Below are positions 1 to 64,000 of a stretch of 64,000 bases of DNA, in pieces. The position numbers and the translations under genes are program-made. Origin of the DNA: Guyparkeria sp. SCN-R1 (GTDB lineage: Bacteria; Pseudomonadota; Gammaproteobacteria; Halothiobacillales; Halothiobacillaceae); assembly GCF_003932495.1 (NCBI RefSeq), contig NZ_QZMT01000001.1, positions 248,001 through 312,000 on the forward strand, written 5' to 3'. Position 1 is the stretch's first letter. Each line of letters begins with the position of its first letter. The notes below the pieces were generated by a model. The model was given only the letters and a program-made list of their open reading frames with translations, did no database searches and was not told the origin of the DNA.

Positions 1-1026
1 CTCGCGATCTACACCGCCGCCACCGCCATGCCGGAAACCCTCAACAAGGCACCGATCGCGATCGTCGACGAGGACCGCTCGCCGCTTTCGATGCGCATTG
101 CCGATGCCTTCTACCCGCCGTCGTTCCTGCCCCCGCGCCTGATTTCCGCCGTCGAGATGGACGAGCGCATGGACGCCGGGCTCGACACCTTCGCCCTGCA
201 CATCCCGGCGGGCTTTCAGCGCGACGTGCTGGCCGGCCGGAGCCCGACGATCCAGTTGAACGTCGATGCCACCCGCATGAGTCAGGCCTTTGTCGGCAGT
301 GGCTATATCCAGGCGATCGTCCAGGGCGAGATCCAGACCTTTCTGGCGGGGACCCGCCAGGCCGCAGCCCCGGCGGTCGAACTGGTCTGGCGGGCCCGCT
401 TCAATCCGGAACTGCAGGCATCGTGGTTCGGCGCGGTGATGGAGCTGATCAACAACATCACCATGCTGGCGATCGTGCTCACCGGTGCGGCGCTGCTGCG
501 TGAACGCGAGCACGGCACGGTCGAGCACCTGCTGGTCATGCCGGTCACGCCGTTCGAGATCATGGCCAGCAAGATTTGGTCGATGACGGTGGTCGTGCTG
601 GTGGCCGCGACGTTCTCCCTGACTATCGTCGTGCAGGGGCTGTTGGCCATCCCGATCGAGGGGTCCGTGATGCTGTTCCTTGCCGGGGCGTTGCTGCACC
701 TTTTCGCGACCACCTCGCTGGGGATCTTTCTGGCGACCATCGCCCGCTCGATGCCTCAGTTCGGGCTGCTGATCCTGATGGTACTGCTGCCGCTGCAGAT
801 CCTTTCCGGCGGGATGACCCCGGCCGAAAGCTTGCCCGACTGGATACGCCTGTTGATGCAGGCCGCTCCGACGCTCCACTTCGTCGCCATGGCGCAGGCG
901 GTGCTCTACCGCGGGGCGGGATTCGACGTGGTCTGGCCGCAATTCGCCGCGCTGGCGGCTATCGGCGGCGTGCTGTTCATGCTCTCGCTGGCACGTTTTC
1001 GACGGATGTTGGCCTCGTTGGGGTGA
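1..1026 (+). CDS. yhhJ: ABC-2 type transporter permease, YhhJ-like (5' truncated by window edge)
   Basis: Inner-membrane permease of an ABC-2 type exporter, expected to work with an ATPase and a membrane-fusion protein encoded upstream of the window. The frame is open from base 1, so the start lies outside; about 341 codons are visible. The first part is a periplasmic domain (AIVDEDRSPL, VNVDATRMSQAF), followed by about five to six hydrophobic segments with the family stretch REREHGTVEHLLVMP near codons 167-182 and MLSGG-like LQILSGGMTP later. This order strongly resembles E. coli YhhJ/YbhR. The substrate is unknown. The gene ends 18 bp from the end of the convergent HD-domain gene. Confidence 0.88.
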   Translation, partial: LAIYTAATAMPETLNKAPIAIVDEDRSPLSMRIADAFYPPSFLPPRLISAVEMDERMDAGLDTFALHIPAGFQRDVLAGRSPTIQLNVDATRMSQAFVGSGYIQAIVQGEIQTFLAGTRQAAAPAVELVWRARFNPELQASWFGAVMELINNITMLAIVLTGAALLREREHGTVEHLLVMPVTPFEIMASKIWSMTVVVLVAATFSLTIVVQGLLAIPIEGSVMLFLAGALLHLFATTSLGIFLATIARSMPQFGLLILMVLLPLQILSGGMTPAESLPDWIRLLMQAAPTLHFVAMAQAVLYRGAGFDVVWPQFAALAAIGGVLFMLSLARFRRMLASLG

Positions 1027-1044
1027 GCCGCTGACGGGGTAGTG

Positions 1045-1647
1045 TCAGTCGAGCTCGGCGATCAGCGTGTCGATGCAATGCCAGACGTGCCGGCGCAGCA
1101 CCGGGTGGCCACGGTTCAGTCGTCGAACCAAGCTGGCCTTTTCCTGCAGATAGGTGGGTGAAAAGCTCGGGTCGTGCCGGGCGATCGACTGCACGTTGTG
1201 CAAGACGTCGGCGTACTTGATCGTCTGGGCGCGCGGCTCGGCACGGGCGACATGGTCGTGATCGATCTGCTTGCGACTCGATCGGTCGCCGTCGGTCGCG
1301 CTGGCCTGATTGGTCAGCGAGAGCACCATCCGCACCACCGAACTCGGCATCTCGCGGGCGAGATCGGCGGCGGTAACCGGCGTGTCCTCGACGACGTCGT
1401 GGAGCAGGGCGGCTGCGAGTACCAGCGGGTCGGGATTGAAGGGGGCGACCGTCTGGGCGACGGCAATCGGGTGCGTGACGAACGGTTCATGGGTGTAGCG
1501 GCGCACCTGGCCCTCGTGGGCCTCGGTAGCGATCGCCAGGGCGTGACGAACCACGAGTGAGGGGTGATGGGCGAAGGTGTGGGCGTGAGGCGTGGTCATC
1601 GTGGCGAAGGTGTCGTGAAGGCGTTCTGGGTGGCTGGCGTCTGGCAC
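1045..1647 (-). CDS. HD-domain protein, small alarmone hydrolase (MESH1/SpoT hydrolase-like)
   Basis: A 200-residue single-domain HD metallohydrolase. The metal ligands are visible in order: FVTHPIAVA, LLHDVVEDT and KYADVLHNVQ, spaced as in SpoT/RelA hydrolase domains and animal MESH1. No synthetase, TGS or ACT domain follows. The likely role is Mn-dependent removal of the 3'-pyrophosphate of (p)ppGpp; this is by family and untested. The start is uncertain: GTG at 1647 or ATG at 1599, neither with a good Shine-Dalgarno; the first 16 residues are not family-like. Monocistronic, convergent with the upstream permease gene. Confidence 0.72.
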   Translation of the reverse strand: MPDASHPERLHDTFATMTTPHAHTFAHHPSLVVRHALAIATEAHEGQVRRYTHEPFVTHPIAVAQTVAPFNPDPLVLAAALLHDVVEDTPVTAADLAREMPSSVVRMVLSLTNQASATDGDRSSRKQIDHDHVARAEPRAQTIKYADVLHNVQSIARHDPSFSPTYLQEKASLVRRLNRGHPVLRRHVWHCIDTLIAELD

Positions 1648-1758
1648 TCAACGTGGAAGGCCGCAAGTGTGCCCGCCGAAACAACCACGCTCAAGCCGTT
1701 CGTCCTGGCGCCGACCCTGAGTGCACCGATGGTGCACCACGATGGATTGCATGTCCGG

Positions 1759-1787
1759 TTGGTCGTATCGTAGGTGCTAGGTATATA
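1759..1787 (+). promoter_or_regulatory. Putative sigma70 promoter of thioredoxin-like gene
   Basis: TTGGTC (1759-1764) and TATATA (1782-1787) are separated by 17 bp, 29 bp before the preferred ATG at 1816. This is pattern matching only. Confidence 0.35.
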
Positions 1788-1815
1788 CGCCCAATCACAA
1801 CCAGCGAGTGTCGCC

Positions 1816-2412
1816 ATGACCGTATCCCGCCGCCTGCCTTTGCATAGCCTGTCTGTCCTGAGCCGCCCGCTGGGCGCATTGCTTCTGGCCCTCGGCCTGG
1901 GTGCTGCCATGCCCGCGCTGGCCGCCAATGCCGATGACTCGGCAATGGCCATCTACGACGACGTCCGCTTCGTCGATCACCTCGCCGACCTCCCCGCGGA
2001 TCTCGCCTGGATGCAGAAGCACGACAAGCCGATGATGCTGTTCTTCCACGCGAGCTACTGCGGCTACTGCCAGAAGATCGACGACGAATTCCTGATCCCG
2101 ATGCGGCTTGATCCGGACTACCAGGGACGCATGATCATCCGCCGCGTGCAGATCGACTCCGACGATCGCTTCATCGGTGTCGATGGCAACTTGAAGGAGC
2201 CGGCGGCGTTTGCCGATGAACTCGGCGTGCGGGGCGTGCCCTACGTCCTGTTCTTCTCACCGGGCGGCGAGCGGATCGGCGAGATCACCGGCGCCGCCCC
2301 GGCGTTCTACAACCATTACCTGGATCGCAACGTCGATCGCGCCGAGCGCTGTGCCAAGGACATGAGCCCGGCTGAGTGCCGCGAGTTCATCGACCAGCCC
2401 GGTTTAAAATAG
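1816..2412 (+). CDS. Periplasmic thioredoxin-like protein (CGYC active site)
   Basis: A 198-residue exported thioredoxin-fold protein. An N-terminal signal peptide runs to about residue 35 with an ALA-A type cleavage site (MPALAAN). The domain carries FFHASYCGYCQKID, a CxxC active site as in thioredoxin-like SoxW and DsbD C-terminal domains, and the cis-proline loop VRGVPYVLFF. Likely role: periplasmic thiol-disulfide exchange; the partner is unknown. ATG 1816 is preferred over the upstream in-frame GTG at 1774 because the signal peptide starts cleanly there. No dsb or sox genes are adjacent, so the pathway cannot be inferred from context. Confidence 0.8.
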   Translation: MTVSRRLPLHSLSVLSRPLGALLLALGLGAAMPALAANADDSAMAIYDDVRFVDHLADLPADLAWMQKHDKPMMLFFHASYCGYCQKIDDEFLIPMRLDPDYQGRMIIRRVQIDSDDRFIGVDGNLKEPAAFADELGVRGVPYVLFFSPGGERIGEITGAAPAFYNHYLDRNVDRAERCAKDMSPAECREFIDQPGLK

Positions 2413-2538
2413 GCACCGGCTTCTATCCGGCGCGGCAGTGATCTAACCAAAGGTTTATGAGCCGAGGTAGCCGCGTGGCGCGAGCGAGGAGCAGGGCCAT
2501 TGAGTGTCCGATCGGTTACATGGATCCAGAACGCAGAA

Positions 2539-2561
2539 AGGCCGCCCTTGTGAGGCGGCCT
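2539..2561. terminator. Hairpin between convergent genes, weak terminator
   Basis: An 8-bp perfect stem, AGGCCGCC (2539-2546) with GGCGGCCT (2554-2561), lies between the convergent thioredoxin-like and small membrane-protein genes. There is no strong T tract on either side, so termination is uncertain. The rest of 2413-2601 shows nothing else I can support. Confidence 0.4.
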
Positions 2562-2601
2562 AACTGTTTGAATCTATAGGGAGCCGGTGGCGATTATCTG
2601 A

Positions 2602-2793
2602 CTACTCGCCGTCAGCCATGCGCTCGTTCGCCTGGGCCTCTGTGAGCCCAGCGTAGACAGCTCCATATCCACCCAGCGCTAGCACCACGAAAACCCACCC
2701 GGCGATGTACTCACCGAAGCCCCAATAGACGAGGGCAGGGAATGCGATTCCGCCCAGGGCGATCGATGTCCATGTGCGTGTGTTCTTGTTCAT
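2602..2793 (-). CDS. Small two-helix membrane protein, unknown function
   Basis: A 63-residue protein with two hydrophobic stretches (about residues 11-29 and 31-48) and a charged tail, so probably an inner-membrane hairpin. I do not recognise a family. ATG 2793 is chosen because AGGAGG lies 8 bp upstream; the GTG three codons further up overlaps that Shine-Dalgarno and is unlikely to be used. The gene stands alone between the thioredoxin-like gene and tRNA-Pro, so context gives no function. The strong ribosome binding site supports it being real. Confidence 0.6.
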   Translation of the reverse strand: MNKNTRTWTSIALGGIAFPALVYWGFGEYIAGWVFVVLALGGYGAVYAGLTEAQANERMADGE

Positions 2794-2920
2794 GTCGGGC
2801 ACCTCCTGTGCTGAGGGTACTCGATGCCCCGCGTCGGCGTATCCATGCCTGCCATTGTAGAAGATGCCGTTTTTGTAGAAGTTGACCCGCGTCAGAATTG
2901 CCGCAAGTCATTGATAAATC

Positions 2921-2997
2921 TGGTCGGAGTGGAGGGATTCGAACCCCCGACCACCTGCCCCCCAGGCAGGTGCGCTACCAGGCTGCGCTACACTCCG
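2921..2997 (-). tRNA. tRNA-Pro (GGG)
   Basis: Full cloverleaf on the minus strand. The acceptor CGGAGTG pairs with CACTCCG, the anticodon loop CTGGGGG gives anticodon GGG, the T-loop is GGTTCGAATCCC-like, the discriminator is A and CCA is encoded (2921-2923). On the minus strand a TATCCT-type -10 (3011-3016) followed by a GC-rich discriminator lies just upstream. Confidence 0.97.
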
Positions 2998-3058
2998 AAA
3001 CAGGGCGCGCAGGATAGCGCACTTTTCCGTGTCGAGGAAGGCCGTGGCGCGGGTCCGG

Positions 3059-4687
3059 CTAGATTTCGTGAATGGCGATGCGGTTTTCGTTTTTCAGCGG
3101 GCGGATGATCTCAGGCCGGCCGAAGTGGAAGCCCTGGCCCCAGTCGATCCCCATCTCGCGCAGCAAGTCGGCGGTGCGCTCATCACCGATAAACTCGGCG
3201 ACGGTAACCAGCCCCATGTCCTTGGCCATGGCCTGGATATGGCGGACGATCTTCTGTGCCCGGACGCTGTCGCTCATGTTCTGGACCAGTGCGCCTTCGA
3301 TCTTGAGGAACGTGAACGGCATGTCGAGCAGGTAGCGGTAGGAAGAGTAGCCGCTGCCGAAGTCGTCCAGGGCGAGTCGCAGGCCGAAATCGATCAGGGG
3401 CCTGAGTGCGCTGAAGGCATCTGACGTGTCTTCAAGCACCTCGCGTTCGGTCATCTCCAGGACCAAGGGCTTGGGACCCGCATTCATCTCACCGCCGATG
3501 CACTCGCAGGCGGCCTGGGCGTTGGTAATCACCTGTTCCATCAGTTCCGGGTGCTGCAGGAAGTCCCCCGAGATATTGACGAAATGCGCCATCGGTCGAT
3601 GACCGATCGAGGCCACGCAGTTGTTGATGGTCTGGTTAATGATCTCGAAGTCGATCCGGTGGGCCATCTGCAACCGCGAGGCGGCATCGATGAACAGGCC
3701 CGCCGGGATAACGTCGCCTTCGGGAGTGATCATGCGGGCCAGTGCCTCGTCGGCGACTACCTCGCCGGTCTTGAGATCGACGATCGGTTGGCTGGCGGCG
3801 ACGATGCGCCCTTCGTGGATGGCGCGATCGAGCGCGCCGCCGGTGGTGTAGACCGAGGGTTGCTGCAGCCGGTCGGCGTTGACCACGCGGTCACGGCCGG
3901 TGCGCTTGGCCTCGTAGACCGCGGCATTGAGCGCGCTTAGCTGGTCGCGGGGCTGGGTGCGGGACGTTTCACCCGGGCCGAGCGCGCCGTGACCGATGCT
4001 GACGGTCACCGAACCCAGCGGCGGGGCGTCTTCGCCGCCGTTGAAACGGACGCTGGCGGCAGACGCGCGGATGCGTTCGGCAATCTGCTGGCTGTGTTCT
4101 GCCTGGCGGGGCGGGATCAGGAGCATGAACTCGTGACCGCTCCAGCGCGCGGCCATCACGTCGTCGGGGACGGCGGCCTGCATGGCGCCGGCCAGATCGC
4201 GGATGACCCGGTCGCCGACGTGATAGCCGAGGTAGTCGTTGACGGTCTTGAGCCGGTCGATGTCGACCAGCATGAGGCGATGGCCGCCGTCACCATCGGA
4301 CTGGATGTCGCGGATCCGTTCGAGCATCGCGCTGCGGTCCGGCAGGCCGGTGAGCGAATCCAGGCTGGTGGGCGGGCAGAGGCTTTCCAGTAGCACGACC
4401 AGTCGCTGGTGCTCGTCCAGCGGGGTGATGGCGAGCGTGATCTCCCGGTTGTCCATCAGTCCGATCAGCGAGGTCTCCTCGCCATCGATCAGGGCGGTGC
4501 CCAGTGACGGGCCGGGGTTCATGCGCAGGCGGCGTTCCAGGCGTTCGCGAAGGGTCTGCTCGCCGTCTGTCGGGAACAACTCGTCCGCCCGGGGTGTGGC
4601 GCTGAGGACGCGCCCGGCGGCAGTGCAAAGAAAGACGACCATGCCCGAATCGGTCCCTCCGTCGGCCGTGGCGTTGTCGAGTTGCAT
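3059..4687 (-). CDS. GGDEF-EAL protein: degenerate cyclase domain, intact-looking EAL phosphodiesterase
   Basis: A 542-residue cytoplasmic protein with no membrane segment. An N-terminal PAS-like region is followed by a GGDEF domain (about 120-285) whose signature is WSGHEF instead of GGDEF, so cyclase activity is doubtful. The C-terminal EAL domain (about 290-535) keeps DEALARM, FVNISGDF, LEMTE, LDDFGSGYSS and KIEGAL, the usual metal and substrate ligands. It is therefore probably a c-di-GMP phosphodiesterase with a sensory or GTP-binding GGDEF relic. ATG 4687 is preferred because GGAAGGA lies about 9 bp upstream; an in-frame ATG at 4744 is also possible. Monocistronic and probably separate from the next gene. 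Confidence 0.85.
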   Translation of the reverse strand: MQLDNATADGGTDSGMVVFLCTAAGRVLSATPRADELFPTDGEQTLRERLERRLRMNPGPSLGTALIDGEETSLIGLMDNREITLAITPLDEHQRLVVLLESLCPPTSLDSLTGLPDRSAMLERIRDIQSDGDGGHRLMLVDIDRLKTVNDYLGYHVGDRVIRDLAGAMQAAVPDDVMAARWSGHEFMLLIPPRQAEHSQQIAERIRASAASVRFNGGEDAPPLGSVTVSIGHGALGPGETSRTQPRDQLSALNAAVYEAKRTGRDRVVNADRLQQPSVYTTGGALDRAIHEGRIVAASQPIVDLKTGEVVADEALARMITPEGDVIPAGLFIDAASRLQMAHRIDFEIINQTINNCVASIGHRPMAHFVNISGDFLQHPELMEQVITNAQAACECIGGEMNAGPKPLVLEMTEREVLEDTSDAFSALRPLIDFGLRLALDDFGSGYSSYRYLLDMPFTFLKIEGALVQNMSDSVRAQKIVRHIQAMAKDMGLVTVAEFIGDERTADLLREMGIDWGQGFHFGRPEIIRPLKNENRIAIHEI

Positions 4688-4821
4688 CGTCCTTGTTCCT
4701 TCCCTGCCAGTCGTTCCTGTCACCCGTTCCTGAGTGACGCCCATGAAGGCATCCTAGCAGCGAATTGGTGCGAGCTGAATCAGCGCGGTCTTATATAACC
4801 CGGCCGCGCCAGGCGGCGTAT

Positions 4822-7113
4822 TCAGGTGGTCCTCGTATCGCAGAGCGGGTTGGCGTTTATGCCGTCGATGCAGCGGATCAGCGCGGCAATGCGTGGCGCG
4901 ATGCGCTCGGCCGTTTCGTTGGCGTCGAGCGCATCCTCAAGCTCACCGGCGAGTGTCTGCAACTCGGTTTCACGACAGCAGGCGGCGGCCCCCCGGAGCT
5001 TGTGCGCGGCATGGCGCAGCGTTTCGTGATCGTCGGCCTGTTCGGTCAGTAGCCGCCGGTAGCCCGGCAACTCATCGCAGAGCAGCCGGGTGAGGAACGG
5101 GTCGCGTTCGTCCTTGCGGTCGTTTCTGGCGGGCGGGGTGGTCTCCGGGTCGGGACGACCGTGAGTCTCCAGGGGGAAGAATTCGCCGATCGAGCTGAGC
5201 AGATCGCCGGCGGTGACCGGTTTGGTCAGCACCCGTTCGATGCCGCTGTGCAGCAGGTCCTGGTGCACGTTGCCCTGCCGGTTGGCCGTGATGGCGATTA
5301 TCGGGGTTTCCAGGTGGCGCGGACGCTTTTTCAGGATGCGTGCGACGCCGGCACCGGTGATGTCCGGCATGTGCATGTCGGTGAACACCACGTCGATGTC
5401 TTCATGATCAGCCAGTGCCAGCGCCTGCTTGCCGTTGGTGGCCTCGAGGACGTGGAATCCCAGTTCACGCAGCGTTTGCCCCAGGTGGGCGAGGTAGACC
5501 GGGTCATCGTCGATCACCAGTGCGGTCCGGCCGGCAAAGGAATACAGGGCGTGTCGACCCGGCTTGCCCTGCCGTGGTTTGTCGCTGCCACCGCTAGCGG
5601 GGGGGCTGTCGGCTTGGCGAGGTGCGGCAAAACGGGCTGGGCTGCGACCCGGTCCCGGTGTCGGGGCGCCCAATACCCGTTCGAGCGAGGCGGCCAGCGC
5701 CCGGGCTCGAATGAACAGTGGCAAGGTGAAGTCCGCCCAGTGCAGCGCCGCGGCCGGCCGTCCCCGAATAGTCAGGTGGCTGGATAGCCCGATGACCCGC
5801 CCGGCCAGCGAGACCCACTGACCGAAGGCCGGGTCCTCGTGGTGTCGTTCGACGATGCGCTCGTCGAGGAACAGCAGGTCGACTGGCTGGCCGAAATCCG
5901 GCTCGACCTGGATGTTCGCCCCGAGGGCGGCGAGGTTGCCCTGCCAGGCACGGCGATGTTGCGCCGAGGCGCAGACCACGGCCGCCAGTTGGCCCGCCAA
6001 CCGGTCGCTGCTGTCGGGTTCGCCGATCAGGATGGGGGCGCTGAAGGTCGCGGTCATCCCGAAGCGCTCCGGGCCGGTGTCGACCACCTCGAGTGCCGAA
6101 TCGAGGTGATGGGAGATGCAGCGCAGGATCCAGAGATCGATCAGATCGTCGATCAGCAGGCCCTCGAGTTGCTCGGGCAGTGGTTGCGCGAGGCGTTCGG
6201 CTAGTTGTTCCCGATCGAGAGAACCGTCACGGGCCTGCCCGTCGATGGTCAGGCGAAAGCGTCCCAATCGGTCGCCGCCCTCGTTCTCGTGGTCATCCTC
6301 GAGTTCCAGCGTGATGGCCGGCTCGCGCAGGTGGGCGATGCCGAGGATCTCGTTGAGCAGACGGTCGAGCAGACGGCGCAGCATCTGCGGATCGAACACG
6401 ATCTCTCGCGGCAGGTCCTGGTAGCCGATGAACTGCAACACCTCGCCGTCGCGCTGGGCGGTGGTCTGCCAGTCGGTCACCAGGTCCTCGCCCGTGGTGC
6501 GCAGGTTGACCCGCCCGTCGGTGCGCGTCATGCGGCCAGCGGTGATCTCGTGGTAGTCGATGATGTTCTCGATCGAGAGGCGCAGGCGGTGGCTGGCGTG
6601 ACGCATCAGCTGGAGTGATCGGGCCGGTTCCTGTTCGCCGTCCTTGGCCGGTGGCGCGCAGCGGCTCAGGCGACGTTCCAGCGTGGCGAGGCTGTCGACC
6701 GCCGATCGGATGTGCCCCAGCGGCGTCACCCATTGCTGGTTGACCAGTTCGAGTACCGTGGCGGCCGAAAGCTGGCTTTCCGGTCCGGTGCGCTGGATCG
6801 GTGGCGCCGACTTGCTGGTTGCGTTGGTCTCCGAGGGATGGGATCGCCGCCGAAACCAAAGGAGCGTAATCGACAGGCCGGCAAGGAGCAGCCAGATGCC
6901 GGTCCAGCCGATGGTTGCCGCCCAGAATGCGGGCGAGGGAAGGGTTCGGCCGGAAACGAGCGCCTCGATCGCGAGCAGCAGCGGGGGAGCGACCAGAGCG
7001 AGCAGGGCCCAGGGCAGGATAGCTCCCAGGGCGGCAAGACGGCCGGCGGGGCCACGTTGTGTGGCGGTCTGTTTACTGCGGATCGGAGCGTTCACCGAAG
7101 GCCTTTGTGGCAT
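4822..7113 (-). CDS. GacS/BarA-position hybrid protein with degenerate kinase core, receiver and Hpt domains
   Basis: A 763-residue protein divergent from cysM-rlmD, the place of gacS in Pseudomonas. Two membrane helices (about 26-50 and 64-86) enclose only a short loop; no HAMP or PAS is evident. The dimerisation-like helix (about 118-140) reads QQWVTPLGHI where an H-box has SHELRTPL, so the phosphoacceptor His is replaced by Gln. The following ATPase-like region lacks DxGxG. A pseudo-receiver-like stretch follows. The C-terminal receiver (about 529-648) keeps VIDDD, FTDMHMP (Asp near 579), AITAN and LTKP, and the Hpt domain keeps HKLRGAA (His near 704). ATG 7113 is chosen; longer versions would run into cysM. 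It may be a phosphorelay node fed by another kinase rather than an autokinase. Confidence 0.8.
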   Translation of the reverse strand: MPQRPSVNAPIRSKQTATQRGPAGRLAALGAILPWALLALVAPPLLLAIEALVSGRTLPSPAFWAATIGWTGIWLLLAGLSITLLWFRRRSHPSETNATSKSAPPIQRTGPESQLSAATVLELVNQQWVTPLGHIRSAVDSLATLERRLSRCAPPAKDGEQEPARSLQLMRHASHRLRLSIENIIDYHEITAGRMTRTDGRVNLRTTGEDLVTDWQTTAQRDGEVLQFIGYQDLPREIVFDPQMLRRLLDRLLNEILGIAHLREPAITLELEDDHENEGGDRLGRFRLTIDGQARDGSLDREQLAERLAQPLPEQLEGLLIDDLIDLWILRCISHHLDSALEVVDTGPERFGMTATFSAPILIGEPDSSDRLAGQLAAVVCASAQHRRAWQGNLAALGANIQVEPDFGQPVDLLFLDERIVERHHEDPAFGQWVSLAGRVIGLSSHLTIRGRPAAALHWADFTLPLFIRARALAASLERVLGAPTPGPGRSPARFAAPRQADSPPASGGSDKPRQGKPGRHALYSFAGRTALVIDDDPVYLAHLGQTLRELGFHVLEATNGKQALALADHEDIDVVFTDMHMPDITGAGVARILKKRPRHLETPIIAITANRQGNVHQDLLHSGIERVLTKPVTAGDLLSSIGEFFPLETHGRPDPETTPPARNDRKDERDPFLTRLLCDELPGYRRLLTEQADDHETLRHAAHKLRGAAACCRETELQTLAGELEDALDANETAERIAPRIAALIRCIDGINANPLCDTRTT

Positions 7114-7181
7114 ACTCGGGGCGCGAGGCAAACCCGCCTTCCCCGGAAGAATTTGGTAACTGGAGCGAGCCGGCAAAGCGT

Positions 7182-8084
7182 ATGTTAGGTCACCGTCTTG
7201 ATCAATTGATCGGCAACACGCCACTGGCGCGTATCCAGCGCCTCGACCCCACGGGTGCGGCGCGCGGCAACGTGATTCTCGGCAAGCTCGAGGGTAACAA
7301 TCCGGCCGGATCGGTGAAGGATCGCGCGGCCCATTCGATGATCGCACGCGCCATGGAACGTGGCGAGATCAAGCCCGGCGATCGATTGGTCGAGGCGACC
7401 TCCGGCAATACCGGCATCGCACTGGCGATGGTGGCTGCCACGCTGGGCCTGCGCCTGACGCTGATCATGCCCGAGCACATGTCGATCGAACGGCGCCAGT
7501 CGATGGCGGCCTACGGGGCGGAGCTCAAGCTCGTCTCCCGGGATGAGGGCATGGAAGGCGCACGGGACCTTGCCGCCGCGATGGCCGCGCGAGGCGAGGG
7601 CACGGTGCTGGACCAGTTCGCCAACCCGGACAACCCGCGGGCGCATTACCTGACGACCGGCCCGGAAATCTGGGCGGCCACCGAGGGCCGTGTGACGCAT
7701 TTCGTCTCCGCGATGGGCACCACCGGCACGATCATGGGCACCTCGCACTACCTCAAGGAGCAGAACCTCGGTGTGCAGATCGTCGGCGTTCAGCCGGGCG
7801 AGGGCGCGCAAATTCCGGGGATTCGGCGCTGGCCGAAAGAATACCTGCCCCGGATCTTCGAGCCGGCGCGGGTGGATCGCACCCTGGATATCGGCCAGGA
7901 TGAAGCCGAGGAAATGACCCGGCGGCTGGCGCGCGAGGAGGGCATCATGGCGGGGATCTCCTCGGGCGGCGCGATGGCCGCGGCCCTGAAGGTGTCCGCG
8001 GAGGTGGAGAACGCCGTGATCGTCACTATCGTCTGCGATCGTGGTGACCGCTACCTGTCCACCGGGGTCTTCCCGGCGGGCTGA
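7182..8084 (+). CDS. cysM: Cysteine synthase B, O-acetylserine sulfhydrylase
   Basis: PLP enzyme making L-cysteine (or S-sulfocysteine from thiosulfate, by family) from O-acetylserine. The 300-residue length matches CysM (about 303). Signatures: IGNTPL at the N-terminus, the PLP lysine in AGSVKDRAA (Lys46), TSGNTGIALA, and the C-terminal SSGGAMAA loop. ATG 7182 is chosen because it gives the family N-terminus and has GGAGCGAG upstream; an upstream in-frame start at 7059 would add residues overlapping the divergent gene. It sits beside rlmD, as in Pseudomonas, and ends before a strong hairpin. Confidence 0.95.
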   Translation: MLGHRLDQLIGNTPLARIQRLDPTGAARGNVILGKLEGNNPAGSVKDRAAHSMIARAMERGEIKPGDRLVEATSGNTGIALAMVAATLGLRLTLIMPEHMSIERRQSMAAYGAELKLVSRDEGMEGARDLAAAMAARGEGTVLDQFANPDNPRAHYLTTGPEIWAATEGRVTHFVSAMGTTGTIMGTSHYLKEQNLGVQIVGVQPGEGAQIPGIRRWPKEYLPRIFEPARVDRTLDIGQDEAEEMTRRLAREEGIMAGISSGGAMAAALKVSAEVENAVIVTIVCDRGDRYLSTGVFPAG

Positions 8085-8106
8085 TTGGCCTAATTGCCCC
8101 TGAGCC

Positions 8107-8140
8107 GGCCCTGCCATGCACCCCGTGCGGCAGGGCCTTT
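8107..8140 (+). terminator. Terminator after cysM
   Basis: GGCCCTGCC (8107-8115) pairs with GGCAGGGCC (8129-8137), with an inner GCAC/GTGC stem, and is followed by TTTGTCTTT. Confidence 0.6.
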
Positions 8141-8164
8141 GTCTTTCCTCTGATCGAGAAATCG

Positions 8165-9541
8165 ATGGCCCGCAACCCCAACCGCAAGAAACGCCACAAG
8201 CACAAGCATGCCAAGCCGCTGCCGCCGGGCGAGTTCGAAGCTCATATCGAGTCGCTCACCCTCGAGGGTCGCGGCGTGGCTCACGTCGATGGCAAGGCGA
8301 CCTTCGTCGGTCGGGCGCTGCCGGGCGAGGACGTGCGCTTCGTGTATCGCGACCAGCGCCGGCATTTCGATCTGGGTGATGCGGTGGCGGTGGATCGGGC
8401 CAGTCCAGAACGGATCGAGCCGGGCTGCCCACATTTCCATCATTGCGGTGGATGCGCCATGCAGCACTTGGCCCCTGAGGCGCAGGTGCGCCACAAGCAA
8501 CAGGCCTTGCTGGATCAACTGTCGCGGATCGGGCGGGTAACGCCGGAGCAGGTGCTTGAGCCGTTGACGGGGTCGATCTGGGGCTACCGCCGCATGGCGA
8601 GATTGGGAGTGCGCTTCGTGCGCAAGAAGGGGCGTGCGGTGGTGGGGTTTCGCGAACTCGGCTCGCCTCTGCTCGCCGATATCGACACCTGCCCGGTGCT
8701 CGACCCGCGGGTGGGCGAGCGATTGCCGGCGATCGCCGAACTGATCGGCGAGATGGATGCCCGGCGAGACATTCCCCAGATCGAAGTGGGCTGTGGCGAT
8801 GCGCACTGCGCCTTGGCCTTCCGCCACATGGTGCCGCTCGGGGAGGCGGATCGGGCGCGTCTGGATGCCTTTGCCGACGCGCACGGTTTCGCGATCTTCC
8901 TGCAACCCGGCGGCCCGGACAGCCTCGAGCCATTGGTAGAGGGGGCGCGCGACGTCTACCCGAGTTATCGTCTCCAGGAGTTCGATGTCGAGATCCGCTT
9001 CTCGCCGCTGGACTTCGCCCAGGTCAATGCCGAGATCAACCGCCGCATGGTGCACCAGGCGTTGGAGTGGCTGGCGGTGAAACCGGGCGATCGAGTGGTG
9101 GACCTGTTCGCCGGGCTTGGCAATTTCAGTCTGCCACTGGCCCGGCAGGCCGGTCCGGTGGGGTCGGTCACCGCTGTGGAGGCGGATCAGGCGATGGTCG
9201 AGCGCGGCGCGGCCTGTGCGACGAGCAATGGCATCGAGAACACACGCCACGTCGTCGGCAACCTGTTCGATCCCGATGCTGGCCACGGCTGGATGAACGA
9301 GTCGTTCGACCGCGTCCTGCTCGACCCACCGCGGGCGGGCGCCGAGGCCATGATGTCCGTGATCGCGCGCATGAAGCCGGCCCGGGTGGTTTACGTCTCC
9401 TGCCACCCGGGAACGCTTGCCCGGGATGTCGGTCGGCTGGTGAACGATCACGGTTGGCGGCTGTTGGCGGCGGGCGTGATGGACATGTTCCCCCATACGG
9501 CACACGTCGAATCCATGGCGGTGCTTGAACCGGGGCGCTGA
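8165..9541 (+). CDS. rlmD: 23S rRNA (uracil(1939)-C5)-methyltransferase
   Basis: SAM-dependent methyltransferase forming m5U1939 in 23S rRNA. A basic N-terminus leads into a TRAM RNA-binding domain (about 20-80), then the iron-sulfur cysteines in GCPHFHHCGGC, then a Rossmann methyltransferase domain with VVDLFAGLGNFSLP, LLDPPRAGA and the catalytic Cys in YVSCHPGTLARD. At 458 residues it is slightly longer than E. coli RlmD (433). It follows cysM, the order seen in pseudomonads; the terminator between them suggests separate transcription. Confidence 0.96.
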   Translation: MARNPNRKKRHKHKHAKPLPPGEFEAHIESLTLEGRGVAHVDGKATFVGRALPGEDVRFVYRDQRRHFDLGDAVAVDRASPERIEPGCPHFHHCGGCAMQHLAPEAQVRHKQQALLDQLSRIGRVTPEQVLEPLTGSIWGYRRMARLGVRFVRKKGRAVVGFRELGSPLLADIDTCPVLDPRVGERLPAIAELIGEMDARRDIPQIEVGCGDAHCALAFRHMVPLGEADRARLDAFADAHGFAIFLQPGGPDSLEPLVEGARDVYPSYRLQEFDVEIRFSPLDFAQVNAEINRRMVHQALEWLAVKPGDRVVDLFAGLGNFSLPLARQAGPVGSVTAVEADQAMVERGAACATSNGIENTRHVVGNLFDPDAGHGWMNESFDRVLLDPPRAGAEAMMSVIARMKPARVVYVSCHPGTLARDVGRLVNDHGWRLLAAGVMDMFPHTAHVESMAVLEPGR

Positions 9542-9574
9542 TATCGTGTGTGGATGCTCGTGGTCGTCTGCCCA

Positions 9575-9603
9575 TTGTCATGGGCTGGCGGTTTGGGTAA
9601 ACT
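9575..9603 (+). promoter_or_regulatory. tRNA-Ser promoter
   Basis: TTGTCA (9575-9580), a 17-bp spacer and TAAACT (9598-9603), then a GC-rich discriminator (CTGCGCCC) typical of stringently controlled stable-RNA promoters. The first tRNA-Ser begins 44 bp downstream. Confidence 0.75.
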
Positions 9604-9646
9604 CTGCGCCCTTCCTGACGCGGGTCTGCCCCGTCGGATAGAAAAC

Positions 9647-9737
9647 GGAGAGGTGTCCGAGCGGTCGAAGGAGCACGCCTGGAAAGCGTGTGTACGGTAA
9701 CCCCGTACCGAGGGTTCGAATCCCTCTCTCTCCGCCA
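9647..9737 (+). tRNA. tRNA-Ser (GGA)
   Basis: A 91-nt class II tRNA. Acceptor GGAGAGG pairs with TCTCTCC, the anticodon loop CTGGAAA gives GGA, a long variable arm (GTACGG/CCGTAC) follows, then GAGGG-TTCGAAT-CCCTC, with encoded CCA. Confidence 0.97.
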
Positions 9738-9802
9738 GTTTTTGTGTAGCCCGGGGTTGAAAGCCGGGCGTGGACGCGACCTCGGTCGCGTCTTTCCCGT
9801 TT

Positions 9803-9893
9803 GGAGAGGTGCCGGAGCGGTCGAACGGGGCGGTCTCGAAAACCGTTGACCCCCTCGCGGGGTCCCAGGGTTCGAATCCCTGCCTCTCCGCCA
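9803..9893 (+). tRNA. tRNA-Ser (CGA)
   Basis: A 91-nt class II tRNA. Acceptor GGAGAGG pairs with CCTCTCC, the anticodon loop CTCGAAA gives CGA, the variable arm is GACCCC/GGGGTC, the T arm is CAGGG-TTCGAAT-CCCTG, and CCA is encoded. It lies 65 bp after tRNA-Ser(GGA) with a terminator only after this gene, so the two are probably co-transcribed. Confidence 0.97.
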
Positions 9894-9914
9894 AACATCG
9901 TTGATGGAATCATT

Positions 9915-9945
9915 AAAGCCCGGGTGCAGTGCATCCGGGCTTTTT
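9915..9945 (+). terminator. Terminator of the tRNA-Ser pair
   Basis: A 13-bp stem with one G-T pair, from AAAGCCCGGGTGC (9915-9927) over loop AGT to its complement, ending in TTTTT. Confidence 0.87.
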
Positions 9946-10075
9946 GCTGTCTGGATGACGCTCTGGCGACGTGGTGGCCGACTCCGTAACCGATCAGTGG
10001 ATCTCCTGCCACAGGGCCTACGGGGCGTTCTGTCCGCCGGCAGGAAACTTTCCAAATGAGGCATGGTCTGAATTT

Positions 10076-10110
10076 ATGCATGGCAAGAATATAGTTATAT
10101 TCCCATGCAT
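10076..10110. promoter_or_regulatory. Long AT-rich dyad, possible operator
   Basis: The left arm ATGCATGG-CAA-GAATATA (10076-10093) mirrors the right arm TATATTC-CCATGCAT (10096-10110), with GT at the centre and a 3-nt bulge in the left arm. It lies 32 bp upstream of the Gly-rich gene, overlaps a TATA-rich zone usable as a -10 region, and is unlike the surrounding GC-rich sequence. Confidence 0.45.
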
Positions 10111-10141
10111 GAATGTCCGGTGACTGTACGAGAGGTACACC

Positions 10142-10453
10142 ATGATCAAGTTGAAGACCATTGTTCCCGCTTTCCTGGCTTTTGCGGCCTTTCTGGCGTC
10201 TGGCGTGGCGCTGGCCGATCACAACAGCCCCTCAGGCGAGGGTACGGCTAACATGCCGAATGATATCCACAACACCCGCGTTGATACGTTGGATGACAAC
10301 GATACCTTCCTCGCCTTTGTCCAAGGTGGCGGTGGTGCCGATTCAACCAACCGCTTCCTGGATGACGACAGCACCGTTTCGGTCGGTGGTGGCGGAATGG
10401 GTCCCGGTGCCGGCGCTGGTGGCATGGGCGGTGGTTACGGCGGTGGCCGATAA
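10142..10453 (+). CDS. Small secreted Gly-rich protein, unknown function
   Basis: A 103-residue protein with a clear Sec signal peptide (MIKLK..., hydrophobic to about residue 22, cleavage after GVALA). The mature part is acidic (DTLDDNDTF, FLDDDSTVSV) and ends in a low-complexity Gly/Met tail with GGGG and GGYGGG runs. I recognise no family. The ribosome site GAGAGG precedes the ATG. It is monocistronic between the tRNA-Ser terminator and a perfect 30-bp terminator palindrome, behind the 10076-10110 dyad. A surface or matrix component is possible but unsupported. Confidence 0.7.
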   Translation: MIKLKTIVPAFLAFAAFLASGVALADHNSPSGEGTANMPNDIHNTRVDTLDDNDTFLAFVQGGGGADSTNRFLDDDSTVSVGGGGMGPGAGAGGMGGGYGGGR

Positions 10454-10494
10454 GTCCCCCCGTCTTCCCCGGAGACTTTCACTCCGGCAAGCAA

Positions 10495-10524
10495 AAGAAA
10501 GCCCCGCAATTGCGGGGCTTTCTT
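10495..10524. terminator. Bidirectional terminator, perfect palindrome
   Basis: AAGAAAGCCCCGCA (10495-10508) with its exact complement to 10524, between the convergent Gly-rich and mscS genes. A/T flanks on both arms suit termination both ways. Confidence 0.8.
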
Positions 10525-10541
10525 CGTGCGGGACGAGTTGA

Positions 10542-11375
10542 TCAGGACTTGCTTGTCTTCGCGCCCTCGTCGGCGCCTTCGGCGGAACTGATTACCATCT
10601 GCGGGAACGGGATGGTGATGCCGTTTGCATCGAAGGCTTCCTTGATCTGCTGCTGCAGGTCGGATTTGATCGTCGGCATATCGGCTGAGCGAATCCAGGG
10701 GCGTACCAGCAGGTCGACGCTCGAGGCGCCAAACTGGTCGACCAGCACGGCCGGGGCCGGATCCTTGAGGACGCGGTCTTCCTTCTCGAACACCTGCATG
10801 ATCAACTCCTTGGCCTTGGCGATATCGTCGGCGTAGTCGATGCCGATTGCCAGGTCCAGGCGACGGGTGTCGCGCACGCTGTAGTTGGTGATCGCCGAGG
10901 CGTAGAGCTGGCCGTTGGGGACGATCAGTTCGACGTTGTCGGGTGTGTTCATGCGGGTGTGGAAGATGCCGATCTCGTTCACGGTGCCCATTACTCCATC
11001 GGCAATGATGAAGTCGCCGGCCTTGAACGGACGAAAGATCAGCACCATCACCCCGGCGGCGAAGTTGCCCAGCGAGTCCTTCAGTGCCAGGCCAACGGCA
11101 ATGCCGGCACCGGCGACCAGGGCGACCAGCGAGGTCGTATCAAGGCCTAGCTGTGACAGGGCCGCGATTACCACGAACAACAGGAACGCGGTGCGCGCCA
11201 AGGCGACTGTAAAGCCGACCAGCATCGGCTCTATGCCTGTTCGCCCCAGCAGCTTGGCGAGCCAGGGGCTGCCGATCTTGGCGATCAAGTAGCCACCGGC
11301 GGCGATCGCGACGGCAATCAGGATCTTGATGATCCAAGGCAATACATACAGGGAGAAAAAGCCTGCTTCTTCCAT
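10542..11375 (-). CDS. mscS: Small-conductance mechanosensitive channel
   Basis: Inner-membrane channel that opens under hypo-osmotic tension to release solutes. The 277 residues compare with 286 in E. coli MscS. Three N-terminal membrane helices are followed by the pore-lining Gly/Ala-rich helix (VALVAGAGIAVGLALKDSLG, about 90-110), the beta domain (PFKAGDFI, GTVNEIGIFHTRM, VPNGQLYASAITNYS) and an alpha/beta C-terminal cage. ATG 11375 is chosen because AGAGGAA lies 5 bp upstream; the longer frame adds non-homologous residues. A role in osmotic adaptation fits the BCCT transporter further along. Confidence 0.93.
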   Translation of the reverse strand: MEEAGFFSLYVLPWIIKILIAVAIAAGGYLIAKIGSPWLAKLLGRTGIEPMLVGFTVALARTAFLLFVVIAALSQLGLDTTSLVALVAGAGIAVGLALKDSLGNFAAGVMVLIFRPFKAGDFIIADGVMGTVNEIGIFHTRMNTPDNVELIVPNGQLYASAITNYSVRDTRRLDLAIGIDYADDIAKAKELIMQVFEKEDRVLKDPAPAVLVDQFGASSVDLLVRPWIRSADMPTIKSDLQQQIKEAFDANGITIPFPQMVISSAEGADEGAKTSKS

Positions 11376-11486
11376 GACGGTTCCTCTTGAAAGCGATTTG
11401 TTGTGCGTTATGAGTGGAACGGATTGCGCAAACAGTATAGGTGCCATCCCGTTCGCTTCGAGTGTGACCGTGAGTTGGCCGCAAAC

Positions 11487-11514
11487 AAAAACACCGCCCG
11501 GAGGCGGTGTTTTT
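11487..11514 (-). terminator. Terminator of the OmpA-family gene
   Basis: A perfect stem, AAAAACACCGCC (11487-11498) with GGCGGTGTTTTT (11503-11514) and a 4-nt loop, just past the stop of the minus-strand OmpA-family gene and ending in a U tract on that strand. Confidence 0.87.
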
Positions 11515-11536
11515 CACGTCGAGCGTTGGAAACGCC

Positions 11537-12148
11537 TTACTGGGCGGTGCCCTGTACGGTGATTTCAACACGACGGTTCTGGGCACGACCTTCACGGGTC
11601 TGGTTGGTGGCGATCGGGTTGGATTCGCCCATGCCCTGGGTCTCGATCTTGTCGCCCGGAACGCCTTGGTCAACCAGGTAGTCCTTGACGGTCGCAGCGC
11701 GACGCTCGGACAGGCCTTGGTTGTACTCGTCGGTACCGATGCTGTCGGTGTGACCGACGGCTTCGATGTTCGCGACGGCGTTCAGGTCACCCATGTCGCG
11801 GACCAGCGCGTTCAGGGTGTCCTTGCCTTCCGGCTTCAGGTTCGACTTGTCGAAGTCGAAGTAGGTGTCAGCCTCGAGCGTGATGGTCTTGGCTTCCGGT
11901 GCCGGAGGCGGCTCGACGACCGGCTTCGGTGCCGGCTCGGCCTTGGTGATCAGTTCCGGGTTGCACGCTTCGATCGCGGTCTCGCTGTTCAGCGTGCCGT
12001 GATTGTTGTACAGGCACGTGCCATGGCCGGTCATTACCGGGTCGCCGTTGCTGTCAAACACGTACGGGGAATCACCCCCGGCGAGGGACTGGCCAGAGAA
12101 GGCAAACGTGGCTGCAACGGAGGCAGCGATCACGGTCATTTTCTTCAT
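11537..12148 (-). CDS. OmpA-family peptidoglycan-binding outer-membrane/periplasmic protein
   Basis: A 203-residue protein. A signal peptide (MKKMTVIAASVAATFAFSGQ, cleaved near SLAGG) leads to a short domain with two Cys (GHGTCLYNN, IEACNPEL), a Pro-rich linker (PAPKPVVEPPPAPE), then a C-terminal OmpA domain (about 95-200) with YFDFDKSNLKPEG, VGHTDSIGTDEYN, LSERRAATV and NRRVEI, the peptidoglycan-binding signature. There is no OmpA beta-barrel. Start ATG 12148 has AAGGAGA about 8 bp upstream. Its own promoter and terminator make it monocistronic. It probably links the envelope to peptidoglycan. Confidence 0.92.
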   Translation of the reverse strand: MKKMTVIAASVAATFAFSGQSLAGGDSPYVFDSNGDPVMTGHGTCLYNNHGTLNSETAIEACNPELITKAEPAPKPVVEPPPAPEAKTITLEADTYFDFDKSNLKPEGKDTLNALVRDMGDLNAVANIEAVGHTDSIGTDEYNQGLSERRAATVKDYLVDQGVPGDKIETQGMGESNPIATNQTREGRAQNRRVEITVQGTAQ

Positions 12149-12244
12149 CTGTGAAATCTCCTTGTTTCTTATGAGGTCAGAGATGACTTTGGTGTCGCTA
12201 GGAATAGCGCGATTCAGATCCGGCATTGGTTGAATCTCACCGGA

Positions 12245-12274
12245 ATAGTAGCCGGCCCTTCCGGCAAAGTGCAA
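12245..12274 (-). promoter_or_regulatory. Putative sigma70 promoter of the OmpA-family gene
   Basis: On the minus strand TTGCAC (12274-12269), an 18-bp spacer and TACTAT (12250-12245), about 97 bp before the start codon, leaving a leader of roughly 90 nt. Confidence 0.6.
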
Positions 12275-12390
12275 AAATAGCGCCGATCGATTGCGAAACT
12301 AGGCATCAAAATCGCTCAATGGCGCTTAAGCCCTTGGATAAAAGGGGTGTGGGTTCGTGATTGCAGCGCATTTTCAAGTGGGGGTTGGTT

Positions 12391-13434
12391 TTGCTTAAGG
12401 CACTGACATACAAGGAAAAACAGTTGCATGTTCTCGATCAGAGGCTATTGCCTCACCGGGTCGAGTGGCTGTGTTGTACAGATGCAACGTGCGTGGCAAA
12501 AGTGATACGCGAGATGGCGGTTCGCGGGGCGCCTGCCATCGGGGTGGCGGCGGCTTACGGGTATCTGCTTGCCGCGCACACGGCAACCGCACGAGGTGAC
12601 GAACTCACCGTCGCGATGCTTGAGCCGGCGTATGGTGAATTGGCCGCCGCGCGTCCGACCGCCGTCAACCTGGTCTGGGCCTTGGATCGCATGGTCGCCT
12701 GTCTGCGTACGGTCGAATCGCTGGAGAGTGGTCAACGGCTGCGTCGTCTGACCGAGGAGGCGCAATCCATCGAGGCGCGCGACGTGGAGGCCAACCTTGC
12801 TATGAGTCAGTTGGGGGCGGGCCTGATTGAGCCCGGCTCGGAACGTAGCTGGGTGCTTACTCATTGTAATACCGGCGCGTTGGCTACCGCGGGGCAGGGC
12901 ACGGCGCTGGGTGTCGTCCGTGATGCCTGGGCCGCCGGGCGGCTCGAAGGGGTATATGTCGACGAGACCCGTCCCTGGCTGCAGGGCTCGAGGCTGACGG
13001 CTTGGGAATTGCAACAGGAATCGATTCCGTACCGGCTGATTTGTGACAGTGCTGCGGCGAGCGTGCTGGCCACCGGCCGTGTGAGTTGGGTGATCGTGGG
13101 GGCCGATCGAGTCGCGGCGAATGGCGACGTGGCGAACAAGATCGGTACCTACGCGCTGGCGGTGCTGGCGCGGCATCACGGCGTGAGATTCATGGTGGTC
13201 GCCCCGCGTTCGACGATCGATCGCGACTGCCCCGATGGCGGGGCTATCGAGATCGAGCAGCGTTCGGGGTCCGAGGTCAGTGAAATCGCCGGGCAACCGG
13301 TGGCCCCCGAAGGGGTCGACGTGTACAACCCGGCCTTCGATGTCACGCCGGCCGGGCTGATCGATGCGCTGGTTACCGAGGTCGGCGTGGTGCGTCACCC
13401 GAATCGTGCCGGTATTGTGCGGCTGTTCGATTGA
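12391..13434 (+). CDS. mtnA: S-methyl-5-thioribose-1-phosphate isomerase
   Basis: Methionine-salvage enzyme converting methylthioribose-1-phosphate to methylthioribulose-1-phosphate. About 347 residues, normal for MtnA. Signatures: LDQRLLP, the RGAPAIGVAAAYG loop, the catalytic Cys in LTHCNTGALAT, and the catalytic Asp in VGADRVAANGDVANKIGT. TTG 12391 is my preferred start because it gives the family N-terminus and has AGTGGGGG about 6 bp upstream; TTG 12361 is the longest alternative and no ATG fits. No other mtn gene is adjacent. Confidence 0.9.
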   Translation: MLKALTYKEKQLHVLDQRLLPHRVEWLCCTDATCVAKVIREMAVRGAPAIGVAAAYGYLLAAHTATARGDELTVAMLEPAYGELAAARPTAVNLVWALDRMVACLRTVESLESGQRLRRLTEEAQSIEARDVEANLAMSQLGAGLIEPGSERSWVLTHCNTGALATAGQGTALGVVRDAWAAGRLEGVYVDETRPWLQGSRLTAWELQQESIPYRLICDSAAASVLATGRVSWVIVGADRVAANGDVANKIGTYALAVLARHHGVRFMVVAPRSTIDRDCPDGGAIEIEQRSGSEVSEIAGQPVAPEGVDVYNPAFDVTPAGLIDALVTEVGVVRHPNRAGIVRLFD

Positions 13435-13470
13435 GGGGCCGCCCGGGGCGCCGCGTCAAGAGGCGCTCTG

Positions 13471-13479
13471 TGGTACGAT
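13471..13479 (+). promoter_or_regulatory. Possible extended -10 promoter of gyrA
   Basis: TGGTACGAT matches an extended -10 (TG-n-TACGAT), with no good -35. It lies in the 223-bp gap between mtnA and gyrA; nothing else in that gap is supportable. Confidence 0.35.
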
Positions 13480-13657
13480 GCCCCGGTTTGGCGACGCACC
13501 CGTCCGACCGCGGCCATAAGGGCTCTGCGGCGGTCTCGCGGGGTCGCGGTGGCCCGGCAGGGGTGACGCTCGGGGGTGGTTGCCTTCGCGCCTCGCCGCA
13601 GCGGTCGTAAGGACCGTGCCGTTGAATCAGGACACTCGTGGGTACCAGGACACTCGA

Positions 13658-16231
13658 ATGACTCAGTTCGCTCAAGAAATCTTCCCGGTCAATCTCGAAG
13701 ACGAGATGCGGCAGTCCTATCTCGATTACGCCATGAGCGTGATCGTGGGGCGTGCGCTGCCGGATGCCCGTGACGGCCTCAAGCCGGTACACCGCCGGGT
13801 CCTCTACGCCATGCGCGAGTTGGGCAACGAGTGGAACAAGCCCTACAAGAAATCCGCGCGTGTCGTGGGTGACGTCATCGGTAAGTATCACCCGCACGGG
13901 GATTCGGCGGTCTACGACGCGCTGGTGCGCATGGCGCAGGATTTCTCCATGCGCAACATGCTCATCGACGGGCAGGGCAACTTCGGCTCGGTTGACGGCG
14001 ACGCCCCGGCGGCGATGCGTTACACCGAAGTGCGCATGGCGAAGATCGCCCACGAACTGCTCGCCGACATCGACAAGGAAACGGTCGACTTCATCGACAA
14101 CTACGACGGCTCGGAATCCGAGCCGCAGGTCTTGCCCGCCCAGTTCCCGAACCTGCTGGTCAACGGTTCCTCGGGTATTGCCGTGGGCATGGCGACCAAC
14201 ATTCCGCCGCACAACCTGGGCGAGGTGCTCGACGCCACCGTCGCGTTGATCGACGACCCCGTCATCAATGATGACGACCTGCTCGCCTACGTGCCGGCCC
14301 CGGACTTCCCGACCGCCGGCATCATCAATGGCGCGGCCGGTCTGCGCGATGCCTACCTGACCGGTCGTGGCCGCTGCGTGATGCGCGCCCGTGCCGAGTT
14401 CGAAGACAGCGAGAAGACCGATCGCACCTCGATCGTGATCACCGAGCTGCCGTACCAGGTCAACAAGGCGCGCCTGATCGAGCGCATCGCCGAGCTGGTG
14501 CGCGAGAAGAAGATCGATGGCATCGCCGAACTGCGTGACGAGTCCGACAAGGACGGCATGCGCGTCGTGATCGAGTGCAAGCGTGGCGAGATGCCCGACG
14601 TGCTCCTGAACAACCTCTACCAGCAGACCCAGCTGCAGAGCGTGTTCGGCATCAACATGGTCGCCCTGATCGATGGCCAGCCACGCACCGTCGGGCTGCG
14701 CGAGATCCTCAACGTCTTCCTGCGTCATCGCCGCGAAGTCGTCACCCGCCGCACCATCTACGATCTGCGCAAGGCGCGTGATCGCGCCCACATCCTCGAA
14801 GGCCTGGCCGTGGCCCTGGCGAACATCGACCCGATGATCGCCGTGATCAAGGCGGCGCCGACCCCGGCCGAGGCCAAGGCCAAGCTGCTTGACGGCACCT
14901 GGGAGTCCGGCGTGGTTCGCACCATGCTCGAGAAGGCCGATGCCGCCGCCTCGCGCCCCGAGGGGCTGGGTGACGCCTTCGGCCTGCAGGAAGACGGCAG
15001 CTACCGGCTCTCGGCCGAGCAGGCCCAGGCCATCCTCGAGATGCGCCTGAACCGCCTGACCGGTCTCGAGCAAGACAAGATCGTCGAGGAATACGCCAAC
15101 CTCCTCGAGCGCATCATCGATCTGCTCGACATCCTGCGCTCGGAAGAGCGCCTGATGCAGGTCATCCGCGACGAGCTGATGCGGATTCGGGACGAGTACG
15201 CCGATCCCCGTCGCACCGAGATCATCGTCGATTACGAAGATCTCTCGATGGAGGACCTGATCGCCGAGGAAGACCGCGTAGTCACGCTCTCTCGCGAGGG
15301 TTACATCAAGACCCAATCGCTGACCGATTACCGCAGTCAGCGTCGCGGCGGCCGGGGCAAGGCCTCGACGCGGATGAAGGACGAGGATGTGATCGAACAG
15401 CTGCTGGTGGCCAGCACTCACGCCTGGGTGCTGATGTTCACCAACTACGGCCGGGTCTACTGGCGCAAGGTTTATCAGTTGCCGCAGGGTGCCCGCGGTG
15501 CGCGCGGCCGACCGGTGGTCAACGTGCTGCCGCTGCAGGATGGCGAGCACATCAACACCATGTTGCCGATCCGCGAGTTCGTCGACGATCACTACATTTT
15601 CTTTGCCACGCGCAATGGCCAGGTGAAAAAGACCCCGCTGGTCGACTTCTCCCGGCCGCGCCAGGCGGGCATCATCGCCATTGACCTGCGCGAGGGCGAC
15701 CGGTTGATCGGTGCGGCGCTGACCGACGGCTCCCGCGAGATCATGCTGTTCTCCAACGCCGGCAAGGCGACGCGTTTCGCCGAGGAAGACGTGCGGTCGA
15801 TGGGTCGCACGGCGGCGGGCGTGCGCGGTATTCGCCTGCAGGACAAGCAATTCGTTGTCTCGTTGATCGTGGTCGACGAAGGCGAGGTGCTCACCGCCAC
15901 CGAGAACGGCTACGGCAAGCGCACGCCCACCGACGAGTTCCCCGTCTACAACCGGGGCGGGCAGGGCGTGATCGCGATCAATACCAGTGAACGCAACGGC
16001 GAGCTGGTCGGCGCGGTCCTGGTGCGCGAGTCCGACGAGGTGATTCTGATCTCGAACCGCGGTACACTCGTGCGCACCGAGGTGTCCCAGATTTCCTCCC
16101 TGTCGCGCAATACTCAGGGTGTGACCCTCATCCGTCTGGGCAAGGACGAGCGCCTGGTTCAGATCGAACCAGTCGCGGCCATGGAAGACGAAGGCGACGA
16201 GGAAATCGAGGACCAGGACGCGGAGGAGTGA
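13658..16231 (+). CDS. gyrA: DNA gyrase subunit A
   Basis: Breakage-reunion subunit of DNA gyrase, 857 residues (E. coli 875). Residue numbering matches E. coli through the active site: catalytic Tyr122 in [10 protein letters not shown] and Ser83/Asp87 in [10 protein letters not shown], the quinolone-sensitive residues. The C-terminal half holds the six-bladed DNA-wrapping domain with the GyrA box-like RRGGRGK. The tail is acidic. ATG 13658 has AGGA 7 bp upstream; upstream in-frame codons are not GyrA-like. It heads the gyrA-serC-aromatic block but is followed by two hairpins, so read-through into serC is partial at best. Confidence 0.98.
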
Positions 16232-16262
16232 TCCCCGCGGGGGCCAAGGACGCCACCCTAAT

Positions 16263-16286
16263 CAGCCCGCTTGATCGGGCTGTTTT
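16263..16286 (+). terminator. Terminator after gyrA (first hairpin)
   Basis: CAGCCCG (16263-16269) pairs with CGGGCTG (16276-16282), 6-nt loop, followed by TTTT. Confidence 0.7.
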
Positions 16287-16299
16287 CGATTGAATTTAA

Positions 16300-16327
16300 G
16301 ACCGGGCGAGATATCGCCCGGTCGCTT
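16300..16327 (+). terminator. Second hairpin in gyrA-serC gap
   Basis: A 10-bp perfect stem, GACCGGGCGA (16300-16309) with TCGCCCGGTC (16314-16323), loop GATA, then a short T-rich run. It lies just before the serC ribosome site, so it could back up the first terminator or act in the serC leader. Confidence 0.55.
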
Positions 16328-16354
16328 GTTTTCCGTTTCTGTTCAGGAGTAGTC

Positions 16355-17437
16355 ATGGCTCGCGTTTACAACTTCAGCGCCGGTCCGGCGATGTTGCCCA
16401 CCGAGGTCCTCACCCGCGCACGGGACGAGATGGTCGATTACCAGGGGACCGGCATGTCGGTCATGGAAATGAGCCATCGCGGCAAGCATTTTGTCGGCAT
16501 CGCCGAGCAGGCGGAAGCGAACCTGCGCAAGCTGATGAACATCCCGGACAACTACAAGGTGCTGTTCCTGCAGGGTGGCGCCTCGACTCAGTTTGGCGCG
16601 ATCCCGCTGAACCTGGGCAACGGCTCGGGCAAGGCCGACTACCTCAACACCGGCCACTGGTCGGTCAAGGCGATCAAGGAAGCCAAGCGCTTCGTCGACG
16701 TCAACGTCGTCGCCGACACCAAGCCGGATAACTTCACCACGCTGCCGGCCGAGGGCGAGATCAAGTTCTCCCCGGATGCCGACTACGTCCACTACACCCC
16801 GAACGAGACTATCGCGGGCGTGGAGTTCCCCTACATCCCCGACACCGGTGACGTGCCGCTGGTCGCGGACATGTCTTCGACCATCCTGTCGCGCCCGATC
16901 GACGTCTCCAAGTTCGGTGTCATCTACGCCGGTGCGCAGAAGAACATCGGCCCGGCCGGCCTGACCATCGTCATCGTCCGTGAGGACCTGATGGGCAAGT
17001 CGCGCGAGACCACCCCGGCCATGCTCGACTGGGCCACCCAGGCGGAAGCCGACTCCATGTTCAACACCCCGCCGACCTACGCCTGGTACATGGCGGGCCT
17101 GGTGTTCGAGCACCTGCTCGCCAAGGGCGGTCTCGAGGAGATGGGCAAGATCAACCAGCGCAAGGCCGAGAAGCTCTACGCGGCCATCGACGACAATGAC
17201 TTCTACCGCAACCCGGTCGATCCGGCCTATCGCTCGTGGATGAACGTGCCGTTCATGCTGGCCGACGATTCGCTCGACAAGACCTTCCTCGAAGAGGCCG
17301 GTCGTCAGGGCCTGGTCACGCTCAACGGTCACCGCTCGGTCGGCGGCATGCGCGCAAGCATCTACAACGCCATGCCCGAGGCCGGCGTCGATGCGCTGAT
17401 CCACTTCATGAACGACTTCGCCAAGCGCCACGGCTGA
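16355..17437 (+). CDS. serC: Phosphoserine aminotransferase
   Basis: PLP aminotransferase for serine synthesis (3-phosphohydroxypyruvate to phosphoserine) and, by family, for pyridoxine synthesis. 360 residues, the usual size. Signatures: [11 protein letters not shown] at the N-terminus, [19 protein letters not shown], and the PLP lysine in [15 protein letters not shown] 16355 has CAGGAGT 4 bp upstream. It is followed 45 bp later by serA, so the two consecutive serine-pathway steps are paired, and then by the aromatic block. Confidence 0.97.
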
Positions 17438-17482
17438 GCCTCGCTCGCCTCGCTGCCAGCAACTGTTTTCAAGGAATCCGTC

Positions 17483-18646
17483 ATGTACAAGATTCACACC
17501 CTCAACGCCATCTCCAACAAGGGCCTCGAGCGCCTGCCGACCGACAAGTACGACATCGGTGCCGACCTGAACGACGCGGACGGCATCCTGGTCCGTTCGG
17601 CCAAGATGCACGACATGGACCTGCCGGAGTCGCTGCTGGCCATCGGCCGTGCCGGCGCTGGCGTCAACAATGTCCCGGTCGACCGCATGACCGACAAGGG
17701 CGTGGTGGTCTTCAACGCCCCGGGCGCGAACGCCAACGCGGTCAAGGAGCTGGTTATTGCCGGCATGCTGATGTCGATCCGCAACATCGGCCCGGCCTGG
17801 GACTTCGCGCGCAAGCTCGAGGGATCCGATGAGGAGATCAACAAGGCGACCGAGGCCGGCAAGAAGAACTTCAAGGGCTTCGAGCTGCCGGGCCGCACCC
17901 TGGGCATCATCGGCTTGGGCGCCATCGGCGTACGCGTGGCCAACTCGGCCAAGGCGTTGGGCATGCGCGTGATCGGCTTCGACCCGGGTATCAGCGTCGA
18001 GCGCGCCTGGGAGCTGTCGCCGGACGTCCACCAGGCGGGCAGTGTCGACGAGGTCCTGGCCAAGGCCGACTTCGTTTCCCTGCACGTGCCGCTGATCGAC
18101 GCGACCCGTGACCTGATCAACGCCGAGCGTCTGGCGTTCATGAAGGACAACGTCGTGGTCCTGAACTTCGCCCGTGCCGGCATCGTCAACGAGCAGGCCA
18201 TGGTCGACGCGCTGGACAACGGCAAGGCCCTGTCCTACGTCTGCGACTTCCCGACCAACCTGACCAAGAACCATCCGAAGTGCCTGGCCCTGCCGCACCT
18301 GGGTGCGTCCACCGACGAGGCAGAGGACAACTGCGCGATCATGGTTGCCGATCAGATCCGCGACTACATCGAGAACGGCAACATCAAGAACGCGGTCAAC
18401 ATGCCGCACGTGCAGATGGCACGTTCGGGTGCCCAGCGCATCGCGATCGCCAACCTCAATCGTCCGGACATGGTCGGTCAGATCTCGCACATCCTTGGCA
18501 AGGCCGGCGTGAACATCGAGCACCTGGTCAACGAGTCGCGTGACAAGGTGGCCTACACCCTGCTGGACGTCGACCGCGAGGTGCCGGCCGAGACCCGCGA
18601 CGAGCTCGCCGCGATCGACGGCGTTCTGCGCCTGCGCCTGCTCTGA
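17483..18646 (+). CDS. serA: D-3-phosphoglycerate dehydrogenase, short form
   Basis: First step of serine synthesis. 387 residues: substrate domain (IGRAGAGVNNVPVDRM), NAD domain with GIIGLGAIGVRVANSA, catalytic Arg (NFARAGIVNE), Glu (STDEAEDN region) and His (LPHLGAST), then a C-terminal ACT-like regulatory domain (about 315-387, NRPDMVGQISHILGKAGVNI). It is shorter than type with an intervening domain (over 500 residues). The location between serC and pheA is notable because the Pseudomonas block usually runs serC-pheA. AAGGAA precedes the ATG. Confidence 0.95.
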   Translation: MYKIHTLNAISNKGLERLPTDKYDIGADLNDADGILVRSAKMHDMDLPESLLAIGRAGAGVNNVPVDRMTDKGVVVFNAPGANANAVKELVIAGMLMSIRNIGPAWDFARKLEGSDEEINKATEAGKKNFKGFELPGRTLGIIGLGAIGVRVANSAKALGMRVIGFDPGISVERAWELSPDVHQAGSVDEVLAKADFVSLHVPLIDATRDLINAERLAFMKDNVVVLNFARAGIVNEQAMVDALDNGKALSYVCDFPTNLTKNHPKCLALPHLGASTDEAEDNCAIMVADQIRDYIENGNIKNAVNMPHVQMARSGAQRIAIANLNRPDMVGQISHILGKAGVNIEHLVNESRDKVAYTLLDVDREVPAETRDELAAIDGVLRLRLL

Positions 18647-18661
18647 TCCCCGTTCGGGCCC

Positions 18662-19807
18662 ATGGGCGGCATGAAAGCCAAGTCCGCGGCTGACGCGGCA
18701 CTGCCCGAGAGCCTGGACGAGGTGCGGGTGCTGATCGACTCGGTCGATCGGCAGATTCTCGACCTGCTCAGCCAGCGCGCGCGCCTGGCCGAGCAGGTCG
18801 CGTTCATCAAGGAGCGCGATCCCGCGCATCATTCCGGGCAATCGTTCTATCGGCCGGAGCGCGAGGCGCAGGTGCTTTCCCGCATCCGTGATCTCAACCC
18901 CGGTCCGCTGGACGATGAGACCGTCGCCTGGCTGTTCCGCGAGATCATGTCGGCCTGCCTGGCCCACGAGCGCCCGCTCTCGATCGCAACCCTCGGGCCG
19001 TCGGGCACCTTCTCCGAGTTGGCGGCGGTGGCGGCCTTCGGTCACGGCGGGCGGCTGCAGTTCGAGCCGGGCATCCCCGAGGTGTTCCGTGCGGTCTCCG
19101 CCGGTAGTGTCGATTACGGCGTGGTGCCGCTGGAGAACTCCACCGAGGGCAGTGTCTCGGTCACGCTCGACTCGCTCGCCGGCAGCGACCTGCTGCTCTG
19201 CGGCGAGGTGGCCCTGCGCATCGACCAGCAGTTGATGGCGCACCCGGATGCCGGCAGCACGCCCCGCGTGATCGTCTCGCATGCCCAGTCGCTGGCCCAG
19301 TGCCGCGAATGGCTCGATGCCCATTTCCCCGGCATCGAGCGCATGGCGGTGTCGAGCAACAGCGCCGCCGCCCAGCAGGCGGCGGCCGACCCCGAGGTGT
19401 TCGCCATCGGGCCGAGGTTCGCCGCCGAGCGTCATGGGCTGGTGGTCCGCGCCTCGAACATCCAGGACAACGTCCAGAACACCACCCGTTTCGCCGTGCT
19501 CGGCCGCGAGCCGGTTGCGCCCTCGGGCAACGACAAGACGGCCTTGCTGCTATCGGTGACCAACGAGCCCGGCGCACTGACGCGGCTGTTGCTCCCGCTG
19601 TCCGAAGCCGGTATCGACGTGCTGCGCATCGAGTCACGCCCGGCGCGGGACCGTGTCTGGGATTACGTGTTCTTCATCGACATCGCCGGTCATCGTGACG
19701 AGTCGGCGGTGGCGGCGGCACTCGAGCGGTTGCGCCCCCATTGCGGTCAACTGCGGGTGCTGGGGTCCTACCCGGTGCCGGTGATCAGCCATCCGGGGGG
19801 CGAATGA
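18662..19807 (+). CDS. pheA: Bifunctional chorismate mutase / prephenate dehydratase (P-protein)
   Basis: Makes phenylpyruvate from chorismate. 381 residues: AroQ-type chorismate mutase (about 15-105; RVLIDSVDRQILDLL), prephenate dehydratase (about 110-285; TLGPSGTFSELA, VVPLENSTEGSV, TRFAVLGRE) and a C-terminal ACT domain (about 295-370; NEPGALTRLL, and ESRP for phenylalanine feedback). It starts 15 bp after serA and its TGA overlaps the hisC start, so translation is probably coupled. ATG 18662 or ATG 18671 are both possible starts. Confidence 0.96.
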   Translation: MGGMKAKSAADAALPESLDEVRVLIDSVDRQILDLLSQRARLAEQVAFIKERDPAHHSGQSFYRPEREAQVLSRIRDLNPGPLDDETVAWLFREIMSACLAHERPLSIATLGPSGTFSELAAVAAFGHGGRLQFEPGIPEVFRAVSAGSVDYGVVPLENSTEGSVSVTLDSLAGSDLLLCGEVALRIDQQLMAHPDAGSTPRVIVSHAQSLAQCREWLDAHFPGIERMAVSSNSAAAQQAAADPEVFAIGPRFAAERHGLVVRASNIQDNVQNTTRFAVLGREPVAPSGNDKTALLLSVTNEPGALTRLLLPLSEAGIDVLRIESRPARDRVWDYVFFIDIAGHRDESAVAAALERLRPHCGQLRVLGSYPVPVISHPGGE

Positions 19808-20979
19808 TGGGCGTGAAGGAGACCGAGTTGTCATTCGGGCGGGTTCGCGACTGTGTCGCGGCTATCCGGCCTTACGTGCCGGGCAAGCCGGCCGAGGAGG
19901 TCGCGCGTGAGTACGGTATCGAGGAGGTTCTCAAGCTCGCCTCCAACGAAAACCCGCTCGGTCCGTCGCCGCGCGCCGTCGAGGCGATTCAAGCGGGGCT
20001 GGCCGATCTGCACGTCTACCCGGACGGCAGCGGTTTCCACCTCAAGCGAGCGATCGGCAGCCATTTCGGCGTAAATCCGGAGCAGGTCACGCTGGGCAAT
20101 GGCTCGAACGACGTGCTCGAACTGGTCGCGCGCGCCTATCTCGAACCGGGCGTGAATGCCGTGTTCTCCGAGCACGCCTTCGCCGTCTACGCCCTGGCCA
20201 CCCAGGCCGCCGGCGCCGCGGCGAAGGTCGTGCCGGCGCGCCCGGCCGACGACCGGGAGATGCCCTTTGGTGCCGATCTCGAGGCGATGGCCGCGGCGGT
20301 CGATGAGCACACCCGCGTGCTGTTCCTCGCCAACCCCAACAACCCGACCGGGACCTGGGTAGAGGCCGCCGAGCTGCGCGCGCTACTCGATGCCGTGCCA
20401 TCGCACGTGGTCGTGGTGCTCGACGAAGCGTATACCGAATACGTCGACGATCTGGCCTTCCCGAACGGCATCGAGCTGCTCGCGCACTACCCGAACTTGG
20501 TGGTGACGCGCACCTTCTCGAAGATCTTCGGCCTGGCGGCCCTGCGCGTGGGCTTCGCGGTCAGTGAGCCGGCGATTGCCAGCCTGCTCGATCGCGTACG
20601 TCATCCCTTCAACGTCAACGCGCTCGCCCTACGGGCCGCCGAAGCGGCACTCGAAGACAGCGAGTTCATCGCCCGAAGCCGCGAGGTCAACCGGGCCGGC
20701 CTGGCCCAGTGGGCAACCGCCGCCGAGGCGAACGGCTGGCAGTTCGTTCCCAGTCGGGCGAACTTCATCACGGTGATCACGCCGTTTGCAGCCGGGCGCG
20801 TATTCGAGGCCCTGTTGCGCGAGGGTGTGATCGTCCGCCCGCTCGGTGGCATGGAGGCTCGCGGCGGGTTGTCGCAAGCGCTTCGTATCACCATCGGGAC
20901 GGCCGAGCAGAACGCCCGTGCCATCGACGCTCTAAAGGACGTGTTGGCGCGTCTGGCCGACGAGGGTCCCTCCGCATGA
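19804..20979 (+). CDS. hisC: Histidinol-phosphate aminotransferase (HisC2 type)
   Basis: PLP class-I aminotransferase. 391 residues; LASNENPLGPSP, NGSNDVLELVARAYL, NPNNPTG, LDEAYTEY and the PLP lysine in TRTFSKIFGLAALRVG. In this aromatic cluster the enzyme may also transaminate phenylpyruvate or prephenate products, as proposed for HisC2 proteins in the same position; this is inference. The start overlaps the pheA stop (ATGATG at 19804), and its own stop overlaps the tyrA start, giving a tightly coupled pheA-hisC-tyrA unit. Confidence 0.94.
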   Translation: MMGVKETELSFGRVRDCVAAIRPYVPGKPAEEVAREYGIEEVLKLASNENPLGPSPRAVEAIQAGLADLHVYPDGSGFHLKRAIGSHFGVNPEQVTLGNGSNDVLELVARAYLEPGVNAVFSEHAFAVYALATQAAGAAAKVVPARPADDREMPFGADLEAMAAAVDEHTRVLFLANPNNPTGTWVEAAELRALLDAVPSHVVVVLDEAYTEYVDDLAFPNGIELLAHYPNLVVTRTFSKIFGLAALRVGFAVSEPAIASLLDRVRHPFNVNALALRAAEAALEDSEFIARSREVNRAGLAQWATAAEANGWQFVPSRANFITVITPFAAGRVFEALLREGVIVRPLGGMEARGGLSQALRITIGTAEQNARAIDALKDVLARLADEGPSA

Positions 20980-21893
20980 TGTTTCGCCGGCTGGCACTGA
21001 TCGGCACCGGCCTGATCGGTGGTTCGCTGGCCTTGGCCTTGCGCGAGCGCGGTGAGGTGGGCGAGGTGGTCGGATATTCGCGCCGACTCGACACCCGCCT
21101 GGCCGCTGAGCGGCTGGGCCTCGTCGACCGACCGGCGGATTCGATTGCCGAGGCGGTCGAGGGGGCGGACCTGGTGTTCCTGGCCACGCCGGTCAAGGCG
21201 ATGGACGCAGTACTTGGCGAGTTGGCGGCCTGCCTGCCGGATGACGCCTTGGTAACCGATGGTGGCAGTGTCAAGGGGGCGGTGGTCGAGCGGGCGCGGG
21301 CGCATCTCTCGGCCGGGCAACTTGCCCGATTCGTCCCGGGGCACCCGATTGCTGGGCGCGAGCGCAGCGGGCCGGAAGCGGCGACCGCGGATCTTTACCG
21401 CGGCCATCGCGTGATCCTCACGCCGATCAAGGAAAACCGCGCCGAGGACGTCGCCCGCATCGAGGCGATGTGGCAGGCGACCGGGGCCCGTATCGAACGG
21501 CTTGAGGTGGCCCATCACGATCACGTGCTGGCCGCCACATCCCACCTCCCGCATGCGGCCGCCTACGCGATGGTCTCGGCACTGGCCCGGCTGGCCGAGC
21601 GCTATGAGGTCTTTCGCTACGCTGCGGGCGGCTTTCGTGACTTCACGCGCATTGCCAGCTCCGATCCGGTCATGTGGCGGGATATCTGCCTCGACAACCG
21701 CGACGAGATCCTGGTGATGCTCGACCACTATCGCGCCGAGCTCGACTGCCTGCGGGGCATGCTGGAATCCGCCGATGGCGAGCAGATCGAGCATTATTTC
21801 CACGAGGCGAAGGCCGTGCGCGACGCCCTGTATCCCGTGGCCCACGCTAACGGGGCCAACGGAGTTAGCCAGACAGACACGTCCGGCCACTGA
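20976..21893 (+). CDS. tyrA: Prephenate dehydrogenase
   Basis: Oxidative decarboxylation of prephenate (or arogenate) in tyrosine synthesis. 305 residues; the NAD(P) motif ALIGTGLIGGSLALALR is at the extreme N-terminus, then DGGSVKGAVV, the substrate-binding GHPIAGRERSG, HHDHVLAATSHLPH with catalytic His, and FRDFTRIASSDP. It overlaps the hisC stop by the ATGA arrangement. In Pseudomonas tyrA is fused to aroA; here the two are separate genes 55 bp apart. Confidence 0.95.
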   Translation: MMFRRLALIGTGLIGGSLALALRERGEVGEVVGYSRRLDTRLAAERLGLVDRPADSIAEAVEGADLVFLATPVKAMDAVLGELAACLPDDALVTDGGSVKGAVVERARAHLSAGQLARFVPGHPIAGRERSGPEAATADLYRGHRVILTPIKENRAEDVARIEAMWQATGARIERLEVAHHDHVLAATSHLPHAAAYAMVSALARLAERYEVFRYAAGGFRDFTRIASSDPVMWRDICLDNRDEILVMLDHYRAELDCLRGMLESADGEQIEHYFHEAKAVRDALYPVAHANGANGVSQTDTSGH

Positions 21894-21948
21894 CCCGCCG
21901 GCTTGTCCGAACCAATCCTTTTTCAGCCCAACCCCGGATGACCGCGCC

Positions 21949-23304
21949 ATGACCGTAGTTCATGATTCCGCTTCCCTGATCTATCGCAGCACCGTCGCTC
22001 AAGCGCTTGAGGGCGAGGCGCGGGTGCCGGGAGACAAGTCGATCTCGCATCGCTCGATCATGTTCGGCTCACTGGCCGAAGGCACCACCGAGATCAGCGG
22101 TTTCCTCGAAGGCGAGGACAGCCTCAATACCCTGCGCTGTTTCCGGGCAATGGGTGTCTCCATCACCGACCCCGAGTCCGGGCGGGTGACCATCGAGGGC
22201 GTGGGGCTGCATGGCCTGAAACAGCCGGAAAAGCCACTCTACGTCGGCAATTCGGGAACGTCGATGCGCCTGATGTCCGGCATCCTCGCCGGGCAGGCCT
22301 TCGATTCGGTAATCGAGGGCGATGCTTCGCTGTCGCGCCGGCCGATGAAACGGGTGATCGACCCGCTCACCGCCATGGGGGCACGGATCGAATCCGGCCC
22401 CGAGGGGCGTTCTCCGCTCAAGATCCACGGCGGTCAGCCGCTCAAGGCGATCGACTACGCCATGCCGATGGCCAGCGCCCAGGTGAAATCCTGTGTGTTG
22501 CTTGCCGGCCTGTACGCCGAGGGCCGCACCTGCGTGACCGAACCGGCACCGACCCGAGACCACACCGAGCGCATGCTCTCGGGGCTGGGTGTCGGCATGC
22601 AGCGTGAGGGGGCGCGGGTCTGCATCGACCAGGGCGATGCCGGCGCGCGACGGCTGGTTGGGCGTGCGCTCGAGGTGCCGGCCGACATCTCCTCGGCAGC
22701 GTTCTTCCTGGTCGCGGCCAGCATCGTCCCCGACTCGGACATCCTGCTCACCCACGTGGGCCTGAACCCGACGCGCACCGGGGTGATCGATATCCTCCAG
22801 GCGATGGGCGCGGACATCCGTATCGAGAACCGTCGCGAGGTGGGTGGCGAGCCGGTCGGTGACCTGCGCGTGAAAAGCGCCGAGCTCCACGGCATCGAGA
22901 TCGACGAGGCGCTGGTGCCGCTGGCGATCGACGAGTTCCCGGTGATCTTTGTCGCCGCCGCCTGCGCCAAGGGTCGGACGGTGCTGACGGGGGCAGAGGA
23001 GTTGCGGGTCAAGGAATCCGATCGCATCGCGGTGATGGCCGATGGCCTGCAGAAGCTCGGCATCGACGCGACCCCCACCGAGGACGGCATGATCATCGAG
23101 GGGCGCGGCGAGCCGACGCCGTTCGGGTCGGCGACCATCTACGCGCAGGGTGACCACCGGATCGCGATGGCATTCGCCGTCGCCGGGCTCAAGGCTCGTG
23201 GCGAAGTCACCATCCACGATTGCCAGTTCGTCGAGACCTCGTTTCCGGGGTTTGCCGAGTTGTTCAACCGACTCGGTGGCTGCCTGGAGCTTTCGCGGCA
23301 CTGA
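21949..23304 (+). CDS. aroA: 3-phosphoshikimate 1-carboxyvinyltransferase (EPSP synthase)
   Basis: Sixth shikimate-pathway step: phosphoenolpyruvate plus shikimate-3-phosphate. 451 residues in two inside-out domains. Motifs: VPGDKSISHRSIMFG (substrate loop), YVGNSGTSMRLMSGILAG, ASAQVKSC, and KESDRIAVMADGL. The NSGTSMRL loop (NSGT rather than NAGTA) resembles the Agrobacterium CP4/Pseudomonas class II type. ATG 21949 gives the expected N-terminus; the ribosome site is weak (GGAT), so coupling to tyrA is possible. Next is cmk after a 242-bp gap. Confidence 0.96.
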   Translation: MTVVHDSASLIYRSTVAQALEGEARVPGDKSISHRSIMFGSLAEGTTEISGFLEGEDSLNTLRCFRAMGVSITDPESGRVTIEGVGLHGLKQPEKPLYVGNSGTSMRLMSGILAGQAFDSVIEGDASLSRRPMKRVIDPLTAMGARIESGPEGRSPLKIHGGQPLKAIDYAMPMASAQVKSCVLLAGLYAEGRTCVTEPAPTRDHTERMLSGLGVGMQREGARVCIDQGDAGARRLVGRALEVPADISSAAFFLVAASIVPDSDILLTHVGLNPTRTGVIDILQAMGADIRIENRREVGGEPVGDLRVKSAELHGIEIDEALVPLAIDEFPVIFVAAACAKGRTVLTGAEELRVKESDRIAVMADGLQKLGIDATPTEDGMIIEGRGEPTPFGSATIYAQGDHRIAMAFAVAGLKARGEVTIHDCQFVETSFPGFAELFNRLGGCLELSRH

Positions 23305-23433
23305 GGCTGGAAAGCCTGCGGGGTTTTTGCGAGTGGCCTGCGGTTGATCGAAGGGTGCGTCCCCGTTATGCCTTGCCTCGCGCGCCCGGCACCGCAGTCG
23401 GAAAAGTGGCGACAGTTGGCTGGCGTGCGAAAT

Positions 23434-23456
23434 CCCACCTGCTGGTTTGAGGTGGG
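23434..23456. other. Hairpin in aroA-cmk gap
   Basis: CCCACCT (23434-23440) pairs with AGGTGGG (23450-23456) over a 9-nt loop, with no T tract. It may be a leader structure before cmk. The rest of 23305-23546 shows no gene. Confidence 0.3.
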
Positions 23457-23546
23457 TTCCTTGCCGAAGGGCCAGGTTGCGCAACGGATCGTGGGTAGCC
23501 GATCGCCGTGACACGTCGCCTAACGCAGCAATATCAGGAGAATTCA

Positions 23547-24215
23547 ATGGTACCGGTCATCACTATCGACGGCCCCAGTGGTTCGGGCAAAGGCACGATC
23601 GCCCGGCGGCTTGCTGCCCGGTTGGGCTTCGGCATGCTCGATTCCGGCGCGCTCTATCGACTGACCGCGCTGGCCAGCCAAAATGCTGGCCTGGCGCCGC
23701 AGGCGCCCGAGATCGTCGATATCGCGCGCTACCTTGCCTGCCGTTTCGACGAAGAGGGCAATGTGTTTCTCAACGATGAGAACGTCAGCCGGGAGCTGCG
23801 TACCGAAACCACCGGCGCGATCGCCTCGCAGATCGCCGCACGCCCCGAGGTACGCGAGGCACTGCTGCAGCGGCAACGTGACTTTGCCAAGTTGCCGGGG
23901 CTGGTTGCCGACGGCCGTGACATGGGCACGGTGGTCTTCCCCGAGGCTCCCGCCAAGATCTTTCTCGATGCCAGCGCCGAGGTGCGCGCCGATCGACGTT
24001 ATAAGCAGTTGATCGAGAATGGATTCGATGCTAGTTTTACCGCCCTCGTCGAGGAGATTCGTCAACGGGACGAGCGGGATCGCAATCGGTCGGTTGCGCC
24101 ACTCAAACCGGCGGAAGATGCGTTAGTCGTTGATTCCAGCGACCTTTCCATCGACGAGGTGGAGGCCACGCTGTGGCGCTACATCCAGGATCGGCTCGCC
24201 GATCGGGACGCGTAG
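23547..24215 (+). CDS. cmk: Cytidylate kinase
   Basis: Phosphorylates CMP/dCMP with ATP. 222 residues; P-loop IDGPSGSGKGTIARRLA, LDSGALYRL, the NMP-binding region and VADGRDMGTVVFPEA, and the LID with RQRDERDRNRSVAPL. ATG 23547 has CAGGAG 6 bp upstream. It lies immediately before rpsA, as in most gammaproteobacteria. Confidence 0.97.
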   Translation: MVPVITIDGPSGSGKGTIARRLAARLGFGMLDSGALYRLTALASQNAGLAPQAPEIVDIARYLACRFDEEGNVFLNDENVSRELRTETTGAIASQIAARPEVREALLQRQRDFAKLPGLVADGRDMGTVVFPEAPAKIFLDASAEVRADRRYKQLIENGFDASFTALVEEIRQRDERDRNRSVAPLKPAEDALVVDSSDLSIDEVEATLWRYIQDRLADRDA

Positions 24216-24377
24216 CAACACGGCGGGGCCATTGACTCGTGTTTTTGTACGGGCAATTCCGCCCGCTCAACAACCCGTTTGTCTGGCAAACCCAAGGATC
24301 GGATACGCCAGTGTTTTTTTACCACGACGGACAGCAATTGGAACGTCCAGTCGTCAACCCTTTGGAAATGCGGATTA

Positions 24378-26051
24378 ATGTCTGAAAGTTTTGCCCAGCT
24401 TTTTGAAGAAAGCCTCCAGAATGCCGTCATGCAGGCGGGCTCGATCGTCTACGGCAAGGTCGTGGACATCAACGATGACTACGTCACCGTCGACGCTGGC
24501 CTGAAGTCGGAAGGTATCATCCCCACCGATCAGTTCCGTGACGAGAACGGCGAGCTGAACATCAGCGTTGGTGAAGAGGTCGAAGTCGCCCTCGATGCCG
24601 TCGAGGACGGTTTCGGCGAGACCCGCCTGTCGCGTGAAAAGGCCCTGCGTGCCCGTGCGTGGAAGAAGCTGGAGAAGGCTTTCGACGACGACGAAATCGT
24701 CACCGGCCGCATTTCCGGGAAGGTCAAGGGTGGTTTCACCGTCGAACTCGGCGACGTCCGTGCATTCCTGCCGGGTTCGCTGGTCGACGTGCGCCCGATC
24801 CGGGACACCACCTACCTCGAAGGCAAGGACATCGAGTTCAAGATCATCAAGCTCGATCAGCGCCGCAACAACGTGGTCGTATCCCGCCGCGCGGTTGTCG
24901 AGGAAGAGTACAGCGCCGAGCGCGAAGCGCTGCTCGAGCAGCTGCAGGAAGGCATGGTTCTGCGCGGTATCGTCAAGAACCTCACCGACTACGGCGCGTT
25001 CCTGGACCTCGGCGGCATCGATGGCCTGCTGCACATCACCGACATGGCGTGGAAGCGCGTCAAGCATCCGTCCGAGATGGTCAACATCGGTGACGAGATC
25101 GACGTCAAGGTGCTGAAGTTCGACCGCGAGCGCAACCGCGTTTCGCTGGGCCTCAAGCAGCTGGGCGAAGATCCGTGGAGCGACATCTCCCGTCGCTACC
25201 CGACCTCCACCCGCCTGTTCGGCAAGGTCACCAACATCACCGATTACGGCTGCTTCGTCGAGATCGAGGATGGCGTCGAAGGTCTGGTACACGTCTCCGA
25301 GATGGACTGGACCAACAAGAACGTCAACCCGGGCAAGCTGGTCAACGTCGGCGACGAGGTCGAGGTGATGATCCTCGATATCGACGAGGACCGCCGCCGG
25401 ATCTCGCTGGGCATGAAGCAGTGCCAGCCGAACCCGTGGGATGCCTTCGCTGCATCGCACACCAAGGGCGACAAGGTTTCCGGCCAGATCAAGTCGATCA
25501 CCGACTTCGGCATCTTCATCGGCCTGGACGGCGGTATCGATGGCCTGGTTCACCTGTCCGATCTGTCCTGGAGCGAGCCGGGCGAAGACGCCGTGCGCCA
25601 GTTCAAGAAGGGCGAGGAGCTCGAGGCCGTGGTCATCGCGATCGACCCGGAGCGCGAGCGCATCTCACTGGGACTCAAGCAGCTCGAGGACGATCCGCTG
25701 TCCAACTGGGCGGCCGACAACCCGAAGGGCAGCATCGTCAAGGGTACGCTGCGTGAAGTCGACGCCCGCGGCGCCGTGGTCGAGCTGGCTGAAGGCATCG
25801 ACGGCTACATCCGTGCCTCGGACATCGCTCGCGAGCGTATTGACGACGCCCGCACCGTCCTGAAGGAAGGTGAGGAAGTTGAGGCCAAGTTCATGGGTAT
25901 CGACCGTAAGAACCGCATGATCAGCCTGTCGATCCGCGCCAAGGATCACGCCGAGGAAGCCGAGGCGATGGACGAGCTCAGCAAGGCGCCGAGCACCTCG
26001 TCGCCGACCCTGGGTGACCTGCTCAAGGAACAGCTCGGCCGCTCCGAGTAA
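24378..26051 (+). CDS. rpsA: 30S ribosomal protein S1
   Basis: mRNA-binding ribosomal protein needed for initiation on structured leaders. 557 residues, the same as E. coli S1, with six S1/OB repeats; the repeats open with recurring motifs such as [35 protein letters not shown] and [18 protein letters not shown] 24378 ([13 protein letters not shown]) is the family start. The 162-bp leader after cmk is a plausible site for S1 autoregulation by family precedent. A strong terminator follows the stop. Confidence 0.98.
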
Positions 26052-26070
26052 CTCGGAACTGTCGTGTCCG

Positions 26071-26104
26071 AAAAACGCCATCCTTTGTGATGGCGTTTTT
26101 TATG
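26071..26104 (+). terminator. Terminator after rpsA
   Basis: AAAAACGCCATC (26071-26082) pairs with GATGGCGTTTTT (26089-26100), 6-nt loop, and a T run follows. Confidence 0.92.
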
Positions 26105-26251
26105 GCTATCCCCGCCGGTCCGCCTCGGTGGTCGATCTTGGCCCCATTGGCGAGCGGGAAGCCACGAATTCCCTTGGAATCCCCCGGTTCACCGGGGAGT
26201 TCTGCCAAACCTTAGCTGTGCGCCCCACGTGGCGGCAACGGAGATTGACCG

Positions 26252-26548
26252 ATGACCAAGTCGGAACTGATCGAACGGCTGGCCGATCGCCAGCAGTACC
26301 TGCCCATGCGCGATATCGAGACCTCGGTACGCCTGATGCTCGACGAGATGATGGATGCGTTGAGTGCCGGTGACCGGATCGAGATCCGTGGTTTTGGTAG
26401 CTTCTCGCTCAACTATCGCCGCCCACGTCTGGGTCGCAATCCGAAGACCGGCGAGACCGTTTCGCTGGGGGCTAAGTACGTGCCGCACTTCAAGCCGGGC
26501 AAGGAATTGCGTGAGCGTGTCAATGCGGCCGTGAAGCAGGGGGACTGA
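26252..26548 (+). CDS. ihfB: Integration host factor beta subunit
   Basis: DNA-bending histone-like protein that pairs with IhfA. 98 residues; [12 protein letters not shown]-terminus, [17 protein letters not shown], and the DNA-intercalating arm with [10 protein letters not shown]; the C-terminal helix has [12 protein letters not shown]. Ribosome site GGAGA lies 7 bp upstream. It follows rpsA as in E. coli, but pyrF follows directly, without lapA/lapB between. Confidence 0.97.
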
Positions 26549-26550
26549 GG

Positions 26551-27255
26551 TTGGCTCGCCATCGCTCCCAACCGCGTATCTACGTGGCGCTGGATGCCGC
26601 CGAAGAGGGTCGGGTCAGGGAATTGCTCTCCACGCTCGACCCGTCGCTCTGCGGGATCAAGATTGGCAAGGAAGCCTTCACGGCCCACGGGCCGCGGGCG
26701 GTGGAATGGGCGCGTCAGTGTGGATTTCCGGTTTTCCTGGATCTGAAATTCCACGACATCCCCAACACGGTGGCCCAGGCTTGTCGGGCCGCGGCCGACC
26801 TGGACGTCGCCCTGGTGAATGTTCACGCCAGCGGTGGCCGCCGGATGCTCGAGGCGGCTCGGGACGCAATTGGGGGCACCGGGGACGCCCCGGCCCTGAT
26901 AGCCGTGACGGTACTGACCTCGATGGAGGATTCCGATCTGGCCGAGGTTGGCGTGACTGATGGTGCCGAGGCTCAGGTTGGGCGCCTTGCCAGATTGGCC
27001 GCCGATGTCGGTCTCGACGGGGTGGTGTGTTCGGCTCGGGAAGCGGCCTCGATGCGCGCACTCTTTCCCGGCGAGACAGGATTGGTAGTCACCCCCGGGG
27101 TCCGCCCGGCAGGCAGTGCCCGCGACGACCAGCGCCGGGTGGTCACGCCCGCTGATGCGTTGGCAAACGGGGCGACCAGCCTCGTGATCGGTCGACCGAT
27201 CACGGCGGCGGCAGACCCGGGCAGGGCGCTAGAGGCGATTGTCGCGGAGCTTTGA
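26551..27255 (+). CDS. pyrF: Orotidine 5'-phosphate decarboxylase
   Basis: Last step of UMP synthesis. 234 residues; YVALDA, the KIGKEAF substrate contact, the catalytic signature [19 protein letters not shown], and the C-terminal TPGVRP and VIGRPIT phosphate grip. The start is TTG 26551 with GCAGGGGG upstream, only 2 bp after the ihfB stop, so expression is probably coupled. No ATG gives an intact N-terminal strand. Confidence 0.95.
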
Positions 27256-27278
27256 CTCAGGGCTGATGCCAAAACGAG

Positions 27279-27313
27279 AAACGCCCGTGTCGCTTGGCGA
27301 GACGGGCGTTTTT
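27279..27313. terminator. Bidirectional terminator between pyrF and mltF
   Basis: A 15-bp stem with one mismatch, AAACGCCCGT... (27279-27293) against ...ACGGGCGTTT (27297-27311), TTG loop, T tract on the plus strand and A tract for the minus strand. Confidence 0.85.
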
Positions 27314-27358
27314 CATGGTTGCTCGTTTTTTATCGCCATTGGAGGCGAAGACGAAGGT

Positions 27359-28822
27359 TTAGGGTCGTTCGGCGAGGAGATCCTTGCGAGTGGCCACCCA
27401 AATCATCAGGTCGTGGAAGGCACGAATGTTCTCGACATAGTTGACGGTTTCGTTGCCGTGGGCATAGCCATACCGCATGTCCCGGTAGATCTCCGGATCG
27501 GAGAGCTGTGGCAGGCGCTCGCGCACGTCCGCCCACTGGGTGGGGTCGCCACCTTGTCGGCGTGTCAGCTCGAGGGCATCGCTGAGATGGCCGATGCCGA
27601 CGTTGTAGGCGGCCAGCGCCAGGTAGGTGCGATCGGGTTCAATCGCCTTTTCAGGGACGAGTTCACGCAGCTGAGCGATGTATTTCGCACCGCTCATGAT
27701 ATTCGTGGTGGGGTCGGTGGGATCGGTCAAGCCGAGATCCCGTGCCGTGGGCAGGACAATCTGCATGACCCCGTAGGCGCCCTGGTGCGACACGGCGCCC
27801 GGTTGCCATTTCGATTCCTGGTAGCCGACCGAGGCCAGCAGGCGCCAATCGATTTCGTAACGCTCTCCGGCTCGTCTAAAGGTGGCCAGATAGGGGCGGG
27901 CATGCGTCTCCAAATCCTGCAGGAATCGTCTCGAGAGCGACTCGTCGAGTCGCTCGAACTGGGCGTAATGACGATCGACCAGCATCTTTAGTTGCTGGTC
28001 GCTGCGGGCTTCGGCGAAGAAACGGCGCGCTACCCGGTGCAATGACTCGTCCGCCTGTCGCGAGAACACCCACGCCAGAGCAACCGGTGGGCCGACGATC
28101 GGGCCGATGGCCACCTCGTCGGAGAGTTTGTGTGCCAACAGGGCGATATGCGACAGGGCCAACGCGTAGTCGATGTCGCCATGACGGATACCCTCGAGGA
28201 TCGCCAGCTTGTCCTGCGCCTCGACCACGTCGAGGCGGACGGTGTCGTCCTGTGCGATGACACGCTCGAGCCAGAAGCGACTCGCCGAGCCGGTCGGCAA
28301 GGTGATGGTCGCGCCGTCGATATCGGCAAGCCCCTTGGGAGCGGGCCGGTCAGTGGCGTGAATGAGCTTGCGACTGACCGTTAGGTACGGCGGCCCGAAA
28401 CGGAAACGTTGCATACGTGCCGGGTCGACAGCCAGCCCTGCAGCGGCGAGATCGACCCGATTATCGGCCACGGCCTCGTAGGCGGCCTCGATGGTCGGCA
28501 CCACCACGTACTCCACGTCAACGCCAAGGCGCTCGGCGAATCGCCCCGTCAGGTCGTATTCCAGCCCCTGTGGTCGGTAGCTGTCGGGGATGTAGAGGGT
28601 TGGTTCGATCAGGGTGGCGACGCGAAGAACGCCGCGATCACGCACCTGTTCAAGCTGCGGGCTGCGCTTAAAGGTGTCGGCGACGTCGATGGCGGCCAGT
28701 CGGGCCGGGCGATCGGCGGGCGTCCAGGTCTGGATCCACCAAGCCACCGGGGCGGCAAACAGGGCACCCACGCCGATCAGCGGGATCAGCCAGCGGCCGA
28801 TCCCGCGTTGCCGCGGGGGCAT
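27359..28822 (-). CDS. mltF: Membrane-bound lytic murein transglycosylase F
   Basis: 487 residues. An N-terminal membrane anchor (about 8-30), a substrate-binding-protein-like domain (about 60-290; RVLRVAT-type GVLRVATLIEPTLY, EYDLTGRFAERLG) and a C-terminal SLT domain (about 300-480) with the catalytic Glu in SVGYQESKWQPGA followed by HQGAYGVMQI. It cleaves peptidoglycan glycan strands at the outer-membrane or periplasmic face. ATG 28822 is 2 bp after the ubiE stop, favouring translational coupling; TTG 28828 is the alternative. Confidence 0.93.
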   Translation of the reverse strand: MPPRQRGIGRWLIPLIGVGALFAAPVAWWIQTWTPADRPARLAAIDVADTFKRSPQLEQVRDRGVLRVATLIEPTLYIPDSYRPQGLEYDLTGRFAERLGVDVEYVVVPTIEAAYEAVADNRVDLAAAGLAVDPARMQRFRFGPPYLTVSRKLIHATDRPAPKGLADIDGATITLPTGSASRFWLERVIAQDDTVRLDVVEAQDKLAILEGIRHGDIDYALALSHIALLAHKLSDEVAIGPIVGPPVALAWVFSRQADESLHRVARRFFAEARSDQQLKMLVDRHYAQFERLDESLSRRFLQDLETHARPYLATFRRAGERYEIDWRLLASVGYQESKWQPGAVSHQGAYGVMQIVLPTARDLGLTDPTDPTTNIMSGAKYIAQLRELVPEKAIEPDRTYLALAAYNVGIGHLSDALELTRRQGGDPTQWADVRERLPQLSDPEIYRDMRYGYAHGNETVNYVENIRAFHDLMIWVATRKDLLAERP

Positions 28823-28824
28823 CG

Positions 28825-29568
28825 TCAAAACCTGAAGCCCACGTGGATCGCGACCACGCCGAAGGTGAGGTTATGCACGTCGACGTGATCGAAACTGTTA
28901 TCGAGCATCATTCGCTCGAGCGTCTCTTGGTCGGGGTGCATGCGAATCGACTCGGCCAGGTATCGATAGCTGTCGGCGTCATTGGCCAGGAGCTTGCCCA
29001 TCACCGGCAGGGCCGAGAACGAGTAGGCGTCGTAGACCCGCTCGACTAGCGGGTTGGTCGGCTTGGAGAACTCGAGGATCACCACGCGACCGCCGGGCTT
29101 GACCACGCGTGCCATCTCGCCCAGTGCGCGGGCCTTGTCGGTGACGTTTCGCAGGCCGAAACCGATGGTCACGCAGTCGAAACGATTGCTTTCGAAGGGC
29201 AGGTCCTCGGCGTTGGCCAGGCTGTACTCGACGTTGTTGAAGATGCCCTGTTCGTCGAGCTTTTCGCGGCCGATCGAGAGCATGCTGGCGTTGATGTCTG
29301 AGAGCACCACCAGCCCGGTGTCGCCTACGATTCGCGCCATGCGCGCGGCGAGGTCCCCGGTGCCGGATGCCAGGTCGAGTGCCTGACCGCCGCGCCGGAG
29401 GCCCGTGTACTCGAGCGCGACGCGTTTCCAGATGCGGTGGATGCCCAGCGACATCGCATCGTTCATCAGGTCGTAGCGAGCGGCGACCGAGTCGAAGACC
29501 GAACCCACCAGCCGGGACTTTTCCTCGCGCGGGACTTCCCGGTAGCCAAAGTGCGTCTTCTCGGTCAT
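28825..29568 (-). CDS. ubiE: Ubiquinone/menaquinone biosynthesis C-methyltransferase
   Basis: SAM-dependent C-methyltransferase in the quinone pathway. 247 residues (E. coli UbiE 251); [29 protein letters not shown], motif [41 protein letters not shown] and VVILEFSKP. Upstream lies the DUF971 gene; downstream mltF. No ubiJ or ubiB follows, unlike the usual ubiE-ubiJ-ubiB order. Confidence 0.97.
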
Positions 29569-29604
29569 GGTCGGTTCTCTCGTCAGGGATGCGGGGTCGA
29601 CCGC

Positions 29605-30075
29605 TCAGTCGCGCGTCGATGACCCCGATGAATCGTTGGCCTGGGTTGCCGTGCTGGTTGCGGGGCTGCTTGGTGATAATACATCGTAAGGTGCGGCAGG
29701 TTCCGCACGCTCGGGATCGCGCTCGATGCCCGCAGCTGTAAGGCGCTCGAGGTAGTAGTTCCAGTGCTCGTCTCGACGGTCACCCAGTTCGCGCAGCAGC
29801 CCCCAGTCGTACAGGCCGCTGTCGTGCCCATCGTCGAACACGAGTTTGACCGCGTAACGACCCACCGGTTGCACGTCGAGGATCTTCACCCGCTCCTTGC
29901 CCAGCACCAGCATCATCTCGCCACCGCCGTGGCCGCGTACCTCGGCCGAAGGGCTGAACACGCGCAGGTACTCGGCAGACAGATCGAAGGCTGCCCCGTC
30001 TGGGAAGACGAGACTCAGGGCACTGCGGTCCTTGGCCAGGCGAATCTGTTTCGGTGCGGGTGGGTTGGTTGCCAT
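29605..30075 (-). CDS. DUF971-domain protein (gamma-butyrobetaine hydroxylase N-terminal-like)
   Basis: 156 residues. Residues 5-110 form a DUF971 domain (LSLVFPDGAAFDLSAEYLRVF, VQPVGRYAVKLVFDDGHDSGLYDWGLLREL), then a low-complexity Ser/Thr/Ala tail. Function unknown; in iron-sulfur and hslUV contexts DUF971 proteins are common. It begins 20 bp after hslU, a conserved gammaproteobacterial order. ATG 30075 has GAGGT 5 bp upstream; a longer frame runs back into hslU. Confidence 0.88.
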   Translation of the reverse strand: MATNPPAPKQIRLAKDRSALSLVFPDGAAFDLSAEYLRVFSPSAEVRGHGGGEMMLVLGKERVKILDVQPVGRYAVKLVFDDGHDSGLYDWGLLRELGDRRDEHWNYYLERLTAAGIERDPERAEPAAPYDVLSPSSPATSTATQANDSSGSSTRD

Positions 30076-30094
30076 GCGATACCTCGATTTTTCC

Positions 30095-31426
30095 TTACAG
30101 GATGTAGCGGCTGAGGTCTTCGTCGCGGGCCAGCTCGCCCAGGCGTTCTTCGACGAACTCGGCATCGAGCGAGAGCGTCTTGTTCTCGCCGCTCGCCTCG
30201 AAGCTCAGTTCTTCGAGCAGGTGTTCCATCACCGTGTGCAAACGGCGGGCCCCGATGTTCTCGGTTCGGTGGTTCACCTCGTAGGCGATCTCGGCAATGC
30301 GGCGGATGGCATCGTCGCTGAACTCGATGGTTAACCCGTCTGCGGCCAGCAGGGCCGTGTGCTGGCGCGTGAGCGCGGCATCCGGCTCGGTGAGGATGCG
30401 CACGAAGTCATCGCTGGAGAGCGCCTCGAGCTCGACCCGGATCGGCAGGCGGCCTTGTAGCTCGGGGATCAGGTCCGAGGGGCTCGCCACGTGGAAGGCC
30501 CCCGAGGCGATGAACAGAATGTGATCGGTGCGCACCATGCCCACCTTGGTGTTGACGGTCGAGCCCTCGATCAGCGGCAGCATGTCGCGCTGCACGCCTT
30601 CGCGGGAGACCTCGCCACCGCCGTGCTCGGCGCGCTTGGCGACCTTGTCGATCTCGTCGATGAAGACGATGCCGTTCTGCTCGACGCGGTCGGCGGCCTC
30701 GGCGCGGATCTCTTCCTCGTTGACGAGGTTCGCGGCCTCCTCGTCGGTCAGCGCGGCGAGCGCCTCGGCCACGGTCATGCGACGCGTCTGGGTTTTGTCC
30801 TGGCTCATGTTCTGGAACACCGAGCGCAGCTGGCTGGCCATCTCCTCCATGCCCGGCGGGGTCATCACGTCGATACCGGCCGGGGCCTGGCGCAGCTCGA
30901 TCTCCACCTCGCGGTCGTCCATCTCGCCCCGGCGGATCTTGTCGCGAAACTTCTCGCGGGTGTTGCGGTAGGCCTCCTGGCCATGGCTGTCGTCGTTCTG
31001 CCACGGGTCGCGCGGGGCAGGCAGCAGGGCATCGAGCACGCGGTCCTCGGCGGCGACCTTGGCCCGGTCGCGCACCTCGACCATGGCCTCCTGGCGCACC
31101 ATCTTCAGGGCGTATTCGGCAAGATCGCGGATCATCGATTCGACGTCGCGACCGACGTAGCCCACCTCGGTGAACTTGGTCGCCTCGATCTTGAGGAACG
31201 GCGCATTGGCCAGCTTGGCCAGCCGGCGGGCGATCTCGGTCTTGCCCACGCCGGTCGGGCCGATCATCAGGATGTTCTTGGGCGTGATCTCGCTCTTTAG
31301 GGGCTCGTCGACCTGTTGGCGACGCCAGCGGTTGCGCAGGGCGATGGCCACCGCCTTCTTGGCGGCATGTTGGCCGACGATATGCTTGTCGAGTTCCGAG
31401 ACGATCTGTGCGGGTGTCAGGTTCAT
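30095..31426 (-). CDS. hslU: ATP-dependent protease ATPase subunit HslU
   Basis: AAA+ unfoldase partner of HslV. 443 residues, identical in length to E. coli HslU: Walker [17 protein letters not shown], the pore loop [12 protein letters not shown], an inserted I-domain (about 110-240), Walker [11 protein letters not shown], and the sensor/C-terminal tail ending DEDLSRYIL, which docks into HslV. Its ATG overlaps the hslV stop by one base. Confidence 0.98.
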
Positions 31427-31974
31427 CAGTCGAGTTCTTCGATGGTGAGCTTGTGATTGGTGTAGATGCAGATGTCGCCGGCAATGTGCAGGGCGGTTTC
31501 CACCGTCTCGCGGGCCGGGAGGTCCGAATGACGCATCAGCGCGGTGGCGGCCGACTGGGCATAGGCGCCCCCCGAGCCGATGGCGATCAGCGCGTCCTCC
31601 GGCTCGATCACGTCGCCGTTACCGCTGATGGTGAGCATCGCGTTGCGATCGGCGACCACCAGCATTGCCTCGAGCCGGCGCATCATCCGGTCGGTGCGCC
31701 AGTCCTTGGCCAGCTCCACGGCCGAGCGCAGCAGGTTGCCGCTGTACTTTTCCAGCTTGGCCTCGAAGCGCTCGAACAGCGTGAAGGCATCGGCGGTCGC
31801 GCCGGCAAACCCGGCGAGCACCTTCCCGTCGTACAGGGTGCGCACCTTGCGCGCGTTACCCTTGACTACGGTGTGGCCGAGCGTGACCTGGCCGTCGCCG
31901 CCGATGACGGTCTGGCCGTTTTTGCGCAGGCAGAGGATGGTGGTGCCGTAAAGGGTTTCTTCGTGGTGAGCCAT
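31426..31974 (-). CDS. hslV: ATP-dependent protease peptidase subunit HslV
   Basis: Threonine protease of the HslUV complex. 182 residues. The N-terminal sequence [12 protein letters not shown] predicts a ten-residue propeptide with Thr11 as catalytic nucleophile after processing, followed by GGDGQVTLG, Lys in NARKVR, and [14 protein letters not shown]. Transcribed ahead of hslU with a one-base stop/start overlap. Upstream is xerC. Confidence 0.97.
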
Positions 31975-32055
31975 GGAAACGATCGGGTCCGGTTGATTGG
32001 TTGGGCCGAAGAGGGCGATCTGAAGGGAAGACAGTGTAGGCGATGGATGGGCTTT

Positions 32056-33063
32056 TCAACCCGGCTCATCGTCGCCCTGGGTGTCGTTCCTGGTTTTGTC
32101 CCGGCCGTGGCGCATGGCGCGAGGATGCGCGCGTTCGTAGACGCCCATCAGGTGCTGGAAATCGAGGTGGGTATAGATCTGCGTGGTCGAGAGGCTTTCG
32201 TGCCCCAGCATCTCCTGGACGGCGCGCAGGTCGCCCGAGGATTCGAGCACGTGCGTGGCAAAGGCATGACGCAATTGGTGAGGGTGCAGTGGGGCGTCAA
32301 GCCCGGCCTGGCGAGAGGCGCGGTTGAGACGCAACTGCACGGAGCGGGCCGACAGGCGCCGGCCACGATCGTTGATGAACACGGCCGCGGTGCCGGTCCG
32401 ATCCCATTCGCGGCGCGCGGTCAGCCACTCCTGCATCGCGGTACGGGCCTGGCGACCGACCGGCACGATGCGTGTCTTGTCCCGTTTGCCGGTGACCCGT
32501 GCCTGCCCGGCGGCCAGGTCGATGTCGGTCAGGTCGAGGGAGACCAGTTCAGCCAGTCGCAGGCCACTGCCGTAGAGCCATTCGAACAGGCAGCGATCCC
32601 GCAAGGCGCGGATTTCCGCGGCACGGCGTTGCGCCGGGGTCTTCGGCGCCTCGTCCGTGGAGCTGCTCGCAGGCGCGCGCGGGCCGTCGAGCAGCCGGGC
32701 CAGCGTCTCGATATCCGGGGCGTCGGGGAGGCGTTTGGGCGCCTTTGGCGCCTTGAGCAACAGCGGGTCGGCCGGGCAATCAAGGCCAAGGCGTTGCCAG
32801 AAGCCCATCAGGCGCTTGATCGCGCTGACATGGCGGGCGATTGAGCGGGGTGATTGCCCGGAGCGGGCCAGCTCGGCGAGGAAACGGCGCAGTGACCGAT
32901 CGTCGACCGTGGCACTCGATTCGATACCAAGGGTGTTGAGGTGGTCGGCCAGCCGCGACCACGAGGCCTGGTAGGCCTTGCGGGTGAGCGGGTTGAGTCG
33001 GTGATCGGCGGCCAGTGCCTCGGTCGCCCGGTCGAAGGCCGTTGTCAGCGGGGCGGCGGGCAC
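32056..33063 (-). CDS. xerC: Tyrosine recombinase XerC
   Basis: Chromosome-dimer resolution recombinase that pairs with XerD at dif. 335 residues. Catalytic set present: Arg in GSGLRLAELVSL, Lys in GKRDKTRIVP, HxxR in HPHQLRHAFATHVLE, His in LGHESLSTTQ and the Tyr in QIYTHL. It is about 35 residues longer than E. coli XerC, mostly from a Pro/Ser/Thr-rich insert before the first Arg (GPRAPASSSTDEAPK). The context dapF-DUF484-xerC identifies it as XerC rather than a mobile integrase. Start GTG 33063 is 5 bp after the DUF484 stop. Confidence 0.94.
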   Translation of the reverse strand: MPAAPLTTAFDRATEALAADHRLNPLTRKAYQASWSRLADHLNTLGIESSATVDDRSLRRFLAELARSGQSPRSIARHVSAIKRLMGFWQRLGLDCPADPLLLKAPKAPKRLPDAPDIETLARLLDGPRAPASSSTDEAPKTPAQRRAAEIRALRDRCLFEWLYGSGLRLAELVSLDLTDIDLAAGQARVTGKRDKTRIVPVGRQARTAMQEWLTARREWDRTGTAAVFINDRGRRLSARSVQLRLNRASRQAGLDAPLHPHQLRHAFATHVLESSGDLRAVQEMLGHESLSTTQIYTHLDFQHLMGVYERAHPRAMRHGRDKTRNDTQGDDEPG

Positions 33064-33068
33064 GTCGG

Positions 33069-33770
33069 TCAGTGACGGTCGTGGTCGCTCGCGGCCTGCC
33101 CGAGAAACGCGCCGGCGAGCTCGCCGATCTGCTCGAGAAAGTGCGTGCCCTGGGCGGGGTTGAAGCCGTCCGGCAGGTGGCGCCCCAGGGCGACGATGTA
33201 GCGGGCGGGGCCGGAGGCCTTCGAGGGAATGGCGATCAGAGCGGCCGAGCCGGTTTGCGGCAGCGTGTCACCGAACAGGCTCTCACGCACCGTGTCATGC
33301 GGGCGGCCGCAGAACGGGGTGGGGTTGTCCAGCCAGCCGGCCAGCAGCTTGCGGGTCTCGCCGTCGAGATCGGCCAGCGGCACGACGCGACACGTGTCGA
33401 TTTCGAAGTCGGCCTGGATCTGTTTTTCCAGCGTGGCCGGGGAACGATCCGTGGCGTTCAGCAGCCCTTCGCAGAAGCGGTGCAACAGGCGATCGGCCTC
33501 GGCGTTGTCGGCGGCCACCTGGTGGAGCTGATCCAGGGCATGACGATTATGAAGTGCCTGGCCGCGCCAGCGTCGCAGTTGCCAGTGGTGCAGGGAGACC
33601 ACCGGCTGTGGCGGGCCGGGCAGTTCGATGTGATCGAGAATTTCCGGGTGCTCGAGGAACAGGTCCGGGTGGGTGCGCAGGTAGGCGAGCACCGTCTCGG
33701 CGCTCGGTGTCTGCTGGTTGTCGACCTCGGCGTCCGTGTCGGCAAGTTCGAAGGCCACGTTCTCGCTCAT
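33069..33770 (-). CDS. DUF484 family protein (YigA-like)
   Basis: 233 residues, cytoplasmic, with the DUF484 pattern of an N-terminal VLAYLRTHPDLFLEHPEIL, a helical middle, and a GAF-like C-terminal domain (about 125-225; ARYIVALGRHLPDGFNPAQGTHFL). Function unknown; the gene sits between dapF and xerC throughout gammaproteobacteria, including E. coli yigA. Start ATG 33770. Confidence 0.9.
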   Translation of the reverse strand: MSENVAFELADTDAEVDNQQTPSAETVLAYLRTHPDLFLEHPEILDHIELPGPPQPVVSLHHWQLRRWRGQALHNRHALDQLHQVAADNAEADRLLHRFCEGLLNATDRSPATLEKQIQADFEIDTCRVVPLADLDGETRKLLAGWLDNPTPFCGRPHDTVRESLFGDTLPQTGSAALIAIPSKASGPARYIVALGRHLPDGFNPAQGTHFLEQIGELAGAFLGQAASDHDRH

Positions 33771-33800
33771 GCGTAATCCCTTGATGGTTATTGGCTGCAG

Positions 33801-33889
33801 GCGCCTCTTCGGGCGCTTGGGCAGATCTGCGCGAATCCGATGCCACTTAGGCGGGGCCCCGCAGAACGGAGTCGAATTCGCGCAGACCT
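33801..33889. repeat. Nested inverted repeats between dapF and DUF484
   Basis: AGATCTGCGCGAAT (33823-33836) is mirrored by ATTCGCGCAGACCT (33876-33889), 13 of 14 paired, enclosing the palindrome GCGGGGCCCCGC (33851-33862). A further hairpin, GCGCCT/GGGCGC, lies at 33801-33816. This is the 176-bp space inside the operon; it could act as an RNA processing or attenuation element or be a small repeat unit. Confidence 0.5.
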
Positions 33890-33946
33890 TTCAGGCGTCT
33901 ACCTTACCCCCGCGTGCCGGGCTCGGCAATGCGGTGGCGACGGTCG

Positions 33947-34831
33947 TCATTCGGTGGAGTCGATCGCGACCTCGCCGTCGAAGACGAAGGTAGCCGGCCC
34001 GGTCATGAACAGCGAGTCGTCCTCGCGGCCGGACCACTCGATCGATAATGCTCCGCCGCGCAGGTCGACCCGGCAGGGCGAGTGCAGCCGCCCGGCACGA
34101 ATGCCGGCGGCGACGGCTGCGCAGGCACCGGTGCCACAGGCCAGGGTCTCGCCCGCCCCCCGCTCGAACACCCGCAGGGCGATGTGATCGGGGCGATGTT
34201 GCTGGACAAAGCCGACATTCACCCGTCGGGGGAAGGCCGGGTGTGCCTCGAGTGCAGTGCCCACGGCCTCTACCGGGAAGCTCTCGAGATCCTTTACCTG
34301 GAGGACCGCGTGCGGGTTGCCCATCGAGACCGCCTCCAGCGTGACTCGGTCGAGACCGCCGGGTTGTCCGCTGAGCATCAGGGTGTAGGGCGATTCGCTT
34401 GCTGTGATCGGCGGCTTGAATGGAATGGCCTCAGGGCCGAATCGAGGCCTGCCCATGTCGACCCGGACGCGGTCATCGTCGGTCAGATGCAACACGATCG
34501 GCCCGCCGGCGGTTTCGACGCGAATCTCGCGCCGATCGGTCAGCCCACGTTCGGCCACAAAGCGTGCGAAGCAGCGCGCGCCATTGCCGCACTGTTCCAC
34601 CTCGCCGCCATCGGCGTTGAAGATGCGGTAGCGAAAATCGGCCTTCGTGCCGCTCGGCGGCTCGATCAACAGCAACTGATCGAAGCCGATGCCGAAATGG
34701 CGATCGGCCCAGCCTTGAATGCGCGTTGGGGTCAGCCATTCGGCGACCGGCAAGCGGCGACTGACGGCATCGACCACCATGAAGTCGTTGCCCAGTCCGT
34801 GCATCTTGGTGAAAGCCAGCCGTTGGGCCAT
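33947..34831 (-). CDS. dapF: Diaminopimelate epimerase
   Basis: Interconverts LL- and meso-diaminopimelate for lysine and peptidoglycan. 294 residues in two alike halves, each with a catalytic Cys: [15 protein letters not shown] and [12 protein letters not shown]-terminus [20 protein letters not shown] 34831 has GAGG about 6 bp upstream. First gene of the minus-strand cluster that runs to mltF; no lysA precedes it here. Confidence 0.97.
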
Positions 34832-34944
34832 GAAATGCCTCGTCGTGATCAGGGGGGGGATCTTGTCCCAATTCTATCATTCGGCTGCCGCCGAGCGGAG
34901 GGTGTGGCCGGGTGACGTCGGCAGGTCTTGCCGACCGGTGGGCA

Positions 34945-34975
34945 CGAAAAAAACCCGCCACTCTCGTGACGGGTT
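34945..34975 (-). terminator. Terminator of the BCCT transporter gene
   Basis: On the minus strand AACCCGTCAC pairs with GTGGCGGGTT (one U-G pair) over a GAGA tetraloop and ends in seven T; it lies about 35 bp after the BCCT stop. Confidence 0.87.
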
Positions 34976-35010
34976 GGTGGGTCGGTCCGACCGTCGTCCC
35001 GGCGGGGCGA

Positions 35011-37101
35011 TCAGCTATCGGTGGTCGGCCCGGCCTTGCCGTTACCCAGCTGACGAATTCGCTGGGTGTGGAGGTCGTCGTCATGCTCTTCCATCTTCCA
35101 CGGCAGGATGGCCGGGGAGGTGTGCAGGAAGTGCATGTACTTCTCGAACTGGTCGAGGATGTCGCTGATGACCGTCTCGCGGTCGTAGCCGTAGATGTTG
35201 TAGGAACGGCCACCACGGCGCAGGTAGACCTCGGCGCGGTAGTAGTGGCTGTCGCCGTCGAGCGAGCGGTCCTGTTCCGGGAAGGCGAAGCCCGGCTTGG
35301 CGTAGCCGCGCAGGCGCACTTCATAGATGAATGCCATGGTGTCCGTCTTGGTGACGCTCAGGTGGGCACGGCAGCGCTCCTCGTCGAAATCGGTCTCGAC
35401 CGGCCAACCCTGCCCGTTGAGTTCCTCGCTCACCTGGGCCATTGCCTCGACCACGTCGTTCTGGATGAACGCGGCCACCGGCTCGCGCTTCGGGAAGCTG
35501 ACCATGTTGGTCACCCGCTTGCGCCAGTTGTCGACCCCGCCGAGGCTGCCGTGGCGACCGGCATTCATGTGGTGCTGCAGGCTCACCTCGCGATGCCCCT
35601 CGATCTGCAATGCGCGCCACATGCCCACCGCGGCGATCAGCATGATGATCGCGAACGGCAGGGCGGCGGTGATCGAGGCCGTCTGCAGGGCGCCCAGGCC
35701 GCCGGCGAGCAGCAGCACCGAGGCGACCACGCCCTCCAGCACGGCCCAGAAGACCCGCTGGAGTGCCGGGGTCTGGATCGCGCCACCCGAGGCCAGCGAA
35801 TCAATGACCAGCGAGCCGGAGTCCGAAGAGGTCACGAAGAAGGTGATGATCAGCACGATCGTCAGGAAGGAGATGATCGGTGTGAGCGGCAGCATCTCGA
35901 ACAATTTGAACAGGGCGATCGCCTTGTCCGTCTGTACCTGGCCGATCAGGGCATCGGCCCCCTCGTGCATGATCGCGTTGAGCGCGGTATCGCCGAACAC
36001 GGTGAACCAGAAGAAGGTGAAAATCGTCGGCACGAACATCACGCCCAGCACGAACTGGCGGATGGTCCGCCCACGGCTGATCTTCGCGATGAACAGCCCG
36101 ACGAACGGTGCCCAGGCGATGGTCCAGCCGAAGATGAACAGCGTCCAGTTGCCGATCCAGTCGCTCGACTCGTAGGCCTGCAGGCTAAAAGTGCGCTCGA
36201 CGATGTTCGAGAGGTAAAAACCGGTGTTCTCGACGAAGGCCTCGAGCAGGAAGACGGTCGGTCCCATCAGGAACACGAACAGCACCAGGGCGATCGCCAT
36301 GATCATGTTCAACTGCGACAGGCGCTTGATCCCCTTGTCCATGCCGGCGACCACCGAGACGGTAGCCGCGGCGGTAATCACGGCGATCGCGATGATCTGC
36401 ACGGTGGTGTTCACCGGAATGTTCGGCCACAGGTAGTTCAGGCCGGCGTTGATCTGTGCAACGGACAGGCCCAGCGTGGTGGCGATGCCGAACATGGTGC
36501 CGAGGATGGCAAAAACGTCCACCGTGTGGCCGATCGGTCCGTGGATACGCTCACCGATCAGCGGGTAGAGCGCCGAGCGCATCGATAGCGGCAGTCCGTG
36601 GCGGAAGGCAAAGTAGGCCAGCACCAGGCCGACCAGGCCGTAGATCGCCCAGATGTGAAAGCCCCAGTGGAAGAACGAGATCTGCAACGCCTGCTTGGCC
36701 GCATCGATGGTCTCGGCCGAGCCGTTGGGTGGGCTGGCGAAGTGGAGCACCGGCTCGGCCACGCCGAAGAACAGCAGCGCAATGCCGTAGCCGGCCGAAA
36801 ACAGCATGGCGAACCACGCCGGGAAGCTGTATTCCGGCTCGGAGTGGTCCGGGCCGAGCTTGATCCGCCCCCAGGGCGAGATGGCCACGGCGATGAAGAA
36901 GATCAGGAAGATCGCCACGGCCAGCATGTAGAACCAACCGAAATCGTTGGTGATCCATTCCAGGACCTTGGCAAAGACATCCCCGGCGCGATCGGGGTTG
37001 ATCACGGTGCCAATGACCAGCAGTGCGATGACGATCACCGCGGGCAGAAAGACCGGCATCAGCAGCGTCGTGCGTTTGCCGATAGTGGGGGTGGTGCTCA
37101 T
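35011..37101 (-). CDS. BCCT-family choline/betaine transporter with long C-terminal tail
   Basis: Secondary transporter of quaternary ammonium osmolytes. 696 residues: about twelve membrane helices to residue 520, then a cytoplasmic tail of about 170 residues (KREPVAAFIQNDV, LRRGGRSYNIYGYDRETV), the BetT layout (E. coli BetT 677). Core motifs: FSAGYGIALLFFGVAEPV and GWTIAWAPFVGLFIAKISRGRTIRQ. The tail usually senses osmotic state; the substrate is likely choline or betaine. Divergent from typA; has its own terminator. Confidence 0.93.
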   Translation of the reverse strand: MSTTPTIGKRTTLLMPVFLPAVIVIALLVIGTVINPDRAGDVFAKVLEWITNDFGWFYMLAVAIFLIFFIAVAISPWGRIKLGPDHSEPEYSFPAWFAMLFSAGYGIALLFFGVAEPVLHFASPPNGSAETIDAAKQALQISFFHWGFHIWAIYGLVGLVLAYFAFRHGLPLSMRSALYPLIGERIHGPIGHTVDVFAILGTMFGIATTLGLSVAQINAGLNYLWPNIPVNTTVQIIAIAVITAAATVSVVAGMDKGIKRLSQLNMIMAIALVLFVFLMGPTVFLLEAFVENTGFYLSNIVERTFSLQAYESSDWIGNWTLFIFGWTIAWAPFVGLFIAKISRGRTIRQFVLGVMFVPTIFTFFWFTVFGDTALNAIMHEGADALIGQVQTDKAIALFKLFEMLPLTPIISFLTIVLIITFFVTSSDSGSLVIDSLASGGAIQTPALQRVFWAVLEGVVASVLLLAGGLGALQTASITAALPFAIIMLIAAVGMWRALQIEGHREVSLQHHMNAGRHGSLGGVDNWRKRVTNMVSFPKREPVAAFIQNDVVEAMAQVSEELNGQGWPVETDFDEERCRAHLSVTKTDTMAFIYEVRLRGYAKPGFAFPEQDRSLDGDSHYYRAEVYLRRGGRSYNIYGYDRETVISDILDQFEKYMHFLHTSPAILPWKMEEHDDDLHTQRIRQLGNGKAGPTTDS

Positions 37102-37285
37102 GGAGGGCTCCCTGCGTTCTCGTTCGTTCTTATAAATGGTGTCGCGGAATGCCCGAGTTGGGGGACTCGGCGACCAGGACCCCGTAGGTATATCACCTAG
37201 AGCGTGTTTTTGCTGATCTTCACGGCCACGCCCCGTTTGTTCGGGCCATGTTGGCGGGGTTGTTGCCGACTTTTGGTTTTCCGCC

Positions 37286-37314
37286 TCGGTTGGTTTGGCT
37301 TTTGTGTTTATACT
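37286..37314 (+). promoter_or_regulatory. Putative promoter of typA
   Basis: TATACT (37309-37314) with a GC-rich discriminator; the -35 (TCGGTT, 17-bp spacing) is poor. The transcript would start about 28 bp before the GTG start. The rest of the 247-bp divergent gap shows no other supportable feature. Confidence 0.4.
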
Positions 37315-37348
37315 GCGCGCCTTATTTCAATCCCTTGGACCGTTTTTT

Positions 37349-39178
37349 GTGATCGCCAATCTCCGTAATATCGCCATTATCGCCCACGTTGACCACGGCA
37401 AGACCACCCTGGTCGACCGTTTGCTGCAGCAATCCGGCACCCTCGATGCCCGCACCGACCACGGTGAACGGGTCATGGACTCCAACCAGATCGAGAAGGA
37501 GCGGGGCATCACGATCCTGGCCAAGAACACGGCGATCAAGTGGCAGTCTCCCGAGGGTGAGGACTGGCGCATCAACATCGTCGACACGCCGGGACACGCC
37601 GACTTTGGCGGCGAGGTCGAGCGGGTCATGTCGATGGTCGACTCCGTGCTGCTGCTGGTCGACGCGGTCGACGGCCCGATGCCGCAGACGCGCTTCGTGA
37701 CCCAGAAGGCCTTCGAGCACGACCTCAAGCCCATCGTGGTGATCAACAAGATCGATCGCCCGGGCGCACGTCCGGACTGGGTCATCAACGAGGTCTTCGA
37801 CCTGTTCGATCGTCTGGGTGCCAGCGACGACCAACTCGATTTCCCGATTGTTTACGCCTCGGCGCTCAACGGCTATGCCGGTCTGAACGATGACGTCCGC
37901 GAGGGCGACATGACCCCGCTGTTCGAAACGATCACCAAGCGCGTGCCGGCCCCGGACGTCGATCCGGACGGCCCGTTCCAGATGCAGGTCTCCAGCCTCG
38001 ACTACAACTCCTACGTCGGCGTGATCGGCGTCGGCCGGATCAAGCGTGGCCGGGTCAAGACCAACACCCAGGTCAAGATCGTCGGGCGCGAGGGCGAGGT
38101 CCGCAGTGGCCGCATCCTGCAGATCATGGGCTTCCACGGCCTCGACCGTGTCGAGGTCGACACAGCCCAGGCTGGCGACATCATCGCCTTCTCCGGCGTC
38201 GACCCGCTCTACATCTCCGACACGCTCTGCGATCCGGAAAACGTCGAGGCACTGCCGGCGCTCACCGTCGACGAGCCGACCGTCTCCATGACCTTCCAGG
38301 TCAACACCTCGCCGTTTGCCGGCCGTGAGGGCAAGTTCCTCACCAGTCGTCAGATCCGCGAACGTCTCGAGCGTGAGCTGGTGCACAACGTGGCACTGCG
38401 CGTCGAGCAGGGCGACGATCCGGACAAGTTCCGCGTTTCCGGTCGCGGCGAGCTGCACCTGTCGGTGCTGATCGAGAACATGCGCCGCGAGGGCTACGAG
38501 CTGGGCGTTTCGCGCCCCGAGGTCATCGTCCGCGAGGTCGACGGCGAGAAGCAGGAACCCTACGAGCAGCTGGTCGTCGACATCGAGGAGCAGCACCAGG
38601 GTGGCGTGATGGAAAAGCTCGGCCTACGCCGTGGCGAGATGCGCAACATGGAACCCGATGGCCAGGGCCGCGTGCGTCTGGAGTTCATCATCCCGTCGCG
38701 CGGCCTGATCGGGTTCCGTACCGAGTTCCTGACCGCCACGCAGGGCAGCGGCCTGCTGTTCTCGGTCTTTGATCACTACGGCCCCTACCAGTCGGGCATG
38801 GTCGGTCAGCGCAACAACGGCGTGCTGATTGCCTCCGATACCGGTAAGGCACTGGCCTATGCCCTGTACAACCTGCAGGATCGCGGTCGCCTGATGATCG
38901 GTCACAGTGACGAGGTATACGAAGGCCAGGTCGTGGGGATCCACGCCCGCGACAACGACCTGACCGTCAACGTCCTCAAGGGTAAGAAGCTGACCAACGT
39001 CCGTGCCGCCGGTACCGACGAGGCGCTCACCCTGACCCCGCCGATTCGTTACACGCTTGAGCAGGCGCTGGAATTCATCGACGATGACGAACTGGTCGAG
39101 GTCACGCCCGAGTCGATCCGGATCCGCAAGAAGTACCTGACCGAGAACGAGCGCAAGCGCGCCAGCCGGGGTTCCTGA
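37349..39178 (+). CDS. typA: Ribosome-associated GTPase TypA/BipA
   Basis: Translational GTPase involved in stress and low-temperature ribosome assembly. 609 residues (E. coli 607). G motifs: [43 protein letters not shown]-like domains III and V follow, with the TypA-specific C-terminal domain. The start is GTG 37349, giving [15 protein letters not shown] like E. coli; the frame is open upstream but those residues are not family-like. Monocistronic, then ffh 76 bp later. Confidence 0.96.
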
Positions 39179-39253
39179 TCGGGTTGCGGGAGCCGGCCGG
39201 CTCCACGGTGCGCCGCATTGAGCCGGAGTGCACCGCAGTGAGAGAGGCAAGCG

Positions 39254-40609
39254 ATGTTTGACAACCTTTCCAAGCGACTCGGTGGGCTGCTCGATGGTCT
39301 GAAGGGCCAGGGCCGCCTGACCGAGGACAACATCAAGGATGCCCTGCGCGAGGTGCGCATGGCGCTGCTGGAGGCCGACGTCGCCCTCCCGGTGGTGCGC
39401 GAGTTCATCAAGGACGTGCGCGAGCGCGCCGTGGGCGCCGAGGTGGCCAAGAGCCTCCAGCCGGGGCAGGTGTTCGTCAAGATCGTCAACGACGAGCTGA
39501 CTCGCCTGATGGGCTCGGAGAACGCCGAGCTGGACCTGGCTGCGCGTCCGCCAGCGGTGATCCTGATGGCCGGCCTGCAGGGCGCGGGCAAGACCACCAC
39601 GGCAGGCAAGCTCGGCCGCTGGCTCAAGAACAACCAGAAGAAAAAGGTGCTGGTCGTCTCCGCGGACGTGTATCGCCCGGCGGCGATCGACCAGCTCGAG
39701 ACGGTGGCCAAGCAGGTCGGCGTCGATTTCTTCCCGTCCTCGAGTGACCAGGATCCGGTCGAGATCGCGAAGGCCGCCCGCAAGGAGGCCGAGCTCAAGT
39801 TCTACGACGTGCTGATCGTCGACACCGCCGGTCGCCTGCACGTCGACGAGGAGATGATGGGCGAGGTCGCCCGTATCCACGGCGCGGTCGATCCGATCGA
39901 GACGCTGTTCGTTGTCGACTCGATGACCGGCCAGGACGCGGCCAACACCGCGCAAGCCTTCCACGAGCAGTTGCCGTTGACCGGCGTGATCCTGACAAAG
40001 GCCGACGGTGATGCGCGGGGCGGGGCGGCGCTATCGGTGCGTCACGTCACCGGCAAGCCGATCAAGTTCCTTGGCGTGGGCGAGAAGCTCGATGCGCTCG
40101 AGCCATTTCACCCGGATCGGATCGCCTCGCGCATCCTCGGCATGGGCGATGTCGTCTCGCTGGTCGAGCAGGCGCAGGAAACCGTCGATGCCGACAAGGC
40201 CAAGGCACTTGCCGACAAGGTGCGTTCGGGCAAGGGCTTCACGCTCGAGGACATGCGCGACCAGTTCAACCAGATGCTCAAGATGGGCGGCATGGGTGGG
40301 CTGATGGACAAGCTTCCCGGCATGGGTAAGCTCGGCGCCGATGCGCAGAAGCACATCGACGACAAGGACATCAAGCGCATGATCGCGATCATCGACTCGA
40401 TGACGCCAGGCGAGCGTCAGCGGCCCGACATCATCAAGGGCTCGCGCAAGCGCCGGATCGCGAACGGTTCGGGCATGCAGGTTCAGGACGTCAATCGTCT
40501 GCTCAAGCAGTACCGCGACATGCGCGACATGATGAAGAAGCTTTCCGGTGGCGGCATGAAGAAGATGATGCGCTCCATGAAAGGGCGCATGCCGGGCTTG
40601 CCGTTCTGA
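39254..40609 (+). CDS. ffh: Signal recognition particle protein
   Basis: SRP54 GTPase that binds signal sequences and 4.5S RNA. 451 residues (E. coli 453): N domain, G domain with GLQGAGKTTTAGKLG, DTAGRL and TKADGDARGG, and a Met-rich M domain (about 300-450; MGGMGGLMDKLPGMGK, GGGMKKMMRSM) that carries the signal-peptide groove. Ribosome site GAGAGG lies upstream of the ATG. Confidence 0.98.
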   Translation: MFDNLSKRLGGLLDGLKGQGRLTEDNIKDALREVRMALLEADVALPVVREFIKDVRERAVGAEVAKSLQPGQVFVKIVNDELTRLMGSENAELDLAARPPAVILMAGLQGAGKTTTAGKLGRWLKNNQKKKVLVVSADVYRPAAIDQLETVAKQVGVDFFPSSSDQDPVEIAKAARKEAELKFYDVLIVDTAGRLHVDEEMMGEVARIHGAVDPIETLFVVDSMTGQDAANTAQAFHEQLPLTGVILTKADGDARGGAALSVRHVTGKPIKFLGVGEKLDALEPFHPDRIASRILGMGDVVSLVEQAQETVDADKAKALADKVRSGKGFTLEDMRDQFNQMLKMGGMGGLMDKLPGMGKLGADAQKHIDDKDIKRMIAIIDSMTPGERQRPDIIKGSRKRRIANGSGMQVQDVNRLLKQYRDMRDMMKKLSGGGMKKMMRSMKGRMPGLPF

Positions 40610-40637
40610 CAGCGGGTGCTGGAACCGAGCGGTGCGC

Positions 40638-40666
40638 TTTGGGCGTGCGTTCGGCTCCGGTATACT
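40638..40666 (+). promoter_or_regulatory. Putative promoter of tRNA-Leu
   Basis: TATACT (40661-40666) followed by GC-rich GCCCGGC; the -35 TTTGGG (40638-40643) is weak, 17-bp spacing. Confidence 0.5.
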
Positions 40667-40718
40667 GCCCGGCTTTGATCGTCGGAAACTCGGCATTGTT
40701 GCCATGGTTTCCTAGCCA

Positions 40719-40803
40719 GCGAGAGTGGCGGAATTGGTAGACGCACTGGTTTTAGGTACCAGCGCCTGACGGCGTGAGAGTTCGAGTCTCTCCTCTCGCA
40801 CCA
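40719..40803 (+). tRNA. tRNA-Leu (TAG)
   Basis: An 85-nt class II tRNA. Acceptor GCGAGAG pairs with CTCTCGC, the anticodon loop TTTAGGT gives TAG, a short variable arm (CGCCTGACGGCG) follows, then GAGAG-TTCGAGT-CTCTC, with encoded CCA. It lies between ffh and tig; in many gammaproteobacteria tRNA-Leu precedes tig. Confidence 0.97.
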
Positions 40804-40883
40804 GACCCGATAGGCGTCCTGCCACCCGTGGCGGGACGATCGACATCCAGACATTTGTTTTCTTTTTTTGAGGTATCGCATCC

Positions 40884-42176
40884 ATGCAGGTTGAATTGCA
40901 GCCGGCCGAAGGCCTGACCCGTCGCCTGGCGATCGAGGTCCCCGCCAACGAGATCGACGAGCAGGTCGAGAAGCGTCTCAAGGACATGCGCGGCCGCGCC
41001 CGCATCGACGGCTTCCGTCCGGGCAAGGCGCCGCTGTCGGTCATCCGGATGCAGTACGCCGGCCGGGTCCGCGACGACGTCATTGGCGACGTCATGGGCC
41101 AGAGCTTCCAGAAGGCCGTCGAGGAAAACGACCTGCGCGTTGCCGGGCAGCCGAGCATCGAGTCGATCGAGAACAACAAGGCGGGCGAGCCGCTGAAGTT
41201 CACCGCAGCGGTCGAGGTCTACCCTGAGATCGAGCTGGGTGACCTGTCCAAGCTCAAGGTCGAGACCCTGACCAGTGAAGTGGCCGAGGAAGACGTCGAC
41301 GAGATGATCGACACCCTGCGCAAGCAGAACGCGGACTGGAAGAAGGTCCGTCACAAGGCGCGCAAGGGCGAGAAGGTCACCATCAATTTTGTCGGCAAGA
41401 TCGACGGTGAGGCCTTCGAGGGCGGCTCGGCCGAAGGCGTCGAGGTGATTCTGGGCGAAGGGCAGATGTTGCCGGACTTCGAGAAGGGCCTGAAGGGGAT
41501 CAAGCCGGGCGAGCCGGTCACCATCGAGGTGAACTTCCCCGAGGAATACCAGGCCGAGCACTTGGCCGGCAAGACCGCCGAGTTCGAGATCGAGGCCACC
41601 CAGGTCGAAGAGCAGGTGCTGCCTGAGGTCGACGACGAGTTCGCCAAGAAGTTCGGTGCCGACTCGGCAGACAAGCTGCGCGAAGACGTGCGCGACAACA
41701 TGGAGCGTGAACTCAAGCAGACCATCCGTCGTCGCAACAAGGACCGCACCATCGAGGCACTGACCGAGTCGCTTGAGTTCGACGTCCCTTCGACGCTGAT
41801 TGACGACGAGTCGGTGTCGATGCGCGACCAGTTCGTCCGCAACCAGATGCCGCAGGCGGATGCCTCCAAGCTCGACCCGACGCTCTTCCGCGAGCAGGCT
41901 GAAAAGCGCGTTCGCATGGGTCTGGTGATCATGGAAGTGGTCAAGGAAGCTGATCTCAAGCCGGAAGACGAGCGCGTTGACGACTTCATCAACGAGATCG
42001 CCGCGGCCTACGACGAGCCGGAGCAGGTGGTGGCCCACTACAAGGGCGATCATCAGATGATGAGCAATGCTCGTACCGTGGTCCTTGAAGAACAGGCGGT
42101 CGAGCATATCCTTGGCAAGGCCAAGGTCAGCGAGAAGAAGGTTCCCTTCAAGGAACTGATGAACCCGCAAGGCTGA
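40884..42176 (+). CDS. tig: Trigger factor
   Basis: Ribosome-bound chaperone and prolyl isomerase. 430 residues (E. coli 432): ribosome-binding domain with the signature-like GFRPGKAPLSVI (about 45-56), FKBP-type PPIase domain (about 155-240; KVTINFVGKIDGEAFEGG, GEGQMLPDFEKGLKG) and a long helical C-terminal domain. Ribosome site GAGGT. First gene of the tig-clpP-clpX-lon-hupB-ppiD block. Confidence 0.97.
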   Translation: MQVELQPAEGLTRRLAIEVPANEIDEQVEKRLKDMRGRARIDGFRPGKAPLSVIRMQYAGRVRDDVIGDVMGQSFQKAVEENDLRVAGQPSIESIENNKAGEPLKFTAAVEVYPEIELGDLSKLKVETLTSEVAEEDVDEMIDTLRKQNADWKKVRHKARKGEKVTINFVGKIDGEAFEGGSAEGVEVILGEGQMLPDFEKGLKGIKPGEPVTIEVNFPEEYQAEHLAGKTAEFEIEATQVEEQVLPEVDDEFAKKFGADSADKLREDVRDNMERELKQTIRRRNKDRTIEALTESLEFDVPSTLIDDESVSMRDQFVRNQMPQADASKLDPTLFREQAEKRVRMGLVIMEVVKEADLKPEDERVDDFINEIAAAYDEPEQVVAHYKGDHQMMSNARTVVLEEQAVEHILGKAKVSEKKVPFKELMNPQG

Positions 42177-42212
42177 GTTCCGGCCGAGTCGTTCGAAAGC
42201 TGACTGGAATCT

Positions 42213-42231
42213 GGCCGCCCTCGAGGCGGCC
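42213..42231 (+). other. Hairpin between tig and clpP
   Basis: GGCCGCC (42213-42219) pairs with GGCGGCC (42225-42231), 5-nt loop, without an immediate T tract. May reduce read-through or shield transcripts; weak evidence. Confidence 0.35.
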
Positions 42232-42255
42232 GAACCGTTTATACCGAGGTGATGA

Positions 42256-42903
42256 ATGAAAGAGGCGTTTGAAAGCCACCATGGCGGCCAACCGGAAATG
42301 AATGCCCTGGTGCCGATGGTCGTCGAGCAGAGCTCCCGGGGCGAGCGCGCCTACGACATCTACTCGCGCCTGCTCAAGGAACGGGTGATCTTCGTCGTCG
42401 GTCCGATCGAGGACCAGATGGCCAACCTGATCGTCGCTCAGCTGCTGTTCCTCGAGTCGGAGAATCCGGACAAGGACATCCACCTCTACATCAACTCGCC
42501 CGGTGGCGTGGTGACCGCCGGCATGGCGATCTACGACACCATGCAGTTCATCAAGCCGGACGTCTCGACCCTGTGTATCGGCCAGGCGGCCAGCATGGGT
42601 TCGTTCCTGCTCGCCGGCGGGGCGGAAGGCAAGCGCTACGCGCTGCCCAACTCGCGCATCATGATCCACCAGCCGCTGGGCGGCTTCCAGGGTCAGGCCT
42701 CGGACATCAAGATCCACGCCGAGGAGATCATCAAGCTGCGTGAGCGCCTGAACGGCATCCTGTCGCACCACACCGGTCAGAGCCTCGAGCAGCTCGAGCG
42801 CGATACCGATCGTGACAACTTCATGACGGCTGACCAGGCTTGCGACTACAATCTGGTCGACAAGGTGCTTACCAGCCGTCGGAAGGCCGGCAAGGCGGAT
42901 TGA
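42256..42903 (+). CDS. clpP: ATP-dependent Clp protease proteolytic subunit
   Basis: Serine peptidase forming the tetradecameric chamber. 215 residues; catalytic triad Ser113 (QAASMGSF), His138 (MIHQPLGG) and Asp187 (DTDRD), N-terminal residues to about 14 likely processed. Ribosome site GAGGTGATGA upstream. clpX follows after 115 bp; a separate or shared transcript is possible. Confidence 0.98.
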
Positions 42904-43018
42904 TCCAGACTAATCAAGGCCGTCTGCGACCGCTTGCCGGCGGCGACCCCATTCAGTCGATCGGCCGAGCCGGGTAACGCTCGGCCGCATCGACCCACGA
43001 GGTTCGACGAGAACAGCC

Positions 43019-44347
43019 ATGGCTGAGAAGACGAAAGACACGCAGGATCTGATCTGCTCGTTCTGCGGCAAGAGCCAGGACGAGGTCAAGAAACTGATCG
43101 CTGGTCCGAACATCTACATTTGCGACGAGTGCGTTGAGCTCTGCAACGACATTCTGCGCGAAGAAGTGGAAGCCGAGGGCGAGAATGGTCCGGAGCGCCT
43201 TCCGACCCCGCACGAGTTGGTCGCCGCACTTGACGAGTACGTGATTGGCCAGATGACCGCCAAACGCGCGTTGGCGGTGGCGGTATACAACCATTACAAG
43301 CGCCTGAACCTGTTCGGTGAACGTCGCCGTGAGTCCGAGGATGACGACGTCGAGTTGTCGAAGTCGAACATCCTGTTGATCGGCCCGACCGGCTCGGGCA
43401 AGACCCTGCTGGCCCAGACCCTGGCCCGCGTGCTGGATGTGCCGTTCACCATCGCCGATGCGACCACGCTGACCGAGGCGGGCTACGTCGGCGAAGACGT
43501 CGAGAACATCCTGCAGAAACTGCTGCAGCGTTGCGACTACGACGTGGAGAAGGCCCAGCACGGCATCATCTACATCGATGAGATCGACAAGATCACCCGC
43601 AAGTCGGAAAACCCGTCGATCACCCGCGACGTTTCCGGCGAGGGTGTGCAGCAGGCCTTGCTGAAGATGATCGAGGGCACCACTGCCTCGGTGCCGCCGC
43701 AGGGTGGGCGCAAGCACCCACAGCAGGAGTTCGTCCAGATTGACACCAGCAACATGCTGTTCATCGTGGGCGGGGCCTTTGCCGGTCTGGAGAAGATCAT
43801 TCGCCAGCGCGTCGAGAAGGGCGGCATCGGCTTTTCGGCCGAAGTGAAGTCCGAGCTTGACCAGAAGGCCACCGACGAGCTGATGACGCAGATTGAATCG
43901 GAAGACCTGACCCGCTTCGGCCTGATCCCCGAGTTTATCGGCCGTCTGCCCGTGATCGCTACGCTCACGGAGCTCGACGAGGACGCGCTGATCCGCATCC
44001 TGACTGAGCCGAAGAACGCGCTGACCAAGCAGTACGAGCGTCTGTTCGAGATGGAGGACGTCGAGCTCGAATTCCGCGAGGACGCACTGCGCGAGATCGC
44101 GAAGAAGGCCATCCGGCGGCACACTGGCGCGCGTGGCCTGCGTACGATTATGGAGCACATCCTGCTCGACACGATGTACGAGGTGCCGTCACTGTCCAAC
44201 GTCGAGAAGGTCGTGGTTGACGGCGCGGTGGTTCGCGCCGAGTCCGAGCCTTACCTCGTCTACGGCAAGACAGGGTCGGGCACCAAGCCCGACGCTGATG
44301 CCGACGAGACGGCCCCCGAGCACGACAAGGCCTCCTCGGATCGCTGA
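43019..44347 (+). CDS. clpX: ATP-dependent Clp protease ATP-binding subunit ClpX
   Basis: AAA+ unfoldase for ClpP. 442 residues: N-terminal zinc-binding domain (CSFCGKSQ ... CDECVELC), Walker [16 protein letters not shown], Walker [10 protein letters not shown], and the ClpP-docking GIGFSA loop. The tail is slightly longer and acidic than E. coli ClpX. Follows clpP in the standard order and ends in a terminator before lon. Confidence 0.98.
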
Positions 44348-44376
44348 TCCGATGGTTGTCCTTGTCGCATGTCCTG

Positions 44377-44401
44377 CACCCCGGCTTGTCCGGGGTGTTT
44401 T
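44377..44401 (+). terminator. Terminator after clpX
   Basis: CACCCCGG (44377-44384) pairs with CCGGGGTG (44390-44397), 5-nt loop, followed by TTTT. Confidence 0.75.
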
Positions 44402-44453
44402 CGTATGCGCGCGAGATTGTGCTCAGGATGGGGCGGTTTCCTGACAGGGCGCG

Positions 44454-44479
44454 CTTGAAAAGCTATTCTCCGGTCATAC
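44454..44479 (+). promoter_or_regulatory. Possible heat-shock (sigma32) promoter of lon
   Basis: CTTGAAA (44454-44460) matches the sigma32 -35; the -10 candidate GGTCATAC at 44472-44479 is weak and the spacer of about 12 bp is short. lon is a known heat-shock gene, which is the main reason for the call. Confidence 0.35.
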
Positions 44480-44574
44480 GTTCCGGGGACGTCCCATTGA
44501 CTTCCGACCGCGTGTTTTGACGCGACCGATCATCCGAATACACCGCCATCACGGCGCTACAGGTATACCCCTAT

Positions 44575-47010
44575 ATGAGTCACAGCGAACAATCCTCTGC
44601 CGTCATCTCGGGCTCGCCGCGTCAGGTCGACGTGCTGCCACTGCGCGATGTCGTCGTCTACCCGCATATGGTGATCCCGCTGTTCGTTGGGCGGCCGAAA
44701 TCGGTCGCCGCCCTCGACGAGGCGGTCAAGGGCAGCAAGCAGCTCTTGCTGGTCGCGCAGAAGGACGCCGAGAACGACGATCCAGGTGTCGGTGACCTGC
44801 ACGGCGTAGGCACGCTCGCCTCGATCCTGCAGTTGCACAAGCTTCCCGACGGCACCATCAAGGTGTTGGTCGAGGGCATCGAACGGGTGGAGCTCGACCG
44901 CGTGCATGAACTCGACGGGCATCTGACCGCTGAGGTTCACTCGATTGAGTCCACCTCGGAGACCGATGAGCGCGAGGTCGAGCTCGAGGCCCGCGCGCTG
45001 CTCAACCAGTTCGAGAGCTACGTGAAGCTGAACAAGAAAACCCCGCCTGAGGTGCTGACCTCGCTGTCGGGCATCGATGACGTTTCGCGCCTGGCCGATA
45101 CCATTGCCGCGCACATGGCCTTAGGGTTGGAAGAAAAGCAGGCGATCCTCGAGACCATCGACCTGCATCAGCGCATCGAGCGCCTGATGATGTTGATCGA
45201 GTCAGAAATCGACACGCTGCAGGTCGAACGCCGCATCCGTGGCCGCGTCAAGCAGCAGATGGAGAAGAGCCAGCGCGAGTACTACCTCAATGAACAGATG
45301 AAGGCGATCCAGAAGGAACTGGGCGATCTGGAGGACGGTGGCAACGAGCTCGACGATCTCGAGAACAAGATCGAGAAGGCCGGCATGACCAAGGAGGCCC
45401 GCGAGAAGGCGAAATCCGAGCTCAACAAGCTCAAGATGATGTCGCCGATGTCCGCTGAGGCCTCGGTGGTCCGCAGCTATCTCGATTGGATGGTCGCGGT
45501 GCCGTGGAAAAAGCGCACACGCATCAAGCACGATCTCGAGGCGGCCGAGGCCGTGCTCGAGGCCGATCACTTCGGCCTGGAAAAGGTGAAGGAGCGGATC
45601 ATCGAGTACCTCGCGGTCCAGACCCGCGTGCGCAAGATGGCCGGTCCGATCCTGTGTCTCGTTGGCCCTCCTGGCGTGGGGAAGACGTCGCTGGGCCAGT
45701 CGATCGCCAAGGCCACCAACCGCAAGTTCGGTCGCATCGCCCTGGGCGGCGTGCGTGACGACGCCGAGATCCGCGGTCACCGTCGCACCTATGTCGGCGC
45801 ACTGCCGGGCCGGATCGTGCAGGCGCTCTCGAAGGTCGGCACCAAGAACCCGCTGATCCTGCTCGACGAGATCGACAAGATGGCCTCCGACTTCCGCGGT
45901 GACCCGGCCGCGGCCATGCTCGAGGTGCTCGATCCCGAGCAGAACAAGGCATTCGCCGATCACTACATGGACGTCGACATCGACCTGTCCGAGGTGATGT
46001 TCGTCTGCACGGCGAACAGCTACAACATTCCGGGACCGTTGCTCGACCGGATGGAGACCATCCGCATCGCCGGCTACACCGAGGACGAGAAGACCGAGAT
46101 CGCCAAACGCTACCTGCTGCCCAAGCAGATCAAGGCCAACGGCCTGAAGGAAGGCGAGCTCAAGGTCAGCGACAACGCCATCCGCGACATCATCCGCCAC
46201 TACACCCGCGAGGCGGGCGTGCGGAACCTCGAGCGCGAACTGGCGAAGATCTGCCGCAAGGTGGTGCGCGAGCTGATCACAGCCAAGGACAAGAAGGGGG
46301 TCTCGGTCACGCCGAAGAACCTCGACAAGTACCTGGGTGTGCAGCGTTTCGACTTTGGTCGCGCCGAAGAGACCGATCAGGTGGGTCAGGTCACGGGGCT
46401 GGCCTGGACCGAGGTGGGCGGCGACCTGCTGACCATCGAGGCGACCACGGTGCCGGGCAAGGGCAACCTCAAGTACACGGGCAAGCTCGGCGAGGTGATG
46501 CAGGAGTCCATCCAGGCCGCGCTCACGGTCGTGCGCGCCCGTGCCGATACGCTGGGCATCGACCCGGACTTCAACCAGAAGAGCGACATTCACGTGCACG
46601 TGCCGGAAGGCGCGACACCGAAGGATGGCCCGTCGGCGGGCAGTGCGATGTGCACCGCGATCGTCTCGGCCCTGACCGGCATCCCGGTCAAGGCGTCGGT
46701 CGGCATGACCGGCGAGATCACTCTGCGCGGCGAGGTCTTGCCCATCGGTGGCCTCAAGGAAAAGCTCCTCGCGGCACAGCGTGGCGGCATCGAGACGGTG
46801 TTGATTCCCGAGCAGAATCGCAAGGATCTCGCCGAAATTCCCGACCAGATCAAGAAGAAACTCGACATTCGCCCGGTTCGCTGGATAGACCAGGTGCTCG
46901 AGGCGGCGCTCGTGCGAATGCCGATGCCCAACGAGACCACGCCGTCCGGCGACGTGGGCTTGATCGAGAAGAAAAAGCGCGGCGGCAAGGGCAAGAACCT
47001 GGCGCACTAA
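44575..47010 (+). CDS. lon: ATP-dependent protease La (Lon)
   Basis: 811 residues: N-terminal substrate domain ([20 protein letters not shown]), coiled region, AAA+ domain with Walker [16 protein letters not shown] and Walker B ILLDEIDK, and a C-terminal Ser/Lys protease with the catalytic Ser in [10 protein letters not shown] and Lys in [10 protein letters not shown]. Degrades misfolded and regulatory proteins. Normal length (E. coli 784) plus a basic tail. Own promoter region after the clpX terminator. Confidence 0.98.
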
Positions 47011-47101
47011 GTCAGGCAACGGCCCGTGCCGGCGCGTCGTCGGTCGGGTTTGCGAACCGGTCCGCGTCCGGGTTAGGCGTCCCGTCGTGCAAGAAAACCA
47101 C

Positions 47102-47135
47102 ACCGCCCCTCCAAAAACGGAGGGGCGGTTTGTTT
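47102..47135. terminator. Terminator after lon
   Basis: ACCGCCCCTCC (47102-47112) pairs with GGAGGGGCGGT (47119-47129), A-rich loop, followed by TTGTTT. In the 359-bp lon-hupB gap this and the hupB promoter are the only features seen. Confidence 0.78.
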
Positions 47136-47233
47136 GCGGGGCCTTGCGACGTTCGCTGGGTTGCCGGGTGGATTCAGCGGTTTGCCTCGCTACCCGTCGC
47201 GCCAGAATGCGCGCTGCGAGGGCAATTTGCGTG

Positions 47234-47263
47234 TTGACACGCCGAAGGTCGCACTTGTATAAC
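47234..47263 (+). promoter_or_regulatory. Strong sigma70 promoter of hupB
   Basis: TTGACA (47234-47239), an 18-bp spacer and TATAAC (47258-47263). Consensus-like and 107 bp before the start codon, leaving a leader of about 100 nt. Confidence 0.8.
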
Positions 47264-47369
47264 TGTTTTCGCTGTTTCCGTGCGGTGGCCAGCTGCGCCG
47301 CGTCCTGACGCTGACGCGCGGTGAGCCGGGACCCGAACAGACATTTTTTTCACCAAGGGATGACAAGGT

Positions 47370-47642
47370 ATGAACAAATCTGAACTGATCGATGCGATGG
47401 CCGACAACGCTGGTATTTCCAAGTCAGCGGCCGCGAGTGCCCTGGATGGCTTCATCGATGCCGTTGGTGGCGCGCTGAAGAAAGGCGATCAGGTCACGCT
47501 GGTTGGCTTTGGTACTTTCCTGGTTCGCGAACGTGAGGCCCGGACCGGCCGCAACCCGCGCACCGGTGAGACGATCAACATCAAGGCATCCAAGCTGCCG
47601 TCTTTCAAGGCAGGCAAGGGCCTCAAGGACGCGGTCAACTGA
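47370..47642 (+). CDS. hupB: DNA-binding protein HU-beta
   Basis: Nucleoid-associated dimeric HU. 90 residues; [12 protein letters not shown]-terminus, [17 protein letters not shown], and the DNA-binding arm with [11 protein letters not shown]-terminal [11 protein letters not shown]. Strong own promoter and terminator. It follows lon and precedes ppiD as in E. coli. Ribosome site AAGG about 8 bp upstream. Confidence 0.98.
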
Positions 47643-47702
47643 TCGATCCGAACGGGATATATACGGGATGCGGGCCGGAATGACGGCCCGACACCCGACG
47701 AG

Positions 47703-47729
47703 AAGGGGCGGCAACGCCCCTTTCTTTTT
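47703..47729 (+). terminator. Terminator after hupB
   Basis: AAGGGGCG (47703-47710) pairs with CGCCCCTT (47715-47722), GCAA tetraloop, then CTTTTT. The rest of the 325-bp gap to ppiD shows no gene. Confidence 0.87.
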
Positions 47730-47967
47730 GCCTGGCGCATGGGCAGGCACGGACGTGGGATGGAGATCCCGCCCGAAAACCTGGCGGCCGTCGGTCGACC
47801 GAACGCCGGGCTTGCCCGAGTCCGATTCCCCTGAGATAAGCGGTGGCATGGGTTGGCGGCGTCGCCCCTGCTATCATGCGGCTCGATTTGCGCCGATCAT
47901 CGGGCCGTCGGATTGACGGCCGCGCCCCACACCACCAAGACAGACCCGAAGCGGGAGTGACGTAGAC

Positions 47968-49896
47968 ATGTTGATGGATATCCGCGAGAAGATTCGCGGC
48001 TGGCTGGCTTATGTAATCGTTGGTTTGATCAGCATCCCGTTCGCGTTGTGGGGTGTGGGCGAATACCTGGGTGGCGGCAAGGACACGCTGGTAGCCGAGG
48101 TCGAGGGCGAAGAGATTACCGCCCGTCAACTTGACCAGGCCTTCAGCGAGCGCCGGCAGCAGCTGATCGCTCAGAGCGAGCAGAAGGTTACCGCCGAGAT
48201 GATCGAGCAGATGGGGCTCAAGCGTCAGGTGCTCGACCAGATGATCAACGAGCGCCTGCTGGTCCAGTTCACCCGGGAACAAGGCTACACGGTCCCCGAT
48301 GGTCTGGTGGCCGCCACGATCCGTGGCATCTCCGCCTTCCAGCGCGACGGGCAGTTCGATCGCGAGGCCTACGAACGTCGCTTGGCCCAGCAGGGCATGT
48401 CGGTCGATCAGTTCGAGAACGACGTGCGACGCGACCTACTGTTCAACACCCTCGACAATGCCTTGGTCGGCAGTGCCTTCGTCACCGAACCTGAAGTGCG
48501 CCAGCTGGTCGCCCTGCGTGATCAGTCGCGTGAGATCGGACTGGTGCGTATCGATCGGCAGGCAGTTGCCTCCGGCATCGACGATCCCGACGAGTCGACC
48601 CTGAAGGCCTACTACGACGAGCGTGTCGAGGCCTTCCAGCGGCCCGAGCAGGTCAAATTGGCCTACGTCGAAATTACGCCGGAGAAGCTTGCCGCCTCCC
48701 AGGAGGTCAGTGATGCGGCCCTGCAGTCTGCCTACGAGGACTATCGTGAGCGTCAGGCCGACGAGGCCGTGCGTCGTGCCCGCCATATCCTGATCCAGCT
48801 GCCCGGCGATGCCGATGCCGCCACGGTCGACGAGGCGCGTGAGCGCCTGGAGGCGGCTCGCGAGGCAATCGAGTCGGGTGAGACCACCTTCGAGGAAAAG
48901 GCCGCCGAGCTGTCGGATGACGGTAGTACCCGCGATAGTGGCGGTGACCTCGGTCGCGTCGGCGAAGGGGAGATTGCCGAATCCTTCGACCGTGCCGTCG
49001 CCGAACTGGGCGAGGGCGAGATCAGCGAGCCGGTGCGTACGCGCTTCGGTTGGCACCTGATCCAGGTCTACGAGGTCAGTCAGGCCGAAGTGCCTCCGTT
49101 GGAAGAGGCGCGGGGCGAGCTGATCGAGCAGCTCAAGCAGGACGCCGCCGAGCGTGCCTACTACGACGCCGCAGAGCAGCTGGCCAGCGTGAGCTACGAG
49201 CAGCCGGACAGTCTGGTGCCGGCCGCCGAGGCCGTCGGTCTGGAGATCGAGACCAGTGACTGGATCAGCCGGGAAGCGGGAGACGGCATCGGCGAGCGTC
49301 GTGCCGTGCGCGAGGCCGCCTTCGAGGAGGCGGTGCTCGAGGAGCGCTTCAACAGCCAGCTCGTCGACCTGGACAACAGCCACGCCGTGGTCCTGCGTGT
49401 CGAGGAGCATCGTGAGGCCCAGCCGATGCCGTTCGAGGAGGTCCGCGACCAGGTCGTCGCTCAGTGGCGCGCCGAGCAGGTCGAGGCGGCAATCGTCGAG
49501 CTGGCCGAGGCGATCGAGTCCGATCTCGTCGCGGGCAAGGATCCGGCCGAGCGTGTGGCCGACATCGATGCGGCCAGCTGGACCCCGGCGCAATGGGTGG
49601 GTCGAGGCGATGCCAATGAGGCGATGCCGGCCGACGCCCTGTCGGCGGCCTTTGGCCTGCCCCGGCCTGGCGATCAGGCGGTCAGCACGACCACCACGCA
49701 GTTGTCCGACGGCGATGCTGCCGTGGTCGTTCTCAGTGGTGTGCGTGCCGGCGAGCCGTCCGAACTGGACGCCGAGACCCGCAACCAACTGGCCGGCCAG
49801 TTGGAAAACAACCAGGCCAATCGTCTGATCGATGCCTTCATGCGCTCGTTGCGCGCCGAGGCAGACGTCCAGATTCGCGAAAACGCCTTCGATTGA
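47968..49896 (+). CDS. ppiD: Periplasmic chaperone / peptidyl-prolyl isomerase PpiD
   Basis: Membrane-anchored folding factor near the Sec translocon. 642 residues (E. coli 623): one N-terminal membrane anchor (about 12-36; WLAYVIVGLISIPFALWGV), a SurA-like chaperone domain (about 40-200), a parvulin domain (about 255-370; RARHILIQL, GGDLGRVGEGEIAESFD, VRTRFGWHLIQVY), then a degenerate second repeat. Rich in acidic residues. ATG 47968. Confidence 0.94.
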   Translation: MLMDIREKIRGWLAYVIVGLISIPFALWGVGEYLGGGKDTLVAEVEGEEITARQLDQAFSERRQQLIAQSEQKVTAEMIEQMGLKRQVLDQMINERLLVQFTREQGYTVPDGLVAATIRGISAFQRDGQFDREAYERRLAQQGMSVDQFENDVRRDLLFNTLDNALVGSAFVTEPEVRQLVALRDQSREIGLVRIDRQAVASGIDDPDESTLKAYYDERVEAFQRPEQVKLAYVEITPEKLAASQEVSDAALQSAYEDYRERQADEAVRRARHILIQLPGDADAATVDEARERLEAAREAIESGETTFEEKAAELSDDGSTRDSGGDLGRVGEGEIAESFDRAVAELGEGEISEPVRTRFGWHLIQVYEVSQAEVPPLEEARGELIEQLKQDAAERAYYDAAEQLASVSYEQPDSLVPAAEAVGLEIETSDWISREAGDGIGERRAVREAAFEEAVLEERFNSQLVDLDNSHAVVLRVEEHREAQPMPFEEVRDQVVAQWRAEQVEAAIVELAEAIESDLVAGKDPAERVADIDAASWTPAQWVGRGDANEAMPADALSAAFGLPRPGDQAVSTTTTQLSDGDAAVVVLSGVRAGEPSELDAETRNQLAGQLENNQANRLIDAFMRSLRAEADVQIRENAFD

Positions 49897-49948
49897 CGGC
49901 AGCCGTCCACGCCCGCCATGAGGGTGGTGGGCGAGAAGGAGTGATTGC

Positions 49949-51259
49949 ATGGCCTTGCACTGGCAGATCCTGACCGCGCTGGCGGCAGCCTTCCTTTTCG
50001 GCGCCGTGTTCGGCACCGAGGCGGCCGGCATTCCGTTGCTGGCCATCTACGATTTCGTCGGCGGCTTGTTCCTCGACGCGCTCAAGATGCTGATCGTGCC
50101 GTTGATCACCGCGTCGATCATTACCGGCGTCGCGAGTATCGGCAGTGCTGGTGGGGTTGGCATGATGGCCGGGCGCACGGTCATCTACTACCTGTTCTCG
50201 ACCACCCTGGCCGTCACCACGGCCCTGATGGTGATGAACCTGTTCCAGCCGGGGATTTCCGGCGGCCAACCGTTGTCGGAAACCGTCGCGCTGCCGCCGA
50301 TCGGTGACGAGGTCAGCGGCCGGCTTGAGGGCAAGGAGCTATCCGAGTTCTTCAACATCCTGCGCGACATGGTGCCGTCCAACATCGTCCAGGCCGGGGC
50401 CGAGGCGCAAATGCTGGGCTTGATTTTCTTTTCGGTCCTGTTCGGTATCGCGCTGACCCGTGCGACCTCGCCGGGGATGCAGACGGTCAAGGACTTCTGG
50501 GCCGGCGTGCAGGACGTGATGATCCAGATCACCCACTGGGTGATGAAGACCGCGCCGATCGGCGTGTTCGCGCTGGTGGCCGGCGTGATCGCCGAAAGCG
50601 GCCTGTCGGTAATCTTGCCGCTGATCGACTTCTTCCTGGCCGTGGTCATGGGGCTGGCGATTCACGCCTTGGTGGTCCTGCCGCTGGTACTGTGGCTGGT
50701 TACGAGGCGTTCGCCGATCCGTTTCATGCGCGCGATCTGGCCGGCCTTGCTGGTCGCCTTTTCCACCTCTTCGTCGGCCGGTACCTTGCCGATCACCCTG
50801 CAGGCGCTCACGCAGCGGGCCGGCGTGTCACGCGAGACCTCCTCGTTCGTGCTGCCTCTGGGCGCGACCATCAACATGGATGGGACGGCGCTCTACGAGT
50901 GTGCCGCGGTGCTGTTCATCGCCCAGGCCTACGGCGTTGACCTGTCGCTGTCGATGCAGGTGTTGATCGTCGTCCTCGCCCTGGTCACGTCGATCGGCGT
51001 GGCTGCCGTGCCGTCGGCGAGTCTGGTCGCGATCGCCCTGATCCTCGGTGTCCTCGGCCTGCCGCTGGAGGCCATGGGGCTGTTGCTGGTCGTCGACCGC
51101 TTGCTGGACATGCTGCGCACCTCGGTCAACGTCTACAGCGATGCCACCGGCGCGGTGATCGTCGCTCGCCTGCGTGGCGAGGACCGCATCCTGATGGATA
51201 CGCGTCCTGACGAGGGCGCCGAGTCCGGTGAACTGGCCGGGACCGTCGAGCGCGGCTAA
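49949..51259 (+). CDS. Dicarboxylate/amino acid:cation (Na+/H+) symporter, DAACS family
   Basis: Inner-membrane glutamate/aspartate or C4-dicarboxylate symporter. 436 residues with eight helices plus two re-entrant loops; signatures are the serine-rich hairpin STSSSAGTLPITLQ, the NMDGTALYE sodium-site motif, and SIGVAAVPSASLVA. Substrate cannot be assigned from sequence alone. Strong ribosome site (AAGGAG) and bidirectional terminator downstream. Confidence 0.93.
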   Translation: MALHWQILTALAAAFLFGAVFGTEAAGIPLLAIYDFVGGLFLDALKMLIVPLITASIITGVASIGSAGGVGMMAGRTVIYYLFSTTLAVTTALMVMNLFQPGISGGQPLSETVALPPIGDEVSGRLEGKELSEFFNILRDMVPSNIVQAGAEAQMLGLIFFSVLFGIALTRATSPGMQTVKDFWAGVQDVMIQITHWVMKTAPIGVFALVAGVIAESGLSVILPLIDFFLAVVMGLAIHALVVLPLVLWLVTRRSPIRFMRAIWPALLVAFSTSSSAGTLPITLQALTQRAGVSRETSSFVLPLGATINMDGTALYECAAVLFIAQAYGVDLSLSMQVLIVVLALVTSIGVAAVPSASLVAIALILGVLGLPLEAMGLLLVVDRLLDMLRTSVNVYSDATGAVIVARLRGEDRILMDTRPDEGAESGELAGTVERG

Positions 51260-51282
51260 GGTCGGATGAATCCATGCGCAGC

Positions 51283-51309
51283 AAAAAGCCCGCCGATGGC
51301 GGGCTTTTT
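51283..51309. terminator. Bidirectional terminator
   Basis: AAAAAGCCCGCC (51283-51294) and GGCGGGCTTTTT (51298-51309), GAT loop, between convergent genes. Confidence 0.92.
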
Positions 51310-51338
51310 CGTTGGGGCCAAGCCTCGGCCGGATCAGT

Positions 51339-52025
51339 TCAGTATTCGAGGCTGTCCAGGTCGATGGTGTCGAAGTTGCGGTCGTCTACCTCGACGTTGT
51401 CCTGGATGTTCCATAGGTTGTACTCCGGAATCGCCCAGAGCAGGCCGAGGAAGGCCACCACGAGGATTACCTGCCACCACTTGATCCGCTGGATCGGCTC
51501 GAGCTGCTTGATGCGGCAGGCGCCGCCCGGGCAGAGCTGCGCCTGCTTGCCGGTGAGCAGGTTGTAGGCCACGCAGCCCAGACAGATGCCGAAGGCCGAC
51601 TCGAAGGCCAGGAACAACAGGCAGGCCGAGCAGCCGACCAGGTTCAGCAGGCCGGTATTCGCCTCGACGAACACCACCCAGATCATGAAGGCCGCGATCA
51701 GCAGGCCGATCCCCCAGGCCACCCGTTTCTGCGGAGCCCCGACGTATTCGACCTCCTGGTTGCGCGTGATCAGGCGACCCATGATCATGAACGGCGCGTA
51801 CTGCGGATTGATCAGCACCCGGACGCCGAACTCCACCGTGAAGGCGAGGATCAACAGGCGCTCCCACATGAAATCACCGCTGAGAAACCCCTGGGCGAAG
51901 GCAAACCCCGCGAACAGCGCCAGCAGACCGGCGGCCGCTCGCGCCTCGCGCTCGTTGATGACCCGGACCGGGTACTCGTCGACCTGTTCGCCAAAATGAA
52001 AGACCTTGCGGATGCCGGTATCCAT
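51339..52025 (-). CDS. DUF4395-like Cys-rich multi-span membrane protein
   Basis: 228 residues with about five to six membrane helices. The core resembles DUF4395: VRVINEREARAAAG, NPQYAPFMIMGRL and a Cys cluster GCSACLLF, FGICLGCVAYNLL and CPGGACRI near the membrane face, which could hold a metal or act in thiol chemistry. Function unknown. Start ATG 52025 has GGAGGAAA 9 bp upstream; the GTG at 52058 lacks one. Monocistronic, convergent with the symporter. Confidence 0.72.
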   Translation of the reverse strand: MDTGIRKVFHFGEQVDEYPVRVINEREARAAAGLLALFAGFAFAQGFLSGDFMWERLLILAFTVEFGVRVLINPQYAPFMIMGRLITRNQEVEYVGAPQKRVAWGIGLLIAAFMIWVVFVEANTGLLNLVGCSACLLFLAFESAFGICLGCVAYNLLTGKQAQLCPGGACRIKQLEPIQRIKWWQVILVVAFLGLLWAIPEYNLWNIQDNVEVDDRNFDTIDLDSLEY

Positions 52026-52173
52026 CGTCCCTGTTTCCTCCAGTATGTCCTGATTCACTGATATTCCTAGTTAACTGATCTTGGTGGTGGGAAATGTTCT
52101 TTTCCAATCAAAGTTTTCTCGGCCGTACCTCGTGTTTTTATCGGTCTTGCCAGTGCGTGCGGGCGAGGTAACG

Positions 52174-52197
52174 AAAAAGGGCGCCCGAAGGCGCCCT
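52174..52197 (-). terminator. Terminator of fabI
   Basis: AGGGCGCC/GGCGCCCT stem with TTCG loop on the minus strand, followed by TTTTT, 30 bp after the fabI stop. The rest of 52026-52173 shows no gene. Confidence 0.87.
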
Positions 52198-52226
52198 GAA
52201 CTCGCGTCGCTACCGACTGGGCCGGG

Positions 52227-53018
52227 TCAGTCTTCGCAGCGACCCATGCCGGTGATGAAGTAGCCGGAATCGACGTGCACGTTCTCGCCGGTGATCCCGG
52301 AGGCCAGGTCCGAGCAGAGGAAGGCAGCCGTGTTGCCGACCTGCTCGATGGTGACATTGCGACGCAGCGGGGCATTCGTGGAGACGTAGTCGAGGAAGCC
52401 CTTGAAGTCGCCGATACCCGAGGCGGCCAGCGTCTTGATGGGGCCGGCCGAGATCGCGTTGACACGGATGCCGCGCTCGCCGAGCTTGGAGGCGGCCAGG
52501 TAGCGGACCGTGGCCTCGAGCGAGGCCTTGGCCACGCCCATGACGTTGTAGTTCTTCATGACGCGCTCGGCGCCGAGGTAACTCAGGGTGAGCAGGGCGC
52601 CTTCATCACGCATGTACTTCTCACCGGCCTTGGCCAGGGCGGCCAGCGAGTAGGCCGAGACGTCGTGCGCTTGGGCGAAGGCCTCACGGGACATGCCGTC
52701 GAGGAAATCACCGTCGAGCGCCTCGCGCGGGGCGAAGGCCATCGCGTGGATCACGATGTCCACGCCTTCGGGCCAGTGCTCGGCCAGCGCCGGGAACAGC
52801 GCGTCGACCTGTGCGTCATCGGTGGCGTCCAGCGGCAGGTAGATCGAGGATCCCAGATCCTTGGTGGCCTTCTCGACCTTCGGCTTGAAGCGGTCGTTGA
52901 GGTAGGTGAAGGCCAGCTCGGCACCTTCGCGGTGCATGGCCTCGGCGATGCCGTAGGCGATCGAGCGGTTGTTGGCAATGCCGGTAATCAGGGCGCGCTT
53001 GCCGGATAGGAATCCCAT
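52227..53018 (-). CDS. fabI: Enoyl-[acyl-carrier-protein] reductase (NADH)
   Basis: Last reduction of fatty-acid elongation. 263 residues (E. coli FabI 262): [29 protein letters not shown], the catalytic Tyr and Lys in [36 protein letters not shown] 53018 has AGGAGAG 4 bp upstream; the longer frame reaches into the divergent peptide-uptake gene region. Divergent from yejA. Confidence 0.97.
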
Positions 53019-53127
53019 GGGTCTCTCCTGTTTTCCAAAGGTGGGGGCGGCGGCATCGATGAGGGCGGGTAAAAACGCCCGGTGATGCTTGGCCTGCGTT
53101 CGACTTTCACCGTATTGTATTCGCCTG

Positions 53128-55095
53128 ATGAGCAACAAGCATCCCACAGCCGCCAGATTGCGGCCGATCGATTGTATCGAGGCGGCCGATCCCCCCGTTG
53201 AGGGGACAAACTGCCTGTTGCCCGACCGGCGTGCGTTCCTGCGCCGGATTGCCGGGCTGGGTGGCCTGGCCGCGATGTCGACCCTGCCGACGCTGACAAG
53301 GGCCGCCGGCTTTGCCGAGGGATTGGGCTATTCGCCTGCCTACCCGGTGGAATTCCCGCATTTCGATTACGTCAATCCGGCCGCCCCACGCGAGGGATCC
53401 CTGACGTTGTCGGTATTCGGCTCCTTCGATTCGCTCAATCCCTTCCTGCTCAAGGGGTTGGCCGCCGCCGGCACCAACACCTTGCTCTTTGACACGCTGG
53501 TGGTGCGGGCCTGGGACGAGCCGTTTTCCGTCTACGGCCTGCTGGCCGATCGGCTCGAGCTGGCCGATGATGGCCTGTCGGCGACGTTTCGCATCAACCG
53601 CGAGGCGCGTTTCGTCGATGGACGGCCGGTCACCGCCCGAGACGTGGTGTTCAGTTTCGAGACCTTGGTGGGCGAGGCCGGGCACCCGCGCTATCGTTAC
53701 TACTGGGCCGACGTGGCGGGGGCCACGGCGGTCGACCCCTTGCACGTGCGGTTCGATTTCCGTCGCGCAAATCCCGAGTTGCACATGATCATTGGCGAAC
53801 TGCCGGTGTTTTCCCGGGATGCCCTGATCGACGTCGATTTTGCCGAGCATTCGCGCACGCCGTTGCCGGGCAGCGGCCCCTACCAGATCGAGGCGGTCAA
53901 CTTCGGTCGCAACATCCGCTATCGCCGTCGTGACGACTACTGGGCGCAGGATCTCGGCGTGAACCAGGGCATGCACAACTTCCGCACGCTGGGGTTCAAG
54001 TACTACAAGGATGAGACGGTGGCGCTCGAGGCGTTCAAGGCCGGCGAGTTCGACGTCTTCCATGAAACCAATTCCAAGCGCTGGGCACGCGCCTACCACG
54101 GCAAGCCGTTTGACCAGGGGCGCATCCGTCGCCGCGAGATCCCGCATCGCAACAACGCCGGCATGCAGGGGTTTGCCATGAACACCCGCCGGTCGCTGTT
54201 CCAGGATCGACGCGTTCGCCGTGCACTCAATCTCGCCTTCGATTTTCATTGGTCGAATGTGCACCTGTTCTACGGTCAGTACAGTCGTTGCGAGAGTTAC
54301 TTCGCGAACAGTGAGCTGGCCGCACGGAACATACCCGAAGGCACCGAGCTCGAGTTGCTGGAACCATTCCGCGAGCAGTTGCCGCCCGAGTTGTTCGAGC
54401 AGGCGCACGTGGTGCCGTTCGCGCCGAATCCCGAGATCCAGCGACAGCACCTGGTCGAGGCCCAGCAACTGCTGGCCCAGGCCGGCTGGGGGTTGGAAGA
54501 CGGCAAGTTGCGCAACGCCGACGGTCAGGCATTTTCCTTCGAGATCATGCTGTCGCAGCGCGGCTTCGAACGCATCGTCGCGCCGTTTGCCTACAACCTG
54601 CGTCGGTTGGGCATCGATGTCTCCTACCGAACCATCGACGTAGCCCTCTACCAGCGGCGCATGAACCGCTTCGAGTTTGACATGACCGTCGTGTCCTACG
54701 GCCAGTCGCAGTCGCCGGGTAACGAGCTGCGCGAGATGTTCGGCAGCGAATCGGCGCAACGTGAGGGCTCGAGGAACTACAGTGGTATCGACGACCCGGC
54801 GGTCGATGCGATGATCGATGCGGTGATTTACGCCGAGGATCGTGGGGCCCTGGTTACCGCCTGCCGCGCGCTCGATCGGGTGCTCATGTGGAACGAGTAC
54901 CTGGTGCCCAACTGGTACATCGGCGCGCATCGGTTGGCGTGGTGGAACCGCTTTGACTACCACGACGAGCCGCTGCCGCGTTATTTCAGTGGGGCGGAAT
55001 GGGTGATGCAGACCTGGTGGGAGACACACGCCGAACCCCAGCCGGGGCCGGTGGTCAACGACGTGAGCAGCCTGAATGGAGGGAGCCCGTCATGA
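53128..55095 (+). CDS. yejA: Peptide ABC transporter substrate-binding protein, YejA-like
   Basis: Periplasmic family-5 binding protein. 655 residues. The N-terminus carries a twin-arginine-type signal ([18 protein letters not shown], about 32-60, followed by a TRAAG cleavage region), so Tat export is likely. The mature start [30 protein letters not shown] is the YejA signature, and the fold extends to the C-terminus. YejABEF in enterics takes up oligopeptides and microcin C. ATG 53128 is one possible start. The TGA overlaps the next gene's ATG. Confidence 0.9.
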
Positions 55096-55772
55096 AAACA
55101 AACGACCGGCCGGTGTCACGCACCGACTCGCCTGATTGGATCGGTGCGGGGCGAATGGCCCCGCTGTTGGCCCTGTTGGCCCTGGCAGCCGTCGTGGTAC
55201 TGGCTGGCTGCGCCGGTCCGCGCTATGCCACCGAGGTGCGCTACCTGCCACCCACGAGCCAGGCGGGGCTGTCCTGCCTGCAGGGCTGCCAGACCGACAT
55301 GCAGGCCTGCCAGTCCGATTGCCAGTCGCGTCGGCAGAGCTGCATCGCCGGCATCGGCCCGCAGGTGGATGCCGCCTTCGATCAGGCCCTGCGCCAGTAC
55401 GACGCCGAGCGGCGCGTCTACATGCGCGAGCGCCAGTACTACCAGCTCGACCGCGCCATGCAGTTCGGGCTGTACCGTGACCCGTTCTACTACGGCTACC
55501 CGGCCTCGTTCTGGTTCACCGACCGCTTCCACGACGACCCGCCGATACCGCCCGAGGCGCCCAGTCGCGAAGCGATTCGCGCGGCGGTGATCGACCAGGA
55601 ATGCAACATCGATTGCGGCTGCCAGGCCGCCTTCGACCAGTGCTACGTCGGCTGCGGCGGGCAGGTCGAACGTCGCGTGGTCTGCGTGGAGAACTGCGAT
55701 GGCGAGGCGCCGGTCTCACGCATCCCGGCCAGCCCGAACAGCGGACCCAACGACAGGGGCGGAGCAGAGTAG
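55092..55772 (+). CDS. Cys-rich lipoprotein with multiple CX3C motifs, unknown function
   Basis: 226 residues. A hydrophobic segment with a lipobox VLAGC (Cys near residue 40) marks a lipoprotein. Then 12 further Cys in two clusters: CLQGC-x6-CQSDC-x6-C (about 62-82) and CNIDC-x1-C-x6-CYVGC-x9-CVENC (about 172-205), i.e. five CX3C units. Between them is a Tyr/Arg-rich helical part. I recognise no family. It overlaps the yejA stop (ATGA) and its stop directly abuts yejB, so it is embedded and translationally coupled in the operon. Periplasmic disulfide-linked helices or metal binding are both possible. Confidence 0.78.
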   Translation: MKTNDRPVSRTDSPDWIGAGRMAPLLALLALAAVVVLAGCAGPRYATEVRYLPPTSQAGLSCLQGCQTDMQACQSDCQSRRQSCIAGIGPQVDAAFDQALRQYDAERRVYMRERQYYQLDRAMQFGLYRDPFYYGYPASFWFTDRFHDDPPIPPEAPSREAIRAAVIDQECNIDCGCQAAFDQCYVGCGGQVERRVVCVENCDGEAPVSRIPASPNSGPNDRGGAE

Positions 55773-56831
55773 ATGGGCGCCTATATTGCCAAGCGCCTCG
55801 CCCTGATGATCCCGACCTTGTTCGGGATCCTGCTGATCTCGTTTGCCGTGATTCAGTTTGTCCCCGGCGGGCCGGTCGAGCAGCTGATGATGCAGTTGAA
55901 GGGCGGCACGCAGGGCGCGGCGGCCGAGTCCGGCGGGCAGTTCACCGGCGGGCTCTACCGCGGGGAACAAGGCCTGGGCGAGGAGCAGATCGAGCAGTTC
56001 CGCGAGTTCTACGGCTTCGACCAGCCGGCCTACCAGCGCTTCGGCGATATGCTCGGTAACTACCTGACCTTCGATCTGGGCGAGTCGTACTTCTACCAGC
56101 GGTCCGTCGGCGAGCTGATCGTCGAGAAGCTGCCGGTCTCGATCAGTCTCGGGGTGTGGACCTTCCTGCTCACCTATCTCGTCTCCATCCCCCTCGGGGT
56201 GGCCAAGGCGGTGCGCGACGGCAGCAAGTTCGACTCGATCACCTCGACGGTGATCCTGGTCGGCTACGCCATCCCGGGCTTCGTGCTCGGCCTGGTGCTC
56301 TTGGTGCTATTCGGCGGCGGCAGCTTCGTGCAGTGGTTCCCGCTGCGTGGGTTGACCTCGGACAACTTCGAGCAGCTGTCGCTGATGGGGAAAATACTGG
56401 ATTACCTCTGGCACCTGGTGCTGCCGATCACGGCGATGGTGGTGGGCAACTTCGCGGTGATGACCATGCTGACCAAGAACAGCTTCCTCGAAGAAATCCG
56501 CAAGCAGTACGTGCTCACCGCGCGCGCCAAGGGCCTGGCCGAGCGCACGGTGCTCTACCGCCACGTCTTTCGCAACGCGCTGATCCCGATCGTCACCGGT
56601 TTTCCGGCGGCGTTCATCGGTGCATTCTTCACCGGCAGCCTGCTGATCGAGACCATCTTTTCGCTTGACGGGCTGGGGTTGCTCTCCTACAACGCCGTGC
56701 TGCAGCGTGACTATCCCGTGGTGCTGGGTACGCTCTACGTCTTCAGCCTGATCGGGTTGTTCGGCAAGTTGCTCTCCGATCTGGTGTACGTCTGGGTCGA
56801 CCCGCGGATCCACTTCGAGGCGGTCCGCTGA
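55773..56831 (+). CDS. yejB: Peptide ABC transporter permease YejB
   Basis: Inner-membrane permease of the DppB/OppB class. 352 residues with six helices; N-terminal YIAKRLALMIPTLFGILLISF, the long YejB-type periplasmic loop, and the cytoplasmic EAA loop YVLTARAKGLAERTVLYRH (about 245-265). C-terminus DLVYVWVDPRIHF. Begins at the base after the lipoprotein stop. Confidence 0.95.
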   Translation: MGAYIAKRLALMIPTLFGILLISFAVIQFVPGGPVEQLMMQLKGGTQGAAAESGGQFTGGLYRGEQGLGEEQIEQFREFYGFDQPAYQRFGDMLGNYLTFDLGESYFYQRSVGELIVEKLPVSISLGVWTFLLTYLVSIPLGVAKAVRDGSKFDSITSTVILVGYAIPGFVLGLVLLVLFGGGSFVQWFPLRGLTSDNFEQLSLMGKILDYLWHLVLPITAMVVGNFAVMTMLTKNSFLEEIRKQYVLTARAKGLAERTVLYRHVFRNALIPIVTGFPAAFIGAFFTGSLLIETIFSLDGLGLLSYNAVLQRDYPVVLGTLYVFSLIGLFGKLLSDLVYVWVDPRIHFEAVR

Positions 56832-56851
56832 TGAGGGAGGAAGGAGCCTAG

Positions 56852-57925
56852 ATGTCGATCGTCGATGCAGGAGCGGATACCGCCGTCGCCAAGGGCGCAG
56901 GCACCGAGGGCCAGGTCTCCACGGCCGCTCGGGCCTGGAAGCGCTTTCGTCGCCATCGTCGTGGCTGGATCAGCCTGTGGGTGTTTCTCGCCCTGTTCGT
57001 CCTGAGTCTTGGTGCCGAGCTGATCGCCAATGACCGTCCGCTGCTGGTCCAGTACCAGGGCGAGATGCTGTTCCCGCTGTGGAACGACTACCCCGAGACA
57101 CGCTTCGGCGGGGATTTCGCGTCGACGGCCGACTACACCGATCCGCACGTCATCGAGCTGATCGAGCGTGAGGGCTGGGTGATTCGCGCTCCGATCCCGT
57201 TCTCCTTCGACACCATCGACTACTACAACGAGGAGCCCAATCCGGCCGCTCCCAATAGTCGCCATCTGCTGGGCACCGACGATCGCGGTCGCGACGTCGC
57301 CGCACGGCTGATCTACGGGTTTCGCATTTCGGTGCTGTTCGCGCTGGCGTTGACGGTGATCGGCACGGCGATCGGCGTGCTCGCCGGGGCGGTGCAGGGG
57401 TATCTCGGCGGCAAGACCGATCTCGTTTTCCAGCGTTTCATCGAGGTCTGGGCGGCGCTGCCGGAGCTTTACCTGCTGATCATCTTCGCCTCGATCTTCG
57501 AGCCGTCGATCGGGCTGTTGTTGGCGTTGCTGGCGCTATTCGGCTGGATGGGGCTATCGGATTACGTGCGCGCCGAATTCCTCAAGGGGCGGAACCTCGA
57601 CTACGTGCGTGCCGCCCGCGCGCTGGGGGTGTCGGGCCCCCGGTTGATGTTCCGCCACTTGATGCCCAATGCCATGACCCCGGTGATTACCTTCCTGCCA
57701 TTCCGCATCTCCGGGGCCGTGCTGGCGCTGACCAGCCTCGACTTCCTCGGACTGGGCGTGCCGCCGTCTACACCCTCTCTGGGCGAGCTGCTCTCGCAGG
57801 GCAAGTCGAACATCGACGCCTGGTGGCTGTCGGTCTCGACCTTCTTCGTCCTGGTGGGCACCCTGGTTCTGTTGATCTTCGTTGGCGAGGCCACCCGCGA
57901 CGCGCTCGATACCCGTCGCGGCTGA
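56852..57925 (+). CDS. yejE: Peptide ABC transporter permease YejE
   Basis: Second permease of the Yej importer. 357 residues; N-terminal cytoplasmic tail, a first helix (WISLWVFLALFVLSLGAEL), a periplasmic insert with HLLGTDDRGRDVAARLIYG, then four to five helices and the EAA loop YVRAARALGVSGPRLMFRH (about 250-268). Preceded by GGAGG. No yejF ATPase gene follows; instead a REPIN and the ModE-like gene come next. Confidence 0.95.
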   Translation: MSIVDAGADTAVAKGAGTEGQVSTAARAWKRFRRHRRGWISLWVFLALFVLSLGAELIANDRPLLVQYQGEMLFPLWNDYPETRFGGDFASTADYTDPHVIELIEREGWVIRAPIPFSFDTIDYYNEEPNPAAPNSRHLLGTDDRGRDVAARLIYGFRISVLFALALTVIGTAIGVLAGAVQGYLGGKTDLVFQRFIEVWAALPELYLLIIFASIFEPSIGLLLALLALFGWMGLSDYVRAEFLKGRNLDYVRAARALGVSGPRLMFRHLMPNAMTPVITFLPFRISGAVLALTSLDFLGLGVPPSTPSLGELLSQGKSNIDAWWLSVSTFFVLVGTLVLLIFVGEATRDALDTRRG

Positions 57926-57937
57926 TCGGGGCCCGCC

Positions 57938-58007
57938 GTAGGAGCGGCTTTAGCCGCGAAACCCTCAGGTGCCAAAACCAGACCCTCGCGCCTGAAGGCG
58001 CTCCTAC
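57938..58007. repeat. REPIN-type repeat, copy 1
   Basis: A 70-bp unit. GTAGGAGCGGCTTTAGCCGCGA (57938-57959) with a GCGGCT/AGCCGC hairpin, a spacer, and the inverted, slightly different half ending in GCGCTCCTAC (57998-58007). Classic REP doublet flanking an inter-repeat; near-identical to copy 2 in reverse orientation (6 differences in 70). Confidence 0.88.
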
Positions 58008-58168
58008 GATATTTTTCGGCGAGGTAGCGGGCCGCGTCCGCGGCCGTCCCGGCCAGAATGCGCTCGGGCTCGAATTCATCGGGCTTCCCTTGCCACCCGG
58101 TCGGCCCGCTCGGGTATCATGGGGCACAGAAATTCTCCCCCATCCGCCCCGTCACGGATCGATCGCGC

Positions 58169-58567
58169 ATGCCGAAGAAATCCCGCCAGAATCGCCTTCC
58201 CGGACAGGCCTATGCCCCGGGCATCCACGCCCGTCTGTGGCTGATCGACGAGGCCGGCGAGCACTACCTGGGGGTGGGCAAGGTGCGGCTGATGGAGGCG
58301 ATCGACGAGTTGGGTTCGATCAGCCATGCCGCCCGCACCCTGGGCATGAGCTACAAGCGCGCCTGGTCGCTGATCCAGGAGGTCAACCAGCTCGAAGACG
58401 AGCCGTATGTCGCCAAGGAAGTCGGTGGCGCCGGCGGTGGTCACGCCACCGTGACCGAGACCGGGCGGGCCGCGATCGCCCGCTATCGCCAACTCGAGGA
58501 CGACCTGCGCGACTTCTTGAGCCAGCGCGCCCAGAAGCGTGGTGCCAAGCGGGGAGGGCGGGCATGA
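58169..58567 (+). CDS. ModE N-terminal-domain type transcriptional regulator
   Basis: 132 residues. A winged-HTH of the ModE/LysR type: ARLWLIDEAGEHYLGVGKVRLMEAIDELGSISHAARTL followed by SYKRAWSLI and a wing with GGGHATVTETG. The Mop/molybdate-binding domains of full ModE are absent, so ligand sensing is uncertain. ATG 58169 (MPKKSRQ) is preferred; a longer frame has no homology. It overlaps the following gene by four bases. Confidence 0.82.
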   Translation: MPKKSRQNRLPGQAYAPGIHARLWLIDEAGEHYLGVGKVRLMEAIDELGSISHAARTLGMSYKRAWSLIQEVNQLEDEPYVAKEVGGAGGGHATVTETGRAAIARYRQLEDDLRDFLSQRAQKRGAKRGGRA

Positions 58568-59400
58568 CCGACACGCTCCGCGAGCGCGCCGGCCGGGCCC
58601 TGCGCGACAACGATCCGGCGACCAAGGCCGATGCCGTCCGCGCGCTCCATGACGAGGCGATGGCCATGCCGGATGCCCAGGTGCCGCTCCCGCCGGCGTC
58701 GGTCGAACCGGTCCCCGACCCGGGCCGCCCGGAGCGCCCAACGCTGGTCGCACCCCGCGACGTGCCCAAGCGCGGCCCGGCCACGCTGGAGGGCCGCGCG
58801 TCGATGGCGCATTCCTTCGCGCATATCGAGTTCAACGCCATGAACATCGGCCTGGATGCCTGCTATCGCTTCGATGTGATGCCGGCGGATTTCTACCGTG
58901 ACTGGCTGTCGGTGGCCCGCGACGAGGCCAAGCACTTCGAGTTGCTCAATGCCTACCTGCGCGAGCGCGGCTACGAGTACGGCTCCTTCCCGGCCCACGC
59001 CAGCCTGTGGGAAACCGTTCACGGCACCGAGCACGACGTGCTGGTGCGCATGGCGCTGATCCCGCGCGTGCTCGAGGCCCGCGGGCTGGACGTGACCCCC
59101 GGTATCCAGCGCAAGCTTGCCCAGTACGACGACCAGCCGCTGATCGACATCCTCGACGTGATCTACAACGAGGAAATCCAGCACGTCCACATCGGCACGC
59201 GCTGGTTCCGCTACGCCTGCGAACAACGTCGCGTCGACCCGCGCACCACCTTCCGTGAGCTGTTGCAGCAGTACATGGCCGGGCGCATCCGCGGGCCTTA
59301 CGACGAGGTCGGCCGCAAGGCCGCCGGCTTTACCGACGGCGAGATGCAGGATCTCAAGGACATGGAAGCCGAGACGCTGGCCATGCTGGAGGGCAAATGA
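58564..59400 (+). CDS. DUF455 ferritin-like domain protein
   Basis: 278 residues. From about residue 80 a ferritin-like four-helix bundle with di-metal ligands: HIEFNAMNIG, DEAKHFELLNA, GTEHDVLVRM and NEEIQHVHIGTRW. Closest recognised family is DUF455; some members are related to tRNA-hydroxylating MiaE-like folds, but the activity here is unknown. Co-transcribed with the ModE-like regulator (ATGA overlap) and bracketed by the REPIN pair. Confidence 0.85.
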   Translation: MTDTLRERAGRALRDNDPATKADAVRALHDEAMAMPDAQVPLPPASVEPVPDPGRPERPTLVAPRDVPKRGPATLEGRASMAHSFAHIEFNAMNIGLDACYRFDVMPADFYRDWLSVARDEAKHFELLNAYLRERGYEYGSFPAHASLWETVHGTEHDVLVRMALIPRVLEARGLDVTPGIQRKLAQYDDQPLIDILDVIYNEEIQHVHIGTRWFRYACEQRRVDPRTTFRELLQQYMAGRIRGPYDEVGRKAAGFTDGEMQDLKDMEAETLAMLEGK

Positions 59401-59448
59401 GCGCTTTTCGCATGACGCGTCACCAAGCCGATCCTGCCGCCTCTGCCC

Positions 59449-59518
59449 GTAGGAGCGCCTTCAGGCGCGATGGTCTGGCATTGGTACCTGCGGGTATCGC
59501 GGCTAAAGCCGCTCCTAC
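59449..59518. repeat. REPIN-type repeat, copy 2 (inverted)
   Basis: A 70-bp unit starting GTAGGAGCGCCTTCAGGCGCGA (59449-59470) and ending GCCGCTCCTAC (59508-59518). Reverse complement of copy 1 with about 6 differences. Located in the 244-bp gap between the DUF455 gene and dnaE; nothing else is supportable there. Confidence 0.88.
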
Positions 59519-59644
59519 GGTAATGGCGATGTTCCGTGCGAGCTTGCCCTGCAAGCGAACCGCGCCGCCGGCGCGGGTCCCGGCTTCCGCATGCCGCCGC
59601 AGGTTGGGCGGGCACGGCTCGTTCGCGTCGGGGGAGGTGGCCGC

Positions 59645-62600
59645 ATGAGCTTCGTCCACCTCCACGTACACAGCGAGTACTCGCTGATCGACGGCACCCT
59701 GCGCGTCAAGGACGCGGTCAAGCACGCCAAGGAACGCGGCATGCCCGCCATCGCCCTGACCGACCAGGGCAACCTGTTCGCGATGGTGAAGTTTTACAAG
59801 GCCGCGCTCGGTGCCGGCATCAAGCCGATCTTCGGCGCGGACTGCCTGCTCTACGAGAACGCGCAGACCCCGCCGTCGCGCGTGGTGCTGCTCGCGCAGA
59901 ACGACACCGGCTTTTTGCACCTGACCGAGCTGCTCTCGCAGGCCTACTGCGAGGGCCAGCACGACGACAAGCCCTGCCTGAACCGTGACTGGCTCACGCC
60001 CGAGAAGAGCGATGGCCTGATCGCCCTGATCGGCGTGGACAGCGATCTGGGCCGCGGTCTGGTCCACGGGCTGGATCACGTCGTCGACGACGCGCTGGCG
60101 TTCTGGACCGAGCGTTTCCCCGATCGGCTGTATCTGGAGCTCACGCGCACCAACCGCGTCAACGAGGGCGCGCTCATCGAGTCGGCGGTGAATCTCGCCA
60201 TCGCCAATGATCTGCCGGTGGTTGCGAGCAACGACGTACGCTTTCTCGACCAGACCGACTTCGATGCCCACGAGGTGCGCGTCTGCATCAACCAGGGCCG
60301 CACGCTCGAGGACCCGCGCCGCCCGCGCGACTACTCCGACCGCCAGTACCTGCGCACCGCCAACGAGATGCGCGAGCTGTTCGCCGACATCCCGGAGGCG
60401 ATCGACAACAGCCTCGCCATTGCCGAGCGCTGCAACGTCACGCTGAAACTCGGCGAGAACTTCCTGCCCAACTTCCCGACGCCCGCGGGGCAGACCGAGT
60501 CGGACTACCTGCGCGAGCTCTCCGCGCAGGGGCTGGAGCAACGCCTCGAGCGCGTCTCGGCGGAAGACCACCAGACCTACCGCGAGCGCCTCGAGCGCGA
60601 GCTGGACGTCATCATCCAGATGGGCTTCCCCGGCTACTTCCTGATCGTCGCGGACTTTATCCAGTGGGCCAAGCGCCAGGACATCCCCGTCGGGCCGGGG
60701 CGGGGTTCGGGTGCCGGTTCGATCGTCGCCTGGGCGCTATTGATCACCGACATCGACCCGATGGCCTACGACCTGCTGTTCGAGCGGTTCCTCAACCCCG
60801 AGCGGGTCTCGATGCCCGACTTCGATATCGACTTCTGCATGGAAGGCCGCGACCGGGTGATCGACTACGTCGCCGAACGCTACGGCCGCGACGCGGTCTC
60901 GCAGATCGCCACCCACGGCACCATGGCCGCCAAGGCGGTGGTCCGCGACGTCGGCCGGGTGCTGGGCTATCCCTACGGCTTCGTCGACCGGATCGCCAAG
61001 CTCATCCCCTTCAAGCCGGGCATGGATGTCTCGCTTGACGATGCCCTCGGACGCACGGAAAAGAGCCAGAAGGAACCCGAGCGCTACTCGGCCGACTTGA
61101 AGGATCTCTACGACCGCGACGAGGAGGTCCAGGCCATCATCGACATGGGCGGCGCCCTGCAGGGCCTGCCGCGTTCCGTGGGCAAGCATGCCGGCGGGGT
61201 GTTGATCGCGCCCTCCAAGCTCACCGACTTCACGCCGATGTTCTGCGAGGCCAACCACGCCTCGCCGGCCTCCCAGCTCGACAAGGACGACGTCGAGGCC
61301 GTGGGCCTGGTCAAGTTCGACTTCCTCGGCCTGCGCAACCTCACCATCATCGACTGGGCGCTCAAGGCCATCAATGCCACCCGCGAGCAGGCCGGCGAGG
61401 AGCCGATCGACATCTCGGCGATCCCGATGGACGACCCCAAGAGCTTCGAGCTGTTGAAGCGGTGCGAGACCACCGCGGTATTCCAGCTCGAGTCCAAGGG
61501 CATGAAGGGGCTGATCAAGAAGCTCCAGCCGGACAACTTCGAGGAAATCATCGCCCTGGTGGCCCTGTTCCGCCCGGGCCCGCTCGACTCGGGCATGGTC
61601 GACGACTTCATCTTGCGCAAGAAGGGCGAGCAGGAGGTCGAGTACCTCCACCCCTGGCTCACGGAGGTCTTGAAGCCCACCTACGGGGTAATCGTCTACC
61701 AGGAACAGGTCATGCAGATCGCCCAGATCCTGGCCGGCTACACGCTGGGCGGCGCTGACCTGCTGCGCCGGGCAATGGGCAAGAAGAAGGCCGAAGAAAT
61801 GGCCAAGCAGCGCCAGATCTTCCTCGATGGCGCATCGGCGAAGGGCGTCGACGTCGACCAGGCCGGCTACATCTTCGACCTGGTGGAAAAATTTGCCGGC
61901 TACGGCTTCAACAAGTCGCACTCGGCCGCCTACGCGCTGGTCGCCTACCAGACCGCCTGGCTCAAGGCGCACTACCCGGCGTTCTTCATGGCCGCCGTGC
62001 TCTCCGCGGATATGGACAACACCGACAAGGTGGTGGGGCTGATCGAGGAATGCCGGCGCATGGAGCTGGCGGTGGTCCCACCGTCCGTGCAGCGCTGTGC
62101 CTATCGCTTTGCCGCCGGCGGCGAGCGCGAGATCGTCTACGGCCTCGGTGCGATCCGCGGGGTGGGCGAGGGCGTCATCCAGCGCATCGTCGAGGAGCGC
62201 GCCGAGAACGGCCCGTTCCGCGACATGAACGACTTCTGCCAGCGCGTCGGTGCCGGCACGCTCAACAAGCGGGTGCTGGAAGCCATGGTCTGCGCCGGGG
62301 CGCTCGACGAACTCGGGCCCTCACGCGCCGCCCTGCACGCCCACATCCCCGAGGCGATGAAGGCGGCCAGTCAGGTGGCCAACGCCGCCGAGGCCGGCAT
62401 GAGCGATCTGTTCGGCGGCATGGACGAGCCGGAAACCGCCGTTGCCAGTCCCATCAAGGCGGTGCCGGAATGGTCCGACGACGAGCGCCTGCGCCTCGAG
62501 AAGAACATGCTCGGGCTGTACCTCACCGGCCACCCGATCAACCAGTACCTCGATGAACTCGCGTGCTTCATTACCGGGCGTCTCGACGCGCTCACCGACA

Positions 62601-63172
62601 AGGCCGAGGCCGCCGCGGCCGCCGCCGGTGGTGGCTTCGTGCGCGGCACGCCGGCGGTGGTGGCCGGGCTGTGCGTCGCCGAGCGCACCATGCGCACGCA
62701 GAGCGGCGACAAGCAGCTGTTCGTCACCCTGGACGATGGCCACGGTCGCGGCGAGATGCGCCTGGTGGGCGACGACATCGAGACCCTGGCCGACCGCGTT
62801 GGCCGCGACCAGCTAGTGATCGTCGAGGGTGACGTCTCCTTTGACTCTTTCAACGGCAACCTGCGGATTCGTCACAAGCGGCTTTACACGCTTGGGGAGG
62901 CGCGGGCGCGGTTCGCGCAGTGCGTCACCATCGCGCTCACTCCCGACTGCGGCATCGAGGCGACCGAGCGGTTGCTCGACATTATCGAGCCGTTCCGCGA
63001 GGCGGAGGGGCTGCCGGTGATTGTCGAGGTGCAGAGTGAATTGGGGCGGGGGGCGTTTCGTCTTGCCGATGAGTGGCGGGTGGCGCCGGAGGCGACGTTG
63101 ATGGAGCGGTTGGAGGAGCTGGATACCGTTACCAGGGCGGCGGCTTATTATCCGGGTCGCAGTGGGCATTGA
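59645..63172 (+). CDS. dnaE: DNA polymerase III alpha subunit
   Basis: Replicative polymerase. 1175 residues (E. coli 1160): PHP domain at the N-terminus (LHVHSEYSLIDG), C-family palm with the catalytic aspartates in MPDFDIDFCMEGRD and DFLGLRNLTI, beta-clamp and finger regions (GPLDSGMVDDFI, YGVIVYQEQVMQIAQ, MGKKKAEEM), helix-hairpin-helix motifs (GLGAIRGVGEGVI) and a C-terminal OB domain. ATG 59645 has GGAGGT 8 bp upstream. Confidence 0.97.
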   Translation: MSFVHLHVHSEYSLIDGTLRVKDAVKHAKERGMPAIALTDQGNLFAMVKFYKAALGAGIKPIFGADCLLYENAQTPPSRVVLLAQNDTGFLHLTELLSQAYCEGQHDDKPCLNRDWLTPEKSDGLIALIGVDSDLGRGLVHGLDHVVDDALAFWTERFPDRLYLELTRTNRVNEGALIESAVNLAIANDLPVVASNDVRFLDQTDFDAHEVRVCINQGRTLEDPRRPRDYSDRQYLRTANEMRELFADIPEAIDNSLAIAERCNVTLKLGENFLPNFPTPAGQTESDYLRELSAQGLEQRLERVSAEDHQTYRERLERELDVIIQMGFPGYFLIVADFIQWAKRQDIPVGPGRGSGAGSIVAWALLITDIDPMAYDLLFERFLNPERVSMPDFDIDFCMEGRDRVIDYVAERYGRDAVSQIATHGTMAAKAVVRDVGRVLGYPYGFVDRIAKLIPFKPGMDVSLDDALGRTEKSQKEPERYSADLKDLYDRDEEVQAIIDMGGALQGLPRSVGKHAGGVLIAPSKLTDFTPMFCEANHASPASQLDKDDVEAVGLVKFDFLGLRNLTIIDWALKAINATREQAGEEPIDISAIPMDDPKSFELLKRCETTAVFQLESKGMKGLIKKLQPDNFEEIIALVALFRPGPLDSGMVDDFILRKKGEQEVEYLHPWLTEVLKPTYGVIVYQEQVMQIAQILAGYTLGGADLLRRAMGKKKAEEMAKQRQIFLDGASAKGVDVDQAGYIFDLVEKFAGYGFNKSHSAAYALVAYQTAWLKAHYPAFFMAAVLSADMDNTDKVVGLIEECRRMELAVVPPSVQRCAYRFAAGGEREIVYGLGAIRGVGEGVIQRIVEERAENGPFRDMNDFCQRVGAGTLNKRVLEAMVCAGALDELGPSRAALHAHIPEAMKAASQVANAAEAGMSDLFGGMDEPETAVASPIKAVPEWSDDERLRLEKNMLGLYLTGHPINQYLDELACFITGRLDALTDKAEAAAAAAGGGFVRGTPAVVAGLCVAERTMRTQSGDKQLFVTLDDGHGRGEMRLVGDDIETLADRVGRDQLVIVEGDVSFDSFNGNLRIRHKRLYTLGEARARFAQCVTIALTPDCGIEATERLLDIIEPFREAEGLPVIVEVQSELGRGAFRLADEWRVAPEATLMERLEELDTVTRAAAYYPGRSGH

Positions 63173-63327
63173 TTGTTCCGGATGAGCATTCTCATAGTGC
63201 CGTGAGCTGGGCAGTATCTTCGTTCTGCTCTCTACCTCTTTGTTGTCATGCAGTCTTTTATTATTTGCATGGCTAGGCTTTTTGTGTAGTTTTGGTGTTC
63301 AAAGTCACTGTGCAGTGAGGCTGGTCT

Positions 63328-63960
63328 ATGAGCACTTATCCGCAGCGAGTCGCCGACAATATCCTGCCACTTTCCTTGGCGGGCACCTTGCCTGAAGCGT
63401 TCGGTGAATGGTTTTTTACCGATAATGTGGAAGACCATGAAGACTCCGAGGAGGTTTGCCAGCTATGCGACCAAGAGCAGTTGCGATACCACTTTGAAAT
63501 AGAGAACCGCAATACCGGTGGCCGTTTGTGGGTTGGCTCAAGTTGCATACTTAAGTTCGATGTTCAGGTGTTTGAAGATGGCGAACTTCTTGATCAAGGT
63601 ATGGCGAGGAAAAAGCTTGAATCTATAAAAAATAAAATGAGGCTGGATTCGTGCATTAGGGCTCTGGAGCTGGTCTCGCAAAAAGAAAGCAATGGCATCT
63701 TGAGTAACGCCCTCAAGTACTACCAAAAAAATAAATACCTCACGCCGAAACAGGCCTTTGTTGTCCTATGGAGGCTCAAGGAGCATTCGATTGATCATAG
63801 TGCGTCTTTCTTCAAAGTAAGTTTGAAAAGAAATAAATACAAAGACGACTTGAGGGATATGAGCCTGAGCAAGGTTCATGTTATTTGGCCGGCGCTAACA
63901 TCAGCTCAGCGAAATCTGGCAACGAGCTTTGGTCATATTCCGCCGAAAGAGGGTATTTGA
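63328..63960 (+). CDS. Hypothetical protein with C-x2-C...C putative zinc motif, AT-rich
   Basis: 210 residues. The motif CQLCDQEQLRYHFEIENR ... LWVGSSCILKF gives Cys44, Cys47 and Cys73; similar CxxC...GSxC arrangements occur in uncharacterised phage and plasmid proteins, but I cannot name the family. The rest is Lys-rich helical sequence. Base composition is clearly AT-richer than every gene upstream, with lysine and AAA codons common, suggesting horizontal acquisition. ATG 63328 with GAGG about 8 bp upstream. No function assigned. 63961-64000 shows nothing. Confidence 0.7.
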   Translation: MSTYPQRVADNILPLSLAGTLPEAFGEWFFTDNVEDHEDSEEVCQLCDQEQLRYHFEIENRNTGGRLWVGSSCILKFDVQVFEDGELLDQGMARKKLESIKNKMRLDSCIRALELVSQKESNGILSNALKYYQKNKYLTPKQAFVVLWRLKEHSIDHSASFFKVSLKRNKYKDDLRDMSLSKVHVIWPALTSAQRNLATSFGHIPPKEGI

Positions 63961-64000
63961 TACCCTAAGAAATATTAACTGGCTTCCAGCTGCAAGTGAC

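Follow-up and report, generated by a model that had tools for sequence, protein, structure and literature searches.

The gene at the GacS/BarA position of Guyparkeria sp. SCN-R1 encodes a protein of 763 aa, here called pseudo-GacS, that carries an intact receiver and an intact Hpt domain behind a kinase core for which loss of autokinase activity is well supported by sequence comparison. It lies within a window of 64,000 nucleotides, the whole stretch of DNA that was analysed. In gammaproteobacteria the Gac/Rsm system is an intensively studied global switch whose sensor is assumed to act as a kinase. Pseudo-GacS itself probably adds no phosphate but passes it on or takes it away. The explanation preferred here, held tentatively and at somewhat less than an even chance, is that the protein is a GacS/BarA ortholog without autokinase that has been retained as a phosphoryl exchanger facing GacA, with a net drain of GacA~P favoured. 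In this lineage of sulfur oxidisers GacA, the GacS relay half and, in most genomes, CsrA have been kept while the kinase half is gone, which offers a natural case for viewing relay and phosphatase functions apart from that of the kinase.

Domain layout and locus

The coding frame is open from an ATG at 7113 to its end at 4822 on the minus strand (Table 1). Only Response_reg (residues 532-642) and Hpt (678-750) score above the Pfam cut-off in pseudo-GacS. HisKA, HATPase_c, HAMP and PAS gave no Pfam match in the 763-aa protein, residues 111-485 searched by themselves likewise gave no Pfam match, and all 16 core sequences scanned were without a HisKA or HATPase_c match at an E value of 0.1. An alignment with an intact BarA nevertheless spans all of residues 111-485 and takes in the DHp, CA and receiver-like regions of that protein; residues 372-482, judged by their place in the BarA/GacS layout, presumably correspond to the degenerate receiver of these proteins. 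The NCBIfam BarA equivalog model scored 92.6 bits for pseudo-GacS versus a cut-off of 890. The relic H-box NQQWVTPLGHIR covers residues 125-136 (window 6706-6741), with the phospho-acceptor His replaced by Q126, the following acid replaced by Q127, and T130 kept. The first-pass annotation had already described this substitution (QQWVTPL) and the missing DxGxG, and both were borne out; GxGL is likewise absent. Its description of the receiver (Asp near 579) and Hpt (His near 704) as retaining their key residues also agrees with the present reading, in which D535, D536, D579, T609, K631 and H704 are all present. It had further reported HAMP and PAS to be absent; the lack of a Pfam match stands, and carries little weight because the intact BarA of a third genus (see below) gives none either. 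In a low-confidence model the membrane part forms helices at residues 25-53 and 61-90, and the loop between them leaves no space for a periplasmic sensor domain. Residues 1-112 are weakly conserved.

Table 1. Features of the pseudo-GacS locus, in window coordinates
Feature	Position	Strand	Basis or remark
GGDEF-EAL protein, downstream	3059..4744	-	same strand as pseudo-GacS; seen in 17/17 loci examined
Pseudo-GacS/BarA (P0001)	4822..7113	-	763 aa; start MPQRP common to 7/8 Guyparkeria rows
Intact Hpt, residues 668-752, H704	4858..5112	-	Pfam PF01627
Intact receiver, residues 528-645, D579	5179..5532	-	Pfam PF00072
Internal region, residues 372-482	5668..6000	-	alignment position; dN/dS 0.09
CA (ATPase)-like region, residues 204-362, without second N-box Asn, lid DxGxG or GxGL	6028..6504	-	alignment, motif scan, fold matches
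DHp-like region, residues 113-203, with relic H-box	6505..6777	-	alignment, dN/dS, motif reading
Two predicted membrane helices with a loop of few residues, residues 25-90	6844..7041	-	low-confidence model and hydrophobicity by eye
cysM, divergent neighbour	7182..8084	+	by eye and first-pass annotation; start inferred
rlmD	8165..9541	+	by eye and first-pass annotation

The full-length AlphaFold model reached a pLDDT of 45.7, and a model of the core (residues 113-372, from an eight-row alignment) reached a pLDDT of 53.6 and a pTM of 0.42 and was used for fold matching only. The top Foldseek match of this low-confidence core model was the kinase region of Pseudomonas aeruginosa GacS (7z8n; E 6.7e-6, TM-score 0.38), which also ranked first by VIA-align (Z 10.0, rmsd 4.8, 168 residues aligned); phytochrome kinase-like domains did equally well (E 9.6e-6; Z 9.5 and 9.1), and further matches included RetS, CpxA, ChpT and DivL (4q20). 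A sequence search of solved structures found the receiver side only, among the best 60 matches listed. The model shows a predicted histidine-kinase fold for the core; the fold alone does not place the core in GacS.

Relatives were compared as a set of 20 proteins, namely pseudo-GacS and 19 others, with 10 proteins from each of two genera that by inference are Guyparkeria and its sister Halothiobacillus. The window's genome is a draft of 2.42 Mb in 68 contigs, 99.99% complete. Full-length proteins were found in 10 of 11 Guyparkeria genomes, the exception being 64% complete, and in all 10 genomes of the sister genus, with identities to pseudo-GacS of 67-90% among the Guyparkeria relatives and 36-39% in the sister genus. 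The surroundings were examined at 17 loci, seven of 10 in Guyparkeria (the window included) and 10 of 10 in the sister genus. In the window, 68 bases separate the inferred start codons of pseudo-GacS and cysM (7113 and 7182). The first-pass annotation had placed the gene divergent from cysM-rlmD, the gacS location in pseudomonads. The cysM part of this arrangement holds at every locus examined (17/17), whereas cysM followed by rlmD was seen at all seven Guyparkeria loci and rlmD was not found in any of the 10 sister-genus stretches, though cysM is present there.

A genome of a third genus (G021) has a BarA in which HisKA, HATPase_c, receiver and Hpt are all intact, divergent from cysM-rlmD, on a contig that stops short of the expected place of the GGDEF-EAL gene. 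Because an intact BarA occupies the same site in this genus, the dead state is best read as a derived loss. In a tree of the receiver and Hpt domains the 20 dead proteins formed one clade with 98/96 support and a long stem; the four outgroups also sit on long branches, so that details outside the dead clade are unsure. The simplest history is a single loss in a common ancestor of Guyparkeria and its sister genus, and the pseudokinase seemingly arose in place, not from a duplicate. Besides its cysM-linked BarA, the third genus has a second hybrid kinase of 1404 aa with an intact H-box and an Hpt-like end (L088, G021:C58). A fourth-genus genome encodes a hybrid kinase (L029) with an intact H-box and a weaker match; no cysM was found in the stretch fetched. 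The order-level search covered the same 27 genomes as the family-level search. A class-wide search of 321 genomes with a 16-row core query (threshold 1e-8) returned four matches, three from the own genus and one a canonical BarA with SHEIRTP (G173). The ten sister-genus genomes, which this query would have hit, gave no match and so lay outside the sample, which is sparse and cannot speak for absence elsewhere in the class.

The GGDEF-EAL neighbour is itself altered. Its GGDEF motif is degenerate, reading SGHEF in 17/17 relatives aligned, and its EAL motif reads EAL, ETL or ESL in 17/17, with the other inspected EAL-domain residues kept in 16/17 (the remaining sequence, L078, is gapped). Two degenerate signalling domains thus lie side by side at all 17 loci. 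Identification of the neighbour as CsrD was rejected, the CsrD model scoring 63.4 bits versus 188 for DibA; phosphodiesterase models scored higher, all under their cut-offs. In sequence the neighbour resembles c-di-GMP phosphodiesterases more than CsrD, and c-di-GMP might conceivably be linked to the dead core.

Conservation of the relic core

The relic H-box follows the pattern NQ[QHN]W[VI]TPLGHIR in both genera. The phospho-acceptor His is Gln in 20/20 proteins, the H+1 acid and the H+3 basic residue (Arg) are replaced in 20/20, and Thr-Pro at H+4/H+5 is kept in 20/20. The second N-box Asn is absent in all 20, and the first is kept in the 10 sister-genus proteins but is Arg in the 10 Guyparkeria proteins. 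A script scan found GxGL in 0/20. D.G.G occurs in one protein (L015) near residue 345, away from the lid, which lies near 293 in two intact proteins. On the other side of the protein, receiver residues D535, D536, D579, T609 and K631 and Hpt residue H704 are invariant in 20/20. The loss of autokinase proposed in the first-pass annotation is therefore strengthened by comparison, since no protein of the 20 retains the His, the H+1 acid, the second N-box Asn or the glycine boxes. Its suggestion that relatives be inspected for the same substitution, and that orthologs with an intact H-box might expose a local artefact, was followed: the Gln is fixed in two genera and the H-box is intact in the third. 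A sequencing error was accordingly rejected, the same substitution occurring in 20/20 proteins. W128 (H+2) and H134 (H+8) are also invariant in the 20 relic H-boxes; at these places the two aligned intact proteins carry Ile and Ser/Ala. H134 is an unlikely substitute phospho-acceptor, the protein being without an ATP site, and the low-confidence structure models are too weak to argue for or against another histidine. One sister-genus copy (L027/L085, G014:C122) has a long His/Ser/Gly-rich insertion in the receiver-like region, with the frame still open.

In Guyparkeria, mean dN/dS over 45 pairs (42 for the linker; the pairs are not independent) was 0.12, 0.19 and 0.09 for the DHp-like, CA-like and internal receiver-like regions, 0.05 and 0.165 for the receiver and Hpt, and 0.61 and 0.53 for residues 1-112 (the membrane part) and the linker. 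In the sister genus the five domains gave 0.07 to 0.18 and residues 1-112 gave 0.51, with synonymous sites near saturation and 13 to 31 of 45 pairs usable. Across both genera the relic H-box itself is the best-conserved 14-residue stretch in the core, with 11 of 14 positions invariant; for comparison, the Hpt motif has 12/14 and the receiver start 11/14. Judged by these ratios, the dead core is under purifying selection, and such constraint implies that it has some function. A decaying gene on its way to loss would account for the missing catalytic motifs and the missing space for a sensor domain. It can scarcely be credited, however, for a frame that is open in 20 genomes of two genera and a core whose dN/dS is near that of Hpt.

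GacA and candidate phosphate donors

The first-pass annotation had proposed a search for gacA/uvrY elsewhere in the genome, and at a threshold of 1e-40 GacA was found in 21/21 genomes of the two genera, with two matches in the third genus and 0/5 fourth-genus genomes matching. Asp54 is present in 23/23 matches. In the third genus a second GacA-like regulator is present. At 1e-20 the dead GacS or its intact relative tracks the GacA pattern, save in one 64%-complete genome. A link between pseudo-GacS and GacA is thus supported by co-occurrence. The GacA protein of the window's genome scores best with the NCBIfam model UvrY/SirA/GacA (191.8 bits, short of the 280-bit cut-off), and its gene lies directly before uvrC (named by eye), as in the known uvrY-uvrC order. 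CsrA was found in 23/27 genomes. The classical sRNA output was not seen in the window's genome, because no GacA box occurred there at 0 or 1 mismatch; the consensus is that of Pseudomonas, so this says little.

The Hpt of pseudo-GacS is the sole Hpt of its genome outside two CheA-type proteins (five matches). The same genome gave 19 receiver, 15 HATPase_c (one being HtpG) and 8 HisKA matches, and the HATPase_c places at C14:26827, C1:56281 and C1:15450 are supposedly gyrase, topoisomerase and MutL. Apart from pseudo-GacS, the only frame joining HATPase_c and a receiver is CheA-type (2206 aa); no hybrid kinase of another type, no second, intact GacS and no LadS-like hybrid was found in this genome, and a receiver gene lies within 2 kb of all eight HisKA kinases. 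A kinase-like ATPase frame at C26:15351, a 372-aa AT-rich protein with no receiver nearby, was considered as an orphan kinase and judged a poor candidate. This protein (HATPase_c match at C26:15351-15692; L089:578-1696) has a Cys-rich start and is perhaps accessory. Other Guyparkeria genomes differ: a hybrid kinase of 927 aa is encoded by G001, and receivers lie within frames of 958 aa in G002 and 928 aa in G008. Several hybrid kinases with receivers, such as an 874-aa frame of G012, occur in the sister genus. AckA was found in 10/11 Guyparkeria and 4/10 sister-genus genomes, and a PTA_PTB match, partial in both genera, in 9/11 and 1/10; both are missing in 6/10 sister-genus genomes, the one-contig G012 included.

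Direction of phosphate flow and comparison with known systems

In the preferred explanation, H704 of Hpt would exchange phosphate with D54 of GacA and with D579 of the receiver, while the relic DHp would dock on the D579 receiver, where T130 would speed hydrolysis. The net flow would run from GacA~P to H704, on to D579 and out as phosphate, and a signal would set the docking, perhaps by way of the CA-like part or of the GGDEF-EAL neighbour. The H704-GacA and D579-H704 steps are chemically possible both ways, with the first step of the classical relay missing; the donors weighed were a kinase in trans, acetyl phosphate, or none, with flow backward. The drain is favoured because the His, acid and basic residue are lost but the H+4 Thr is kept (20/20), a kinase-minus, phosphatase-plus combination as in CrdS. 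In CrdS (PMC3510030), His and acid mutants were still active as phosphatases, giving CrdA~P half-lives of 2.6 and 0.4 min versus 53.5 min for CrdA~P alone, whereas phosphatase activity was lost in the H+4 mutant N375A (47.6 min); full kinase activity required a basic residue at H+3. The H+4 residue of HisKA transmitter phosphatases of the RetS type is Thr or Asn, and it is Thr in all 20 proteins. RetS, with a degenerate ATPase domain, acts as a transmitter phosphatase on the GacS receiver and requires its H+4 Thr, T428 (PMC5992135). By analogy with these proteins, the reading favoured is that pseudo-GacS would speed hydrolysis of receiver phosphate.

Several points weaken the drain. CrdS with Thr at H+4 (N375T) was only partly active (PMC3510030), and DivL, its His replaced, has neither kinase nor phosphatase activity (PMC4211667). 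A drain also requires some phosphorylator of GacA, and none was found, the only other hybrid of the window's genome being CheA-type and AckA and Pta both missing in 6/10 sister-genus genomes. Thr-Pro could also be retained for the helix kink alone, which counts against a drain. The stronger form of the idea, in which GacS has become a dedicated phosphatase-type drain, Hpt and receiver run the relay backwards, the Gln-for-His, Thr-kept H-box of the two genera hydrolyses the receiver phosphate and a 'kinase' gene only switches GacA off, appears rather unlikely. Under this stronger form the sign and logic of the Gac switch would be inverted in these sulfur oxidisers.

A forward relay in trans, in which another kinase charges D579 or H704, H704 passes phosphate to GacA and the dead core is a docking platform, is the main rival, though on the doubtful side. 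RcsC feeding RcsD is an analogue of such a trans-fed relay. The receiver and Hpt residues kept in 20/20 proteins fit this explanation, as do the hybrid kinases with receivers in the sister genus and in G001, and transfer from LadS through GacS H2 to GacA (PMC4866733) is a precedent. In the window's genome, however, only the CheA-type frame joins kinase and receiver and every HisKA kinase has a receiver gene nearby, and a forward relay alone leaves the kept H+4 Thr unexplained. The first-pass annotation had offered both phosphate from another kinase and a phosphatase role toward GacA; the former is weakened by this kinase inventory and the latter is favoured by the kept Thr. Acetyl phosphate, passed from D579 to H704 to GacA, would suit the many Guyparkeria genomes with AckA and a partial PTA_PTB match, but the sister genus, largely without either, makes it unlikely as a common donor and this metabolic relay very unlikely as the explanation. 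The core could instead act by contact only, as a scaffold or sensor that binds a phosphorylated receiver or another kinase, with phosphotransfer secondary. Constraint on a core missing its catalytic residues is consistent with this, and there are two parallels: DivL, devoid of both kinase and phosphatase activity, binds DivK~P (PMC4211667), and a laboratory-evolved ChrS pseudokinase needs HrrS, the heterodimer partner of ChrS (PMC9491836). A scaffold would not need the invariant catalytic residues of the receiver and Hpt, and we consider it improbable.

Kinase-dead histidine kinases (DivL, RetS and laboratory ChrS) and use of the GacS Hpt by another kinase are already known. What seems to be new is that the ortholog at the GacS position is itself the dead protein while its relay is kept; no kinase-dead GacS/BarA appeared among the open-licence literature matches listed (titles and abstract starts), a BarA paper matching 'pseudokinase' had the word in a reference title only, and neither GacS nor BarA is present in the text of a Guyparkeria genome paper. 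The case is also a warning for annotation, as the C-terminal half would earn the gene the name BarA/GacS.

Compared with GacS/BarA, pseudo-GacS shares the cysM-linked position of an intact BarA of the same bacterial family, the layout DHp-CA-receiver-like-receiver-Hpt, the catalytic receiver and Hpt residues and a GacA in the genome; among the fold matches of its low-confidence model GacS ranks first, level with phytochrome kinase-like domains. Pseudo-GacS differs in being without the phospho-acceptor His, the ATP site and space for a periplasmic sensor. ChpT, among the fold matches, likewise uses a kinase-like fold as a phosphotransferase, but it works with a DHp His, which is gone in pseudo-GacS. 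DivL is not known to have an Hpt of its own, unlike pseudo-GacS. RcsD is similar in being a membrane phosphotransfer protein with Hpt and a kinase-like layout. By definition, an RcsD has an Hpt without its own receiver and an RcsC-type partner, whereas pseudo-GacS has its own receiver and no non-CheA hybrid partner was found in its genome. RcsD also differs in its lack of a receiver, its large periplasmic domain and its partner kinase RcsC (PMC13317618), where pseudo-GacS joins receiver and Hpt in one chain. RetS is similar in its degenerate ATPase domain and kept H+4 Thr and in acting on the GacS receiver, but it keeps His and acid (HExxT; PMC5992135); it also acts on a separate, active GacS, whereas pseudo-GacS sits in the own place of GacS, in a genome where no active GacS was found. 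Caulobacter DivL (PMC4211667) is similar in its replaced phospho-acceptor (Tyr550), its lack of autokinase and its kept kinase fold, which is among the fold matches of the core (4q20); it differs in having no phosphatase activity, and pseudo-GacS has Gln, not Tyr, at the position of the His.
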